A stretch of DNA of 64,000 nucleotides from Colwellia sp. M166 (lineage in GTDB: Bacteria; Pseudomonadota; Gammaproteobacteria; Enterobacterales; Alteromonadaceae). The notes under the pieces were generated by a model. That model did no database searches, was not told the origin of the DNA, and worked only from the letters and a program-made list of their open reading frames with translations. Location: the NCBI RefSeq assembly GCF_024585285.1, contig NZ_CP040755.1, positions 1,178,001 to 1,242,000 of the forward strand, given 5' to 3'. Below, one piece after another: positions 1 through 64,000 of this stretch. The translations under genes were made by a program, and so were the position numbers. The stretch's first letter is position 1. Each line of letters opens with the position of its first letter.

Positions 1-38
1 TGCAAAAATAGTTTTTTCATCGAGTTTTGGAGTAAAAG

Positions 39-665
39 ATGAGCGTAATTGAAGTAAAGCATCCCCTAATTAAACACAAACTTGGCTTAATGCGTGAAGC
101 TGATATTAGCACCAAGCGATTTCGCGAACTTGCCTCTGAAGTTGGCTGTCTACTCACCTATGAAGCCACCAAAAATATGGCCGTTGAAAGCACAACAATT
201 AATAGTTGGAATGGTGAAATAGAAGTAGAACAAATCAAAGGCAAAAAAGTTACTGTTGTGCCTATTTTACGTGCGGGCTTAGGCATGATGGACGGTGTTC
301 TAGAGCTTATTCCTAGTGCGCGTATTTCGGTTGTTGGCATGTACCGTAACGAGGAAACCCTAGAACCTGTATTTTACTTTGAAAAGTTAGCCGGCCAAAT
401 TGAAGAGCGTCTAGCACTGGTCATTGATCCAATGCTTGCCACTGGCGGCTCGATGGTAGCAACCATCGATTTACTAAAAGAGCGTGGTTCTACCAACATT
501 AAAGCACTGGTCTTAGTTGCGGCACCAGAAGGTGTAGCAGCATTAGAGAAAGCACATCCGGATGTTGAACTTTATACCGCTTCTGTTGATGATCGCTTAG
601 ACGACGCGGGTTATATATTACCGGGTTTAGGTGATGCTGGAGATAAGATTTTCGGCACAAAATAA
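39..665 (+). CDS. upp: Uracil phosphoribosyltransferase
   Basis: Converts uracil and PRPP to UMP in the cytosolic pyrimidine salvage pathway. The 208-aa length is the normal family size. The PRPP-binding loop [10 protein letters not shown] lies near residues 128-137, ILRAGLGMM is near residue 76, and the C-terminal uracil-binding segment [18 protein letters not shown] is complete. A GGAG ribosome site sits about 6 bases before the ATG. It is followed by a hairpin terminator and then the uracil permease uraA, the classic upp-uraA pair of gammaproteobacteria. Family assignment is essentially certain. Confidence 0.98.
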
Positions 666-722
666 TTATCAATAGTCATCTTTGCTGCTTGCAGCAAACA
701 TGACTATTTAAACAATAACAAT

Positions 723-746
723 ACTGCCAGCTTGCTGGCAGTTTTA
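723..746 (+). terminator. Hairpin terminator between upp and uraA
   Basis: ACTGCCAGC and GCTGGCAGT form a 9-bp stem around a very short loop, followed directly by TTTT. It lies 60 bases after upp and just before uraA, so it probably attenuates readthrough into uraA rather than separating unrelated genes. Confidence 0.8.
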
Positions 747-757
747 TTGAGTGAAAT

Positions 758-2032
758 ATGAGTTCAAATACCCCATTATCGAGTAATTTAGCGCAAAACA
801 ACTTGTCACTTTTTAAAGAAGTACTCACTGGCACTCAAATGCTATTTGTTGCTTTTGGTGCTTTGGTACTAATGCCGTTACTTACCGGCTTAGACCCTAA
901 CGTGGCCTTGTGCACTGCCGGTATAGGTACCTTATTGTTCCAACTCGTCACAAAAGGTCAAGTACCTGTTTTTTTAGCCTCTTCATTTGCTTTTATTGCT
1001 CCTATTATGTACGGCACACAAACATGGGGGATTCCGGCTACCATGGGCGCACTGGCTGTCGTTGGTGTTGTTTATGCTTGTTTTAGTGGTTTAATCAAAA
1101 TGCGCGGTGTCGGTTTTATTAGTAAGTATTTACCGCCTATTGTTACCGGCCCTATTATTATGGTTATCGGTTTATCGCTGGCGCCTGTTGCTGTGCATAT
1201 GGCGTTGGGTCGCACGGGTGATGGCTCAGCACAATTAATTACTCAATCACTTGCCTTAAGTATTTCATTACCAGCCTTGTTAACCACTTTATTGGTTTCC
1301 GCTTTTAGCAAAGGCTTTATGCGTTTAATGCCAATATTGTCAGGTATTGTTGTAGGGTATGTATTATCGCTTTATCACGGTATCATTGACTTTACCCCAG
1401 TACAAAATGCCGCTTGGTTTGCCATACCAAAGTTCACTGCACCGGAATTTAACTGGCAAGCCATTATTTATATGTTGCCAATTGCCATAGCTCCTGCCAT
1501 TGAACACATTGGTGATGTCTTAGCAATTAGCTCGGCCACCGGTAAAGACTACATCAAAAAGCCAGGTTTGCACCGCACATTATTAGGTGATGGTATCGCC
1601 ACCACGGCAGCATCAATGCTAGGTGGCCCGCCAAACACTACTTATTCAGAAGTGACAGGCGCAGTAATGCTCACCAAAGCATTTAACCCAAGAATTATGA
1701 CTTGGGCGGCTTGTGCTGCAATTATCATGGCCTTTGTTGGTAAGTTAGGTGCTTTATTACAAACCATACCTGGTGCAGTAATGGGCGGTATCATGCTGTT
1801 GTTATTTGGTTTAATTGCCAGTGTTGGCTTAGGCAGCATAGTGAAAGCGAAAGTAGATTTTGACCAACCACGAAATTTCATTATCTTTGCTATTGTCTTA
1901 GTTTTTGGTATCGGTGGCATGGCACTCAATTTTGGTGGTTATAGCATTCAAGGGATTAGCTTGTGCGCATTAGTCGCTATCAGTTTAAACTTACTTTTAC
2001 CTAAAGAAGATACTGCTAAAAACAATAATTAA
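758..2032 (+). CDS. uraA: Uracil:H+ symporter, NCS2 family
   Basis: An inner-membrane nucleobase permease of 424 aa, the usual length, with about 12-14 hydrophobic segments. The NCS2 signature region is visible around residues 242-305: APAIEHIGDVLAIS, where the His-Ile-Gly-Asp segment and upstream Glu help bind uracil, and then GDGIATTAASMLGGPPNTTYSE. It imports uracil, which the upstream Upp converts to UMP. The two genes are separated by only a hairpin, so they are likely partly co-transcribed. Xanthine-type NCS2 transporters are an alternative, but pairing with upp strongly favours uracil. Confidence 0.95.
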   Translation: MSSNTPLSSNLAQNNLSLFKEVLTGTQMLFVAFGALVLMPLLTGLDPNVALCTAGIGTLLFQLVTKGQVPVFLASSFAFIAPIMYGTQTWGIPATMGALAVVGVVYACFSGLIKMRGVGFISKYLPPIVTGPIIMVIGLSLAPVAVHMALGRTGDGSAQLITQSLALSISLPALLTTLLVSAFSKGFMRLMPILSGIVVGYVLSLYHGIIDFTPVQNAAWFAIPKFTAPEFNWQAIIYMLPIAIAPAIEHIGDVLAISSATGKDYIKKPGLHRTLLGDGIATTAASMLGGPPNTTYSEVTGAVMLTKAFNPRIMTWAACAAIIMAFVGKLGALLQTIPGAVMGGIMLLLFGLIASVGLGSIVKAKVDFDQPRNFIIFAIVLVFGIGGMALNFGGYSIQGISLCALVAISLNLLLPKEDTAKNNN

Positions 2033-2091
2033 ATAAGTATGATAGCGTTATTGCTATTTTTACATCCTAGCAAGCCATGACAAAGAATAAG

Positions 2092-2131
2092 CGAGCAGAC
2101 ATAATATAATGTCCTTCGTCTGCTCGTTTAT
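2092..2131 (+). terminator. Terminator after uraA
   Basis: CGAGCAGAC (2092-2100) pairs with GTCTGCTCG (2118-2126), followed by TTTATC and an A/T-rich tail. It closes the uracil unit before the next operon. Confidence 0.75.
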
Positions 2132-2273
2132 CAAAATTTTAGAAAAACAATTCACTTTGCAATTATATGTAACAATATGTTGAAATATTTCAAAAATTTA
2201 TTACTATAACAAAACAAAAGTACAAAAATAAGTAGATAAAAATTCACTTATTAAACATTATTAAAGGACTGAA

Positions 2274-2828
2274 ATGCTTAAACGTAACTTAACTGTCGCC
2301 TCAATTGCTGCAATGTCACTATTCATCACGGGGTGTAACTCTACACCAGAAACTAATGCTGCAGAATTAGGCATGAACATTCCACAATGGGTGTTAAGCC
2401 CAACCTCTGACAAAGGCTTGGCAGCAGCTTCGTGTGTTACTGCATCTAACAGTTTTTCAATGGATAAATCTCAAGCGGCAACACAAGCTAGAGCTGAATT
2501 AGCCAGTCAAATTGAAACTAGAGTGTCTAGTTTACAAGAAGAGTACAGCACAAAGATTTCTTCTATGGGCGAGACCAATACTGAAAGCAAAATCAGTATT
2601 ACCAGCGCACAATTAACCGATCAATTCCTAAGAGGTTCAAAAGTCGTCAAAGTAGATTATGCGCAAATAGATAACGTAAAAAACCTATGTACTTTGGTGA
2701 CCTTGTCTGAAGCGAAAAGCAAAGCGCTATTTAGCCAACTGTTACAACAAGCCCCGATCAAGTTATCTCCTGAAAACGAAACCTTACTGTATCTAAACTT
2801 TATGAAGTCTGAAAATAGCGCTAATTAA
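2274..2828 (+). CDS. LPP20-like outer-membrane lipoprotein
   Basis: 184 aa with a lipoprotein signal peptide: positively charged start, hydrophobic stretch and lipobox FITGC with the lipidated Cys at residue 21. The segment PQWVLSPTSDKGLAAASCV followed by AATQARAELASQIETRVSS is typical of the LPP20 family (FlgP and related proteins), a small alpha/beta domain with an N-terminal P-x-W. It is the first gene of a five-gene same-strand operon that also contains a second LPP20-like protein, an MltC-like transglycosylase and a CsgG-like lipoprotein. An AAAGGA-type ribosome site precedes the ATG. The exact role is unknown; an envelope or cell-wall-associated complex is inferred from neighbours. Confidence 0.75.
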   Translation: MLKRNLTVASIAAMSLFITGCNSTPETNAAELGMNIPQWVLSPTSDKGLAAASCVTASNSFSMDKSQAATQARAELASQIETRVSSLQEEYSTKISSMGETNTESKISITSAQLTDQFLRGSKVVKVDYAQIDNVKNLCTLVTLSEAKSKALFSQLLQQAPIKLSPENETLLYLNFMKSENSAN

Positions 2829-2861
2829 AGTACACAATAATAGAAGAAAATAAGGTTAGTT

Positions 2862-3617
2862 ATGTTTTTCTGGGAAGAAATAAAGTTTAAAAATGGAACT
2901 TTTAAAGATAAGTTCCTTTTTGTTGCTATTGCTATTATGGCACTCGGTCAATGGTCTGATTCGAAAGAGCTCGCTCAAGAAGCTTATGTCGCGGTTATTT
3001 CTAATTTTACGCATAAGTATGAGTATGAAGCATTAAATAAGATCAATATTGGCAGCAACATGGAGTATATTTCACAGCAAATAGGCTTCCCGCAATTAAT
3101 AAAAAAGAGTAAATACATCGACGACATCAGCTTCGCCTATTATCTCAATGAAAAATATATCTTAACCTTAATTTTGCAAGACAGCAGAGTTACCGCCTAT
3201 ACTATTAGCGCATTAGCAGATGATTTTACGCCCAACAACCTGCTCAATAAAAAGCCTTCTGAGAATAAAATCAGTGTTGCGGATAATACCCAGAATATGA
3301 CTGACTTTACCTTAGATTATAATAATGTCGATTTCTTTTTAACAAGAGAAGAGTTAGGCAAAGACAAACTATTTATGAATCAATACTTTGGTGCTATCGG
3401 TTATAAAAAGAACATAAATATTAGTGCTGAAGAGCTTCGAAAATTATACGACGAAGTTAACTTAGAAGAAGACAATAGCAAAGTAACTCAGACGCGTGCG
3501 TTAAACATAAGTCAGAAAGCGAGAAATAACTTTTTTGGCGCAGGTGAAGTCGACTTATCTGTTATCGCAGACTCCGTTCTCACTAACTTTGAATATTCAT
3601 TTTACTATAAACAGTAA
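2862..3617 (+). CDS. Unknown protein with N-terminal membrane anchor
   Basis: 251 aa. I do not firmly recognise it. A hydrophobic segment near residues 14-28 (FLFVAIAIMALGQW) suggests one membrane anchor with the remainder soluble. The region INIGSNMEYISQQIGFPQ followed by a Tyr-rich stretch resembles the small ETEC_3214-type domain found in proteins of unknown function. It lies 33 bases after the LPP20-like lipoprotein gene and 30 bases before the MltC-like gene, so it belongs to the same transcription unit. No catalytic motif is visible. Confidence 0.6.
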   Translation: MFFWEEIKFKNGTFKDKFLFVAIAIMALGQWSDSKELAQEAYVAVISNFTHKYEYEALNKINIGSNMEYISQQIGFPQLIKKSKYIDDISFAYYLNEKYILTLILQDSRVTAYTISALADDFTPNNLLNKKPSENKISVADNTQNMTDFTLDYNNVDFFLTREELGKDKLFMNQYFGAIGYKKNINISAEELRKLYDEVNLEEDNSKVTQTRALNISQKARNNFFGAGEVDLSVIADSVLTNFEYSFYYKQ

Positions 3618-3647
3618 AACTGACAGCTGTATTAATAAGGATATATT

Positions 3648-4946
3648 ATGTCTAGCTTTTCTAGAGTCACCGTCGCTCTTTTGATCGTCTGTTTCTCAAG
3701 CCCAATCGCGCTAGCAGCAGAGAAAAAAAGCAACAGCTTTGCCGAATATCGTAAAAATCGCCAAGCGATATATAATCAGTTTAAAACGGATTATCTTAAT
3801 CGGTATGAAAACTATCGTGCTGAAATCAAAGAAAAATGGGGCGTTGCTGAATTAAGTTCTAAAACAGAGTACGTCCACTATAACGAAAAAAACAAAACTA
3901 AAGTTTTAACCGACTTTGAAAACGATACCATAGAAATTAGCCTTTTAGATGCTGATAATTTATCAGATAACGAAGTAGATCAACGTATACGTGCAGCGAT
4001 AATTGATTCATTAGATCAACAACCTGAAATCCTTGCCAGTAAACAGATAGAGTTTGACGTTGCGACAGAAAAAGCACCAGAAACAGAGATTTCAACACCA
4101 ACGGTTTTAAATCACTTAGGTATAGATTCTGCTGAAAGCTTAAACACTATACTTAAGCAAGTAACAACCGTTCCGCTAGAAACACAACAACAAATCGTCG
4201 TCAAACGTACACAAACACGCTTAGATAAACAAATAGCAAATATCGAAAACTTTCTTGATAGCGATGAGATTAGTATCGAACAAGCCAAGGCACCAAAGGC
4301 ACTCGTTGTTAGCATGAAAGAAGAGAAAAAATCTATTAAACGTGATGTTAATCAATTAATTACAAAAAACATTAAAACCTATAAAGTTAACCTGCACAGG
4401 GATCGCTTTAAAAAGGCTGAGCAATATTTACAATATGTTGAAAGTAATGCCGAAAAATGGCAACTGTCCAAGCAATTTATCCTCGCGGTTATGGAAACTG
4501 AAAGCCACTTCAACCCACTAGCTAAATCATATGTACCGGCTTATGGCTTAATGCAAATAGTCCCCTCTACAGCAGGTGCTGATGTCAATAATCGCATTCT
4601 TGGCATGAAAGAAAAACCAAGCCCTGAATTACTGTTTAGTGGCCGCGATAATATCAAATACGGCTCTGCTTATATCCATATTTTGATGACTCAGTATTTA
4701 AAAGAAATTGAAAATCCAACTAGCCGACTTTATTGCGCTATTGCCGCCTACAATACTGGCATAGGCAACGTTGCTAGAGCGTTTAACAAAGGTAAAAAAG
4801 GACGCCTTAAGGCTATGAAGGTGATCAATACTATGACTCCAGATGAAGTATACGATGTGATTAAAAAGCGCACCCATACGGAAACACAGCGATACCTAGA
4901 TAAAGTACTGGAAAGTAAACAGTATTTTTCACAGCAAAAGGTCTAA
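3648..4946 (+). CDS. MltC-like lytic murein transglycosylase
   Basis: 432 aa with a cleavable signal peptide ending near ALAA (residue 24). The N-terminal half resembles the MltC-specific domain and the C-terminal half is an SLT lysozyme-like domain: METESHFNP carries the probable catalytic Glu at about residue 285, followed by AYGLMQIVPSTAG and AAYNTGIGNVARAF. It would cleave the MurNAc-GlcNAc bond of peptidoglycan in the periplasm, releasing anhydromuropeptides. Unlike E. coli MltC it shows no lipobox, so it may be a soluble periplasmic form. The next gene starts 2 bases after its stop, which argues for translational coupling. It is probably a paralogue dedicated to this operon rather than the housekeeping MltC. 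Confidence 0.85.
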   Translation: MSSFSRVTVALLIVCFSSPIALAAEKKSNSFAEYRKNRQAIYNQFKTDYLNRYENYRAEIKEKWGVAELSSKTEYVHYNEKNKTKVLTDFENDTIEISLLDADNLSDNEVDQRIRAAIIDSLDQQPEILASKQIEFDVATEKAPETEISTPTVLNHLGIDSAESLNTILKQVTTVPLETQQQIVVKRTQTRLDKQIANIENFLDSDEISIEQAKAPKALVVSMKEEKKSIKRDVNQLITKNIKTYKVNLHRDRFKKAEQYLQYVESNAEKWQLSKQFILAVMETESHFNPLAKSYVPAYGLMQIVPSTAGADVNNRILGMKEKPSPELLFSGRDNIKYGSAYIHILMTQYLKEIENPTSRLYCAIAAYNTGIGNVARAFNKGKKGRLKAMKVINTMTPDEVYDVIKKRTHTETQRYLDKVLESKQYFSQQKV

Positions 4947-4948
4947 AA

Positions 4949-5872
4949 ATGAGATACTTCATCGGTATATTACTTATCTTGCTGCAACCGTTAGCCAATG
5001 CGCTTGAAGCAATTCCCGCTGATGACGAACAGTATATTTATGGTCTAGGTATCGACGTTGATCACAGTAATGCCCAAAAACTTGCTTTGGCTGACATTAC
5101 ACAGAAGCTGTCAACACGAATACAATCAAGTGTAGGTATCAGCCAAGATAAAACCGGTAATACCACCACCACAAGCACTAAACAGCATACAATGGCGGTT
5201 TCTCAAGAGATTGAACTGCCTAACATCCAGGTAATAAATAATAGTAAAGCTGACAATCAATGGCGAGTGCTGGTTCGAGTTGAACGAAAATTAGTGCAAC
5301 TATCACTTAAGCAGCAACTTGAAACGATAAATGATGAACTTATGTTTATCATCGAAGATTTTAGTGAATCTCAAGGGCCAGCTTGTTGGCACACACTTTC
5401 AACAAACAACCATAAAAAAGAAAAACTAACCGCATTAATTCCTGCCTACCTTGGCAGTGGTATGGCAGAAGAGAGTACACTCGCATTTAGTCAACAAGCA
5501 CAAACTTATGAACGTTTATTTAAGCGCTGTAAGTATAAAAATAAATATACCATTACTTATCCTGCTCAAGCCTCTGCTGACTTTAAGCGGGCTTTTGAAC
5601 AACTAATCAAAAGCCAAGGATTTAAAGTCACTAACCAGAAAAAAGATACCGGTAATATTCAGATTAAACTATCAGAAAAACAAAGCTATGCATTTAAAAA
5701 TTATCTAAATATTATCAATGCAGAGTTTACTGTTTTAGATGAGTTTGGTGATGTGATTAGCTTTATAAAACTAAAAAGCAAAGGTTCATCATTTAACAAT
5801 AAAAAAGAAGCAAATAAAAAAGCTGTCATAAATCTGATAAAAAAAATAGAAACACAAATGATAAAGTCTTAA
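4949..5872 (+). CDS. Secreted LPP20-domain protein
   Basis: 307 aa with a signal peptide ending around ANALEA (residue 20) and no lipobox. The segment YIYGLGIDVDHSNAQKLALADITQKLSTRIQ (read in parts) matches the LPP20-type pattern of a short strand, GxG, and a helix with A-x-x-A-L-x-D-I. It is followed by a Thr/Ser-rich loop and a second strand region, WRVLVRVERK. The C-terminal 120 residues contain an unclassified domain with repeated Lys-rich strands. Its start lies 2 bases after the transglycosylase gene. A periplasmic partner of the other operon products is inferred. Confidence 0.65.
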   Translation: MRYFIGILLILLQPLANALEAIPADDEQYIYGLGIDVDHSNAQKLALADITQKLSTRIQSSVGISQDKTGNTTTTSTKQHTMAVSQEIELPNIQVINNSKADNQWRVLVRVERKLVQLSLKQQLETINDELMFIIEDFSESQGPACWHTLSTNNHKKEKLTALIPAYLGSGMAEESTLAFSQQAQTYERLFKRCKYKNKYTITYPAQASADFKRAFEQLIKSQGFKVTNQKKDTGNIQIKLSEKQSYAFKNYLNIINAEFTVLDEFGDVISFIKLKSKGSSFNNKKEANKKAVINLIKKIETQMIKS

Positions 5873-5887
5873 TAAAAGGGAATCTGC

Positions 5888-6898
5888 ATGAAAAACTCTA
5901 TTAAAACTCTCGCCTTAACAGCGATTTCAGTCGTGGTTATCGGTTGTGGTGCAACATTACCACCATTACCAACATTACCATCAGTAAACTTAGCATCAAT
6001 CGACGGTTTTTCGGACCAAGACTTAAAGGTCAAAAACAACAACATCATCGTAGCACCAGGTATGAAATCTAATATACCTGAGTTTGTACAAGGCTACTTT
6101 GCTAATGAAATAACCACCATTATCGTTGATAGTGGCTCAGAAGTTATCGATAGAAGAATGGCAGCACGCTTTATCGATGAAATTCAATTAAAAGAAAACC
6201 TAAGTGAAAACTACAATGCTTATCAAGGCCCTGTAGAAGCTAAGTTTGTTGTCATCCCAACAATCACCGATATGTCATTTGGTGGCGAATATGAAAAAGC
6301 TTACACTTCTAAGAATAAAAAAGGTGAATCAACACACCACCCTGCTGAATGTGATTACTCAGCAAAAGTAAAAGGCAATGTACAAATTAGAGAGTTACCT
6401 TCCATGAAGCAAATTGTTTCATTCAATGTCCAAGGTAGTTCTTCTAATAGTAAAGAGAACCCACCAAGTCGTTCTTGTGAAGAGCAAGTCATGTATAACG
6501 GTGTTGTTGCTGGTGCCGTTGCTGATTTACTTGAAAAAGGTGAGAGTGATTACGTAACCTTAAGCAAGTACGTCGGTTCACGAGGCTTAATTACCGGTGC
6601 CAAAGCATTTAACGGTGAGCTGTATTTCGAAACAAACCTAGGTCGAATTCATGGTGCTAAAGAAGATGCACAAATCGCCATTTATCAAATAATTGATGAT
6701 GAAATGGTGATGATTGGCGAAGGTGAAATGATGGATGCCAAAAACGTCTTAAGTAAAAAGTCTTATATTCAAGTAGATAGTGACGTAGCGCCGTTAATTA
6801 AAAAAGGCATGATCATCATGCTTTCCGGTAAGTGTGAGGGTTACTTTTGCTCACTTAAGACCTCTACTGATAATTTATTAAAGTCAATGGCACGCTAA
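5888..6898 (+). CDS. CsgG/LpoB-like lipoprotein
   Basis: 336 aa with lipobox VVIGC, lipidated Cys at residue 20, followed by a Pro-rich tether (PPLPTLPSV). The body (NNIIVAPGM, FANEITTIIVDSGSEVIDRRMA, EAKFVVIPTITDMSFGG) resembles the CsgG/LpoB-type fold, in which an envelope lipoprotein presents a mixed alpha/beta domain. The C-terminal part contains a small beta domain (GRIHGAKEDAQIAIYQI). It is the last gene of the five-gene envelope operon and is followed by a strong terminator. Whether it forms a pore, activates a cell-wall enzyme, or has a structural role cannot be told from sequence alone. Confidence 0.6.
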   Translation: MKNSIKTLALTAISVVVIGCGATLPPLPTLPSVNLASIDGFSDQDLKVKNNNIIVAPGMKSNIPEFVQGYFANEITTIIVDSGSEVIDRRMAARFIDEIQLKENLSENYNAYQGPVEAKFVVIPTITDMSFGGEYEKAYTSKNKKGESTHHPAECDYSAKVKGNVQIRELPSMKQIVSFNVQGSSSNSKENPPSRSCEEQVMYNGVVAGAVADLLEKGESDYVTLSKYVGSRGLITGAKAFNGELYFETNLGRIHGAKEDAQIAIYQIIDDEMVMIGEGEMMDAKNVLSKKSYIQVDSDVAPLIKKGMIIMLSGKCEGYFCSLKTSTDNLLKSMAR

Positions 6899-6918
6899 GT
6901 ACAATAATAAAAATTAAT

Positions 6919-6940
6919 GGGGAGCTAGCTCCCCTTTTTG
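6919..6940 (+). terminator. Perfect-stem terminator of the envelope operon
   Basis: GGGGAGCTAGCTCCCC is a perfect 16-bp inverted repeat followed by TTTTT. It sits 20 bases after the CsgG-like gene. Confidence 0.92.
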
Positions 6941-6964
6941 CATTTTGCCATTAGTGGATTAACC

Positions 6965-7999
6965 GTGAATAAAGTTAAACAAAAATTAAATAAGTTTTTG
7001 CAATTATTATCGCCATTACAGCGAGTTGTAATACAAGCACATGATTTTCCTGATCATGATGCGATTGCTTCCGCTTATGGCTTAGCCGCTTTATTGCAAG
7101 CAATGGGCATGAACACCCTTATTGTCTACAATGGCCATGTCGATAGAATATCATTAGCCAACATGATTGAATGGCTAGACATTCCGGTGATTCATTGTAA
7201 TAAAGCCAAGTTAACCGCACATGATAAAATTATCACGGTTGATGGTTGTATTGGTGAAAAGAATGTTACTGATATTCAAGGTGAAGAAATTGCAGTCATT
7301 GACCATCACAACGTCACACCACCAAAAGGCCTATGGTACTGCGATGTACGTAGTAACTATGGCGCTACAGCAACCATTATCTATGAATATTTCAGCTCTC
7401 TTAACATAGACATACCTGAAAAGGTTGCCACCGCATTATTGGTGGGTTTAAACATCGATACGGCAAATTTAACACGCGGTTTTTGTAATGCCGACTTAAA
7501 AGCCTTCTTAGGGCTTAATCAAGTTGCAGACTTAGCATTAGTCAATAAAATTTGTCGCAATTCATTAATACAAAGTGAACTAAAAAGCTTTCAGCACGTT
7601 TGTGATAACGTAGAAAGTAATGACGGTATCGCCATTGTGTTATTAAAAGAACCATGTGCCAAGAACTTATTAGGCGTATTAGCTGACTTCCTCTTGAGTG
7701 TAAACGAATACGATATTGTTATTGTTGCAATGAAGTTTAACCAAGCAATACAGCTATCTCTGCGCTCTGAATGCCCTAAAGTTAATGTTGGCTTGTTATT
7801 GAGACAAACCTTAAACCAAAAGCAACGCGGCTTTGGTGGCGGACATGCTCATATGGCGGGTGGTATGATACTCAATGATAAAAGTCATCACTTTTTTAGC
7901 AATGAGCATGCGCACTTTAGCCCTTTCGTAGATGCAATCAGGCAATTAAGAGCAGAAAAAAACTGTAGTTCACAGGCATCAGAAATTGTGATCTGCTAA
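6965..7999 (+). CDS. DHH-family phosphoesterase
   Basis: 344 aa from a GTG start. The longer frame begins at a TTG inside the T-run of the preceding terminator, so the GTG is preferred. DHH-domain motifs are clear: HDFPDHDAIASA near residue 30, a VDGC segment, and VDHHNVTP near residue 115. The C-terminal DHHA1 signature GGGHAHMAGG is near residue 290. The family are Mn2+-dependent phosphoesterases or exonucleases acting on nanoRNA, pAp or cyclic dinucleotides; which substrate applies here is not evident. It is separated by only 32 bases from the yqhA-like gene, so the two may be co-transcribed. Confidence 0.82.
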   Translation: MNKVKQKLNKFLQLLSPLQRVVIQAHDFPDHDAIASAYGLAALLQAMGMNTLIVYNGHVDRISLANMIEWLDIPVIHCNKAKLTAHDKIITVDGCIGEKNVTDIQGEEIAVIDHHNVTPPKGLWYCDVRSNYGATATIIYEYFSSLNIDIPEKVATALLVGLNIDTANLTRGFCNADLKAFLGLNQVADLALVNKICRNSLIQSELKSFQHVCDNVESNDGIAIVLLKEPCAKNLLGVLADFLLSVNEYDIVIVAMKFNQAIQLSLRSECPKVNVGLLLRQTLNQKQRGFGGGHAHMAGGMILNDKSHHFFSNEHAHFSPFVDAIRQLRAEKNCSSQASEIVIC

Positions 8000-8031
8000 T
8001 TAAAACTATTTCAACAAAAAAGTAGAGATTT

Positions 8032-8529
8032 ATGGAAAAATTTTTTGAATCATTTTTATGGCAAAGCCGCTTGGTGTTGCTGGTTGCTGTTATCTGTTGT
8101 GTGATAACAGCTGTGGCTTTAGTGGGCTTAGGTGTTTATGAGGTGATACATTTTGTCGGTAACCTTATCGGTTATTTGTTCAGCTCTACTGGAGAAATAT
8201 CAAGAGGAATGTTAATACTCAGTGTCATCGAGGTATTAGATACCTTCTTAATTTCATCAATCCTGTTTATATTTTCCTTTGGTTTATATGAACTGTTTAT
8301 TAGCTCTATTGAACAATCTTCAGAGCACACATCTCAAGCTTTCCAGATCAACAGCATAGACCAACTAAAATCTAAATTAGGCAATGTCATTGTCATGCTA
8401 TTAGTGATTAAACTGTTTTCATATTTTGTTGAGATGAAGCCCTCATCAATCATTGAAACGCTTTACCTGGCTATTATCGTATTACTCGTTTCCATAAGCT
8501 TATGGCTTGGTCATAAGCATGTAAAATAG
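8032..8529 (+). CDS. YqhA / UPF0114 family membrane protein
   Basis: 165 aa, the usual family size, with about four hydrophobic segments (residues 13-37, 40-57, 68-90, 125-160). FESFLWQSRLVLLVAV at the N-terminus and FGLYELFISSIE in the centre are typical of the UPF0114 family of inner-membrane proteins of unknown function. It follows the DHH phosphoesterase gene closely. A 12-bp inverted repeat built on GCTAAAAAGC (8572-8610) lies after it, between it and norR. Confidence 0.85.
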   Translation: MEKFFESFLWQSRLVLLVAVICCVITAVALVGLGVYEVIHFVGNLIGYLFSSTGEISRGMLILSVIEVLDTFLISSILFIFSFGLYELFISSIEQSSEHTSQAFQINSIDQLKSKLGNVIVMLLVIKLFSYFVEMKPSSIIETLYLAIIVLLVSISLWLGHKHVK

Positions 8530-8571
8530 TCGGCTTTGACTTATTAAAAACACCAGTTGAGTTATCAATGC

Positions 8572-8610
8572 TCGCTAAAAAGCTAAACATCATGTTCGGC
8601 TTTTTAGCGA
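8572..8610. terminator. Stem-loop between convergent yqhA-like gene and norR
   Basis: TCGCTAAAAAGC (8572-8583) pairs with GCTTTTTAGCGA (8599-8610). The pair lies between two convergent genes, so it could terminate transcription from either side, although the T-run is inside the stem rather than after it. Confidence 0.55.
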
Positions 8611-8671
8611 TAAAAGTAAATGCGTTGTAGTGAAATTAAATCGTTCTCAACCCGTATTAATATCAAATACA

Positions 8672-10270
8672 TTAGTTAATCGACATAACAATACTTTTAA
8701 CCACTTTAATATCGAGTCTTTTGGCAATACGATTTAGATTAGCCCGATCTATCGACAACCTTCTTGCCGTGGCCGCCCAATTACCCTGTTCTTGCGTTAA
8801 CACTTGTTTTATCAGCTGTCGTTGAAATTGCTCAGTTTCAGTACGCAAGTTAACGCAGCGGCTATGTGTTAGAATATCTTCAACCACTTTTGGCTCAATT
8901 ATTAACTGATCCGATTGCGTCGCTTGCAAATTAATTAAAGAACCACAGTCTTGTTTTTCTATGGCAATAATCGCTTTATCTTTTTGTCTTGCCCTCGCTT
9001 TTAGCGCCGCTCGGCTCACAACATGTTCCAGTTCACGGACATTACCAGGCCAATTATATTGTTCAAGGTGACGAATAGCGTCACTGGTTATTTTTAGCTG
9101 CACAACCCCTAGCTTACGCTTGGTTTGTTCGACAAAGTAGCCACTCAATATTTGTACATCGCCATCGCGCTCTTGCAACTTAGGTACACGGATCGGGTAA
9201 ACACTGAGTCGATGATACAAGTCAGCACGAAAACGGCCGTCTTCGGCTTCTTCCTTTAAATCTCTATTGGTCGCGGCAATAATACGGACATTAACTTGTT
9301 CAACACTGTCTTGCCCTACCGGCTGAATTTCATTACTTTGAATAGCACGTAATATTTTACTTTGCGCTGCTAGCGGTAACTCACCAATTTCATCAAGAAA
9401 TAAAGTCCCCCCATCAGCTAAAGAAAACTTACCGGCACGTGCTTTATCTGCGCCGGTAAAGGCACCTTTAACATGGCCAAACAATTCACTTTCTATCAAG
9501 TTTTCGGGTAATGCCGCACAATTAACATAAACCATAGGACCATGCTGGCGAGCAGACTTCTGATGCAGGGTCCGGGCAACCAATTCTTTGCCAACACCGG
9601 TTTCACCATAAATTAAAATATTAAACTCTGAATTAGCGACAATAATTAATTCCTCTTTCAGTTGTTGCATGATTGTGCTTTCGCCAATTAATTCGCCACC
9701 ATCGCGTTTCCATGCTTCTTCGGTTAATTCAGCCACAACCTGCTGTGAATGATCAGCTCGATATTCTAGTTGCTCAATCAAAAAAGCGGTATTTAACGTG
9801 GCTGCAGCCATGGCTGAAATCACCACCAAGGTACGTTCAGGAATATCATCAAATACATGTGGTGTCAGACTATCTATGGTTAATAAACCTAACAATTTAT
9901 CGGCATAATAGAGTGGTAATCCCATACAAGAGTGCACAGGTAAGTCACCTTCTCGGTCGATAAGCAAACCGTCATAGGGATCGGGTAATGTTGAATCTGC
10001 AGAAAAGCGAATCGGTTGCTTTGCTTGGCAAAGCGCGGCAAACCTTGGATGCTCGGCTATCAAAAAACGTCGGCCCATAGTATCTCGACTCAAGCCTTGC
10101 AACGCTATAGGAGTGAGGGTATCACCATGAAACGATAGTAATGCCACCGCATCACAGTTAATGGTTTTTCGCACAGTAGCAAGCAAACGATCAAACCTAT
10201 CTTTACTATTCAGGCTACTGGCTAAATCTAGTGCTAATTCAATAATTGCACTTGAAGATATTTGGCTCAT
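8672..10270 (-). CDS. norR: Nitric-oxide-responsive sigma-54 activator NorR
   Basis: 532 aa with three domains. The N-terminal GAF domain (about residues 20-170) should sense NO. The central AAA+ domain has Walker A GETGVGKE and the sigma-54 contact loop GAFTGA (in [13 protein letters not shown]). A C-terminal Fis-type helix-turn-helix ends the protein ([18 protein letters not shown]). It faces, across 251 bases, a perfect sigma-54 promoter and a small gene plus hmp, so it almost certainly activates NO detoxification. No norVW flavorubredoxin is visible; Hmp appears to be the target here. Confidence 0.95.
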
Positions 10271-10324
10271 ATTTTACTGATATTTTATTTTCACTCAAAG
10301 ATGTATGCAAAATATCACGAAAGA

Positions 10325-10360
10325 GTCATTTAGACCACGAAAATTCGCGGTCAATATGAC
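10325..10360 (+). promoter_or_regulatory. Two candidate NorR enhancer sites
   Basis: GTCATTTAGAC (10325-10335) and GTCAATATGAC (10350-10360) both fit the GT-N7-AC pattern known for NorR binding sites. They lie 25 bases apart and about 55-90 bases upstream of the sigma-54 -24 element, a suitable enhancer distance. Confidence 0.7.
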
Positions 10361-10414
10361 AACAACCTTACCAATAAATAATACAAACCATTGATTATTA
10401 ATAACTTTAAATGA

Positions 10415-10430
10415 TGGCACTTCCTTTGCA
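10415..10430 (+). promoter_or_regulatory. Sigma-54 (-24/-12) promoter
   Basis: TGGCAC-N5-TTGCA matches the RpoN consensus exactly. It drives the 91-aa gene at 10522 and presumably hmp, and is preceded by two NorR-like sites. Confidence 0.88.
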
Positions 10431-10521
10431 ATACCTTAGTAAGAGCCACGGTAAGCATAAAGTTAAGCACTTGAGTTAACACAATAATTTATTACCGCAT
10501 CTGGCGGTAGATAAGGAGTTT

Positions 10522-10797
10522 ATGATGTACGCACAATTTTCTATGGCCGATAAATTACCGGATGTTAAACACGCATTAAATTTTCAAAAATGCTTAATTT
10601 TAGGTAATTACATGATGTTAATATCTTTCGTCATTATTTCCCTCAGTATTACCATCAACTTTGTCTTTGATGACTATTTTACTATGCCGTTGCAAATTTT
10701 CGCACATATCGCCACCATTGTTTTTGCTGCCGCTCTAAAACTTGGCTATGTCTTACGTTGCGTGGCCTTACATGGTTTTGGTAAGAAGGATTTCTAA
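10522..10797 (+). CDS. Small two-TM protein of the NorR/Hmp unit
   Basis: 91 aa with two hydrophobic helices (about residues 31-52 and 58-80) and a soluble N-terminus. I do not recognise a named family. It is the first gene behind the NorR-controlled sigma-54 promoter, with a TAAGGAG ribosome site, and lies 129 bases ahead of hmp. Position therefore implies a role in the NO response, for example at the membrane or in respiration, but nothing in the sequence defines an activity. A Cys at residue 24 and another near residue 82 are the only candidate metal or NO ligands. Confidence 0.75.
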   Translation: MMYAQFSMADKLPDVKHALNFQKCLILGNYMMLISFVIISLSITINFVFDDYFTMPLQIFAHIATIVFAAALKLGYVLRCVALHGFGKKDF

Positions 10798-10926
10798 CAG
10801 CTTTAAATTTAAAGTTGCACCTTATGCACCTTCAAGCATGCAATCAAGACACGATAAATGACTAATGAATTTTATTACTGCTATTTCATTAGTTACTTTT
10901 ACCTTTCAGTTAATTTAGGAGCAATA

Positions 10927-12108
10927 ATGCTAACTGATAAACACATAGCGATAATTAAAACTACCATTCCATTATTGGAAAATGCAGGCTCTGCAATGAC
11001 CACTCATTTTTATCAACGATTATTCGTTCATAACCCTGAGTTACAAGATATTTTCAATATGTCGAATCAACACACCGGCCGTCAGCAAGTGGCGCTATTT
11101 GAAGCAATCGCCGCCTATGCTAAAAACATTGAAAATTTAAGCGCATTAACGACTGCTGTAGAACGCATAGCACAAAAACATACCAGTTTTAATATTCAAG
11201 CAGAGCATTACGCTATTGTTGGTCAGCACCTAATTGAAACCCTGCGTGAACTTGCCCCTGAAGCTTTTACCTCTAATGTTGAAGAGGCATGGACAAGCGC
11301 CTATCAATTTTTAGCTGGCATATTTATTAATCGTGAAACCGAGTTATATCAGCAACGTTTAATAGAAGTGGGCGGCTGGCAAGGAGCAAGGGCATTTAAA
11401 GTGATCGACAAAGTGGTCGAATCTGAACTAGTAACAAGCTTTATCTTTGCGCCGGTCGACCAACAAGCAGTTATTGATTTTATACCTGGGCAATATTTAG
11501 GCCTTGAAGTTCAACCAACAGGCAATGACTATAAAGAAATTCGCCAATATTCTTTATCAAATAAACCTAATGGTAAAAATTACCGTATTTCGGTTAAGCG
11601 TGAACAACAAGGTGTGCCTGGTAAAGTATCAAATTATTTACATCAAGCGGTTAATATTGCTGATGAAGTCAAACTTTATCCACCTGCCGGTGACTTTTTC
11701 TTTGTTGACCGTCAAACCCCGACCGTACTTATTTCCGCCGGCGTCGGTATTACTCCCATGCAAGGTATGTTAGAAACATTAGCTGAAAATAACCATAACC
11801 AACCTGTACACTTTTTACATGCTTGTGAGGCAAGTGAACAACATTCTTTTGCACAACGAACGAGTGAACTCATCAATCAAAACAACTGGCAACAGAATAT
11901 CTGGTACAGAACTGAAGAAGTACAAAAACCACATATCAATAAAGGCATGATGGATTTAGCTACTGTTGATTTACCAACGGAAAATGGAAACTTCTATTTA
12001 TGCGGTCCCATTGCTTTTATGCAATTTGCTAAACAGCAATTGTTAAAACTAGGTGTAGGTGAAAGTAATATTCATTATGAAGTGTTTGGCCCGCACGCCA
12101 CATTGTAA
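10927..12108 (+). CDS. hmp: Flavohaemoglobin, NO dioxygenase
   Basis: 393 aa from the ATG at 10927, which has a TTAGGAGC ribosome site; an upstream in-frame ATG at 10858 would add an unlikely 23-residue hydrophobic leader. The globin domain (residues 1-140) shows the proximal-His region IAQKHTSFNI and LTDKHIAIIKTTIPLL at the N-terminus. The FAD domain has the RQYSLSN motif, and the NAD domain has SAGVGITPMQGML and ends with YLCGPIAFM and FGPHA. It oxidises NO to nitrate with NAD(P)H and O2. It is controlled by NorR from the sigma-54 promoter upstream. Confidence 0.96.
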   Translation: MLTDKHIAIIKTTIPLLENAGSAMTTHFYQRLFVHNPELQDIFNMSNQHTGRQQVALFEAIAAYAKNIENLSALTTAVERIAQKHTSFNIQAEHYAIVGQHLIETLRELAPEAFTSNVEEAWTSAYQFLAGIFINRETELYQQRLIEVGGWQGARAFKVIDKVVESELVTSFIFAPVDQQAVIDFIPGQYLGLEVQPTGNDYKEIRQYSLSNKPNGKNYRISVKREQQGVPGKVSNYLHQAVNIADEVKLYPPAGDFFFVDRQTPTVLISAGVGITPMQGMLETLAENNHNQPVHFLHACEASEQHSFAQRTSELINQNNWQQNIWYRTEEVQKPHINKGMMDLATVDLPTENGNFYLCGPIAFMQFAKQQLLKLGVGESNIHYEVFGPHATL

Positions 12109-12238
12109 TATCTATAGACACTAAAAATCAGGCCTGATCAGCTCATAAACCAGCGGTTAGGCTCTTCTATATTGGCTTAAAACTAAAGACCAAAAGCTAT
12201 GTCCGATAACGCAAGCGCTTCAATTCATGTACTTAAAA

Positions 12239-13078
12239 TTAATACAGCAAAGTATAGCCATCTTCTAGATCAGAGTAGTCCATGGCAGAGATCCCTAATA
12301 CATCAAACACCGCTTCTTGAACATATTCCCAATCTGGCGTAACGCTCTGGCGTCTAGCTTGCTCAATTAAGTTTTCTGCCGCTTTTAAAATTGCGAATGC
12401 TAGTTGCTCGCTACTATCAGTTATTTCATCCAAGTAGTCTACTTCATGATGACGCAAAATAATTTGACAAATTTCACTGGGTAAGTTCCACGACGTTGCT
12501 ACATAATAGCCTAACACTGCATGATTGGTATGATAGTGTTGCTCTTCTAACTCAAGGGAATTTAACGCTAACCCACTTGCTTCTGCTAATAAATCATTAT
12601 AATCAGTATATTTTAACGCTAATATTGGCATACCACAGTTATGGAAAAGCCCGATACTATAGAGCGTATCAACCGGTATTTTACTGTCTATTTCTCCGCC
12701 GATAAAAGACATCGCGTTAGCAGTATCAATAGCGTTATCCCAAAAGTGTTCAAGCGAAATACTTGAAGTGCCTTGAATGGAAGATTTAAGCAATAAGGCA
12801 ATAACAAGACCATTAACCCCTCGTAAACCTAAGGCCATCACCGCATGCTTAATTTTAGATACTTTACGGTTAACACCATAAAGTGGAGAATTAATAACTT
12901 TTATAATTGCTGAAGATAAGCCAACATCATTACTAATCAATAAAGCAACTTTATCGATATTAGGTTCATCTTCTGCCATCAGCTTTTGAATATCAATTAG
13001 AATTTGAGGTTTAGCGGGTACTTGAAAACTAGAAACTGCCGAAGCTAACTTTTTATTATCTAGATCAATCAACGACAT
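12239..13078 (-). CDS. HDOD-domain protein
   Basis: 279 aa, nearly all one HDOD domain, a degenerate HD-type fold used in signalling scaffolds. Typical features are FQVPAKPQILIDIQKLMAED at the N-terminus, the I-S-N-D-V-G-L-S-S-A pattern near residue 50, and IGLFHNCGMPIL near residue 145, where the usual HD dyad is replaced by HN. That makes phosphohydrolase activity unlikely. It stands alone between the convergent hmp and the DUF5329 gene. Role unknown, probably signalling. Confidence 0.8.
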   Translation of the reverse strand: MSLIDLDNKKLASAVSSFQVPAKPQILIDIQKLMAEDEPNIDKVALLISNDVGLSSAIIKVINSPLYGVNRKVSKIKHAVMALGLRGVNGLVIALLLKSSIQGTSSISLEHFWDNAIDTANAMSFIGGEIDSKIPVDTLYSIGLFHNCGMPILALKYTDYNDLLAEASGLALNSLELEEQHYHTNHAVLGYYVATSWNLPSEICQIILRHHEVDYLDEITDSSEQLAFAILKAAENLIEQARRQSVTPDWEYVQEAVFDVLGISAMDYSDLEDGYTLLY

Positions 13079-13275
13079 AATTCCTTACTTTATTTTAATC
13101 TAAGTTCAACGTCTAAGAGTTAAATATGAGCCCAAGGGCTAAGCCTCAAATTAAAGCGACTTTTCACTAGCTATAGATATTACCAAATTCAAGAAAGTTA
13201 CAGTACTGATTATTTAAGTCAATTTAATCATAATCATATAATAGTTAATGAATGACTTTATAACAATGAAACATT

Positions 13276-13593
13276 TTATTTTCTAACTTTTTTTAATTCA
13301 ATAAGTAACCAATCTTGACTTTTCATTACCGCTTTATCAGCACAGTGGATTTTATAATGTTTACCTGACATTGCACTTTTAGTCGCGGCATATTTAATAA
13401 AGTCTTCTGCCGATTTAATATCATCAAGGTAATATCGATACTTTTTATTAATATGCTTAACCGCTTCAGCCCCTGTATGCATGGTGCCATTGCGTTCATA
13501 CTTACATTCGGTTTTTTCAATAAACGTCAAAAGATGAGCGACTTCATCATGAGAAGATGCAAAAATATTAAAAGACAGTAATGATATTAGCAT
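13276..13593 (-). CDS. DUF5329-like small exported protein
   Basis: 105 aa with a very short hydrophobic leader (MLISLLSFNIFASS) and a body matching the DUF5329 pattern: HLLTFIEKTECKYERNGTMHTGAEAVKHI, read in parts, then SAEDFIKYAATKSAMSGKHY. An in-frame stop lies 15 bases before the ATG, so the short leader is real unless a non-ATG start is used. Two Cys could form a disulphide in the periplasm. Function unknown. Confidence 0.65.
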   Translation of the reverse strand: MLISLLSFNIFASSHDEVAHLLTFIEKTECKYERNGTMHTGAEAVKHINKKYRYYLDDIKSAEDFIKYAATKSAMSGKHYKIHCADKAVMKSQDWLLIELKKVRK

Positions 13594-14037
13594 TGAGACT
13601 ACTTTTTAAGTTCAATTGATTAACTCCAAATTGCAGCAAGGTAAAATAATATACATAAATGTACTCAACAAATCAGTAGTAACAAAAAGTCACTCACAAG
13701 CGTGTAATGCCAATCAGTTAACTGTTAACCGCTTCAGTGCCTAAACATGTGCTTGCTATACCAGTGCACTTCGCGCAATCAGAAGCGTTTATCCATTTAG
13801 GTGTGTCCGTACGGACACATTTAGGTTGCAATATTACATGCCGAATATTGGTGGAATAAACTCATGCCGATCATTGGCACAAGTACAGTTCTTAAAGAAA
13901 GCGGCGCTATTGAACTATTTGAAAGCTCACTCAATGGCACGGCAAAAGTTTCTTAACTGATCAGCATTACTTATTAAGTCGCCAGTTAATTTATTGTTAA
14001 CAGCTTTATAAAGACAGAGCCAAAAGCAAAAAGTCAA
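13594..14037. other. Gene-poor stretch with an 18-bp palindrome
   Basis: 444 bases. TGTGTCCGTACGGACACA at 13802-13819 is a perfect palindrome. A 30-codon frame (13864-13956) beginning MPIIGTSTVLKESG follows it, but I cannot recognise it and its ribosome site is poor. No other gene-like signal seen; possibly remains of a mobile element. Confidence 0.4.
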
Positions 14038-15417
14038 TTAAAGCTTTATATGCTGCTCAAATATCGATAAAAGCTCGTCTTGCCTATGGCTTACTAACAA
14101 CATAGTACTGTGTTTTTGCGTGGCTAAGTGCTCTAAAAAATTCAGCACTCTATGCCTATTTAATTCATCTAGTCCCTGTGTTGGTTCATCTAAAATAAGT
14201 AAATAAGGCGACTTCACTAATGCTCTAGCGACTAAAGCAAGTCGCTGTTCACCATAACTCAACTGTTGAAATAATTGCTGCTTGTGTGCGGATAAACCTA
14301 TTTTTTCTAACCATTGCTCTGCAATAGCAAGTTGTTTCTCGCTTGGTTTTTGATACAGACCAATCGAATCATAAAAACCCGAAAGGATCACGGTAAGTAA
14401 GTCGACACTCACTCGATATTGACGATGTAACTCGGCGCTCACAATGCCCATTTGTGCTTTCAGTTCCCAAATACTTTCACCTGAGCCTCGTTTATAACCC
14501 AAAACATGAATATTATTGCTATAACATTGTGGACAATCTCCGGTAATTAATTGCATCAGGGTAGATTTACCACTGCCATTAGCACCTGTGATCAACGTAT
14601 GTTGTAAAGGTTTAATGCTAACATCTAAGTTTTCAAAAACACTCACACCGCCATAACGCACCGTCCCCTGAATGAGCTCGACTAAAAGTGTATGTTGATA
14701 ATCTGCTAACTGCTGCACGGTATCTGGCCAAGGCGCATCATCTGGTGCTGGAGTTAGTAAGACATCAAGCTGATTTTTAGTATCGGCATCCGTTAACTTA
14801 CCAATAACAGAGAATTGTCCACGTTCAATAAAGGCAACGTTGTCAAACCATGTTGGAATATCTTGGCGATTATTTAACAATAAGAGCACGGTAATACCGG
14901 TTTGCGATAAACCTGCTAAGGCATCAGATAAAGCCTGACAAGAAGCAATATCTAAGCTGTCAAACGGGTTATCACAAACAAGTAAATCAATCCCCTTGAA
15001 GATGGCTTGCAGTATTAACAACTTTCTACTTTCACCAGTGCTAAGTTGTAAGTAGCTAGTATCAAGACGCTGACTTAAGCCAAACTCACCAATGAGAGGG
15101 TCATGCCATTTATCTTCCGGTAAAAAATTTTTCGCTTTAATCATAGCCCCATTAATATCAGCATAATCAGGCGCTATTTTTTCTAAAGTCTCTTCATAGA
15201 TATCTTGCTGTGCTTCAAAGGAAATCATAGCGACTTTGTCTTTAGCCGGTAATGTTAGTTGTTCAACCTTTGTTGGTAATAATTCTCCAATTAACAGTTG
15301 ATTAAAATATTGTTTCCCTGAGCCATTGCGTCCCAAAACACACCAGTTTTCTTTTTCAAGTAATTGCCACTGTTTAATGACCAGCTTATCGTGCTCAAAA
15401 TTTACTATACTTATCAT
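14038..15417 (-). CDS. ModF-like twin-ATPase ABC protein
   Basis: 459 aa if started at the internal ATG (15417), which aligns with the usual ModF N-terminus; an upstream ATG would add 18 residues. Two ABC ATPase domains are fused. The first has GRNGSGKQ as Walker A and LSTGESRK as signature; the second has GANGSGKST, LSYGEQRLAL and LLILDEPTQGLDE. The sequence around GDCPQCYSNNIHVLGYKRGSGE is characteristic of ModF. It has no membrane partner nearby and no molybdate transport genes are visible. In domain 1 the Walker A Ser/Thr is replaced by Gln, so that site may not hydrolyse ATP normally. The cellular role of ModF is poorly known. Confidence 0.82.
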   Translation of the reverse strand: MISIVNFEHDKLVIKQWQLLEKENWCVLGRNGSGKQYFNQLLIGELLPTKVEQLTLPAKDKVAMISFEAQQDIYEETLEKIAPDYADINGAMIKAKNFLPEDKWHDPLIGEFGLSQRLDTSYLQLSTGESRKLLILQAIFKGIDLLVCDNPFDSLDIASCQALSDALAGLSQTGITVLLLLNNRQDIPTWFDNVAFIERGQFSVIGKLTDADTKNQLDVLLTPAPDDAPWPDTVQQLADYQHTLLVELIQGTVRYGGVSVFENLDVSIKPLQHTLITGANGSGKSTLMQLITGDCPQCYSNNIHVLGYKRGSGESIWELKAQMGIVSAELHRQYRVSVDLLTVILSGFYDSIGLYQKPSEKQLAIAEQWLEKIGLSAHKQQLFQQLSYGEQRLALVARALVKSPYLLILDEPTQGLDELNRHRVLNFLEHLATQKHSTMLLVSHRQDELLSIFEQHIKL

Positions 15418-15524
15418 ATGGTTAATTTTTCCATTAAATTTTGTTCTTTCGAAGATACTTTTAAAAGTCAATTATATCAATTAACAAAACAGCTTTATAA
15501 CATTGAGTTATATCATTGCATCTA

Positions 15525-15571
15525 ATACCAAGTCTATTAAGTTTGTTCCCACTCAGCGCTTAGCGCTATAT
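15525..15571. repeat. Partial copy of the ATACCAA inverted-repeat element
   Basis: ATACCAAGTCTATTAAGTTT followed by GTTCCCACTCAGCGCT matches the terminus of the full-length copies, then the similarity stops. This is a solo end. Confidence 0.8.
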
Positions 15572-15676
15572 GAACGACATTAGCACCAACAATATTTATC
15601 CAGACTGATTGGTTTTTATAGCTTTCGAATCACTTTATACCAAGTTTACTTGGACACGGTTCATTTTCAAAATACA

Positions 15677-15713
15677 TAAAAAATCCGATATCAGTTAACT
15701 GGTATCGGATTTT
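15677..15713 (-). terminator. Terminator of enolase
   Basis: AAATCCGATA and TATCGGATTT form a 10-bp stem; on the minus strand it is followed by TTTTTTA. It lies about 120 bases beyond the eno stop. Confidence 0.8.
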
Positions 15714-15834
15714 GAATTATTTGAAAGGTCGGTCAATGGCTCTTGAAAAGTTGCTTAACGGTTGCACGCAACTATCAAGTGTCAGTGAGTATAACCATAA
15801 CCGTTATTGCACTTATTTAGCAGAAAGCTTTTGA

Positions 15835-17148
<1,314 letters not shown>

Positions 17149-17254
17149 TTACTAACTGCGCATGGCAGGTTATAAACGATAAATTAAAAGTTAAATTGCT
17201 ATAAATTTCAGTTCAGTTCTCAACAGTAATAAAATACTTAGCTGCTAAAAACAA

Positions 17255-17284
17255 AACCGCAGCAATAAGCTACGGTTTTTATTA
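17255..17284 (-). terminator. Terminator between pyrG and eno
   Basis: On the minus strand AAAACCGTAGC pairs imperfectly with GCTGCGGTTTT, followed by G and T-rich sequence. It lies just after the pyrG stop. Confidence 0.65.
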
Positions 17285-17291
17285 GTTCGAG

Positions 17292-18965
<1,674 letters not shown>

Positions 18966-19170
18966 CTAAATTGATTTTATTTTTGGTAAATAAATGAATT
19001 TAGTAGGACGGGAAAGCATTATACTTAAAAGCCATGTTCACGACAATATGATCAAGGCATCTAGTTGCACAAATTTTCATTAAAACACAGAAATTTTCTC
19101 TTAAAGTATTATTGTAACTAATGAAAAACGGGGTAAACTGATTTTTTACTTTTCCTAATAAATAAAACCC

Positions 19171-19755
19171 ATGACTATGACGCAATTGCAAAATGTTTTA
19201 AACGCCATCGATACCATCAATAAAGCTGATATCAACACCACACTTGTTGACGGCATTGCTCAGCCAAAAGAGTTAGTGTACGGTCGCCACATGACAACTT
19301 GCCTTGAAAAATATTGGCCTGAAGCCGATGAGTACTTACAAATAGCGGTGCGCGCACAACATGTAAAGCGCTGGCAGTTGAAGCGTATCGACTTTCCGGC
19401 AGGTAAACAAGGCTACTTAACATGGCGCAAAGAGTTAGGTATTTTTCATGCCGCTACAGCCAAAGCATTGATGCTCGAGCATGGCTACAGTGAAGATTCA
19501 GCCGAAACCACTGCCGCGATTATTCGTAAAGAAAAATTAAAATCGAATGATAATAGCCAAACCTTAGAAGACGTAGCCTGTTTAGTTTTTTTACAATATT
19601 ATTTTGATGAATTTGCCGCTAAACATAAAGAAGAAAAGATTATTCGTATTGTCCAGCTAACCTGGCGAAAAATGTCAACACAAGGCCAAGAAATTGCATT
19701 AAGCCTGACCTTGCCAGCTCATTTAGCAGAGCTGGTTGGTAAAGCCTTAGCCTAA
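19171..19755 (+). CDS. DUF4202 family protein
   Basis: 194 aa, no signal peptide, all one DUF4202 domain: VYGRHMTTCLEKYWPEADEYLQIA, then AQHVKRWQLKRIDFP, GYLTWRKELGIFHA and LEDVACLVFLQYYF. Conserved His and Asp in these motifs suggest an HD-like metal-binding helical fold, but the function is undescribed. It is divergent from pyrG and stands alone. Confidence 0.85.
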   Translation: MTMTQLQNVLNAIDTINKADINTTLVDGIAQPKELVYGRHMTTCLEKYWPEADEYLQIAVRAQHVKRWQLKRIDFPAGKQGYLTWRKELGIFHAATAKALMLEHGYSEDSAETTAAIIRKEKLKSNDNSQTLEDVACLVFLQYYFDEFAAKHKEEKIIRIVQLTWRKMSTQGQEIALSLTLPAHLAELVGKALA

Positions 19756-19791
19756 ACAATAATTTAAGCAGGCTGGTTGGGCTTGTGTTTG

Positions 19792-20178
19792 TTATTCTGG
19801 CGCTTTAGATGTCAAAATATCTTGATTGCCATTACTTAGTGGTAAGCGCCACAAAAAGACAATGGGCCAAGCAACCAACACAACTACGAATACCTTTAAC
19901 CATAGGGTCGGTAAAATATAACACGACCATAATGTCGCAATAGCAATAGAGCTCAAGGCCATGATTTTTGCTCGCTTAGGAATACTGCGCGACTGCTGCC
20001 AATGGTAAATCATTGGCCCAAAAACTTTATTCGCCAACAACATTTTATGCATGCGTGGCGATGATTTGGCAAAACATGCCGCCGCGATTAACAAAAAAGG
20101 CGTGGTTGGCAACAAAGGTAAAAACGCACCAACAAAAGCTAAAGCGACAAAAAATATCCCTGATATTTTTAATAACAT
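19792..20178 (-). CDS. YbaN/DUF454 inner-membrane protein
   Basis: 128 aa with three to four hydrophobic segments. The DUF454 hallmark LPLLPTTPFLLIAAACFAKSSPR (in parts) lies near residues 20-43, followed by WQQSRSIPKRAK. Members are small inner-membrane proteins of unknown role. It lies after the ABC exporter genes on the same strand, with a 48-base gap. Confidence 0.85.
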   Translation of the reverse strand: MLLKISGIFFVALAFVGAFLPLLPTTPFLLIAAACFAKSSPRMHKMLLANKVFGPMIYHWQQSRSIPKRAKIMALSSIAIATLWSCYILPTLWLKVFVVVLVAWPIVFLWRLPLSNGNQDILTSKAPE

Positions 20179-20226
20179 AATGCTATGCCCTCTTTTAGAT
20201 CAACTTAACATTAATCTTCAAATAAT

Positions 20227-21231
20227 CTAGCGTTCAGTATTCCAACTAAACAAATAAGCACCTAAGGCTAAAAACACTGTACTCATCACCATTAAAACGG
20301 AGACATGATAACTAATATCCGCTAAGGTTGCCCCTTCGGTAATAATTTTACGTGCCCCCGCCACTAAATGGGTTAATGGTAAAAAATCAGCAAACACTTT
20401 CACTGCATTCGGCGCGTCTTCTAAACTAAACCATACCCCTGATAATAGCATCATCGGCCATGAACTTAAGTTTAATAAGCCACCAATAAGCTCTTCACTT
20501 TTACTACGACTTGCCACTAATAAGCCCAAGGTAATTAAACTAAATGCCCCTAATATGGCAATAATAAACAGGTCAAAGTAGCTACCTAACATATAAAAAT
20601 CAAAAAATAAATTACAGCCAATATAAACCACTGACGATAAAAACATGACAATAAATAAACGCGAAACTAACTGTGCGGAAACAAATTCTAATGCTGATAG
20701 AGGCGTTGCTTTCAATCGTTTTAACACTGCATTTTTACGATAACGAACAATGACATAACCAACACCAAATAAGCAGCTAAACATCATATTCATGCCAAGA
20801 ATACCGGGCAAAACCCAGTCAACATAGCGAATTTTTCTACCCTGAGTTTCGATACGTTGATAGTTATCATGCCCATTTAAAAATATTTTCTCTACCAAGT
20901 AACTGCTAGGCGCACCTTGATTAACCCAATACTGTTGCGCATTAAAATCAACTAATAGATCAATGCTATGCTGCTCTAGTTTTACTTCTCCTAGTGCTTG
21001 TTCTTGGTAATCGATAAAACTGATATATTTAGTTTCTAGAAAACTCGATTGGCTTTGCGCTAAGTTTAATACCCCAACTTTATACACGGCACGACCATCA
21101 CCGGAAAAAACAAATGATAAACCGATCAACATTAATATAGGAAAAAGTAAGTTCCAGCCCAAAGATGAGCGATCACGAAAAAACTCAATGTTACGGGCTT
21201 TAACCACAGCAAAAAAACGTGAAAAATTCAT
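20227..21231 (-). CDS. ABC-2 type exporter permease
   Basis: 334 aa. One N-terminal membrane segment (about residues 24-43), a periplasmic loop of about 90 residues, then five or six membrane helices (from about residue 140), the layout of ABC-2/NatB-like permeases. It starts 4 bases after the ATPase gene, so the two form one exporter. The substrate (ion, antibiotic or lipid) cannot be told. Confidence 0.85.
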   Translation of the reverse strand: MNFSRFFAVVKARNIEFFRDRSSLGWNLLFPILMLIGLSFVFSGDGRAVYKVGVLNLAQSQSSFLETKYISFIDYQEQALGEVKLEQHSIDLLVDFNAQQYWVNQGAPSSYLVEKIFLNGHDNYQRIETQGRKIRYVDWVLPGILGMNMMFSCLFGVGYVIVRYRKNAVLKRLKATPLSALEFVSAQLVSRLFIVMFLSSVVYIGCNLFFDFYMLGSYFDLFIIAILGAFSLITLGLLVASRSKSEELIGGLLNLSSWPMMLLSGVWFSLEDAPNAVKVFADFLPLTHLVAGARKIITEGATLADISYHVSVLMVMSTVFLALGAYLFSWNTER

Positions 21232-21235
21232 CTGA

Positions 21236-22117
21236 TTAATCCCTTAAAGTGTGGCCGGTAAGTTTTAAAAATAAATCATCCAAGTTCGGTGATTTAACAT
21301 GCAAACCTGTTAATGAAATTTTCTCTGACAGTAAAAGCGTTATCGTAGCTTCAACATCTGTTGTGGTAATTTCAACTTGCTGTTCATCTACTTGCCAGTT
21401 ATTTCGCTGACACAGCTCACTAGGTACTTGCTCAGCAGGTAAATAGATAAACACTTCATCAAAATGTTGGTTAAGTAATTGCCTTGGTGTACCACGAGCG
21501 ATCACTTGACCATGATCCATAATCAGCACGTCATCACACAATTGCTGTGCTTCGTCCATATAATGGGTTGTTAACACAACGGTTTTATCACGCGCTTTAA
21601 TATTTTTAATTAATTGCCAAAAATTACGTCTAGCTTGTGGATCAAGGCCGGTGGTCGGTTCATCAAGAAAGACAATGTCGGGATCATTAATCAACGCTAG
21701 TGCGAGCAATAGTCGTTGACGTTGCCCACCTGAAAGCAAACGATTGTCACGGTCTAAAAACTCACTCAAGTCACATAATTCAATAAGTTCATTATGTGGC
21801 ACCGTGTGCTGATAAAACGAGGTAAATAGGTTTAAAGTTTCTTTAACGGTCAGAAAGTCTTGCAAGGCAGTATGCTGAAACTGAATGCCTATTTGCTGCG
21901 ACATTGACTCATCGATAGGCTTATCATAATAGAAAACCTCACCCTTAGTCGCTTTAATAATACCTTCCATAATTTCTATGGTGGTGGTTTTACCCGCGCC
22001 ATTCGGCCCTAATAAGCCAAAACAATGGCCTTTCTGAATAGCAAAGTTAATATTGTCTACCGCAATAATATCTTTATAACTCTTAGTTAAGTTTTCAACA
22101 CGAATAACTTCTTGCAT
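21236..22117 (-). CDS. ABC exporter ATP-binding protein
   Basis: 293 aa. Walker A GPNGAGKTTT near residue 39, Q-loop in GIQFQHTALQD, signature LLSGGQRQRLLLAL, Walker B IVFLDEPTTGLDP, H-loop TTHYMDEA. The C-terminal 80 residues form the extension typical of NatA/CcmA-like drug or ion exporters. It is the first gene of the exporter pair and is divergent from the Fur-box-associated small genes. Confidence 0.9.
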   Translation of the reverse strand: MQEVIRVENLTKSYKDIIAVDNINFAIQKGHCFGLLGPNGAGKTTTIEIMEGIIKATKGEVFYYDKPIDESMSQQIGIQFQHTALQDFLTVKETLNLFTSFYQHTVPHNELIELCDLSEFLDRDNRLLSGGQRQRLLLALALINDPDIVFLDEPTTGLDPQARRNFWQLIKNIKARDKTVVLTTHYMDEAQQLCDDVLIMDHGQVIARGTPRQLLNQHFDEVFIYLPAEQVPSELCQRNNWQVDEQQVEITTTDVEATITLLLSEKISLTGLHVKSPNLDDLFLKLTGHTLRD

Positions 22118-22192
22118 GGCGCACCTCTATGAAACCTAAGCAGTATTCTAACGGTTGATGATAAATATTAATATCAGAATTCAGATATTTTA

Positions 22193-22215
22193 CAAATGAT
22201 AACAATTATCATTTG
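22193..22215 (+). promoter_or_regulatory. Fur box
   Basis: CAAATGATAA and TTATCATTTG form a perfect inverted repeat around CAA. It fits the Fur consensus of GATAAT-type hexamers. It lies 81 bases upstream of the first small gene and 76 bases upstream of the divergent exporter ATPase start, so iron could regulate either direction. Confidence 0.82.
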
Positions 22216-22273
22216 CATCAAGTTGTTTTTTCAACTATTGTTTTTAACGAAATAGCTTTCACGAGGAATGATG

Positions 22274-22468
22274 ATGGGATTTAGACAAGTGAATGACGGA
22301 TGTAATGGCAGAGCCCAAGTTGAAATATCAGCAGATTTATTAGCGCAATTAATTACTTCAGGCGCACTAACAGGTAATGACTGTCGATGCCTAGACAATA
22401 ATGCCCGTAAAACATTATGGCAATGTTTACTGAACTTAAGTGCGAATATACCAACAAGGGAGTTGTAA
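22274..22468 (+). CDS. Small Fur-box-associated protein 1
   Basis: 64 aa from the third of three successive ATGs, the one correctly spaced (6 bases) from the GAGGA site. I recognise no named family. It contains a C-x-C pair (DCRCLDNNARKTLW) plus two further Cys, which could bind iron or another metal. The Fur box upstream suggests induction under iron limitation. It ends 1 base before the next small gene starts, so the two are translationally coupled. Confidence 0.65.
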   Translation: MGFRQVNDGCNGRAQVEISADLLAQLITSGALTGNDCRCLDNNARKTLWQCLLNLSANIPTREL

Positions 22469-22469
22469 C

Positions 22470-22691
22470 ATGAAAACTGAATCGGTCACGGTTGAACTTG
22501 ACTGCTTAGAAGCTTGGTTAGAGAATTTTATCTCTAGCTATAATCAATCCGGTAACAAACAGCTATTGGCAAAAATATGTGCTGCTATCAATGCCATAAT
22601 TCAACATGACGATTTTGAGAAAGTCGCGGATAGTCATTGTAGTTACCTTAAAATGCAAAATTATTGGTTATGGCGTTATCAAATCGCTTAA
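22470..22691 (+). CDS. Small Fur-box-associated protein 2
   Basis: 73 aa beginning at the ATG after AGGGAGTTGTAAC; an upstream in-frame ATG overlaps gene 1 and is less likely. The sequence is acidic at the N-terminus (ESVTVELDCLEAWLENFISS) and appears wholly helical. No family recognised. It follows gene 1 within 1 base and its stop abuts the 3' end of convergent tmcA. Confidence 0.65.
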   Translation: MKTESVTVELDCLEAWLENFISSYNQSGNKQLLAKICAAINAIIQHDDFEKVADSHCSYLKMQNYWLWRYQIA

Positions 22692-22701
22692 ACAAACGGG
22701 T

Positions 22702-25005
22702 TTAGTGTTTATGTGCGCTTATATAATGAATCAACTGTTGGTTTAAAGCTTTTTTACCAGTAAATGCATAATGTTGACAAACTTGTTCAACACTGTGCTT
22801 TTGCAAAATACGGGCAATTAACGGTAATACTTCGGTATTAAACTGCTCGGTACAATGTCTTATTAACCATTGATGTAGGGCATAAACACAGCTACTAAAT
22901 TGTCGTTGCCCTGAGATAAAGTCATTAACGCTTTGTTCAAGATCATTGCTCAGCGCTAGTTTTTTCAAGCCACAATTAGCATTGAGGACCTGCCAGACAA
23001 ACTTTGTCGGCAAAAATTTAAATTCATCCGACAACCAATAGTCAAATTGTTGATAAAACTGTGCGCTTATTGCTTGTTGCGTACCTTCAGCATTTGGCAT
23101 CAATGCTTTAGTCACGATACAAGAATGCTCTCCACTGGCTTTATCTTTACTAAAGCCAACTCGTGCAACATTAAACCCTGCTTGTTGCCAAAATTTAAGT
23201 AGACTCGCATTACCGGCAAAACTGGCGCCGATAAAATCTATGCCTTGCTCGATCATATTATTTTCAATAGCTCCTAGGAAGTATCCACCTAAACCCTGGC
23301 CTTGAAATTGAGGATGTATAGCAATACGCATGACGCGTTGATAACGATAATTAAAGCTATCTTTAATGCCACAATGGGTCAGCAAAGACTGCGGTAAAAA
23401 CTGATCACGCAAACGTCGTTGGTTTTCCCGTACAAGCTTAACAAGGCTTTTATCGGCTCCCCCTTCTCGCATAAGCATAACCACCCCCAAAATATCACTT
23501 TCACGCCTGAGTATAAATAATGATATAGCCGTATTATTTAGCAGCAGTTTTACGTCACTAGGGGATGTTTGATAGTGAGCTGTTACTAACACGGCGAATA
23601 TTTGTTGTAGAAGCGCCTCATTTTGTAATAACTGCGTTTTACTAACAGACTCTATTGTGACATTTTCCTGCTCAATCAAAGCAAGCTTTTGTTGTCTATG
23701 TCTATCAGCAAAGCTTTTGACACTAATTGAGCTATTGTCATAACTGGGTAATTTGGCGTTAAGTAAACAACTGGTAAAAACAAATTGTTCAAGCGGGTCA
23801 TCATCAGCCCAACGAATAGCCTGATGAATATGTAGATTGCGCCAATTAGGCATTAAGCGTTGTAAAACTAAGCGAAACTTAATACTAAAGCCGCGCCCGG
23901 CGCCTTCATAACCGTGCACAGTGCTAGCGAAAATTAAACGATGATAATGCTCAAGTAGTTGCTGTAAAAGATAAACCGGCAATGCAGCGGCCTCATCAAC
24001 CATAACGATATTAGCAACAGGCCGTTCTTTTAAGATGACATCGATAGGATAAAAAATAATACGGCCATTATCATGTTCAACACGTGTACCTTGTAGACTA
24101 GCGCAAGGTAAATGAGCAGTAACTTGATTAAAAAACACCTTCAGTGCTTGTTTACTTGCTGCGGTAATGATGATGTTAATAGGTTGTTTAGCATGGAGTA
24201 ACATTTGACACGCGGCTAGCGCTAATGCTGAAGACTTACCCCGTCCACGATCAGCGGTTAACACTAAAGGTCTATCCCTATGGCCGTACAAAACTTTCAG
24301 CATAGCGTCTACGGCTAAAACCTGCTCTTGAGTAACACAGCCATATGGCAAATCCGTAACTTGTTCAGCAGCCGTTAATTTCTGGGCATATAGCTTACTT
24401 TCTGGTGCAGTTACCTGAGTACTCAATGTTATTGTTTTGACGCCCAGTTCAACGCTTTCATTAATAGCTAATTCTTCAGGCAGTTCAGGCAGCGACAATG
24501 CATTTTGCTTTATTAAATAACTATGTTTATCTGACAACTGCTTTAAAAAGCGCTGAAGAAAAAAATCCGTCGATTGCTGTTCATTAAGCGCTCTAATTTG
24601 ACAAGGCGTTAATAACAATATAAGCACGCCACCGGCAACTAAGGTGCCAGTAAGTGCAGCAAAAGCATCAACATCAAAATCACAATGAGTATCGCTAACG
24701 TTAAGCTTCTGTCCGGCATTAAAAACGACAACATGCTGCTCTGTGCCCAAATACTGGCGATAGTTCTTGCGATTAACTGAGAGCAGTTGTTCATGCACAT
24801 TTGCATTGAGATCATCGCCATAAACAAGACCTTGGCATGGTTGGCTATGACGCGAACTACTCAATAGTACCGTCAAACTTGTATTAATATATTGAGTCGT
24901 CCAATGCTCATCACCAACTAAAACAACTAAGCTGCGCCAACGTTTATTCTGTGTAAATTGCGCTAATTGCTCACACCAATGTGCAAATTTTTCTTTCAAC
25001 ATCAA
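22702..25005 (-). CDS. tmcA: tRNA(Met) cytidine acetyltransferase TmcA
   Basis: 767 aa. Makes N4-acetylcytidine at the wobble position 34 of elongator tRNA-Met, using acetyl-CoA and ATP. N-terminal domain (residues 1-190), then an RNA-helicase-like module with Walker A ADRGRGKSSALALA and DEAA-type Walker B (MVDEAAALPVYLL). A GNAT acetyltransferase domain has IHPQFQGQGLGGYFLGAIE and the tail is helical. Length and order are normal for the family. Confidence 0.95.
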   Translation of the reverse strand: MMLKEKFAHWCEQLAQFTQNKRWRSLVVLVGDEHWTTQYINTSLTVLLSSSRHSQPCQGLVYGDDLNANVHEQLLSVNRKNYRQYLGTEQHVVVFNAGQKLNVSDTHCDFDVDAFAALTGTLVAGGVLILLLTPCQIRALNEQQSTDFFLQRFLKQLSDKHSYLIKQNALSLPELPEELAINESVELGVKTITLSTQVTAPESKLYAQKLTAAEQVTDLPYGCVTQEQVLAVDAMLKVLYGHRDRPLVLTADRGRGKSSALALAACQMLLHAKQPINIIITAASKQALKVFFNQVTAHLPCASLQGTRVEHDNGRIIFYPIDVILKERPVANIVMVDEAAALPVYLLQQLLEHYHRLIFASTVHGYEGAGRGFSIKFRLVLQRLMPNWRNLHIHQAIRWADDDPLEQFVFTSCLLNAKLPSYDNSSISVKSFADRHRQQKLALIEQENVTIESVSKTQLLQNEALLQQIFAVLVTAHYQTSPSDVKLLLNNTAISLFILRRESDILGVVMLMREGGADKSLVKLVRENQRRLRDQFLPQSLLTHCGIKDSFNYRYQRVMRIAIHPQFQGQGLGGYFLGAIENNMIEQGIDFIGASFAGNASLLKFWQQAGFNVARVGFSKDKASGEHSCIVTKALMPNAEGTQQAISAQFYQQFDYWLSDEFKFLPTKFVWQVLNANCGLKKLALSNDLEQSVNDFISGQRQFSSCVYALHQWLIRHCTEQFNTEVLPLIARILQKHSVEQVCQHYAFTGKKALNQQLIHYISAHKH

Positions 25006-25021
25006 TTTTAACCTTAAGAAG

Positions 25022-25381
25022 TATCTCGACTGTCGCCAAGTGTTATCAGTCTATCAGAGCACCAATCAAAGCTAAATATCTACGCTAAGGTAAAATCAGC
25101 ATATAAAAACAACATCTAGTACTTTGACGATAATATTTTTGTTGAAATGAAAAAATAATTAGTTGAAAATCCGCCGTTAGTTGCCTATGTTCAATTTATT
25201 AGTCTTCAGTATATGCCCTAAAATTATAGGTTAGTTATTTTTAAGATATGGTGAATTAAAAATACTGTGCAATATTGGCACTGAAATGCTCATGTAATTG
25301 AACAGTTGGCGAGCATTAAAACTTTATCAACCCTATTTATTGTAATTGCAGCACAGATTGTAAAAGCCGTAGGTATAAAAA
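25022..25381. other. Intergenic region, nothing recognised
   Basis: A/T-rich spacer between tmcA (leaving to the left) and the small PA3496-like gene. Probably holds both promoters. No repeat or RNA gene seen. Confidence 0.5.
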
Positions 25382-25561
25382 ATGAACGACGATTTAACAG
25401 ATGACATGTCCCCAGCGGCAGACCATGAAAGTTATGACGAAGACCTGCCTAAAGGAGAAAAGGCAACACATAACAGTGAAGTTAGAAGACGCATTGATGA
25501 CCTATTAGAGAGGAAACGCCTAAAAGAGTTATTAGACGACTCTGATGATTGGGATATTTGA
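25382..25561 (+). CDS. PA3496-like small acidic protein
   Basis: 59 aa: an acidic N-terminus (MNDDLTDDMSPAADHESYDE) and a C-terminal helix EVRRRIDDLLERKRLKELLDD ending DDWDI (read in parts). That helix pattern is characteristic of the PA3496 family of very small gammaproteobacterial proteins of unclear function, annotated as putative envelope integrity proteins. The start follows AAAA and lacks a strong ribosome site. Confidence 0.72.
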   Translation: MNDDLTDDMSPAADHESYDEDLPKGEKATHNSEVRRRIDDLLERKRLKELLDDSDDWDI

Positions 25562-25889
25562 TCAATAACATTATCAAGGTTACATTTTTCTAGTGAGGCA
25601 CTAATCTAAATCTACAATCGAAAAGGTCTGCATCGCTGGCTATTGTTGCGCTAAACCAAACAATGGCTGTCACTTTGCTTACCTTTTTATTAAGGCAAAC
25701 TTCAATAGCGTTTAAGCGCTTATTTATCGAAAGTTATTTAATTTGATTTTCCGGTAAGCTGCTGTTATTTTCGCACACTATCATTAAGTTTTTTCAAAAT
25801 TATCAGCAAAAAATTGATAGTAAATATTTGTTTCTAATGCAAAGCTGATATCATTAAGCTAACACTCTCACTGCCTAACCATCGACGTT
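25562..25889. other. Intergenic region, nothing recognised
   Basis: 328 bases before pdxH, A/T rich, presumably the pdxH promoter. No repeat element or RNA gene identified. Confidence 0.5.
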
Positions 25890-26543
25890 ATGACTTTATT
25901 TGAAAAACTACGCTGCCTACTTACCTTTGGTCAAGGCGTTGCCCTACCATTGCCACCGATTGATGAAAATGCCGATCCGCTAGCGCTCTTTAAACTTTGG
26001 TTTGATGAGGCCCATAAATCAGGCATTTTATTACCGGAAGCAATGTCAGTTAGTAGCGTTAGTCATAATGGTCAGCCTAGTTGTCGCATGGTGCTATTAA
26101 AAGAGTTTAATCACGATGGTTTTATTTTTTATAGTAATTACGCGAGCCGAAAAAGTCATGAGCTAAGTAACAATGACAAAATTGCTTTGTTATTTCACTG
26201 GAATGTTCTACAACGTCAAATTCGCATCGAAGGTTGTGTTGAACAAGTGAGTGCGGAACAATCAGCGAAATACTTTCATAGTAGAGATAGAGGCAGTCAA
26301 ATTGGTGCTTGGGCATCAAAACAAAGCAGTAAACTGCAAACAGCAACTGAGCTTGCTGACAACGTTGAGTACTACACGCAAAAATTTGCTGGCCAAGAAG
26401 TTCCTTTACCTGAATTTTGGGGCGGCTGGCGGGTAAAGCCTAACTATATAGAATTTTGGCAAGGACGAGCAAGTCGATTACATGATCGCGTGTGCTTTGA
26501 AAAGTCAGCTTCCGGTTGGGATAACTTTAAATTACAGCCCTAA
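25890..26543 (+). CDS. pdxH: Pyridoxine/pyridoxamine 5'-phosphate oxidase
   Basis: 217 aa, normal length. FMN-dependent oxidation of PNP or PMP to pyridoxal phosphate. Family motifs are SCRMVLLKEFNHDGFIFYSNY, SRKSHEL, RQIRIEGCVEQ, RDRGSQIGAWASKQS, and the C-terminal RASRLHDR with the phosphate-binding Arg residues (cited in parts). The gene stands alone; a short repeat-element copy follows 18 bases after its stop. Confidence 0.97.
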   Translation: MTLFEKLRCLLTFGQGVALPLPPIDENADPLALFKLWFDEAHKSGILLPEAMSVSSVSHNGQPSCRMVLLKEFNHDGFIFYSNYASRKSHELSNNDKIALLFHWNVLQRQIRIEGCVEQVSAEQSAKYFHSRDRGSQIGAWASKQSSKLQTATELADNVEYYTQKFAGQEVPLPEFWGGWRVKPNYIEFWQGRASRLHDRVCFEKSASGWDNFKLQP

Positions 26544-27046
26544 TTAGCCTTATTGGATATTATACCAAGTCTAGTAAGTTTGTTCACTGAGAGGGAAGAA
26601 ACTGAGTAGAATTGGTATAACAATATAGTTAACCCCAGTTCGGGTTATCTATACTTGTATTAAACCATTAATCTTATGTATTTAAAGCTCCTCATTTGCT
26701 CGCCTATAAAACCTCACCTGTAAAGTAACTAACACTAAATTAACAAGATTAACATAATTCTATTGCTTCAAGCTGATAAAATTAAGTATATTAGTTATGC
26801 ATTTAAGAAATTCTTACCTTTATTATCAAACAGTGACAACTTTATACAGTCATCAGTAAGATTAATTTTAAGAACTATTCTCTCATTATTCTAATAACAA
26901 GAGAGGATCATAAATTTCAAAGGGATGGGCGCAAGAAGGAAAATATTAGTATTGCTCAATGTAGACAATATTTATCAACTAAATGTGGTAATCATCATCA
27001 CAATTTAACGATAAATTGTATTAAATCTAAACTCGGGCGACTAACT
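26544..27046. other. Intergenic region with a minimal repeat copy
   Basis: Contains the 59-bp minimal element (26561-26619) and, 11 bases later, a small inverted repeat AACCC-N6-GGGTT (26631-26646). The remaining 400 bases are A/T rich and lead to the chemoreceptor gene. No gene seen. Confidence 0.6.
26561..26619. repeat. Minimal (ends-only) copy of the ATACCAA element
   Basis: TATACCAAGTCTAGTAAGTT at one end and GAGTAGAATTGGTATA at the other are joined by about 20 bases. The copy carries both termini but has lost the central ORF-bearing part. It is bounded by TATA on both sides. Confidence 0.8.
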
Positions 27047-28591
27047 ATGAGCAAAGAGAAATTATTTAACCAATCTGAGATTTTATTATCAACCACAACT
27101 ACTGACAGTCACATTAAATACGCAAATAAAAACTTCTGTGATATAGCCGGTTATACGCTCGAAGAATTAAAAGGCAACCCTCACAATATGGTTCGCCATC
27201 CCGATATGCCCAAAGAGGCATTTAAAAATTTATGGTCATTTATTCAAGCTGGAAAGCCTTGGATGGGGCCGGTTAAAAATAAATGTAAAAATGGCGACTA
27301 TTACTGGGTGAACGCTTTTGTAACGCCGATTAAAGATAGCTCAGGGAAAGTGAATGAGTATCAATCGGTACGAACTTTACCAGAGCGAGATGTTATCGAC
27401 AGAACAATTAAAGTCTACTCACAACTTAAAGAAAATAAACAGCCTAGTGTTTTAAAATATCAAACAGATATAACTTTATGGATCCAGTTGATATTAATAC
27501 TGCTTTCAGCTTTATCAGCAGGCTCCGTTTTATTTTCCGAGACTAATTATTTTATTAGCCTTTCTATGCTATTAATTTCTTTAATCGGTACTGCAGTGTT
27601 TAGTTTTTGGCGAAAGAAATATAAACAAGTGGTTAATGACGCAAAAGCGATTTATGACAACTCCTTAATGGCTTATTTATACTCTGGAAACAATGATGAT
27701 ATTGGTACGATTAATTTAGCAATTCAAATGAAGCAGGCTGAACTCAAGGCAATTATTGGCAGAGTAACCGATGATTCTGAAAGTATTACTGAAATTGCTC
27801 AGCAATCGGCCAAAAGAGGCGAAGATGTAGCAAGTATTTTGAGCTCTCAAAAAAGTGAAACAGATCAAGTAGCGACTGCAATTACTCAAATGTCAGCAAC
27901 AGTACAAGAAATTGCTCAAGTCGTTATACAGGCATCAGAGGCAGCACAACAAGGGCTAGAAATAAGTGCGAATGGACAGGCTGTAGTTTCAACAACGGTT
28001 GAAGCAATTAGTGAATTATCAAACCAATTAACGGAAGTCGAGAGTAACATTACTCGCCTGATCAATGGCACTAAGTCAATTGAAACTGTTTTAAATGAGA
28101 TCAGCAGCATTGCTGATCAAACTAACCTTTTAGCCTTAAATGCAGCCATAGAAGCGGCAAGAGCTGGTGAACAGGGTCGAGGTTTTGCCGTTGTTGCTGA
28201 AGAAGTGAGAGCCTTAGCCTTAAGATCGCAACAGTCAACAGAGGAAATAAGTAAATTGCTAGGACTACTTCAAAAAGAATCGTCCTCTGCAACTCTTGCT
28301 ATGGATAAAGGTAATAAACTTTCTGAAAACTGTGTGGAACTTGCCAGAGAAACAGGTGAAACTTTAAATAAAATAAACACTGAAATTACTGAGCTAGCTA
28401 ACATTAATGCCCAAATTGCAACCTCAGTTGAAGAGCAATCGGTTGTAACAGAGCAAGTTAACCAAAATATAGTTTCTATCAGCGATATGTCGACAGAAAG
28501 CGAAATACATGGTCGAGAATCGGTAACACTCAGTGATACTTTATTAACGCGATTAAATGAACAGCATAGTTTGATTGGGCAATTTAGATAA
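27047..28591 (+). CDS. PAS-domain methyl-accepting chemotaxis protein (Aer-like)
   Basis: 514 aa. An N-terminal PAS domain (residues 10-120: [53 protein letters not shown]) closely follows the Aer pattern and probably binds FAD. Two hydrophobic segments (about 146-164 and 168-187) anchor it. The signalling domain contains the highly conserved hairpin tip [37 protein letters not shown] (cited by position, about residues 355-391). It probably senses redox state or oxygen and signals to CheA/CheW. No chemotaxis genes are adjacent. Confidence 0.93.
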
Positions 28592-28758
28592 AAATAAAGT
28601 CATTATCTATGATCTTATAAGCATTGCTTTAGTTGCACTCAACATAGCAATCATATATCCAGGTGCAATGATTAATTTTTTACCCACTAAGTTTTTAAGG
28701 GGCTATAGATTGACATAGCAAGATATGCTCGTCATTAAACAGCTTAAAGCTAGAGATA

Positions 28759-28800
28759 AAAAAACGTACACACTATGCTATATAATGTGTACGTTTTGAT
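28759..28800 (-). terminator. Strong terminator of the oad operon
   Basis: AAAACGTACACA (28761-28772) and TGTGTACGTTTT (28786-28797) form a 12-bp perfect stem; on the minus strand a T7 run follows. It lies 60 bases beyond the oadB stop and could also end transcription of the chemoreceptor gene. Confidence 0.85.
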
Positions 28801-28860
28801 ATTAAAAATTATAACTGTCTAACCTACCACATACGAAGAGACATGTTTTTAGCTATGCCA

Positions 28861-29991
28861 CTAACCAACTAAAGCTAACAAAATACCGGCGGCAACTGCT
28901 GAGCCTAGGACACCAGCAACATTTGGTCCCATAGCATGCATCAGTAAGAAGTTATGAGGGTTTGCCTCTAAGCCTACTTTATTAGCAACACGTGCCGCCA
29001 TTGGTACTGCAGATACCCCCGCCGCACCAATGAGTGGATTAATTTTTTCTTTTGATATCCGGTTCATTAGCTTAGCCATAAGCACACCCGATGCGGTACC
29101 AATAGAAAACGCAACAGCACCAAGTGCTAATATACCTAGAGTTTCGACATTCAAAAATTTATCAGCACTCAATTTAGAACCAACACCTAAGCCTAAGAAA
29201 ATGGTTACTATGTTAATTAGCTCATTTTGCGCAGTAGAACTTAAACGGTCTACGACACCACACTCACGCATTAAATTACCTAAACAAAACATCCCAACTA
29301 GTGGCGTTGCTGCCGGTAAGAAAAATATCGTCATTAACAATACCGCTAATGGAAAGATAATTTTTTCAACACGCGTTACTGGCCGTAACTGAGCCATTTC
29401 AATTTTTCGCTCATCTTCTGTGGTTAACGCACGCATAATTGGCGGCTGAATAATCGGTACTAATGCCATGTATGAATATGCAGCTACCGCAATTGCACCT
29501 AATAATTCAGGTGCTAATTTTGATGCTAAAAATATCGCCGTTGGACCGTCAGCACCGCCAATAATAGCAATGGCTGAGGCATCTTTAAGCGAGAACTCAA
29601 AACCAGGAATCGCATTTAAGGCAATTGCGCCAAATAAAGTAGCAAAAATACCAAACTGAGCAGCAGCACCTAATAATAATGTTTTAGGGTTAGCAATCAA
29701 GGCGCCAAAGTCAGTCATAGCGCCAACCCCCATAAAGATCAATAACGGAAATATGCCGGTATCGATCCCTGCGTAATATATGTAATGCAGTAAACCACCA
29801 ACTTCAGAAAAGCCGGCAACGGGAATATTGGTTAAAATAGCGCCAAAGCCCATCGGGACTAATAATAGCGGTTCAAAGTTACGGGCAATAGCAAGATAAA
29901 GCAAACCACAACCAACCAGCATCATGATAACTTGGCCTAATTCAAAGTTCGCTAAACCCGTCGACATCCACAATAATTTTAATGATTCCAT
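28861..29991 (-). CDS. oadB: Oxaloacetate decarboxylase Na+ pump, beta subunit
   Basis: 376 aa, very hydrophobic, about nine to eleven membrane segments. The conserved region [41 protein letters not shown] (about residues 143-183) contains the Asp and polar residues of the Na+ channel. It couples decarboxylation of carboxybiotin to Na+ export across the inner membrane. It is the last gene of oadGAB, with 8 bases between it and oadA. Confidence 0.96.
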
Positions 29992-29999
29992 GAGATGTC

Positions 30000-31781
30000 C
30001 TATGCCAAACTCAACAATGTATCACCAACGGCGACTGAATCACCTTCTCGGGTGTAAATAGCAGAGATTTCACCGGCTTTAGTGGCACGGATCTCTGTTT
30101 CCATTTTCATCGCTTCCATAATGATCACCACTTCACCTTCTGCAACTTCATCACCTTCATTGACCAGTACTTTAAAAATATTACCTGCTAATGGCGCCTT
30201 TAACGGCTCTCCATCTGTTGAGCTTGCAACTGATGCTACAGCACTGTTAGCAGCTTGAATATGTTCAATTGAGCCGCCTGGTGCCACAACAACATCAAAA
30301 ACCTTACCATCAACACTTACCGCGTAACTTTCTTGCCCCGTGTTTGCTGAGCTAACAACAGGCGCAGCGGCAATAGCACTTTTAGCTGAGGCTTTCGTTG
30401 GTGCCGGCTCAAAAGCGTCAGGGTTATTACGATTTACTAAAAATTTCAAACCAATTTGTGGGAACAAAGCATATGTTAAGACATCATCAATCGTGTCTTC
30501 AGCTAAGCTGATATTCTTTTCATTGGCAATTTGTTGCAATTCAACCGACAACTTATCCATTTCAGGATCAAGTAAATCTGCAGGTCGACAGGTGATCGCT
30601 TCTTTGCCATCAAGTACTCGCGCTTGTAGCTCTGCATTTACCTTATCAGCCGTTTTACCATATTCGCCTTTTAAAACCCCGGCAGTCTCTTTAGTGATTG
30701 ATTTGTAACGCTCACCAGTGAGGACATTCAATACCGCTTGCGTACCAACAATCTGTGACGTTGGTGTAACTAATGGAATATAGCCAAGATCTTTACGTAC
30801 TTTTGGAATTTCGGTTAACACTTCATCAAGCTTATCAGCCGCACCTTGCTCTTTTAATTGGCTTTCCATGTTAGTCAACATGCCACCAGGTACTTGGGCT
30901 AATAAGATACGAGCATCTATACCACGTAAACTACCTTCAAACTGTGCGTATTTTTCTCGAACATCTCGAAAATAAGTAGCAACTTCTGCCAACTTAACCA
31001 TATCTAATCCAGTGTCACGCTGCGTCCCTTCAACGATAGAAACAATCGTTTCTGTTGGTGAATGACCGTAAGTCATACTCATTGATGAAATAGCGGTATC
31101 AATTACATCAATATCAGCATCAATAGCCTTCATATGGGTTGCCACGCTCAAACCTGTTGTCGCATGACAATGTAGTGCAATCGGTAAGGCAACCGTTTCT
31201 TTTAAGCGCCCAATAAGCTCGGCAGCATCGTATGGCTTTAATAAACCTGCCATATCTTTAATACATAATGAGTGAGCCCCCATATCTTCAAGTTGCTTAG
31301 CCATGGTAAGCCAACCATCAAGCGTATGAACTGGGCTTTCGGTATAGCTCAATGTACCTTGTGCATGGGCACCGACCTTTACCGCCGCTTTAATCGATGT
31401 TTCTAGGTTACGTACATCGTTCATGGCATCAAATATTCTAAAAACATCAATACCGTTAATATGAGCTCGCTCAACAAACTTCTCTACAACATCATCAGCA
31501 TAATGACGGTAGCCTAAAATATTTTGGCCACGAAAAAGCATTTGTTGCTTGGTTTTTGGCATGGCTTTTTTCAGTGCTCGAATGCGCTCCCAAGGATCTT
31601 CTCCTAAATAGCGGATACAAGAATCAAATGTCGCCCCACCCCAGGACTCAATTGACCAATAACCAATATCATCCATTTTAGCTGCAATGGGCAACATATC
31701 TTCTAAACGCAAACGTGTGGCAAGTAATGATTGATGGCCGTCGCGTAAAACGACTTCAGTTATTCCTAGGGGCTTGGTCAT
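30000..31781 (-). CDS. oadA: Oxaloacetate decarboxylase, alpha subunit
   Basis: 593 aa. The N-terminal carboxyltransferase domain begins [17 protein letters not shown] and includes the metal-binding HCHATTGLS segment. A linker rich in Ala/Pro (about residues 455-480) precedes the C-terminal biotinyl domain with the biotin-accepting Lys in [10 protein letters not shown]. It transfers CO2 from oxaloacetate to biotin, which OadB then decarboxylates to drive Na+ export. Confidence 0.97.
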
Positions 31782-31790
31782 GGTTATGTC

Positions 31791-32066
31791 CTATTTCTCT
31801 GTAGAGTGTTGTTGACGATATTGAGTAACAGCAGAAGAAATTGCTGCGACGACTGCCGGCGATACACCACCATTACCGTCTAGTTTTTTATTATTTCGTT
31901 TATTTGGCGCTCTACTTTCGATAATGGCATCTGGGTATTTTTTTGCCAACCTAACTAGCACCTCATTGATAAAAACAATCAATAAACCTAAAAAGGCAAA
32001 AACAAAGACCATTCCGGCTAGCATTAAAGTACCTGCTTCAATAAATAACGCTTGAAGATTTTCCAT
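31791..32066 (-). CDS. oadG: Oxaloacetate decarboxylase, gamma subunit
   Basis: 91 aa from the ATG at 32066 (MENLQALFIEAG), chosen because it gives the normal length and topology; an upstream frame adds 22 residues. One membrane helix (about residues 12-36), then a charged linker and a C-terminal region SPAVVAAISSAVTQYRQQH typical of OadG, which anchors and assembles the complex and binds Zn. First gene of the oadGAB operon. Confidence 0.92.
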   Translation of the reverse strand: MENLQALFIEAGTLMLAGMVFVFAFLGLLIVFINEVLVRLAKKYPDAIIESRAPNKRNNKKLDGNGGVSPAVVAAISSAVTQYRQQHSTEK

Positions 32067-32670
32067 TTTTTTACTCTCAAGTAATTTTATACAATTAGAA
32101 TAATCACTCCAATATGTAAAATGCAAACACATTTTTACAAATTGTTAAAAAAAAGCGATGTCAAGTGTAAATAGTTCAAAAAAACAGCGAAATTTAATAA
32201 TATTTCACCATTATTTTATACAAAATGATATATCAAGTACATTGTATACAATATCAAACTCATGAATAACGGGTATTAGAAAGAAAAAAAACAACATAAT
32301 ATACAATATACTATATTTAAAAAACTAACCGGCTAGTCAACTTCATTTACTAAAAAACGAACCGAAAAAAGCAAAAATCAGTCATTAATTTACAACTAAA
32401 TGACACATAACTAATTTAAATTCTAGGCAAGCAAATACATCTATAATGTTATTCTAGCGCCTATCGCTGACCTTGCCATTTATATGTTTTTTTATTGCAG
32501 AAACTGAATTTTGGATAATATCTTTGCGAATGACCACTATAGCGCTTTAATTTAATCTGCTCTTAATAAACCATTAAGTTGTAAATGTTTGGCTTTTTCG
32601 TAAAACCATAAACACTGAGTAAATTTAGTCGATATAGTTATACCGTATAATGAGCTTTTTACTTGGTAGA
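32067..32670. other. oadGAB upstream region
   Basis: Very A/T-rich, about 600 bases. It holds a perfect palindrome ATTGTATACAAT (32241-32252), a plausible regulator site. No gene seen. Confidence 0.45.
32241..32252 (-). promoter_or_regulatory. Candidate operator palindrome upstream of oadG
   Basis: ATTGTATACAAT is a perfect 12-bp palindrome of the type bound by GntR-family and similar dimeric regulators. It lies about 175 bases upstream of oadG, and a weaker version (ATACAATATAC) lies nearby. Assignment is inference. Confidence 0.35.
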
Positions 32671-32673
32671 TTA

Positions 32674-33029
32674 ATACCAATTCTACTAAGCTTGTTCCCA
32701 CTCAGTGAAATTTAAAACCTTTAGTGGCACAGGTTCACCGTTCCAGACTGAACCTAAGTACATCCATGTTGGCAAGGCATTGATTAAAGATAATGGTTAT
32801 TCTCGACAACTGCTCCTGCGTTGTTCTAATGATTCACATCCCTGTGAGAACCTTGTCAAAATCAATAACACCGACGGCAAGCCTTTTAAAATCCCCCTAG
32901 GGAGCTACCAGCGGTTCGATAACCGGCGATAATTTCCTTCATATAGAATAACTATTTTCAAATAATGATCATTGTTCTCAAACTGCTGGTAAACGCTGAG
33001 TAAGAACAAATTTAATAGCTTGGGTATAA
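32674..33029 (+). repeat. ATACCAA element copy A, interrupted
   Basis: Left end ATACCAATTCTACTAAGCTT and right end resembling CTGAGTAAGAACAAATTTAA bracket the usual 75-codon frame (32705-32932). About 80 bases of unrelated sequence sit inside the right end (about 32912-32990), flanked by CTACCAGCG and CTGCTGGTAAACGC. This looks like a nested insertion or rearrangement. The frame is therefore altered at its last residues. Confidence 0.75.
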
Positions 33030-33065
33030 TTAAAAAGTTAAAGAGGAAAGTTGCTATATTTAAGA

Positions 33066-33097
33066 CGAAAAAAAACCAGTCATTAGACTGGTTTTTT
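33066..33097 (-). terminator. Terminator of the last tRNA-Arg
   Basis: AACCAGTC (33074-33081) pairs with GACTGGTT (33086-33093) around ATTA; the minus strand continues with a run of T. It lies just after the tRNA-Arg at 33103. Confidence 0.9.
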
Positions 33098-33102
33098 CAA
33101 TG

Positions 33103-33179
33103 TGGCGGACGCGGCAGGAGTCGAACCTGCGACCGCCTGGTTCGTAGCCAGGTACTCTATCCAGCTGAGCTACGCGTCC
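33103..33179 (-). tRNA. tRNA-Arg(ACG), copy 1
   Basis: 77 nt including the encoded CCA. The acceptor stem GGACGCG/CGCGTCC, D-arm GCTCAGCTGGATAGAG, anticodon stem CCTGG around CTACGAA (anticodon ACG) and T-arm GCAGGTTCGACTCCTGC all pair. Three identical copies occur here, matching the E. coli serV-argVYZQ arrangement downstream of csrA. Confidence 0.98.
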
Positions 33180-33704
33180 GCAATAAACTGTTTTTAATAT
33201 CTCATATTTAGGAGATAACGAACAGAGCTCGTAGCCATTAACATTAGATAACTCATCCAACTAGTCTACGTATTCGCAATAAACTGTTTTTAATATCTCA
33301 TATTTAGGAGATAACGAACAGAGCTCGTAGCCATTAACATTAGATAACTCATCCAACTAGTCTACGTATTCGCAATAAACTGTTTTTAATATCTCATATT
33401 TAGGAGATAACGAACAGAGCTCGTAGCCATTAACATTAGATAACTCATCCAACTAGTCTACGTATTCGCAATAAACTGTTTTTAATATCTCATGTTTAGG
33501 AGATAACGAACAGAGCTCGTAGCCATTAACATTAGATAACTCATCCAACTAGTCTACGTATTCGCAATAAACTGTTTTTAATATCTCATGTTTAGGAGAT
33601 AACGAACAGAGCTCGTAGCCATTAACATTAGAATCCCATCCAACTAGTCTACGTATTCGCAATAAACTGCTTTTAATATCTCATGTTTAGGAGATAATGA
33701 ATAC
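33180..33704 (-). repeat. Tandem array of 96-bp units containing decayed tRNA-Arg halves
   Basis: Five near-identical units start at 33180, 33276, 33372, 33468 and 33564 (period 96, the last 95), plus a partial sixth from 33659. Each unit starts GCAATAAACTG, the sequence that flanks the real tRNA. It then holds a hairpin TATCTC...GAGATA, and ends with a degenerate copy of the 5' half of tRNA-Arg(ACG), from CTCGTAGCCA (anticodon loop) to CTACGTATTCGCA (acceptor). Units 1-3 have CATATTTAG, units 4-6 CATGTTTAG. No unit can fold as a complete tRNA. Confidence 0.9.
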
Positions 33705-33771
33705 CACGACTTAACGTACTATCCACAATACTTTAATAATATACCGACATAATGAAGTAAAATATTAAATA

Positions 33772-33800
33772 GAAAAAAACCAGTCATCTGACTGGCTTTC
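33772..33800 (-). terminator. Terminator after tRNA-Arg copy 2
   Basis: CCAGTC and GACTGG form the stem around ATCT; the minus strand continues with TTTTTTT. It sits 7 bases downstream of copy 2, so copy 1 must have its own promoter within or beside the tandem array. Confidence 0.85.
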
Positions 33801-33806
33801 TCAATG

Positions 33807-33883
33807 TGGCGGACGCGGCAGGAGTCGAACCTGCGACCGCCTGGTTCGTAGCCAGGTACTCTATCCAGCTGAGCTACGCGTCC
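33807..33883 (-). tRNA. tRNA-Arg(ACG), copy 2
   Basis: Same sequence as copy 1, 77 nt with CCA, all four stems intact. Followed by its own terminator. Confidence 0.98.
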
Positions 33884-33986
33884 GCAATAAACTAATATTA
33901 ATAACTTACCTAACATTAATTACATATTTATTTTTGATTAGCTTTAATATTAGCTACTCTTTATTATTTAGCCACTTAAAGAAAAG

Positions 33987-34063
33987 TGGCGGACGCGGCA
34001 GGAGTCGAACCTGCGACCGCCTGGTTCGTAGCCAGGTACTCTATCCAGCTGAGCTACGCGTCC
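33987..34063 (-). tRNA. tRNA-Arg(ACG), copy 3
   Basis: Same sequence as copies 1 and 2. No terminator between it and copy 2, so the Ser tRNA and Arg copies 3 and 2 are probably one transcript. A hairpin TATCTCT...AGAGATA lies upstream of it (about 34083-34105), resembling the one in the 96-bp units. Confidence 0.98.
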
Positions 34064-34204
34064 TTAACAAACTTTTTATTTATATCTCTAAGTTCAAGAG
34101 ATAGTGAACTAAACAATATTTACTTAGGTAGACAACCTAGTCAATATCATATCCATTCACTTGAACTATTTCATTATCGTTGTTCGTACGATGCCAATCT
34201 GAAA

Positions 34205-34299
<95 letters not shown>

Positions 34300-34465
34300 A
34301 ATGGGTGCGAATAATAAGGGATTAAAAAAATAAGTCAAACTTTTTTCAGCATTTTTTTCTATTTTCTGACTGTTTGTCGAGAATTCAAACAACACGCTCG
34401 TTTTTCAAACATTAATCAACGAAAAAGCCAGAGAAAAGTGATAATAATACATATCGTAAAATCAA

Positions 34466-34490
34466 AAAAGCCGACAAACGTCGGCTTTAA
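34466..34490 (-). terminator. Terminator of csrA
   Basis: GCCGAC-AAAC-GTCGGC stem with A-run on one side (T-run on the minus strand). It lies 14 bases after the csrA stop. Confidence 0.85.
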
Positions 34491-34503
34491 TTATGAGCAC
34501 CAA

Positions 34504-34701
34504 TTAAAATTTATTACCTGAGGATTCACCCTCACCTTTTTCTGATTGTATTCTCATATAGATTTCTTCACGATGAACCGACACTTCCTTTGGCGCATTA
34601 ACACCAATACGTACTTGATTGCCTTTCACCCCTAACACTGTCACTGTGACGTCGTCTCCGATCATCAACGTTTCACCAACTCGGCGAGTTAATATTAACA
34701 T
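34504..34701 (-). CDS. csrA: Carbon storage regulator, RNA-binding protein CsrA
   Basis: 65 aa, full-length. [20 protein letters not shown] and [16 protein letters not shown] are the two halves of the RNA-binding beta surface, including the critical N-terminal LTRR and the VHREE region. It controls translation and stability of many mRNAs by binding GGA motifs and is titrated by CsrB/C-type RNAs. Located between alaS and the tRNA-Ser/Arg cluster, the conserved gammaproteobacterial order. Confidence 0.98.
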
Positions 34702-35178
34702 CCTAATTTCCTTTATGTTTAAAAACGATATCCACTAAATATATATAAGCTAGTAACAAATTAAATTTAGTCTAATTTTTGCAAAAGTGCATTAAAGTTC
34801 ACAATAAGTATCTAAAATACTTATCAAACATTGAAGCTTCCATCGACAACGTCGAATTATCAGTGTTTAACAGAAAACTTATAAAAGCTCTAGTAGAATA
34901 CAATTGCAACCATTAGCCTTCATTTTAACAACCTTGATGAAACAATAAACACTATATTGATAGTTTTTTGTAAATTTAGGTAAATTTTTATCAAACAATA
35001 AAAATAACCGCCATTATCGTTACACACTATTAACAAAAGACCAGAAAAGTGAGGAAAAAATTCGCTCTAAGGAGGGAATTATTTAAATTTACACTTTAAC
35101 GCCTGTGGCACTTGCAAAGGACAGTGTAGTGTTCACCTAAAACAGTGGGCGTGATAGCACAAGTGTTGTAAATAAGGT
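34702..35178. other. csrA upstream region
   Basis: Nearly 480 A/T-rich bases between csrA and element copy B. Probably holds the csrA promoters. No gene or RNA recognised. Confidence 0.45.
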
Positions 35179-35454
35179 TATACCAAGTCTATTAAGTTTG
35201 TTCCCACTCAGCGCTGGTAAGCTCCCTAAGGGGAATTTTAAAAGGCTTACCGTCGGTGTTATTGATTTTGACAAGGTTCTCACAGGGATGTGAGTCATTA
35301 GAACAACGCAGGAGCAGATGTCGAGAATAACCATTATCTTTAATCAATGCCTTGCCAACATGGATGTACTTAGGTTCAGTCTGGAACGGTGAACCTGTGC
35401 CACTAAAGCTTTTAAACTTCACTGAGCGGGAACAAGCTTAGTAGAATTGGTATA
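35179..35454 (-). repeat. ATACCAA element copy B, intact
   Basis: The most complete copy, about 275 bp. Ends: TATACCAAGTCTATTAAGTT on the left, and its imperfect inverse GCTTAGTAGAATTGGTATA on the right. It carries an uninterrupted 76-codon frame on the minus strand (35192-35422) starting MKFKSFSGTGSPFQTEPKY and ending RELTSAEWEQT, whose 3' part overlaps the terminal repeat. TA flanks both ends. Sits between csrA and alaS. Confidence 0.85.
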
Positions 35455-35507
35455 AAGTAGCTTAACCCGAACTGAGCTATACTATTATTAGCTTTTTGAA
35501 AGCCAAT

Positions 35508-35535
35508 AAAAAAGGGGCTAAAGCCCCTTTAAGTA
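35508..35535 (-). terminator. Terminator of alaS
   Basis: AAAGGGGC-TAAA-GCCCCTTT stem; the minus strand continues TTTTTTATT. It lies 29 bases beyond the alaS stop. Confidence 0.88.
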
Positions 35536-35558
35536 TATTTATAATCTCTGGTGTTAAG

Positions 35559-38183
35559 TTAGCTTAATTTATCTTCTAACCAGCCTTTTGCTGCCTTTAA
35601 AGCGACTTCAATGTTTTCTGGCTGACTACCACCCGCTTGTGCCATATCAGGGCGTCCACCACCTTTACCGCCAACTTCTTGTGCTGCGACATTAACTAAT
35701 TCGCCTGACTTTACTTGACCAATAAGATCTTTAGTCACGCCAGCAATCAAGCTCACCTTATTATCACTAGCTGTAGCTAGCAATATAATGCCTGAACCCA
35801 TCTTGTTTTTCAGATCATCAACCATACCACGCAGAGATTTAGCCTCAACACCGTTCAAATTAGCAATAAGTGCTTTCACACCATTAAATTCAATGGCTTG
35901 ACTCACTAGATCAGAGCCTGCTTGACTAGCCAATTGCTGTTTAAATTGGGCGAGTTCTTTCTCTAACTCTTTATTGCGCAAGATAACTTGTTCAACTTTA
36001 CTGGTTACATTTACCGGGTCAGTTTTAACTAATACTGCAATAGTGTTTAACATTTGCTCTTGGGCAGTAAAATAATTTAATGCCGCCTCAGCTGTTACCG
36101 CTTCTATGCGTCGTACACCAGCAGCAATGCCTGACTCAGAAACAATTTTAAATAACCCAATGTCACCGGTACGATCAACATGCACGCCACCACAAAGTTC
36201 GGTAGAAAAGCCGCCTAAAGTAACAACACGTACTTCATCGTCATACTTTTCACCGAATAATGCCATGGCACCTTTTTCTTTTGCCTCGTCAATTTGCATT
36301 AACTGCGTTTCACGAGTTAAGTTACTGCGAATTTGTTCATTGACCATACGTTCAATAGTGCTTAATTCTTCACGTGTAACGCCTTCAAAATGAGAAAAGT
36401 CAAAACGTAATTTTTCAGCATCACATAAAGAACCTTTCTGCGTGACATGTTCACCTAGTACTTTACGCAATGTCGCGTGTAAAATATGTGTAGCGGTATG
36501 ATTTTTAACAATAGCTGCACGACGCTCACTGTTAATCTCTGCTTTGACACGGCGGTTCAAACCAATGTTGTGATGCGCAATACCTTTGTGGGCAAATGCG
36601 TGACCTAATTTAAAAGTATCTGTTACTTCAAATATACCATCATCAATATGCAGCACGCCGCTATCACCAACCTGTCCACCAGATTCAGCATAAAATGGCG
36701 TTTTATCAAGCACAACAATACCAGTTTCGCCGGCATTTAGTTCAACCACGGATGAATCATCATTAAAAAGCTCAACAACCGTCGATGATATTTCATTACG
36801 GGTGTAACCTTTAAATTGGGTACGGTGATCAGACTTAATTGTGTTGTTATAATCAGTACCAAATTGACTGGCTTTCTGCGCTCGAATACGTTGCTGAGTC
36901 ATCGCAGCATCAAAACCTTCAAGGTCTATGCTTAATTGACGTTCACGAGCGATATCCGCGGTTAAATCTGCTGGAAAGCCATAAGTATCATACAATTTAA
37001 AGACATCATCGCCGGCAATGGTATCGCCTTTAAGTTCAGCTAGAATATCTTCTAGTAACGTCATACCGCGATCTAATGTTCGGCCAAATTGTTCTTCTTC
37101 GATACGTAAGATTTTTTCAATAATAGCTTGTTGCTGAACAAGTTCAGGATATGCCTGCCCCATTTGCTCAGCTAAGGAGGCGACTATTTTATGAAAGAAG
37201 AATGATTTGGCTTCTAATTTATGACCATGGCGGATAGCACGACGAATAATACGACGTAAAACATAACCACGTCCTTCATTTGACGGCATAACACCATCGG
37301 TGATCAAAAAGCTACATGAACGAATATGGTCAGCAATAACGCGCAATGATTTATGCGCTAAATCGTCACACTCAAGTAATTTAGCGGTATCACGAATTAA
37401 GCCTTGGAAAATATCAATTTCATAATTGCTATGCACACCCTGCATGATTGCTGCAATGCGTTCTAATCCCATGCCCGTATCAACCGACGGTTTAGGGAGC
37501 GGTTCCATCGTACCATCAGCGTGACGGTTGTACTGCATGAAAACAATATTCCAAATTTCGATGAAACGATCGCCATCTTCATCAGGCGAACCAGGAGGGC
37601 CACCGAAGATATCTTCTCCGTGATCATAAAAAATCTCTGAACATGGACCACATGGTCCCGTATCACCCATCGACCAAAAGTTATCAGATTCGTACTTTTT
37701 ATCTGCTGACTTATCACCAATACGAATAATTTTTTCTGCTGGTATGCCAATATCATTTAGCCAAAAGTTATATGCTTCTTCATCACTCTCATAAATAGTC
37801 ACTAAAAGCTTTTCTTTGGGTAATGCCAATACTGTGGTTAAAAATTCCCACGCATAGTGAATAGCATCTTTTTTAAAGTAATCTCCAAAACTGAAATTAC
37901 CTAACATTTCGAAAAAAGTATGATGACGTGCGGTATAGCCGACATTTTCTAAATCATTATGTTTACCGCCGGCACGCACACAGCGCTGTGCTGACGTAGC
38001 TCGTGTATAACTGCGGGTATCACCACCAAGAAATACATCTTTAAACGGTACCATACCGGCATTAGTAAATAGTAATGTCGCATCGTTGCCAGGAACAAGA
38101 GAGCTACTTGCAACAATTTGGTGCTGCTTAGAAGCATAAAAATCTAAAAATGCCTGACGCAATTGGGCACTAGTTTCAATCAT
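35559..38183 (-). CDS. alaS: Alanyl-tRNA synthetase
   Basis: 874 aa from ATG 38183; a TTG 12 bases upstream is less likely. The class II catalytic domain begins [20 protein letters not shown], with [13 protein letters not shown] and [20 protein letters not shown]. The editing domain has [12 protein letters not shown] (HxxxH Zn motif) and the downstream [13 protein letters not shown]. The C-terminal domain ends [15 protein letters not shown]. Charges tRNA-Ala and edits mischarged Ser/Gly. Upstream lies only a recX remnant, whereas E. coli has recA-recX-alaS. Confidence 0.98.
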
Positions 38184-38217
38184 TTGAATTTCCAACTTTT
38201 CGAAAAATTAATTCTGT

Positions 38218-38349
38218 TTAAGCGTTTAATAGTGTCATGATTTCGTTGATAGAGAAACCACGCTGTTGCATAAAGCGCACTGTTCTAGCTTTATCTATTT
38301 GAACTTTTATTAGGGACGCACCAAAGCGCTTATTATACGCAAGCTCAGC
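38218..38349 (-). pseudogene. recX: Decayed recX, C-terminal end only
   Basis: A 43-codon minus-strand frame reads AELAYNKRFGASLIK..KARTVRFMQQRGFSINEIMTLLNA and ends in a stop 35 bases before alaS. The pattern (KRFG, then K-A-R-x-x-R-F-x-x-x-R-G-F-x-x-x-x-I) is that of the last three-helix repeat of RecX, the RecA regulator encoded just upstream of alaS in many relatives. An in-frame stop lies immediately upstream, no start codon is available, and I cannot find the rest of RecX. recA is absent here. Confidence 0.75.
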
Positions 38350-38961
38350 TTAAAGATACCAATGTATTTAAGGATTTATTGCTAATTTTTACACAGTTTT
38401 GCCATTAACGGTTGTTTATCCCCGTTCATTTTTGGCATTACAACAAGCATCTGTTGTAACAATTTGGTGACTTAACATATTATCGCTGAAAGGCCTTTCA
38501 TTCAAAGTTCGTTATATAATAGAGCACACAATAATCGCCATATTCCTTCTTATCCCTCAGATTACGCTCAACTTTTATTGTAATTATTCACCTCTCTAAT
38601 TTCGCTAAGTTCTTGCTAAGCGATAATAAAACAATAGCTTTGCTGAAATAAGGTGATTTAAAAGTACGTAATTAACCTGCATTATAGCTAAAGATATTCA
38701 TTGCTATAGACCGATGAATAGTCAAGCTTACAACTTCACAGAGCAAGAAAAAGTACCGCTATAAAAGCATCACACGTTGATTAATGAGGATAAGTTTTAC
38801 ATTATGTTAATAATCGCGCAAAATAAACTCATACTTATAAAAGTAATGAATGAATAAGCCCTTTAAACACTCAAAAATCGCCTATTCGTCGATAGCATTG
38901 ATATTACTTACAGTCATAAATAAAAGCTAAACTCTAGCTATTAATAAAAACAGGGATCTGT
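38350..38961. other. Intergenic region, nothing recognised
   Basis: 612 A/T-rich bases between the recX remnant and the large lipoprotein gene. No RecA or RecX similarity seen in any frame by eye, and no repeat copy. Confidence 0.45.
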
Positions 38962-41900
38962 ATGAAAGGACAAATTAAAAACATGCGTCTAGTGTGGCTA
39001 ATTTTATGTAGTTCACTATTTTTACAAGCATGTGGTGGTTCAAGTGATCAAACGCCAACATTTAACATTAATGCATCACTTTCATCGGTAGCATTTACCA
39101 ATGAATTCTTGCAAGATGAAGGCCACACTATTTCCGTAGATGTTACCTTTGATGGTAATGGTTTATTACTTGGTTTTGCCCCTACTGCAAGCCCCGTCGG
39201 TTGGTTAAATTACCGCATTGAAAACCTAACCAGTAACACCGCTACCATTCATATTGATGTGGTTAATGCTGATAGAATTAACCCAGACCTATACGGCACT
39301 ACACTCAGGTTATCCAGTGGCGATGCAGCAACTACTAACTTTGCTCATGCTGATATTAATGTTTCACTACTGATTTGGCAGGCGCTAACTTTTGATGATA
39401 CTTTTGGTGTTGAAAGCATTGCCGCGAAAACAATTAGCCTCAGTTCAAGTTCCGATAACCTTACCTTAGCCAGTTCAGTGCCTTGGTTAAGTGTTGATAA
39501 AAGCTTTGCCGACGGTATAACAACCATAACCGCTACCCCAAACCTTAGCGAGCTCACTGAAGCTAACTTATATAGTGGCACTATAGATATAACAACTCCG
39601 TTAGGCACCACTAAATATCCTGTTGAATTAAGTTTAGATAACATACATTTATTTGCTAATAAAGCGACGGTTGCTTTAGCTGAAACGGGTAATATTAGTA
39701 ACAACCAAACCACGATTAATATCAATTCAAATAGTATTTTGCCCTGGGGATGGCAAGCCAGCACTGACGCAAGTTGGTTAACATTAACCGCTGATCCACA
39801 AAACAATCAATTAACCATCAGTGCAGACAGTACAACTTTAGCGAATAACAGCACAACAGTTGCCGAAATCACCTTAACTGGTGACGAAGCAACGAGCGCA
39901 ATAGCACAGAGCATTCAAGTCAGTTTTTACAAGTCAGATGCAAATACTAAAAACAATACGGTTGAAGTTGTCGCTAATAGTAATAACAGTGAAAACACCA
40001 GTGGTGTAGTCATTAACCCGTTACTGCCTCAATATTACGTTGCCACTAACAACGAGCTTCGCAGTTACCACTTATATACCAATGAGTTGCTATCAACGAT
40101 AGTTATCGCACCGGCAGAAACCTTATTAGAGCAACTCATTATTCATCCTGATGCCACTATCATGTTAGCTAAGGCTATCGAAACGACGATAATTGATGAA
40201 GAGACCAGCGAAACAGTTACCCACAGGTATCAAATTAACTTAGCTGACATGAGCTTTATTGAGTTAGCTGATACCGATATCATCAGCGAGCCTGTAAAGT
40301 TTGTCCGCATTGACGGACGCTACTTCGTTGCAACCGCCGTATTAGAATATGCAGATGAGAATCTAAACCGCGTTGGCTTTGATAGCGCCAGTGCCTTTTT
40401 TGCGCGAGCATTTAATATTGCTGAACAAACACAAGCATTATTTGCGCTAGATACCAGTGTTGACGTCATGTCGATAAAACGCATCGATATCAAAGTGAAC
40501 GATTTTGGCCGTAATCCAATTAGCAGTAAAATTAGTCATACTTACCGCCCCGAGCTTTTAGCTGACAATGACCAAATTAGTGATTTTTATGTCACCGCTG
40601 ATGAAAAAAATATCTATGCTATCAGCCCAACCAGCGAATGGATTAGCTTTGACGGTACAACATTTACCGATAATGGCGTATTAAATAGTGACGATACACT
40701 AACAAATTTGGCCCTTGCTCATAGCGCTAATGATCGCCCTCACTACGTTAGATTTGAAGATGCTGTTGGTTTTAAAGTTGATGTATACAATGAACAGCAA
40801 AGCATAGCGAATAGTATTGAATTAGGGCAAAATCAGCCAACCAATATGTTCATTGCTAATGGCGATAGCCGAGCAGTGCTAACATCAACAAGTGCTAACA
40901 CCATCAGTGTCATCAACTTAAGTCAATTTTCTACTTCTGCTAAAAAACTCGCTTTTACAACAAGTTTTGGTAACAGCGCAATAGCGCAGCAAGAGCTTAC
41001 TCTACAAAATATTGGTACGGATTGGCAAGCAACAACGAATGCGCCTTGGCTAATATTAACCCAACAAAGTGATGAAAATGGCGATAGTATTTTAATTGAT
41101 ATCGACCGTAGCTCAATTACCGGTTGGGGGTTAATGACGGCAAGTATTGCAATTTATGACCCTATAACTGACACCACAAGAGTTATTTTAGTTGAACTTG
41201 CGGTTGATGCTATCAGATTAAGTAGCAACTACCCTGCGCTTGCCTTTAACAGCTTAGCGACAGAACAAACACTAGTGCATACCGTTGATATTATAACCAA
41301 TAGTGAAACCAACATAGCTTGGCAAGCAAGTACAAATGTAAACTGGTTATCGCTGTCAACTGATAACATTAACAACACGCTTACGATTACAGGATTGCCA
41401 GCAAATATAGCTACCGACGGTATTCACAATGCGGTAATTACCTTATCACCGACAACCGCGGGTTCAGCATTATCTGGCAGCATTAATGTAACATTCAATA
41501 AAGGTTCAAGTGATGCTATTGATGTTGATATAGAAAATATCAGCTTTAATACCTCAGGGATTGTTTTAGATCCTATGCGCCCATACGTTTATGTTGCTAG
41601 TGGTGATAGCCTGAGCACCTATCATATTATTTCTGGCGCATTAATTAACACAACAACTTCACCTTTAGCTGGAGTCGATTTAACTAATTTAGTCATTCAT
41701 CCTGATGGCTCTATGCTTTTAGCATCAAATAGTGAAACTTACCTTAATGAAGATGAAGTGGAGCAGACTCGAGTTAACCACTATCAGTTTGACTTAACTC
41801 TTTATCAGTTTAGTCAAATCAACAGCGATGATATCACCATAGATTTTCGCCCGCTAATGATAAAAATAGTGGCGGGTGCACCTGTTGTTATTACCCAAAC

Positions 41901-42468
41901 ACTTGAGTATGCCGATCTTAACTTAGTGCGTCAGTACTGGGATCAAGAAAATGCATTTTTTGCCTCAACAATCGCCCAAGCAAATAGTGCTGATGTGTAT
42001 ATGGTTTATAATCAATCAACAACATCGCTTGAACGCTTTGTCTTGGCTTATAATGCTTATGCTAGTGAAATGGTTTCAGTAACCAATGAGCCTGCTTATA
42101 CCAACGTAGCTTTTGATAACTTATCTAACTTTGCTATCAGCCATGACGGCAATACTATATATACCGCCGACAATGTTAGCGAATGGGCAAGTTTTAATGG
42201 CACCACCTACGCAGATAACGGACTACTGCAAGGCAATGCTAACGTGCAAACGTTTAACACCAGCACAGATACTGATGATAATAGCTATTTCTATCGCTTT
42301 GACCCAACGCTAGGTGTTACTTACAGTAAGTATAACAATGCCCAAGTCGAACTATGGTCTGAGGTTATTAGCAATGCCACAGCGCAAAGTTACTTAATGC
42401 CGGCTTATCAACGAGTGCTGATTTACGATGCTGACGCTACAACGTTAAGATTTCGTTCACATCAGTAG
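38962..42468 (+). CDS. Large BACON-domain lipoprotein with internal duplication
   Basis: 1168 aa. Lipobox LQAC with the lipidated Cys at residue 24, so probably outer-membrane anchored. Two similar halves are visible. Each has BACON-like beta-sandwich domains (WQASTDASWLTL near residue 268; WQATTNAPWLIL near 690; WQASTNVNWLSL near 790). Each is followed by a propeller-like region (VINPLLPQYYVATNNELRSY near 350; VLDPMRPYVYVASGDSLSTY near 870, each then with an IHPD segment). BACON domains occur in secreted or surface proteins of carbohydrate and mucin users. Cargo is unknown. RBS AGGGAT before the ATG; an internal ATG at residue 8 is an alternative start. Confidence 0.78.
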   Translation: MKGQIKNMRLVWLILCSSLFLQACGGSSDQTPTFNINASLSSVAFTNEFLQDEGHTISVDVTFDGNGLLLGFAPTASPVGWLNYRIENLTSNTATIHIDVVNADRINPDLYGTTLRLSSGDAATTNFAHADINVSLLIWQALTFDDTFGVESIAAKTISLSSSSDNLTLASSVPWLSVDKSFADGITTITATPNLSELTEANLYSGTIDITTPLGTTKYPVELSLDNIHLFANKATVALAETGNISNNQTTININSNSILPWGWQASTDASWLTLTADPQNNQLTISADSTTLANNSTTVAEITLTGDEATSAIAQSIQVSFYKSDANTKNNTVEVVANSNNSENTSGVVINPLLPQYYVATNNELRSYHLYTNELLSTIVIAPAETLLEQLIIHPDATIMLAKAIETTIIDEETSETVTHRYQINLADMSFIELADTDIISEPVKFVRIDGRYFVATAVLEYADENLNRVGFDSASAFFARAFNIAEQTQALFALDTSVDVMSIKRIDIKVNDFGRNPISSKISHTYRPELLADNDQISDFYVTADEKNIYAISPTSEWISFDGTTFTDNGVLNSDDTLTNLALAHSANDRPHYVRFEDAVGFKVDVYNEQQSIANSIELGQNQPTNMFIANGDSRAVLTSTSANTISVINLSQFSTSAKKLAFTTSFGNSAIAQQELTLQNIGTDWQATTNAPWLILTQQSDENGDSILIDIDRSSITGWGLMTASIAIYDPITDTTRVILVELAVDAIRLSSNYPALAFNSLATEQTLVHTVDIITNSETNIAWQASTNVNWLSLSTDNINNTLTITGLPANIATDGIHNAVITLSPTTAGSALSGSINVTFNKGSSDAIDVDIENISFNTSGIVLDPMRPYVYVASGDSLSTYHIISGALINTTTSPLAGVDLTNLVIHPDGSMLLASNSETYLNEDEVEQTRVNHYQFDLTLYQFSQINSDDITIDFRPLMIKIVAGAPVVITQTLEYADLNLVRQYWDQENAFFASTIAQANSADVYMVYNQSTTSLERFVLAYNAYASEMVSVTNEPAYTNVAFDNLSNFAISHDGNTIYTADNVSEWASFNGTTYADNGLLQGNANVQTFNTSTDTDDNSYFYRFDPTLGVTYSKYNNAQVELWSEVISNATAQSYLMPAYQRVLIYDADATTLRFRSHQ

Positions 42469-43037
42469 CTAGGCATAATAATACCAATTTCTCACTCAGT
42501 GAAATTTAAAAGGTTTAGAGGCAAGGTGTTGATTGAAGATAAGGGTTATTCTCGACAACTGCTCCTGCGTTGTTCTAATGACTCACATCCCTGTGAGAAC
42601 CTTATCGAAATCAATAACGCGACCTGTGAGCCTTTTAAAATCCCCCTTAGGGAGCTTACCAGCGCTGAGTGGGAACAAACTTAATAGAATTGGTATAAGC
42701 CGCTTTATTCTACCTACTATTTAAGCGTTTATCAGCGTTATTTCACGGCCAATAGCACACTATTGGTTGGTAAAATGCTTTGCTAGCAGCTAAATTGTAT
42801 CATTGCGGTTTTGTTAACCTGTCACTTAAAGAGAGTTAATGAATAATTCAACCAATAACGTTATAAATCGACAAGTTATGGTACTACCCAATCCGAGCTG
42901 ATGTTATGTAGAACACCATAGACAATTGATAGGCTTCACTTTTTCTAAGGAAATGTTCACACCAGCTATATTAATAGCACCCGTAGGATTTCCAATAAAT
43001 AACGTTTCATAGGATATTTTTAACTACAAGGTTATTC
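42469..43037. other. Intergenic region with element copy C
   Basis: Contains copy C (42481-42697), then about 340 bases without a recognisable gene up to the end of the minus-strand lipoprotein. Confidence 0.5.
42481..42697 (+). repeat. ATACCAA element copy C
   Basis: About 217 bp with a shortened left end (ATACCAATTTCTCACTCAGT) and an intact right end (CTTAATAGAATTGGTATA). It carries a 61-codon frame (42499-42684) that lacks the segment between KFK and KVLIED seen in copy B. It lies 10 bases after the large lipoprotein stop. Confidence 0.82.
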
Positions 43038-43565
43038 TTAATCACCCGTATTATTTTGTACCGACAAATTAAACGTTTTTAGATCACAGTTACTGAGGGC
43101 GTCACAACCTTTTATAATAAACCTTAGGCTTGATAGGTTTTCATCCAGAAAATTCGCACTACCTACAAAGTCACTCCCAATAGAGCAAGATAATTTGCTG
43201 TCATCAATTTTACATTGAACTTCACCAGTTGCGTTTGGGCAAAGTGAGAAAGAAGTGCTGCCACATTTAAGTTCTACTATTTTATTATTATCAGAATGTA
43301 CTTCATCGTTAGCCGATAAATATAAATCTATTTTGTAGGATGCTGAGGTGGGGGATACCCACTGCACTTCAAAGCTAGTCCCTTTTGTAACCGTAACCAG
43401 CTCTCCTTCATAGTAATCTTTTGAATCAAATCTGATGTTCTGTAAAGTAAAGCTTTCTGTTTCATCTGGGAAATTATTGACGTCGTCAGCTTTTTTATCA
43501 GAACCGCCCCCGCCGCCACAAGCGCTGAGCACTAATAAAATCATGGTGAATAAAATATGTTTCAT
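43038..43565 (-). CDS. Small lipoprotein of unknown function
   Basis: 175 aa. Lipobox LLVLSAC with Cys at residue 16, followed by GGGGGSDKKADD, a typical Gly-rich tether. Six Cys in the mature C-terminal part (KCGSTSFSLCP, CKIDDSKLSC, KGCDALSNCD) suggest disulphides in a small beta-rich domain. Not recognised. RBS AAGGA before the ATG. Confidence 0.65.
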   Translation of the reverse strand: MKHILFTMILLVLSACGGGGGSDKKADDVNNFPDETESFTLQNIRFDSKDYYEGELVTVTKGTSFEVQWVSPTSASYKIDLYLSANDEVHSDNNKIVELKCGSTSFSLCPNATGEVQCKIDDSKLSCSIGSDFVGSANFLDENLSSLRFIIKGCDALSNCDLKTFNLSVQNNTGD

Positions 43566-43758
43566 AAATGTCCTTATTTTAAAATTAAATGTACTTCATA
43601 CTTGGCTGTTCTGTCGCCTAAGTAGCCGATAACAATAGCAAGGTTAACAGTAGTTGCCCCGATATTACAGATATTAAAATCAAGAAATTATTGACTATTT
43701 AAGCCGTAGTCACTGGTCAGCAATTTTCGTTTGATTAATTTGTTATATTTTTAATTAC

Positions 43759-43995
43759 TCAAGGATGTTTTACTTGTTTATTAAACAATTCTGCAATACT
43801 TTTAAGCATATTATCAAAAGCATATAAGCAACTTGAAAGAAGAATTAATATTGCAAATGAAAACGTATCAAATGAAAAAACATTTGCTTTTGCTGCATCC
43901 ACACCAGAAAGATCAAGTAATACAATTGATAAAGATATTGAGATTAAACACTTTATAAATCTCCAATAAATATTTTCAGTTTTTGACTCATCCAT
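43759..43995 (-). CDS. Small two-TM protein of unknown function
   Basis: 78 aa with two hydrophobic stretches (about residues 13-30 and 42-61) between charged ends. The start has a good CGGAG ribosome site. No family recognised; it stands alone between the lipoprotein and the transposase. Confidence 0.5.
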   Translation of the reverse strand: MDESKTENIYWRFIKCLISISLSIVLLDLSGVDAAKANVFSFDTFSFAILILLSSCLYAFDNMLKSIAELFNKQVKHP

Positions 43996-44046
43996 GATTT
44001 AAAACTCCGTAATTTGATAAAAAGACCTATGCCCAAGTAACAGGCC

Positions 44047-44074
44047 AATTAATCAATTAATCAATTAATTAATT
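44047..44074. repeat. Short AATCAATTAATT-type simple repeat
   Basis: AATTAATCAATTAATCAATTAATT-like low-complexity run upstream of the small membrane protein gene. No function assigned. Confidence 0.5.
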
Positions 44075-44271
44075 ATGCCATCCATAATAAATACAAACAA
44101 TAATGGTGACGCACCGAGTGATGCACTTTGAGCAATTTAAAAGTAATTGACTAAATTTACCGGCTCTAACCGCTCATTTGAGCACAATATTTGCTATTCA
44201 CTGAACGTTAGCGGAACTTTGCCCGCCACTCTTAAGCTAACATTGATTTCGCGAGGGTTAAAAAAAGAAAC

Positions 44272-45252
44272 TTAAACGCTATTCAAACATATTTTAGCAT
44301 TCGCTAGGCCGTGGGTTCTTTTTAGACCTACATGTTCACTAAATTCACATAAGTGCTCTGCTGTACCTACCGCGCCGGTAAAAATACCTTCAAAGTTAGT
44401 GGTCAACTTTAACCAACCTTTATCACTGATCTGTAGTCTTACCAGTATCTTAGTTACCTTAGGATTAATAGCGCCACGCTTATCATCTCTGAGTATGCGG
44501 CCGGTTTCATCCACAAGGGTGAAGTAATCTTGTAAGTTGAATCGAATACCTGTGGTTTTGCTTTTATGTTCATTTCCGCTAAAAGACAGTAACACGGCTG
44601 GTTGTCTGCCTTTTATTGCTGCTTTAATACGTAATTGGATACTGGTGAAGTCGGACTGCTCCGGTGTCGATGCAATACCCGCACGGACGGGGTTTAAGTC
44701 AACATAAGCCATGCACGACAGCAGTGCGCCCTCATCCAATAAGGCTTGTGATTTAAAGCGTCCCTCCCAAAAATGTCCTGTACATTTATCTTCTCGGTTG
44801 GCTTGACGGGCGATAGGCTCATTTAACGAGCGCATGAACCAGCTGATATCGATTAACCGTTGTTTATAGATGTTCGCGGTTTCTTCAACTATTGCCAGTT
44901 GAAACTTATCGAGAGGATGTTTACTTGTGTATTGCTGAGTCAGCAATGTGCCTTTAAATAAACGATGCCAACGCCTTAATACTTCTTCTGTTGTCCAACT
45001 TTTCACTTGCTCGCTATCTACATGTAATACCAAGTGTAAATGGTTATGCATAACAGCATGGGCACAAATATCGATAGCAAAGGCTTGAGATAATTGAAAT
45101 ATACGTTTTTCTATCCAACTGCGCGTGTGCGCATAACTCACACCCGTTTCTTTATCTACACCACATAAAAATGCCTTTCGTACCGTGCGGCTACAAATAT
45201 GATAATAAGGCGTATCGAGTAAACTAATTTGTTGTGAACGGGGCTTAGGCAT
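44272..45252 (-). CDS. RAYT-type Y1 HUH transposase
   Basis: 326 aa from the ATG at 45252; a GTG 9 bases upstream is less likely. PYYHICSRTVRKAFLCG opens the Y1_Tnp domain and the HUH metal motif appears in HAVMHNHLHLVLHV (about residue 68). The helix IDISWFMRSLNEPIARQANR carries a candidate region for the catalytic Tyr (TANIYKQRL), followed by GHFWEGRFKSQALLDE, the signature of REP-associated tyrosine transposases. Such proteins are usually single-copy and linked to REP sequences. It lies next to a short direct-repeat tract (45318-45430). Confidence 0.85.
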   Translation of the reverse strand: MPKPRSQQISLLDTPYYHICSRTVRKAFLCGVDKETGVSYAHTRSWIEKRIFQLSQAFAIDICAHAVMHNHLHLVLHVDSEQVKSWTTEEVLRRWHRLFKGTLLTQQYTSKHPLDKFQLAIVEETANIYKQRLIDISWFMRSLNEPIARQANREDKCTGHFWEGRFKSQALLDEGALLSCMAYVDLNPVRAGIASTPEQSDFTSIQLRIKAAIKGRQPAVLLSFSGNEHKSKTTGIRFNLQDYFTLVDETGRILRDDKRGAINPKVTKILVRLQISDKGWLKLTTNFEGIFTGAVGTAEHLCEFSEHVGLKRTHGLANAKICLNSV

Positions 45253-45261
45253 GACAATCAC

Positions 45262-45714
45262 CGAACTTAGTAAGGGTAAATTAAGTGTAGTTTATTAGAT
45301 GAAATGTAGACGAGCTATTATGGCTGGCCGATATTTTGGGCCGATATTTTCTTATGGCTGGCCTGATATTTTGCTGATATTTTGTTCTTATGGCTGGCCT
45401 GATATTTTGTTTGGCCTGATATTTTCTGTTTTCATTTATTTTTGATATTTTCAACTCATAACAGCTCAGTGCCATTATTTTATCGCGATGATAACCGACA
45501 TACCAAAGCCACCCATCACTAAAGTAATTGGGTGGAATTTCACCCAACAAAAACATCTATAAATATTTTCTTATTATTTTTCAATAGGTTGATTTTTTTA
45601 TTTATTGGTATGCTGCTTGCAATATTGAGATAGATACAAAGAAATACCATTTAGTAACATTCAAAAACAATCTAGAAAAATAAATCAACCTTTATATGAA
45701 TTTTGGGGAAAACA
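45262..45714. other. Region between RAYT and porin
   Basis: Holds the GGCCTGATATTTT repeats and the porin promoter. No supported gene. Confidence 0.5.
45318..45430. repeat. Short direct repeats around GGCCTGATATTTT
   Basis: TGGCTGGCC(T)GATATTTT recurs irregularly: a degenerate pair at 45320-45350, then GGCCTGATATTTT at about 45365, 45400 and 45415, with shorter GATATTTT units between. The tract lies 65 bases upstream of the RAYT start and contains no convincing gene, although a 91-codon minus-strand frame (45281-45556) reads through it as repeated NIRPAIR. Confidence 0.7.
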
Positions 45715-46860
45715 ATGAAAAATGTAACTCTTGCTATTACCACCGCAGCATTATTAAGCGCGGCAGGCACAGCTAATGCTGGTGCTAAAATTAAAATAAA
45801 CGATGATGCCACAATCGACCTTGGCTTTCGTTTACAAACTTTATTAATCACCCGCAGCGGCGACGTTAATACAGAAGATGAATTTAAAGTACGCCGTGCG
45901 CGTTTTCGCTTAGGGTCAACCCTTACTGATAAAGCCAGCATTTTCTTACAAACTGACGTATCGGGTAAAAGCATGGATATGATCGATGCCTTTATCACCT
46001 TTAAGCCTAGTGAAAATTTTAATATTATTGTTGGTGAAAATATGGTGCCTGCATCACGCCAAAATTTAACTTCATCCGCAGCATTAATGACCTTGGATCG
46101 CCCAGGCATTGCTTATAAATCATTAAACTGGGGTGGCCGCGCTTTAGAGTCGTTTTCTAATACCACCATTGGTGAAACTAAATCTGGGCTTGGTTCAAAA
46201 TACGCGGTTCGTGATGGCGGTGCTACTGTTTTTGGTAAGGGTAATATCAGCAACGACACTCATTACAAATATTATATTGGCTTATATAATGGTGCCGACG
46301 ACGCGGCAAGTGATGGTTATATGTATTCAGGACGTTTTCAAGTTAACTTTGGTGACGCCGAAAGCGGTTACTACAACGCATCTACTTATTTAGGTAAAAA
46401 GGAAACTTATTCATTAGGGGTATCATATACCGCACAAGCAGACGCGACTATTGAAGTTGACACAGGTAAGGCTGTTGATTACTCATTATTAACCGTTGAC
46501 GGTTTTATAGAGCAACCCATTGGTAATGGTACTTTATCTGCTGAAGCAGCATACAGTAAAATGGAATTAGACGGCGCAGGTTTATTACAAACAGGTGGTA
46601 ATGGTAAAAATTCAGAAGGTGATGGTTTTTATGCACAAACCGGCTTTTTAGTTAATGATTGGCAAGTTTGGGCGGGTTATGAACAATGGGATTCTACCGA
46701 TACAGCTAATATTGGTACCTTCGATTCAGTCCGTTTAGGTTTTACTTATTTTATGAAAGGGCAAAATTTAAACCTTAAAGCCGGTATAGAAAAAACCAAT
46801 TTTGACTGGAATGATAAGTCAGATACCTCTTTTGTATTAGGTGCTTACGTAAACTTTTAA
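45715..46860 (+). CDS. Phosphate-selective porin O/P-like outer-membrane protein
   Basis: 381 aa from ATG 45715 (GGGGAAAACA ribosome site); an upstream TTG in frame is rejected. Signal peptide ends near TANAGA (residue 23). The body alternates short beta strands and loops and ends in YVNF with a C-terminal aromatic, as for BAM substrates. FKVRRARFRLGSTLTDKASIFLQTD near residue 50 is characteristic of the Porin O/P family. Selectivity (phosphate or polyphosphate) is inferred only from the family name. Isolated gene. Confidence 0.85.
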   Translation: MKNVTLAITTAALLSAAGTANAGAKIKINDDATIDLGFRLQTLLITRSGDVNTEDEFKVRRARFRLGSTLTDKASIFLQTDVSGKSMDMIDAFITFKPSENFNIIVGENMVPASRQNLTSSAALMTLDRPGIAYKSLNWGGRALESFSNTTIGETKSGLGSKYAVRDGGATVFGKGNISNDTHYKYYIGLYNGADDAASDGYMYSGRFQVNFGDAESGYYNASTYLGKKETYSLGVSYTAQADATIEVDTGKAVDYSLLTVDGFIEQPIGNGTLSAEAAYSKMELDGAGLLQTGGNGKNSEGDGFYAQTGFLVNDWQVWAGYEQWDSTDTANIGTFDSVRLGFTYFMKGQNLNLKAGIEKTNFDWNDKSDTSFVLGAYVNF

Positions 46861-47254
46861 TCCCTGTAGGTCTCATTCCCACTGCCACGGCGTTAAGGGT
46901 TTTGATCTTTGATAAATTACGTTCTCTTCACACAGCGGACTTGTGCCTTGGTGAAAACCTTGGCGCAAGGACTTTCTCAGTTCAAGCTTAATTCACGCGT
47001 CAATAGCGAGATCTATTGCAAGTGAATTAAGTGTAGAAATCAGGAAAGATAGCGGCTAGAAAAGCATTTATTATCCCGAGTTCAGCTTAATTACTGTCTA
47101 TTTGCGCTAAACCCATTACAGACAAACTTAGCTCCTTCTCCACAACGCGTAATAATTGTTTTTGATTTGTGTCTCAGTTAAATTTTGACATTCTCCTAAT
47201 CACTAGTGGATTTTGAATACTGCGACCACGCATAAAGTTGACAGATTTAAATTG
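46861..47254. other. Intergenic region, nothing recognised
   Basis: About 390 bases; contains CCCGAGTTCAGCTTAATTA (47083-47101), similar to short sequences adjoining two other element copies. No gene seen. Confidence 0.45.
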
Positions 47255-47510
47255 GTACCAATTCTACTAAGTTTCTTCCCACTCAGTGAAGTTTAAAAGC
47301 TTTAGCGGCACAGCTTCACAGTTCCAGACTGAAGCTAAGTAGCTACATCCATTTAGGCAAGGTGTTGATTTCGACAATGGTTATTCTCGACAACTGCTCC
47401 TGCGTTGTTCTAATGACTCACATCCCTGTGAGAGCCTTATCGAAATCAATAACACGACCTGTAAGCCTATTAAAATCCCGCTTCGGGAGCAAACTTAACA
47501 GACTTGCTAT
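47255..47510 (+). repeat. ATACCAA element copy D, decayed
   Basis: About 256 bp. Left end TACCAATTCTACTAAGTTTC and right end CTTAACAGACTTGCTATTA are recognisable, but the internal frame is broken by substitutions and a small insertion. It lies 22 bases before the end of the MBL-fold gene. Confidence 0.8.
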
Positions 47511-47531
47511 TACTATTGTAGTTGATACTGT

Positions 47532-48392
47532 TTACTTTAAATCAGCAATTAAAGTTTTTAACCATTTCTCTTCGGTGATAAATGACCAAGATAAATGCTG
47601 ATACTTCTCCCCAATACCTTGTGCAACAATATCTGCTTCAGACTTACCCGCAGCCAATGCTTTACTGACTTTATCAATGCTATAAGCCATCATTTCAGCA
47701 AAGGCAACTAGACGCTTTTTATTAGTTAATTTGCCATGACCAGGAATTATCACTACATCATCTGGCGTGTTAGCTATCATATGGCGAACACTGGCTAAAT
47801 AGCCTTTAATACTGCCTCCACTTTTTAGGTCAACGTAAGGAAAACCGACTTCAAAAAATAAATCTCCCGTGTGCAAAACATTAGCGTTTTTAAAATACAC
47901 GTACGTATCGCCATCGGTATGTCCCGCGGGCAAATGCGTTAGCTGGACTTCTTCATTATCTAAATAAATGGTAATGCCATCTTTGTAAGTAACAACCGGT
48001 AAACTTTCAGCACTAAGCCCAGCTTTACTACTTAAACGGTTACGGACGTTTTCATGGGCAAATATAGGTGCTTTATGAGCAAAGAACTGATTGCTGCCAG
48101 TATGATCACCATGATAATGAGTATTGATCACATACTTAAGTTCATTATCTTCAATGCCCTTCATCGCAAATTCAATTTTCTCAGCTAAAGACGCAAACTT
48201 GTCATCAACCAGCAATAAGCCCTTTTCTGTTGCTAATACACCAATATTACCACCGGGACCTTGTAGCATATAAACATCACCGGCAGCCGGTTGTACCGTT
48301 ATATTGGCATCAGCCATATCTTGTGCGGCAACCGATGCAACCGCAGAAACGCCCAATAACAGTGCCAACGTCACTAAAGATTTTCTCAACAT
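47532..48392 (-). CDS. Secreted metallo-beta-lactamase-fold hydrolase
   Basis: 286 aa with a signal peptide (cleavage near VAAQDM, residue 24). MBL metal motif NTHYHGDHTGSN (HxHxDH) near residue 110, second His in HLPAGHTDGDTYV, Asp/His in LHTGDLFF and IPGHGKLT. It is a periplasmic enzyme; whether it is a beta-lactamase, lactonase or other hydrolase is not determined. The His pattern fits the general MBL family better than class B1 lactamases. Confidence 0.85.
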   Translation of the reverse strand: MLRKSLVTLALLLGVSAVASVAAQDMADANITVQPAAGDVYMLQGPGGNIGVLATEKGLLLVDDKFASLAEKIEFAMKGIEDNELKYVINTHYHGDHTGSNQFFAHKAPIFAHENVRNRLSSKAGLSAESLPVVTYKDGITIYLDNEEVQLTHLPAGHTDGDTYVYFKNANVLHTGDLFFEVGFPYVDLKSGGSIKGYLASVRHMIANTPDDVVIIPGHGKLTNKKRLVAFAEMMAYSIDKVSKALAAGKSEADIVAQGIGEKYQHLSWSFITEEKWLKTLIADLK

Positions 48393-48830
48393 AATTTTCC
48401 CGTTATATTTTATATAAAAATGATTTAGTAATAAAAGTAAATTGAACTCAACAACTACAGAATAGACCCTAGTACGGCGAATAAATTTCTTTAATTTACA
48501 TTGGACTTTTTCAGATTTATGTTACGTAAATAACCTGTACCAAGTTCAGTCTGGGAAGTCCATAGCTTACTAATGTAATTTGATGCTTTAAGAAATTCGT
48601 AGACAGTAAATTAACTACCTCAACTTCCCATCGTTACGTGTTGAGTATATCTTATTTTTAATAATCTGCTTTGTGATGGTGGCTAGAAAACTTTCAGCTA
48701 CAACATTATCATGAAAATTCCCTCACCAACTCATCGATAGGATAGTCCCTTTAAGAATATTAAATATGTTCTGTACAAGTAAATAACTCTATTGTTTTAG
48801 ATTCATAACGTAGATGTAATACCCGATGAA
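48393..48830. other. Region containing IS3 debris
   Basis: Contains the IS3 transposase remnant (48615-48736). The rest shows no gene. Confidence 0.5.
48615..48736 (-). pseudogene. IS3-family transposase remnant
   Basis: Minus-strand reading SMSW*GNFHDNVVAESFLATITKQI then IKNKIYSTRNDGKLR*. This matches the C-terminal rve catalytic region of IS3 OrfB (SMSRxGNCYDNAxAESFFxTLK), including the Asp/Glu DNxxAES motif, but with an internal stop and a premature end. Both flanks are gone. Confidence 0.8.
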
Positions 48831-49400
48831 TCAGGTCCAAACCATCGGGTGTAATTTTGCATTTTCTTTATTCATGTTCTTCATAAATTCTGTATAACCT
48901 TGGAACTCTGAAAAATCATTTAAAGTAAAACTGTTCTTTTTCTTACTTAACTTGTGTTCAATAAATGATAATAGTGTGGATTCATATAAGAAACAGAATT
49001 GGTCCATCATAAGCTCACGATACGAAATTAATGCCGAGGCTTTAAAATATGTTTTTAGGCTATGAGCCAACTCTTCATTCTTACCAATGAGACAGGAGGA
49101 AAATATAACTAATTTCCCATGGTTTTTTTCAGGTAACGGTTTTAAATTATCCCCATCAAAACAACTTTTATTCGTTAAATGAAAGCCATCATATTCACCA
49201 TGACCTGAGAATATTATAATATCTTCTTTTATTTTCCTTGATAGAAAGTATTCTAAATCCTGTAAAGAGTGCACTCTTTCATAATTAAAATCCCAACCAG
49301 CTGATTGGCAAAATGGCTTCCAAAAATCAGCTGCATTTCTTGTTACAGTATCTTTGTGGTTTTCATTTAAAACAGTGTCAAAAACTCGTACTCCAAACAT
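48831..49400 (-). CDS. Caspase-like His/Cys dyad protein
   Basis: 189 aa from the ATG at 49400, chosen for its AAGGA site 6 bases away; an ATG 6 bases upstream is too close to it. IIIFSGHGEYDGF (His67) and KLVIFSSCLIGKNEELA (Cys103) are the typical catalytic histidine and cysteine strands of caspase-like C14/CHAT peptidases, with S-G-H-G and S-S-C motifs. No signal peptide, no sensor or repeat domain. It is divergent from the WYL regulator and may share its operator. Activity and substrate are not evident. The neighbourhood is unusual: an IS3 remnant and repeat copies flank the cluster. Confidence 0.7.
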   Translation of the reverse strand: MFGVRVFDTVLNENHKDTVTRNAADFWKPFCQSAGWDFNYERVHSLQDLEYFLSRKIKEDIIIFSGHGEYDGFHLTNKSCFDGDNLKPLPEKNHGKLVIFSSCLIGKNEELAHSLKTYFKASALISYRELMMDQFCFLYESTLLSFIEHKLSKKKNSFTLNDFSEFQGYTEFMKNMNKENAKLHPMVWT

Positions 49401-49513
49401 AGACATTCCTTAATGCGGTTTAATAAAAACAGGCAGTTTAATTAAAATATTAAAATTTAATTAAGTTAAAACAAGACTATACCTTACTACCATGGTTTTT
49501 GTATTTAATAACA

Positions 49514-49542
49514 ACTAGTGCGACACTTATTGTCGCATTAGT
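49514..49542 (+). promoter_or_regulatory. Putative WYL-regulator operator 1
   Basis: TGCGACACTTATTGTCGCA (49519-49537) is a perfect 7+5+7 inverted repeat. The symmetry extends to ACTA..TAGT (11 of 12 arm positions). It lies between the divergent caspase-like and WYL genes, 52 bases before the WYL TTG start. A close copy precedes the FtsZ-like gene. Confidence 0.75.
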
Positions 49543-49589
49543 ATGATAGCCTCTAATATAATTGATTAATCATACTAGAGGCTCAGGCT

Positions 49590-50609
49590 TTGTTAGCATT
49601 TCAGCGACGATTAGATTTACTTGATCATATTCCACGCTCCCCTAATAAAATCTCTACACGGCAACTACTTGATTTACTTGAGTCTTACGGCCATGAAAAG
49701 CTAGTTATTAGAAAAATACAGCGTGACCTAGAAGCGATTGAATCTTTAGGTATATTTGGGCTTGAAGTAGATAAGCGCTCAAAACCTTATGGCTGGTCAA
49801 TCAACCTAAACTGGAAAAAACTTAATATTTCTTTAATGGATGCTAATTCTGCGTTGGCATTTTCAACGTTAAAAGAAGTGGCGGGCACTTTACTGCCAGA
49901 GTCGACCTTAGATGATCTTTCTGCATATTTTCAAAAAGCAGACATTATCATTAAAAATGAAAAATCTCCCTTGATCTCTCACTGGAAAAACTCAGTTGCT
50001 TTAATTAATAGTAATAATCTGGTGTCTTTACCGTTACCTGATGAGGAAGCATTATCTATCATCAAGCAAGCAATTTACTTCAAGAAACAAATATCAGCAG
50101 ATTTAAAACGTTACTTATTGGCTAATAAAAATCCTATCTGGAAACGCTATCAGCACATAAACCCATTAGGCTTAATTCAACGAGAAAATGTTGTAACCTT
50201 GATATGTAGCATAGGAAGCTTTCATCAAAAAATTTACAAATTCCCCATCGCTTTTATTAAAAATGTTGAGATAGATGATGTTGAGGTCAGCGTTCCAGAG
50301 CAGTTTAATTTCGAACAAATAAAAAACTCATATTTCAGCTCTAACCTTAGACATGAAAAAATATCACTCGTTCTGTTAGCTCGTAAAGACAGTTACTTTG
50401 TTATGAGTAATGGTAAGTTCAGTGATAATCAAACAACGATTGAAACTGAAAATTCGGAACTAGTAAAAATTAGTGCAACTGTTGAAGATAATCCAAAACT
50501 ACGGGCTTTTTTACGTGGTCTGGGCAGCTCGATAGAAGTGCTAGAACCTAACGTTTTAAGAACATATTTTAAAGCACTAGCGCAAGAGTTACTCACTAAG
50601 TATCAATAA
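49590..50609 (+). CDS. WYL-domain transcriptional regulator
   Basis: 339 aa from a TTG (AGAGG site 8 bases upstream). N-terminal winged helix-turn-helix: FQRRLDLLDHIPRSPNKIST, RQLLDLLES and KLVIRKIQRDLEAIESLGIFGLE. A middle segment is followed by a C-terminal WYL-type domain with its WCX extension. The usual W-Y-L triad is not strictly kept: KRYQHINPLGLIQRENVVTLIC occupies the expected place. WYL proteins are ligand-sensing repressors common in defence and stress loci. It is convergent with the FtsZ-like gene, with 24 bases between stops. Confidence 0.85.
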   Translation: MLAFQRRLDLLDHIPRSPNKISTRQLLDLLESYGHEKLVIRKIQRDLEAIESLGIFGLEVDKRSKPYGWSINLNWKKLNISLMDANSALAFSTLKEVAGTLLPESTLDDLSAYFQKADIIIKNEKSPLISHWKNSVALINSNNLVSLPLPDEEALSIIKQAIYFKKQISADLKRYLLANKNPIWKRYQHINPLGLIQRENVVTLICSIGSFHQKIYKFPIAFIKNVEIDDVEVSVPEQFNFEQIKNSYFSSNLRHEKISLVLLARKDSYFVMSNGKFSDNQTTIETENSELVKISATVEDNPKLRAFLRGLGSSIEVLEPNVLRTYFKALAQELLTKYQ

Positions 50610-50633
50610 ATTTTGCATTAGAAATACACTAGA

Positions 50634-51809
50634 TCACACCTTTACTTGGGCTAAATCGTTTAATCGTTGAGCTTCTAATAGCTTTCTCGTTATTGCTGGG
50701 ATATCAGTATAATCAGCCTCAGCTGAAGCTACCTGTTCATTACTTTCAATTGAGCTACTTTCATGACGAATAAAAGATAAATCATCATCTAAATATGAAA
50801 CTTTCTTGGTTTGTTCTTTGTTACTTACTTGCTTATCCGCACAGCTTATTCCTGATGCTATCAATAAGATCTCAAGGGCTGAATCTAAATTGGGATCTAA
50901 GGTTACACCAACAACAATAAGGGCTGATTCATTGGCTAATTTAGAACGAATTTGTTTAGGTATACCGTCGTATGTCGATAATTGTATCTCTTCTCGACAA
51001 ACGATCTGAATAATAATGCCTTTTGCGGTGTCAATATTGGCAATAGATACCAGTGGATTATTAAGCGCTTGCTCTAAAGCTTCTAGGTATTGGTCTTCGC
51101 TTTCAGCTTTACCGACGCCAAGTATCGACTCCCCTTCATATGATAATATTCTTGAAAAATCATTTTTATCAACATTTATGAAACCTGTTTGAGTAAACAT
51201 TTGAACCAAGGCTGAAACTAAATTTTTTAATACGTCATTACTTTGCTTGAAAGCAGAAAATAGCCCGACACTATCACAAAGCCCTTTAAGCAGTAAATCA
51301 TTGGATAGTGTAATAAAGGCTTGTGCTGGCTCCTTAATATCACCTAATCCTTGTAACGCGTAATCCATACGCATTTTACCTTCACTTTCAAATGGTAAGG
51401 TCACAATTGCTATACAACTTATGCCTAATTCACGAGCTACTTTCGCCACCAAGGGGCTAGCGCCTGTGCCTGTTCCACCACCAAAACCGGCGGTAATAAC
51501 AACTACATCACTACCTTGAAGCGCATTTTCTATGGCTTCCTCACTTTCTTGTGCGGCTTTCAATCCAACAGCAGGGTCTGCACCAGCTCCATAGCCATTG
51601 GTTAAGTTTTCACCTATCAACACTTTATTTTCAACATCGATGAAGTTCAGCGTTGCTAAATCTGTATTAACGGCAAGTAAATTAACACTATGACCTAGAT
51701 TGCTTTCATGTAACATATTAACGGTATTACAACCGCAACCTCCAATACCAACGACAGTAATAAGTATTTCTGCTCGTGTTTGCAAAAGTTCTTCCATTAT
51801 TTTTCTCAT
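50634..51809 (-). CDS. Second, divergent FtsZ-family GTPase
   Basis: 391 aa. Tubulin/FtsZ GTPase core: VVGIGGCGCNTVNM (residues 19-32), AVNTDLATL (46-54), GFGGGTGTGASP (109-119, signature), and the catalytic T7 loop NVDKND (212-217) with both Asp kept, so GTP hydrolysis and polymerisation look possible. C-terminal domain KGIIIQIVCREE and ALIVVGVTLDPNLD. A short linker ends in DIPAITRK (369-376), like the FtsA/ZipA-binding tail of FtsZ (DIPAFLRK), plus 15 extra residues. It is unlike the housekeeping FtsZ in sequence and lies outside the dcw cluster. Start alternatives: 51809 or 51797. Confidence 0.85.
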   Translation of the reverse strand: MRKIMEELLQTRAEILITVVGIGGCGCNTVNMLHESNLGHSVNLLAVNTDLATLNFIDVENKVLIGENLTNGYGAGADPAVGLKAAQESEEAIENALQGSDVVVITAGFGGGTGTGASPLVAKVARELGISCIAIVTLPFESEGKMRMDYALQGLGDIKEPAQAFITLSNDLLLKGLCDSVGLFSAFKQSNDVLKNLVSALVQMFTQTGFINVDKNDFSRILSYEGESILGVGKAESEDQYLEALEQALNNPLVSIANIDTAKGIIIQIVCREEIQLSTYDGIPKQIRSKLANESALIVVGVTLDPNLDSALEILLIASGISCADKQVSNKEQTKKVSYLDDDLSFIRHESSSIESNEQVASAEADYTDIPAITRKLLEAQRLNDLAQVKV

Positions 51810-51841
51810 TGATTAGCTTTGAAATTATTATAAATTACAGC

Positions 51842-51860
51842 TGCGTCATTAATTGTCGCA
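51842..51860 (-). promoter_or_regulatory. Putative WYL-regulator operator 2
   Basis: TGCGTCATTAATTGTCGCA, the same length and arm layout as operator 1 (one arm base differs). It lies 33 bases upstream of the FtsZ-like start. This suggests the WYL protein controls both genes. Confidence 0.72.
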
Positions 51861-51891
51861 AACAAGTTGTGAATGGCGATTTTGTAGTCTC

Positions 51892-52145
51892 ATACCAATT
51901 CAACTAAGTTTGTTCCCACTGAGTGAAATTTAAAAGCTTTAGAGGCACAGGTTCACAGTTCTAGACTGAACCTAAGTACGTCCCTGTAGGTAAAGCATTG
52001 ATTGAAGGTAATGGTTATTCTCGACAACTGCTCCTGCGTTGTTCTAATGATTCACATCCCTGTGAGAACCTTATCGAAATCAATAACGCGGCCTGTAAGC
52101 CTTTTAAAATCAACCTTCGGGAGCAAAACTTAATAGACTTGGTAT
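51892..52145 (+). repeat. ATACCAA element copy E
   Basis: About 254 bp. Left end ATACCAATTCAACTAAGTTT, right end CTTAATAGACTTGGTAT. The internal frame is interrupted by a stop (after GSQF). The element's right end touches the end of the split unknown gene, whose stop begins at the element boundary, and its left end lies 31 bases from operator 2. Confidence 0.85.
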
Positions 52146-52389
52146 CAGTTGAAACAAAAAACTAGGCTATCATCAATATCAAAAATTATAGAATCAGGCA
52201 TATTTTCAACTGAAATGCTTTTTATAAAGGATTCTTTATCTTTAATTGGTAAAAATTGCTCGTCTTTAGTGATTTGATTAAATTTTACTGCGGTTAGTTT
52301 TGCTCCATCTGTACTGCTTGCATTAAATGCCAGAGTAAGCGCTTTTAAGTTAATAGCATCTATGTCGCAAACAATGAATGGATTTTTTC
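52145..52389 (-). pseudogene. C-terminal part of the same gene in the -1 frame
   Basis: In the -1 frame the reading is KNPFIVCDIDAINLKALTLAF, then NASSTDGAKLTAVKFNQITKDEQ and, at the end, DIDDSLVFCFN, with no ATG start of its own. It is open for about 80 codons right up to repeat copy E, at whose edge the TGA stop lies (52145-52147). Either the A6 run carries a mutation or sequencing error, or there is programmed frameshifting; the element may have cut off the original end. Confidence 0.55.
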
Positions 52390-53007
52390 TATCGCTGATA
52401 GCCTTTCTTCTGCCGTGGCATCAAGAAACAAGGTTATAGCCATGGGTTCACAAGCTAAGGCTAAGGCCCGTTCGTCAAAAGTTATAGTATCGAGAAGATA
52501 GCGCACTAGCATGCCGTCGAGTTTTATTGCCGCGGCTCTAGCGTGTGCACAGCGCATTAACCCGTCACTTTCATAGAACAGCTCATCTTCTTCTAAAATG
52601 TCTTCATAACATTTATCTGCAATAGGTCTTTCAGAGTGAATAGTAATGGCTAGAATATTATATTTTGTACCGATGGGCATTAGGTAAGGTAGCAGCTGAT
52701 AGTGCTTTTTTAGCCATTGGTAGAATGATATAAACTTACCTGACTGGGTATAAACTTTATCTTTAAAGTTAAAGATGGCTACTTGACCATCACTAGTACT
52801 GGCCATAAAAACAGCATGGTCGTTATCTTCTGTTGAACTTTCATTCCATACTACAACTGGTTGTTTTTTTGTATGTTTTGAAATGGATTTCCAAGCACAT
52901 TCAGAAAGTATTCTCACTAAGGTAATACACTCATCAATGAAGTATGTCTCGTAGTCATTGGCATTAAGTAAGTCATAATTTAATTCTTTCAATTTAGCTG
53001 TGATCAT
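52360..53007 (-). CDS. Unknown protein, probably frameshifted
   Basis: The readable frame gives 215 aa from an ATG with an AAGGA site 6 bases away, ending HSLFAT. I recognise no family; it is acidic, with no signal peptide or membrane segment, and has two Cys-containing C-terminal helices. At an A6 run (52383-52388) a -1 shift opens a further 79 codons without a stop (see next entry), so the ancestral product was probably about 287 aa. It lies upstream of the FtsZ-like gene on the same strand, separated from it by repeat copy E. Its promoter region shows no copy of the TGTCGCA operator. Confidence 0.55.
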   Translation of the reverse strand: MITAKLKELNYDLLNANDYETYFIDECITLVRILSECAWKSISKHTKKQPVVVWNESSTEDNDHAVFMASTSDGQVAIFNFKDKVYTQSGKFISFYQWLKKHYQLLPYLMPIGTKYNILAITIHSERPIADKCYEDILEEDELFYESDGLMRCAHARAAAIKLDGMLVRYLLDTITFDERALALACEPMAITLFLDATAEERLSAIEKIHSLFAT

Positions 53008-53492
53008 AATAGGTCCTTAAATTTTGTAACTAACGGCTTGATCGGTAAAATGTTGAGATCGATAAAAAAGCGAGTAAATGAGTAATCATCTCGCTTGATG
53101 TAATAAAAGTAGCCTGTGGTTATAGCGGAAACATTTGGTGTTTTGACTTGAGGAACAATTGTACATTAACATAAATTAAAAAATTAAAAGTGCTAGTTTT
53201 TGACAATTTAATTTCACTTGTGATTGAATGTATTTTCTTCGAAAACCGTCATAACTCATCACAAATCTTAATAAGAGCAATTCTAATCACAAAAATAGAA
53301 TGAATATTTATCAGAAAGAGGAAGTGGCTTTATTTATGCGGCACAAAAAACTGCGATGTATGACTATAAATGACGCGTTGGCTTAGTCTAAAAAAGTACA
53401 AACTTTTGAAAACCACTAGAGAAAATGAAAGCTTGATAACACTGCATCCGAAGCTAGCTTGTTTCTATTTTGCTAATAGCCCCAAAGCGCGA
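53008..53492. other. Intergenic region between dinB and the frameshifted gene
   Basis: Includes a hairpin AAGCGAG-N15-CTCGCTT (53068-53096) followed by T's on the minus strand, a likely dinB-side terminator. No gene seen; a 28-codon plus-strand frame near 53300 is not supported. Confidence 0.5.
53062..53096 (-). terminator. Minus-strand terminator
   Basis: AAGCGAG (53068-53074) pairs with CTCGCTT (53090-53096); the minus strand then reads TTTTTTATC. It is about 400 bases beyond the dinB stop. Confidence 0.65.
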
Positions 53493-54551
53493 TTATAAAT
53501 CTAAGCCAAGCTGTAATTCATTTACTTTCTCATCAGCAAGACCAATATGAACACCTAATAATCTAACAGATTTGCCTTTTCCACGACTGACAGCCTCACT
53601 TAACAACTTGAGAAATAAATCAATATTTATTTCTGTACAAGCCTGTTCCTTTGTCGTTTGTTGAAAGTCTTGAAATTTTACTTTTACACCAATCTTATTA
53701 ACCTTTCTATTCGCTAAGTACTTAGCCGCCCTTCTCTTAAGTTCAGGTATTAACTCTTGCTTAAGAACATCAGCCATTTCATGGCTAATGCTCATATCAT
53801 ATTCAAAGGTCCTTTCCACCCCAACAGATTTTCTTATTCGGCTGACTTGAACTTCTCGCTCATCAATTCCATGACTCCGGTGCCAAAGAACTTGGCCATA
53901 CTTACCAAACTTACTTACCAAGAAAGCCTCATCGGATGCTCTAATGTCGCCACATGTTTCAAAACCGAGTTTTTGTAGTTTTTCAGATGTGACTTTACCA
54001 ACACCAGGGATTTTTTTTAAAGACAACTTTTCAATAAAACGATAAACGTCGTTTGGCCCTATAGTGCATTGCCCATTAGGTTTATTTAGATCAGAAGCAA
54101 CTTTCGCGATAAACTTCAATGGAGCAATTCCTGCCGAAGCAGTTAACCCAGTTGCCTGGTAAATTTCCTCTCTTATTTCTTGAGCTATTAACGTTGCTGA
54201 GCCATGATGTAAATCAGAGTTGGTTACATCTAAATAGGCTTCATCTAACGAAAGCGGTTCAATTATATCGGTATAGCGTTCAAAAATACTTCTAATGATC
54301 TGGCTTACCTCTTTATACACATGCATTCTTCCGGGAACAACGATAAGATCAGGGCATTTTTTCAATGCCAATGCTGTTGCCATTGCTGAACTAACACCAT
54401 ACTGTCGTGCAATATAATTACATGTTGAAAGTACGCCACGTCGATCAGATTTGCCACCAACAGCTACAGGCTTTCCAGCTAAACTTGGCTCATCTCTAAT
54501 TTCAACGGATACATAAAATGCATCCATATCTACGTGAATGATCTTTCTCAT
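53493..54551 (-). CDS. dinB: DNA polymerase IV (translesion)
   Basis: 352 aa, normal length. Y-family polymerase: IIHVDMDAFYVSVE with the first catalytic Asp, LDEAYLDV with the second pair, the steric-gate-area Tyr in FYVS, and GIAPLKFIAKVASDLNKPNG. The little-finger region follows (SVGVERTFEYD). It ends ELQLGLDL, which matches a beta-clamp binding motif (QLxLxL). It bypasses damaged bases and is usually SOS-induced. The only LexA box seen is about 270 bases upstream. Confidence 0.97.
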   Translation of the reverse strand: MRKIIHVDMDAFYVSVEIRDEPSLAGKPVAVGGKSDRRGVLSTCNYIARQYGVSSAMATALALKKCPDLIVVPGRMHVYKEVSQIIRSIFERYTDIIEPLSLDEAYLDVTNSDLHHGSATLIAQEIREEIYQATGLTASAGIAPLKFIAKVASDLNKPNGQCTIGPNDVYRFIEKLSLKKIPGVGKVTSEKLQKLGFETCGDIRASDEAFLVSKFGKYGQVLWHRSHGIDEREVQVSRIRKSVGVERTFEYDMSISHEMADVLKQELIPELKRRAAKYLANRKVNKIGVKVKFQDFQQTTKEQACTEINIDLFLKLLSEAVSRGKGKSVRLLGVHIGLADEKVNELQLGLDL

Positions 54552-54743
54552 CAGCAGCCTCGACGAGAAAACATAGATGAACTTTTTATACGAAAAAATA
54601 AGACCGTTAAAGATTGTAGGAGAAATGCATTAATTAGAGTTGTTATATATTGCACAGTTCTACATTGACCATCATAGGCGATATTTAGATCAATTATCTT
54701 CCTTGTCGAAGGGCTAGTATTCAGCATTTTCTATCCCCAAGTT

Positions 54744-54785
54744 ATACCAAGTTTGTCCCCACTCAGAGCTTAGTGAAATTGGTAT
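54744..54785. repeat. Small remnant of the ATACCAA element
   Basis: TACCAAGTTTGTCCCCACTC then AGAGCTTAGTGAAATTGGTA: both ends fused, internal part missing. It lies between dinB and the LexA box. Confidence 0.72.
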
Positions 54786-54823
54786 TAATATTAATAAAGC
54801 GTATAAACTACAGTCCCGAACAA

Positions 54824-54839
54824 CTGTATATATATACAG
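54824..54839. promoter_or_regulatory. Perfect LexA (SOS) box
   Basis: CTGTATATATATACAG is the 16-bp ideal LexA operator. The nearest gene reading away from it is dinB, about 270 bases to the left on the minus strand. No gene starts within 400 bases on the plus strand. Confidence 0.85.
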
Positions 54840-55180
54840 CCATCTTATCATATTATAAATTTTCGTCAATAAAGCATACAGTGGACTTACCATACTTTGT
54901 TAGGCATTCGGTAATAAATCCCAAGGTACTAAGATAAAGAAAGAGTAAGAGCCGGCATAGAAAAGCAGCCAAGATTAGAGACAGTTGAGCTTTTTAAATT
55001 TTTTATCGCTCTATATTTAAATTTAAAGACACTCCGCGCTTTGTCACTCGCGTTTCACAGAAAACAACTATATTACAAAACTTATACAGTGATTAAAGCA
55101 TTTTTAAGTTGAATAAGCCTTCTCCTGAAAAAACAACAGCCGCCAATGAGAGCTATTGTTAAAGACTTGGAACGTTAATT

Positions 55181-55206
55181 ACCTATTATTAACTGTAATA
55201 ATAGGT
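55181..55206. terminator. Hairpin after nhaD
   Basis: ACCTATTATT and AATAATAGGT pair perfectly around AACTGT. There is no strong T-run, so it may be a stabiliser or weak terminator. It lies 44 bases beyond the nhaD stop. Confidence 0.5.
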
Positions 55207-55249
55207 ATGCAAAGGCTTTATCGTCAGTTAATGTCAACCAGGAAACTGT

Positions 55250-56671
55250 TTAGCCATTAATTAAAAAGTGTACCCCGATACTCGCCGCGTAACCTAAAAC
55301 AATAACCCAACTCCATTTCAGATGCCCCATAAATGAATAAACACCTTTTGTTTGCCCCATTAACGCAACACCTGCCGCTGAGCCAATTGACAATAAACTA
55401 CCACCAACACCTGCGGTCATCGTTACTAGTAGCCATTGCTGTAGATCCATAACAGGATTCATACTTAATACAGCAAATACCACCGGAATATTATCGACAA
55501 TTGCCGACAGCACGCCAACAGCAATATTGGCATAAGTTGGGCTCCAATTACTATATAACGCCTCAGAAACTAGGCTTAAATAGCCCATAAAGCCTAACCC
55601 CCCCACACACATTACTACGCCGTAGAAAAACAACAAGGTATCCCATTCAGCCCGCGCTATTTTATCAAAAATATCGAAAGGAATAATGTTGCCAAGTTTT
55701 TTCAACTCTTCCTCATCGTTTTCTGCTTCGGCCAGTGTCCGCTTTTTATCTAAAGAGCGAGGTAAGCTCATCCGTAAATAAAATCCTAAAAATTTCAAAT
55801 AGCCAAGTCCCATCATCATACCTAGTACTGGCGGCATATTAACTAGGCTGTGACATAACACTGCCGTAGCGATAGTAAGAATAAAGAGCAATACAATACG
55901 TTTTGCTCCCCTTTTAATTTTGAATTTTTCATCTACTACTGGAGCCGATTTTTCATTTGAGATGAAAAAACTCATAATAATGGCCGGCACCAAGAAATTA
56001 ACTAGAGATGGAATAAATAAAACAATAAATTGCTCAAACTTAACTAATCCTGACTGCCAAATCATTAAGGTGGTGATATCGCCAAAAGGGCTAAATACCC
56101 CACCGGCATTGGCGGCAATAACAATATTAATACAAGCAATATTAATGAATTTTTTATCTTGAGATGCTACTTTTAAAATAATTGCACACATCAACATAGC
56201 GGTTGTTAAGTTGTTGGCAAATGAAGAAATAGCAAAGGCTAAAATACCCGTCAACCAAAACAAGGCTCTTAAACTTAAGCCTTTAGAAACCATCCATAAG
56301 CGCAAGCCATCAAAGATACCTCGTTCTTCCATGGCATTTATATATGTCATAGCAACCAGAAGAAATAATAATAATTGTGCATATTCGAGTAAGTTATGAT
56401 TAAAAGCCTCTTCAGCTTCTAATGGAATACCATTTTGCGTATATATCCAGCCAATAATCAACCAAATAACACCGGCGGCAACAAGCACAGGTTTAGATTT
56501 TCTTAAATGAATTAAGTCTTCACCAATAACAAGCAAATAAGCAATTGAAAATAAAATCAGTGCGGTAAAACCAAATATAGAATTGGTTAAATCAATGCTG
56601 CCAGGACCTGATGCCCAAGAAGTAGAAGAAAGACAGGAAAGTAACAGGATTAATAGTATCTTTTTAAACAT
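55250..56671 (-). CDS. nhaD: Na+/H+ antiporter NhaD
   Basis: 473 aa. N-terminal signal-like segment, then about 12 membrane helices. Conserved stretches are AISSFANNLTTAMLMCAIILKVA, NAGGVFSPFGDITTLMIWQ, and the C-terminal GSLLSIGSAAGVALMGQTKGVYSFMGHLKW (cited in parts). NhaD exports Na+ in exchange for H+ at alkaline pH and is common in marine and haloalkaline bacteria, consistent with the Na+-based energetics here. Isolated gene. Confidence 0.92.
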   Translation of the reverse strand: MFKKILLILLLSCLSSTSWASGPGSIDLTNSIFGFTALILFSIAYLLVIGEDLIHLRKSKPVLVAAGVIWLIIGWIYTQNGIPLEAEEAFNHNLLEYAQLLLFLLVAMTYINAMEERGIFDGLRLWMVSKGLSLRALFWLTGILAFAISSFANNLTTAMLMCAIILKVASQDKKFINIACINIVIAANAGGVFSPFGDITTLMIWQSGLVKFEQFIVLFIPSLVNFLVPAIIMSFFISNEKSAPVVDEKFKIKRGAKRIVLLFILTIATAVLCHSLVNMPPVLGMMMGLGYLKFLGFYLRMSLPRSLDKKRTLAEAENDEEELKKLGNIIPFDIFDKIARAEWDTLLFFYGVVMCVGGLGFMGYLSLVSEALYSNWSPTYANIAVGVLSAIVDNIPVVFAVLSMNPVMDLQQWLLVTMTAGVGGSLLSIGSAAGVALMGQTKGVYSFMGHLKWSWVIVLGYAASIGVHFLING

Positions 56672-57126
56672 AAGTACCTAATGAACAATAAATTGTTCTG
56701 ATTATTACCGTTAACCAAAAAGTAAAATTGCTTTTAAATTGGTACAGTTAGGGTTAGTTAAAATGTTAATTAGACTATTGTATTTCACTCTTGCTATAAC
56801 AGTGATAAGCACTGAGCGAATAGCTAGCCCGTAATATTAAATCATTCACCGCCAAATAAGCCGTCAACGATGCTAAAATATCCGCGCTATTATAATCCTC
56901 TAAATCAGCTTGTCGCTTATATTTTTAAATCTTTTTGCGATAAATCATAATATAAAAAAAATGTTCTTCGTTACACTGATAATCAAAAGCGGTAATAGCA
57001 GATATGCTGCGTTATTAGTATTTTTATAATGAAGATAAAAACGGCCTTCTAAGTAGACAATTCGCTTAATTTTAGGGAAGATGCGCTTGTTTAACGCTAT
57101 TTTTTAACATTAGAAAGGTTTTTATT
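56672..57126. other. Divergent promoter region of nhaD and the HupE-like gene
   Basis: 455 bases, A/T rich; both genes read outward. No riboswitch or repeat recognised. Confidence 0.45.
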
Positions 57127-58287
57127 TTGCATACCCGCACACTGTCCTGTTTTTATTTTTTTATCACTTTATTTTTCTCGATACTTTTTTCAAACGCTAG
57201 CTTTGCTCATACTGATGATATTAATCAAGCAACTTTATCATTAGAGAATGGTGAACACTACCAGTTGACCGTGACCGTTGACTTTATTCATATCCTAAAA
57301 AAACACTTAAATATTTCAGGCGATGATGACAAAGTAATAAAGGCACTTAATCAACAGAGTTTTTTAGAGCAGAAAAAACTCCTTGAACAACTTAAGAATA
57401 TTCTCAGCCAGCAATCAAGTATCTACTTTGATAACATTGCCCAGAGTATCAGCAGTTTTAAAGGTTTAGAATTACAGCAGTTAAAACGGATTTTGTCTCA
57501 ACAAGTCAACTTATCTGAATATAAGGCACAATTACAGGCTACGGGGAATATTCCTGAAAATATGAATACGGTTACTCTTCGTTTTTCACCACTATTAGGT
57601 AACGTAATACTCAAGGTCGTTCGACCTGAGCAAGAGATACTGAGCACTGCAGCATTAAGTAATCGTTATCAAATCAGTACAGTAAATACCAAGCGAGAAG
57701 ATAGAAGTAATACACTCACTAAGATATTAACGCTTGCTAGCGATTACCTTTACCAAGGCTTTGTGCATATTTTACCTAGAGGGCTAGATCATATTCTATT
57801 TGTCTTAGCGCTTTTTCTCTTTGCTAAACGGCGTAGTACCTTAATCTGGCAAATATCAGCATTTACTTTAGCGCACACCATAACCTTAGCGTTAGGCATT
57901 TATGGCATAATATCGCTGCCTAGCAATATTGTAGAGCCACTTATTGCCCTATCTATCGTCTATGTCGGATTAGAAAATATATATCGGGCAAAAAATAACA
58001 AAATAAGTCATAGCCGTATGCCAATAATATTTGCTTTTGGTTTATTGCATGGTTTAGGCTTTGCTTCAGTGTTAGCTGATGTTGGCTTACCACAAAGTCA
58101 GTATGCACTTAGTTTAATTTCATTCAACATAGGTGTTGAACTAGGACAATTGACCGTTATCGCTTTAGCTTTTATATGCTTGCTGCCTTTTAGGGCGAAG
58201 AATTGGTACCAAACTAAGTTGGTACTTACGCTCAATGTTGCTATTGCTATTATCGCAAGTTATTGGCTTATTGAACGCATAACTTAA
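57127..58287 (+). CDS. HupE/UreJ-family membrane protein with N-terminal extension
   Basis: 386 aa from a TTG start (AAAGG about 8 bases before). Signal peptide to about residue 27 (SNASFAHTDD), then a periplasmic region of about 170 residues with Gln-rich helices. The C-terminal half is a HupE/UreJ domain with about six helices, starting GFVHILPRGLDHILFVLALFLFA and including LAHTITLALG and GFGLLHGLGFASVL-like sequence (AFGLLHGLGFASVLADVG). The family is linked to Ni or Co uptake, but no Ni enzyme genes lie nearby, so its role here is unclear. Confidence 0.82.
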   Translation: MHTRTLSCFYFFITLFFSILFSNASFAHTDDINQATLSLENGEHYQLTVTVDFIHILKKHLNISGDDDKVIKALNQQSFLEQKKLLEQLKNILSQQSSIYFDNIAQSISSFKGLELQQLKRILSQQVNLSEYKAQLQATGNIPENMNTVTLRFSPLLGNVILKVVRPEQEILSTAALSNRYQISTVNTKREDRSNTLTKILTLASDYLYQGFVHILPRGLDHILFVLALFLFAKRRSTLIWQISAFTLAHTITLALGIYGIISLPSNIVEPLIALSIVYVGLENIYRAKNNKISHSRMPIIFAFGLLHGLGFASVLADVGLPQSQYALSLISFNIGVELGQLTVIALAFICLLPFRAKNWYQTKLVLTLNVAIAIIASYWLIERIT

Positions 58288-58430
58288 GCCGGTCAAACCA
58301 TGAGTAGATAGATATTATTATCTGCCAGAAATAATAAAGGCGAGCTATGCTCACCTTTTTAATACCTAATTCTATAACGCCTACATTGAACAATTTTTAG
58401 CGATAACTAAACGTTACCGGTGTTATAAAA

Positions 58431-58652
58431 TCAAATATTTTTCACATTAATATTGCCAATTTCCATTGCTGCAACGCGCTCACGTTCTTGACGCTTTTCA
58501 CATGGATTATCGCAATTACATGATTTTTCAATACCCACATTTGCTAGGCCACCACAGCTACCAGCAAGGGTTTTCTTTTGAAAAATATACCCCACTGCCA
58601 TTGCCATAACAATAACGAGAAAAAAACCTAAAGTGATTAAAAATATAGCCAT
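58431..58652 (-). CDS. nqrM: Na+-NQR maturation factor NqrM
   Basis: 73 aa: an N-terminal membrane helix (FLITLGFFLVIVMAMAVGYIF), then KTLAGSCGGLANVGIEKSCNCDNPCEKR. The four-Cys cluster is diagnostic of NqrM (formerly DUF539), needed for assembly of the NqrD/NqrE Fe centre. It is downstream of apbE, another Nqr maturation gene, in the usual order. Confidence 0.93.
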   Translation of the reverse strand: MAIFLITLGFFLVIVMAMAVGYIFQKKTLAGSCGGLANVGIEKSCNCDNPCEKRQERERVAAMEIGNINVKNI

Positions 58653-58735
58653 AATAATTACAAACCTATTTTATTACTTCTCAAAACTTGCCAGCAAAAC
58701 TAAGCTTTGAATCATTAATATAAAAAAGTGCAAAC

Positions 58736-59779
58736 CTACTTGAGGTATTGCATGAATTTTACCGTGCTTTGTTCAACAAAGCCATGATCTGTCTTCGCTA
58801 TAATGTAAACAGCAAGATCATTTTCTTCGGCAAACGCTAGCGCTTTCTCTTCTCCCATCACCATCATGGCAGTCGATAAACCATCTGCTGTCATTGAAGA
58901 CGGGTGTATTACTGTAACTGAGACCAGTTTATGGTTGATTGGCTTTCCAATTTTTGGGTCTATGATATGCGAAAATCGTTGGCCGTCAGCTTCAAAGTAA
59001 ATCCTGTAATCACCCGATGTGGCGACAGCGTTATCTTTTGGAATAATAATTTGATGAACAGCACGCTCATTAGTTAACGGCTTTTCGATAGCAACATGCC
59101 AAAGTTCACCCGTATGTTTAAAGCCTTTCAGCCGCATTTCACCACCAATTTCGACTAAGTAGTTATTGATACCATTAGCTTCAATAAATTCTGCTACTAA
59201 ATCAACACCATAACCTTTAGCAATAGTAGACAAATCAACATAAAGATTTGGAATGCTTTTACTCAACATACCCTGTTCAAATACCAGTTTATCTAAACCT
59301 ACACGCGCCTTAGTTTGCGCTAGTAATTCATCACTTGGTACTGTCTCAGGGCGATATTCAGGGCCAAAGCCCCATAAATTAACCAAAGGTCCGACAGTAA
59401 CATCAAGTGCCCCTTCACTTAGTTTGCCTAAACGGATAGCTTCTTTAAGCACTCGCGCCAAACCTGGAGAAACGCTTACCGGCGCAAGTGAGCTCGACTG
59501 ATTGAATGTCGACAATTCAGAATCATTAATATAAGTCGACATTTCTTGATTCAGCTGTTTAAGTTTTTCATCAATACCTTGCTGCAATTTAACGCTATCA
59601 ATATTTTCACCAACGACCTTAATATTATAAGTCGTGCCCATGGTATTTCCTTGCATGAGATATTCTTGACGAGCGAGATCGTTACTTGGAAAACAACCTC
59701 CAAGCACTAACAGTACAGCGGTTAACGCCAATAATTTAACGACCAACTTGCGTCTATTCTGATTAAAACTATATTGCAT
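58736..59779 (-). CDS. apbE: FAD:protein FMN transferase ApbE
   Basis: 347 aa. Lipobox VLGGC (Cys29), so a periplasm-facing lipoprotein. Motifs GNTMGTTYNIKV, DVTVGPLVNLWGFGP, DLSTIAKGYGVD, EIGGEMRLKG, and DPKIGKPI with TADGLSTAMMVMG near the end. It covalently attaches FMN to Thr residues of NqrB and NqrC (motif S-x-A-T), which are visible in both proteins here. Located after nqrF; a strong hairpin lies between them. Confidence 0.96.
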   Translation of the reverse strand: MQYSFNQNRRKLVVKLLALTAVLLVLGGCFPSNDLARQEYLMQGNTMGTTYNIKVVGENIDSVKLQQGIDEKLKQLNQEMSTYINDSELSTFNQSSSLAPVSVSPGLARVLKEAIRLGKLSEGALDVTVGPLVNLWGFGPEYRPETVPSDELLAQTKARVGLDKLVFEQGMLSKSIPNLYVDLSTIAKGYGVDLVAEFIEANGINNYLVEIGGEMRLKGFKHTGELWHVAIEKPLTNERAVHQIIIPKDNAVATSGDYRIYFEADGQRFSHIIDPKIGKPINHKLVSVTVIHPSSMTADGLSTAMMVMGEEKALAFAEENDLAVYIIAKTDHGFVEQSTVKFMQYLK

Positions 59780-59796
59780 AACAATATCCTCATAAA

Positions 59797-59849
59797 ATTT
59801 ATTTAGTTAAGACATACACTTAAGCTTGGTATGCCTTAACTAAATAAAT
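59797..59849 (-). other. Long stem-loop between nqrF and apbE
   Basis: ATTTATTTAGTTAAG (59797-59811) and CTTAACTAAATAAAT (59835-59849) form a 15-bp perfect stem; inner CATAC/GTATG can add five more pairs. It lies in the apbE leader, about 20 bases before its start, without a T-run. It may modulate apbE translation or mRNA processing. Confidence 0.7.
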
Positions 59850-59890
59850 CTAGCTTGATAAATGTTTCAACGCCCATAAGAATGAGGTAT

Positions 59891-59917
59891 TAAAAAGGCG
59901 ACCAAGGCCGCCTTTTC
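59891..59917 (-). terminator. Terminator of the nqr operon
   Basis: AAAAGGCG-N8-CGCCTTTT stem, with TTTTTAAT following on the minus strand, 25 bases after the nqrF stop. Confidence 0.85.
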
Positions 59918-59941
59918 ACTTAATGAATTCGTTGGCGCTAA

Positions 59942-61168
59942 TTAGCCACCAAAATCATCTAACATGATGTTTTCATCTTCAACACCAAGATCTTTTAGCA
60001 TATGAATAACTGCAGCGTTCATCATTGGGGGACCACACATGTAGTACTCACAATCTTCTGGCGCTTCATGATCTTTCAAGTAGTTTTCATAAAGTACATT
60101 ATGAATAAAACCTGTCATGCCGCCCCAGTTATCTTCTGGTTGTGGATCAGATAACGCAACATGCCAATTAAAGTTATCATTATCAGCAGCAAGGCCGTTG
60201 TAATCATCTTCATAGAACATTTCACGTTTAGAACGAGCACCATACCAGAACGACATTTTACGTTTTGACTTTAAACGCTTAAGTTGATCAAAGATGTGTG
60301 AACGCATCGGCGCCATACCAGCACCACCACCAATAAATACCATTTCATTATCAGTTTCTTTCGCGAAGAATTCACCAAAGGGACCTGAAATAGTTACTTT
60401 ATCACCCGCTTTTAAACTGAAAATATAAGACGACATTTTACCTGCTGGTAAATGCAAACGTCCTGGAGGCGGCGTAGCAATACGAACATTCAGCATGATA
60501 ATGCCTTCTTCTTCTGGGTAGTTCGCCATTGAATATGCACGCAAGGTGTCAGTATCCACTTTTGATTCTACATCAAAGAAACCAAAATGATTCCAATCGC
60601 CACGATACTGTTCATCGATATCGAAATCGCTGTATTTTACGTGATGAGCTGGAGCTTCAATTTGAATGTAACCACCAGCACGGAAAGGTACTGATTCGCC
60701 ATTAGGGATTTGTAATTTAAGTTCTTTAATGAAGGTTGCTTTGTTATCGTTAGAAATAACTTCACATTCCCATTGTTGAACACCGAAGATTTCATCTTCA
60801 AGTACAATATCCATGTCTTGTTTAACAGCTACTTGACAGGCTAAACGACAACCTTCTTTTGCTTCACGCTTGTTTATATGACCTGATTCAGTTGGTAAAA
60901 TATCACCACCACCTGAATGAATTTCTACACGACACTGGCCACAAGTACCACCGCCACCACAGGCTGAAGGTATAAAAATACCTTGGTCAGCCAAGGCGCC
61001 TAAAAGCTTACCGCCAGCAGCAGTGACTACTGCTTTTTCTGGGTCGCCATTGATGCTGATCGTAACGTCACCTGAAGAAACTAACTTAGACTTGGCGAAT
61101 AAAATCACCATCACTAATGCTAGTACTATCACGGTAAACATCGATACGCCGAGAATAATTATTTCCAT
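59942..61168 (-). CDS. nqrF: Na+-translocating NADH:quinone reductase subunit F
   Basis: 408 aa. N-terminal membrane helix (residues 4-25), a 2Fe-2S ferredoxin domain with [15 protein letters not shown], and an FAD/NADH-binding oxidoreductase domain: [41 protein letters not shown] and [12 protein letters not shown]. This is the NADH entry site of the complex. Last gene of nqrABCDEF. Confidence 0.98.
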
Positions 61169-61249
61169 CGACTTTTCCTTTAATCTTCTTTAAGGGTTTT
61201 AGCTGAGCGACTTTATGAAAAGTATCTACCAGCTAAAACCGACATAAAC

Positions 61250-61873
61250 CTAAAGTGAAATACCACCGAAAGAAAGAAAGCCAAATGCCATCAATCCTGC
61301 AGTAATAAACGTAATACCTAAGCCTTTTAAGCCATCAGGTACATCTGAGTATTTCATCTTTTCACGAATACCCGCCATCAATACAATGGCTAACATCCAA
61401 CCTATACCTGAGCCAATGCCGTAAACAACACTTTCGCCAAGAGTTAAGTTTTTCGCAACCATAAATGAAACGCCACCGAAGATGGCACAGTTAACTGTGA
61501 TCAGCGGTAAGAAAATACCAAGCGCTTGATATAAAGCCGGGAAGTATTTATCTAATACCATTTCAAGAATTTGTACTAATGCCGCAATCACACCAATAAA
61601 GGTAATGAAAGACAAGAAGCTTAAATCAATAGAGTTAGCTGGATCGGTGACACCCATCAAGTTATCTAACGCACCTGGCGCTAAAACCGCTTGATAAATA
61701 ATTTGGTTAGCCGGTACCGCAATACCCAATACCACAACAACCGCAACACCTAGACCTATCGCTGTGCTCACTTTCTTAGAAACCGCTAAGAATGTACACA
61801 TACCAAGAAAAAAGGTTAATGCCATATTTTCAATAAATATGGTCTTAACAAACAAACTTAAATAATGTTCCAT
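61250..61873 (-). CDS. nqrE: Na+-NQR subunit E
   Basis: 207 aa, six membrane helices. N-terminus [20 protein letters not shown] is the family signature, and conserved Cys residues near residues 26 and 120 help bind the intramembrane Fe centre shared with NqrD. Positioned between nqrD (6-base gap) and nqrF (81-base gap). Confidence 0.97.
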
Positions 61874-61879
61874 GATTGC

Positions 61880-62503
61880 TTAGTCCTTCTCTACTTGTTC
61901 TGGTTTGTACTGGCGCAGTGCCCAGATGATCAAACCGATAATGAAGAATGAGCTAAAAGGTAAAACTAACAAGCCGTTACCTTGATACCAACCGCCGTTT
62001 TGCACTAAAGTAAATATTTCAGCACCAAACAATGTACCAAAGCCAAATAGTTCACGGAAAAAAGCAACAATCATTAACACAGCACCGTAGCCTAAGCCAT
62101 TACCAATACCATCTAAAAAGCTAACGCCTGGCTTTTCTTTCATGGCAAAAGCTTCAGCACGGCCCATAACAATACAGTTAGTAATGATCAGTCCGATGAA
62201 TACTGATAACTCTTTTGATAGTTGGTAAGAAAATGCTTTTAGCACTTGGTCAACTACAATTACCAAAGAAGCGATGATCGCCATTTGCACAATAATACGT
62301 ACACTTGATGGGATTTGATTACGAATAAGTGAAATAAACAGATTCGAAAAGCCGGTTACTAACATAACGGCAACGGTCATAACCAAAGCGTTAGCAAGTG
62401 AACTTGTTACTGCAAGCGCAGAACAAACACCAAGCACTTGTAAAGCAATAGGGTTATTATCAACAATAGGTCCAAATAGAACCTTTTTAGTATCGGTAGA
62501 CAT
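61880..62503 (-). CDS. nqrD: Na+-NQR subunit D
   Basis: 207 aa, six membrane helices, symmetry partner of NqrE. Family features: [43 protein letters not shown], and [12 protein letters not shown]. Its ATG overlaps the nqrC stop by one base, implying translational coupling. Confidence 0.97.
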
Positions 62504-63273
62504 TAGTTCAGTCCTCCAGCACGATAGTTAGTAATAAATGGGCCGTAACCTTCTTCACCTAACCAAAATCGTAGCGTACGCTCAACACCATTACTGGTTA
62601 ATGTTGCACCAGATAAAGCGTCTACGCCGTGAATATCACCGGCTTTAGCACCACCTTTAACAATTCTAATGGCGACGTTGCCTTGCTCGTCAAACATTTT
62701 TTTACCTGGCCATAAAGCTTTCCATCGAGGATTAAGTACTTCCGCACCTAAGCCAGGGGTTTCCTTAAGATCAGAGTAAATAACGCTTTTCACGGTATTC
62801 ATATCAGCTTCTAGACCGATAAAACCATACATTAGATCCCAAAGACCAGAGCCAACAATAGGTAATACAATAGTTGATACGTTATCTTGCTCATCCTTCA
62901 CTAAATAAACCACCGCTCTATTAGCTTGGCGATTTAAACCAGCGATATCATTTTCAGGCTTTGAGCTTTTAGCTTTATCACGCGCATCAGCACGCTCTTC
63001 AAAAGCAACAACATCACCTTCAACCACTTTACCGGTTGCAAGATCAATCATTTTAGCATCAACAAATTTTTCATAAGTAGCAACGATATCATTGCCTGCA
63101 AGTTCTAAAAGACCCGCAGTTTCAAGAATTTTAGTTTGCTTATCAAGCAACTTGTTTGCTGTTTGGAGAGGTTTTAAACCAACCGCAGAAACAGACACTA
63201 GTGCAGCACAAACTAAACAAACAATAAATACAAAACCAACTGTTTTGCCAAACGTTTCTTTATTACTAGACAT
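62503..63273 (-). CDS. nqrC: Na+-NQR subunit C
   Basis: 256 aa from the ATG at 63273, which has a GGAGG site; a longer frame adds 20 residues overlapping nqrB and is rejected. One N-terminal membrane helix, then a periplasmic FMN domain with [13 protein letters not shown], where the Thr carries covalent FMN attached by ApbE. Overlaps the end of nqrB by 8 bases. Confidence 0.96.
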
Positions 63274-64000
63274 TGCGAGCAAGCCTCCGTTTGATGTTCC
63301 CTTGCACGACAAAGTAGTCGAAAAGAGGCGCAAATAAATTAGCGAATAAAATAGCTAACATCATGCCTTCAGGGAATGCTGGGTTAACAACACGTACTAA
63401 AACTACCATGACACCAACAAGCGCACCGAACCAGTATTTACCGGTATTAGTAAATGACGCCGACACGGGATCTGTTGCCATAAACATCATACCAAAGGCA
63501 AAACCACCGGTTACTAAGTGCCAATACCAAGGCATAGCGAACATAGCGTTCGTGTCACTGCCAATAGCATTAAATAGCATGGCGGTAATAACCATACCAG
63601 CAAAAACACCTAATACGATACGCCATGAAGCAATACCTTTATAAAGGATGTAGGCACCACCAAGTAAAATCATTGCTGTTGAAACTTCACCAACAGAGCC
63701 AGGAATATAACCCCAAAAAGCATTCCACCAGTCAGCACTCATCGTATAATCGTTTAAGCCTTGATTGGCAGCACTTAATGCCGTTGCACCAGAGAAACCA
63801 TCAGCAGCAACCCAAACAGCATCACCTGAGATTTCAGTCGGATAGGCAAAGAATAAAAACGCACGACCCGCTAATGCAGGATTTAAGAAGTTTTTACCTG
63901 TACCACCGAATACTTCTTTAGCAACTACAACACCAAAAGTAATACCAATAGCGGCCTGCCATAACGGAATGGTTGCAGGAAGGATTAAGGCAAAAAGAAT
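63266..64000 (-). CDS. nqrB: Na+-NQR subunit B (5' end outside window)
   Basis: The frame is open to the window edge; 244 codons and the stop are visible. Membrane segments alternate with conserved loops. [29 protein letters not shown] is followed by [10 protein letters not shown], where Thr carries covalent FMN, then the C-terminal part [12 protein letters not shown] and [13 protein letters not shown]. NqrB binds riboflavin, FMN and the quinone and takes part in Na+ translocation. nqrA is presumably beyond the window. Confidence 0.96.

Follow-up and report, generated by a model that had tools for sequence, protein, structure and literature searches.

A spare FtsZ in some marine bacteria is apparently controlled by a dedicated regulator, which is a relative of a DNA-damage sensor. 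In the stretch of 64,000 nucleotides from Colwellia sp. M166 that was analysed here (the window), the genes of a WYL-domain regulator and of a second FtsZ (FtsZ2) seem to form a single regulon under a common operator, as judged from the sequence.

Organization of the locus and its operator sites

The ORF map of the window confirmed the gene layout given in the preliminary description: the genes of the caspase-like protein and of the WYL regulator are divergent, and the FtsZ2 and WYL genes are convergent with 24 bp between them. The housekeeping FtsZ of the same genome is encoded at a separate locus (G000:C1:3008418-3009572). The 215-aa ORF was considered as a member of the module and rejected, as none of the other neighbourhoods compared contained a relative.

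Table 1. Features of the WYL-FtsZ2 locus (positions within the window).
Feature	Position	Strand	Remarks
Caspase-like His/Cys ORF, 191 aa	48831..49406	-	Neighbour judged to lie outside the module
Regulator site, WYL promoter, TGCGACA-N5-TGTCGCA, TGCGACACTTATTGTCGCA	49519..49537	+	0 mismatches; predicted
WYL promoter, two candidate -10 hexamers, TAGCCT and TCTAAT	49547..49557	+	Ambiguous
WYL regulator, 339 aa	49590..50609	+	Pfam WCX and PADLOC WYL matches, DriD profile match, model and Foldseek
FtsZ2, second FtsZ, 391 aa	50634..51809	-	Pfam Tubulin and FtsZ_C, own clade
FtsZ2 promoter, -10 hexamer TATAAT	51827..51832	-	9 nt past the site; -35 missing at spacings of 15-19 nt
Regulator site, FtsZ2 promoter, TGCGTCATTAATTGTCGCA (TGCGACAATTAATGACGCA on the - strand)	51842..51860	-	1 mismatch; predicted
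215-aa ORF, no known family	52360..53007	-	Judged to lie outside the module

The two inverted repeats reported earlier are both present and exceed chance expectation. At up to 2 mismatches they are exactly the two sites of the window, and two sites occurred in 0 of 100 dinucleotide shuffles of it. In the whole genome (4.84 Mb) three places were found at up to 1 mismatch, the two promoter repeats and one place within a 324-aa ORF, presumably a sugar kinase; this intragenic place was taken as a chance match. At up to 2 mismatches, the genome contained 11 places compared with 6 for the reversed-pattern control. Across 14 related genomes, 22 places at up to 1 mismatch were found compared with 10 for the control, so that some of these places are not real. 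A scan of viral contigs returned at least 120 stretches, which is excessive for a 14-base pattern, and was set aside.

Conservation of the WYL-FtsZ2 pair

The pair of WYL regulator and FtsZ2 recurs in Colwellia, Alteromonas, Oceanimonas, Oceanisphaera and Zobellella, in convergent or same-strand arrangement or about 14 kb apart. FtsZ2 adjoins the WYL gene in 26 of 70 related WYL loci (9 convergent, 17 on the same strand). With cut-offs of E≤1e-73 for FtsZ2 and, as chosen by us, E≤1e-50 for a close WYL, FtsZ2 was identified in 23 and a close WYL in 13 of 295 family genomes, and both in 11 (Fisher 3e-12, uncorrected for kinship).

When the operator was searched upstream of FtsZ-like genes in the 295 family genomes, as the preliminary description had proposed, all 11 FtsZ2 genes accompanied by a close WYL carried a site with 0-3 mismatches, and for FtsZ2 genes without one the best upstream match had 4-7 mismatches (11/11). 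Among 3000 shuffled 345-bp pieces of FtsZ2/WYL loci, none contained a match with 2 or fewer mismatches and 0.6% contained one with 3. A site with 1 mismatch is kept at both genes even in the genome in which they lie about 14 kb apart (G217). In the 8 of 12 WYL and FtsZ2 pairs for which dN/dS was computable, it ranged from 0.05 to 0.14. Comparison thus shows that the pair is under purifying selection, and that the site occurs at both genes and is missing where the regulator is missing.

Several genomes depart from this pattern. In Thalassotalea (G292, L036) a close WYL is present and the promoter has no site (6-7 mismatches), and in G149 and G215 the site is missing from the WYL promoter. Aeromonas has the regulator and the site, yet a single FtsZ in 5 of 5 genomes. 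Moreover, 11 FtsZ2 genes occur without this WYL regulator, and several copies contain in-frame stops. No description of a WYL-FtsZ pair was found in the open PMC papers covered.

The regulator resembles DriD

DriD of Caulobacter is a damage activator that is triggered by single-stranded DNA and is independent of the SOS response. The structure model of the WYL protein (pLDDT 80, pTM 0.48) comprises a wHTH (residues 1-71), helices (75-135), WYL strands (166-232) and a WCX domain (257-338; limits by eye), and thereby has the domain order of DriD-type homodimeric WYL activators (wHTH, three-helix bundle, WYL, WCX). As a search of the PDB with the single WYL sequence gave no match, a profile was used. 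It matched DriD at E ∼1e-13, over the WYL-WCX half only, followed by PafC at 1.5e-4 and BrxR at 0.09. In a Foldseek search with the model, ranks 1-5 were all DriD, with TM-scores of only ∼0.3 and with little separation from CapW in VIA Z (11.7 vs. 11.1). Judged by profile and model, DriD is the closest to the WYL protein among solved structures, above BrxR/CapW.

According to PMC12340889, the DriD consensus is ATACGAC-N7-GTCGTAT, and DriD sites overlie a poor -35 and keep a constant distance to the -10. On sequence alone, TGCGACA-N5-TGTCGCA has the GAC-N7-GTC layout of the DriD target.

Promoter geometry

At the FtsZ2 promoters, the -10 pattern lies 9 nt past the site in 10 of 13. A -35 with at least 4 matches combined with a -10 with at least 4 matches at a spacing of 15-19 was found in 0/13, and a normal promoter at gap 14 was missing from all 13. 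Since no FtsZ2 promoter fits a normal promoter, FtsZ2 should need an activator.

The WYL promoters all have TAxxx[T/A] at gap 9 (29/29); the mean match to TATAAT is equal at gaps 9 and 14 (3.79 each), and in 17 of 29 the sequence also agrees with a conventional promoter made up of TTGTC(G/A) in the site, 16 nt and a -10 at gap 14. A protein bound at the site would block this conventional promoter. In the window, TAGCCT lies 9 nt after the WYL site and matches the consensus at 3/6 positions, and TCTAAT lies 14 nt after it and matches at 5/6; for the latter, TTGTCG within the site could serve as the -35. Hence, the FtsZ2 promoters have what is predicted to be a DriD-like geometry, and the WYL promoters are ambiguous.

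FtsZ2 is a distinct FtsZ paralogue

FtsZ2 shares about 37% identity with the host's own FtsZ, and has the GTPase motif, the T7 loop and the docking tail in common with it. N207, D209 and D212 of the T7 loop and the GGGTG core are kept in 43/43 sequences, and among 120 wider relatives NxDxxD was present in 120 and a GGGTG-type loop in 119. In contrast to the housekeeping FtsZ, from which it is separated as its own clade (support 100/99), FtsZ2 has a Cys in place of Gly at position 21 in every copy checked, a mostly shorter linker and a diverged tail end, and its score against the ftsZ equivalog, 286.4 bits, is below the 295.2 cut-off, which places it outside the equivalog. The protein may be a decoy, as suggested earlier, although the residues of a competent GTPase are kept. 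A phage origin of FtsZ2 was rejected: the 25 phage-collection records with FtsZ-like proteins were all below 60% identity, with no near relative.

A second FtsZ with a dedicated regulator is also reported from haloarchaea, where the ribbon-helix-helix protein CdrS is said to regulate ftsZ2; that system belongs to another domain of life and another regulator family. Diverged FtsZ families, FtsZl1 and FtsZl2, have been described, and FtsZl1 is reported to adjoin VWA-domain and OmpA-like genes (Makarova and Koonin, 2010). Compared with these families by published description only, FtsZ2 has both Pfam domains and 37% identity to FtsZ, and no VWA-domain or OmpA-like genes were apparent beside it in 25 neighbourhoods clustered by similarity.

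The caspase-like neighbour

The His of the SGHG motif (H68) and the Cys of the SSC motif (C104) are invariant in 18/18 aligned relatives of the 191-aa protein. No Pfam family was matched above the cut-off, and two of four scanned relatives had a Peptidase_C25 match below it; the caspase-like label is plausible on these motifs. A plasmid search found no such protein. On the caspase side of the perfect repeat, the hexamer 9 nt away is ATTAAA (3/6).

Discussion

The explanation preferred here, to which a probability of about one half is assigned, is a damage-responsive, DriD-like switch, a regulon of two genes in which a second FtsZ is produced when needed to modulate the Z ring. The regulator would bind as a homodimer to TGCGACA-N5-TGTCGCA in its own and the FtsZ2 promoter, and its WYL domain would sense single-stranded DNA or another damage signal. 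Because the site at FtsZ2 sits where a -35 is missing, the bound regulator would recruit RNA polymerase there; its own promoter could be either activated or repressed by it. FtsZ2, being apparently GTPase-competent and retaining the tail that docks FtsA/ZipA, would join or compete with the Z ring and so delay or remodel division. Domain order, best profile and Foldseek matches in the PDB, the GAC-N7-GTC site, its position over the -35 region at FtsZ2 and the putative link to division are all shared with DriD-DidA of Caulobacter. Unlike that system, the output is an FtsZ paralogue and not DidA, the hosts are marine gammaproteobacteria, the signal and the activation are inferred, and the WYL promoter may be a normal one.

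Conversely, the WYL protein could be a BrxR/CapW-style repressor of FtsZ2 and of itself until single-stranded DNA or another ligand releases it, which would give the same output, FtsZ2 on under stress. This is a possible but somewhat doubtful reading. The BrxR/CapW repressors of defence islands have the same wHTH-WYL-C-terminal domain architecture and an inverted repeat in their own promoter; however, they match more weakly, being outranked in sequence profile and Foldseek by DriD and PafBC, both activators, and no normal promoter blocked at the site could be fitted to any of the 13 FtsZ2 promoters. Nor were recurring defence genes apparent beside WYL in the 25 clustered neighbourhoods (PADLOC covered 4 window proteins). 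Of BrxR homologues, 48% co-locate with known systems (PMC9122601), so about half do not. An unlikely alternative is that FtsZ2 is a conditional spare which sustains division when the main FtsZ is blocked, e.g., by an FtsZ inhibitor or phage protein. The retained motifs for GTPase activity, polymerisation and tail docking would suit such a role, but the linker, tail end and invariant Cys21 suggest an altered function, and DriD, as the nearest precedent for the regulation, drives a division inhibitor (PMC4211646). SulA-family matches (E≤0.001) occur less often where FtsZ2 is present (2/23 genomes vs. 90/272, p 0.017, uncorrected for kinship), an argument that is weak as it is confounded by relatedness.

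That the caspase-like protease belongs with WYL and FtsZ2 to one stress or defence system, as the preliminary description had it, is very improbable. Its gene diverges from WYL across the perfect repeat, but among 60 relatives and 295 genomes of the order (overlapping sets) it was found in this genome alone, and none of the 70 related WYL loci, with flanks cut in some of them, has it as a neighbour. Thus, the proposed common regulon is supported for WYL and the FtsZ-like gene and not for the caspase-like gene, and as a co-occurring unit the trio gives way to the recurring WYL-FtsZ2 pair. Of the two signals suggested earlier, no evidence was found for infection, given the better match to DriD than to BrxR/CapW and the lack of apparent recurring defence genes in the 25 neighbourhoods, and the resemblance of both regulator and site to those of DriD favours DNA damage.

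Known damage checkpoints act via small inhibitors such as SulA, SidA and DidA. The combination of FtsZ2 with a regulator related to a damage sensor hints at an undescribed stress control of division. More tentatively, it could be an SOS-independent DNA-damage checkpoint of Gammaproteobacteria whose effector, an induced FtsZ paralogue and thus a second bacterial tubulin, with a tubulin-like Cys in the nucleotide loop, would enter the Z ring and slow it. If the preferred explanation is true, control of the DriD type would extend past Caulobacter, production of a second FtsZ under a dedicated regulator would differ as an output from the small-inhibitor checkpoints, and the effect of a near-copy of FtsZ on the Z ring could be studied directly.

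A second FtsZ gene and a WYL regulator share a putative operator

Re-examination of the window bore out the positions of the WYL, FtsZ-like (FtsZ2) and caspase-like genes and of both inverted repeats in the preliminary description. The convergent WYL and FtsZ2 genes are separated by 24 bp. The perfect repeat TGCGACA-N5-TGTCGCA (the site) ends 52 bp upstream of the WYL start, and the second copy lies 32 bp upstream of the FtsZ2 start. Two site matches at ≤2 mismatches were reached in none of 100 shuffles. At ≤1 mismatch, the site occurs at three places genome-wide, the third falling within a putative sugar kinase ORF. Transposase-like proteins of one cluster were identified near the module here and in genome G001, consistent with mobile surroundings.

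The caspase-like gene, originally proposed as third member, had to be removed from the module: among 60 relatives it was found only in the present genome (G000), it adjoins none of 70 WYL loci, and only one of 295 order-level genomes contains it at E≤1e-10. The family itself is genuine, with 84 relatives recovered at E≤0.001. It is a stand-alone family of ~190 aa with His and Cys invariant in 18 aligned members, and its hosts by source names include Photobacterium, Vibrio, Shewanella and Rheinheimera, among others.

Pairing of WYL and FtsZ2 across genomes

Across the 60 relatives, the genomes with a second FtsZ are the same four that encode a strong WYL relative (>100 bits): G000, G001, G030 and G059. 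Scanning the WYL alignment against named genomes resulted in 70 loci, of which 26 have FtsZ2 adjoining WYL, convergent in nine (seven Alteromonas, Colwellia hornerae and Alteromonadaceae XY-R5) and on the same strand in 17 (Oceanimonas, Oceanisphaera, Zobellella and two other MAGs); a further 28, all from Aeromonas, lack an adjacent FtsZ2, and many of these are truncated by contig ends. These sets are not independent, as fetched loci overlap the genomes (e.g., L038 is G030 and L048 is G059), and all counts are inflated by relatedness. Among 295 family genomes, FtsZ2 (E≤1e-73) was present in 23, a close WYL (E≤1e-50) in 13 and both in 11. In the two WYL-only genomes, the contig of G292 stops ~1 kb beyond WYL, and the WYL of G180 is a pseudogene with five stops. 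In G149 and G215, FtsZ2 has a more distant WYL immediately upstream on the same strand. The stop-bearing FtsZ2 (G001, G321) and WYL (G030, G180) genes are decaying copies. Of four Alteromonas loci compared, three encode DUF3307 and SatD-like proteins close to the pair.

Coordinates of the module and of related features
Feature	Locus	Position	Remark
Caspase-like gene	window	48831-49406 (-)	191 aa
WYL	window	49590-50609 (+)	339 aa
FtsZ2	window	50634-51809 (-)	
Transposase-like	window	44272-45261	
Transposase-like	L021 (G001)	9715-10080	
FtsZ2, in-frame stops	L021 (G001)	8822-9496	
WYL, in-frame stops	L022 (G030)	10368-11087	
WYL, in-frame stops	L309 (G180)		
FtsZ2, in-frame stops	L330 (G321)	6598-7719	one of two FtsZ2 genes
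DUF3307/SatD-like	L040	4006-5599	Pfam here only; SatD below cut-off
DUF3307/SatD-like	L042	3858-5523	
DUF3307/SatD-like	L043	8405-9981	
FtsZ2/HicB-like, divergent	L326	5563-5985	
FtsZ2/HicB-like, divergent	L327	5705-6142	
FtsZ2/HicB-like, divergent	L328	7918-8343	
FtsZ2/HicB-like, divergent	L330	5716-6147	
FtsZ2/HicB-like, divergent	L331	7690-8145	
MscS-type gene with site	L129	1501-2406	Aeromonas; Pfam on L129 only
MscS-type gene with site	L117	around 1501	second Aeromonas species
Third FtsZ-like protein	L157	1471-3168	Alteromonas profundi

The site tracks the regulator

For the 24 FtsZ2 genes of the family set, the site was identified at 0-3 mismatches before all 11 with a close WYL; before the 11 without WYL the best match had 4-7 mismatches, and the two with a distant WYL carry the palindromic variant TGCGTCA-N5-TGACGCA between WYL and FtsZ2. 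Shuffling gave a chance level of 0.6% (3000 pieces) for a match at ≤3 mismatches. Among WYL promoters, the site was recovered at 0-3 mismatches in all 11 paired ones and in 26 of 27 scanned on genome contigs, the sole miss being Thalassotalea (G292, locus L036); the WYL promoters of G149 and G215 have no site. Of 13 other WYL promoters, 6 have it within three mismatches, so the site is a property of a broader WYL subfamily. In G217 (also G061), WYL and FtsZ2 lie ~14 kb apart and each keeps a 1-mismatch site; this is the best support for an action of the regulator on FtsZ2 as well as on its own gene. Control of FtsZ2 by WYL is given a probability of about 0.9; this figure and the gradings of activation, damage signal and division delay below are judgements, not computed values.

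FtsZ2 is a conserved, distinct FtsZ

A tree of 73 sequences contains one branch parting 43 FtsZ2 from 30 housekeeping FtsZ (support 100/99), with long-branch warnings within FtsZ2. The GTPase core is kept, and T7 Asn207/Asp209/Asp212 are present in 43/43 FtsZ2. In the docking tail, Ile, Pro and Arg are kept in at least 90%, and a stricter motif in 36 of 43; in 31 of these 36 the linker has 18-47 residues, compared with ≥52 in 29 of 30 housekeeping FtsZ. Position 21 is Cys in all 43 FtsZ2 and in 120/120 wider relatives listed (of 182 found), and Gly in all 30 housekeeping FtsZ. Eukaryotic tubulins also have Cys at the equivalent position. For WYL and FtsZ2, dN/dS was 0.05-0.14 in 8 of 12 pairs, with dS saturated in the other four and usable dS mostly near or >1. 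Alteromonas profundi encodes a third FtsZ-like protein (565 aa, 24% identical to FtsZ2).

Promoter geometry and the proposed mechanism

Thirteen FtsZ2 promoters and 29 WYL promoters, the latter a chosen part of those bearing the site, Aeromonas included, were compared by the gap between site and -10 hexamer. TAxxx[T/A] at gap 9 was found in 29/29 WYL and 10/13 FtsZ2 promoters. The mean -10 match of FtsZ2 promoters is clearly highest at gap 9 (4.15 of 6), and none of the 13 contains a normal promoter (-35 and -10 both ≥4; gaps 9 and 14, spacers 15-19). WYL promoters have equal means (3.79) at gaps 9 and 14; 17 of 29 combine TTGTC(G/A) inside the site with a -10 at gap 14 across a spacer of 16 nt, and in three a gap-9 hexamer fits at a spacer of 15 nt. 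From these counts, FtsZ2 promoters appear to depend on an activator; for many WYL promoters, a normal promoter occluded at the site is also plausible. In the window, the FtsZ2 promoter has a perfect TATAAT and the WYL promoter is ambiguous (TAGCCT or TCTAAT). In printed Caulobacter promoters the gap-9 hexamers, taken as -10 by position, are CAAGGT (didA) and CAATCT (CCNA_01149), each matching 2/6; the bapE promoter was left out of this placement.

Activation of FtsZ2 by WYL is slightly favoured, and a serious rival is that WYL is a repressor, which would give the same output. In the activator reading, a signal would enable a WYL dimer at the FtsZ2 promoter to raise FtsZ2, which would join or compete for the Z ring via its retained interfaces and tail. 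The signal is probably damage, perhaps ssDNA by analogy; division delay is a tentative outcome, put at a little under even. The components are of known kinds, DriD-type WYL regulators and FtsZ, and no description of their combination was found in open PMC papers.

Regulator and FtsZ2 apart

In five of five Aeromonas genomes searched, regulator and site are present, yet FtsZ is single; this counts against the proposed mechanism, as do the decaying copies of both genes. Two of these carry an additional copy of the site, followed by a -10 at gap 9, upstream of an MscS-type channel gene. This gene may be a further target of the WYL family, so the regulator's scope would be wider than division.

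Conversely, 11 FtsZ2 genes have no WYL; in five of the six neighbourhoods fetched for them, a HicB-like protein (Pfam on four proteins) is encoded divergently to FtsZ2. The intergenic region contains AACCC repeats together with a conserved TATAAT, and genes read as biotin synthesis adjoin the pairs. Control of the WYL-less FtsZ2 genes may have passed to a different regulator, and the recurrence of the HicB-like neighbour suggests that the second FtsZ tends to pair with some regulator.
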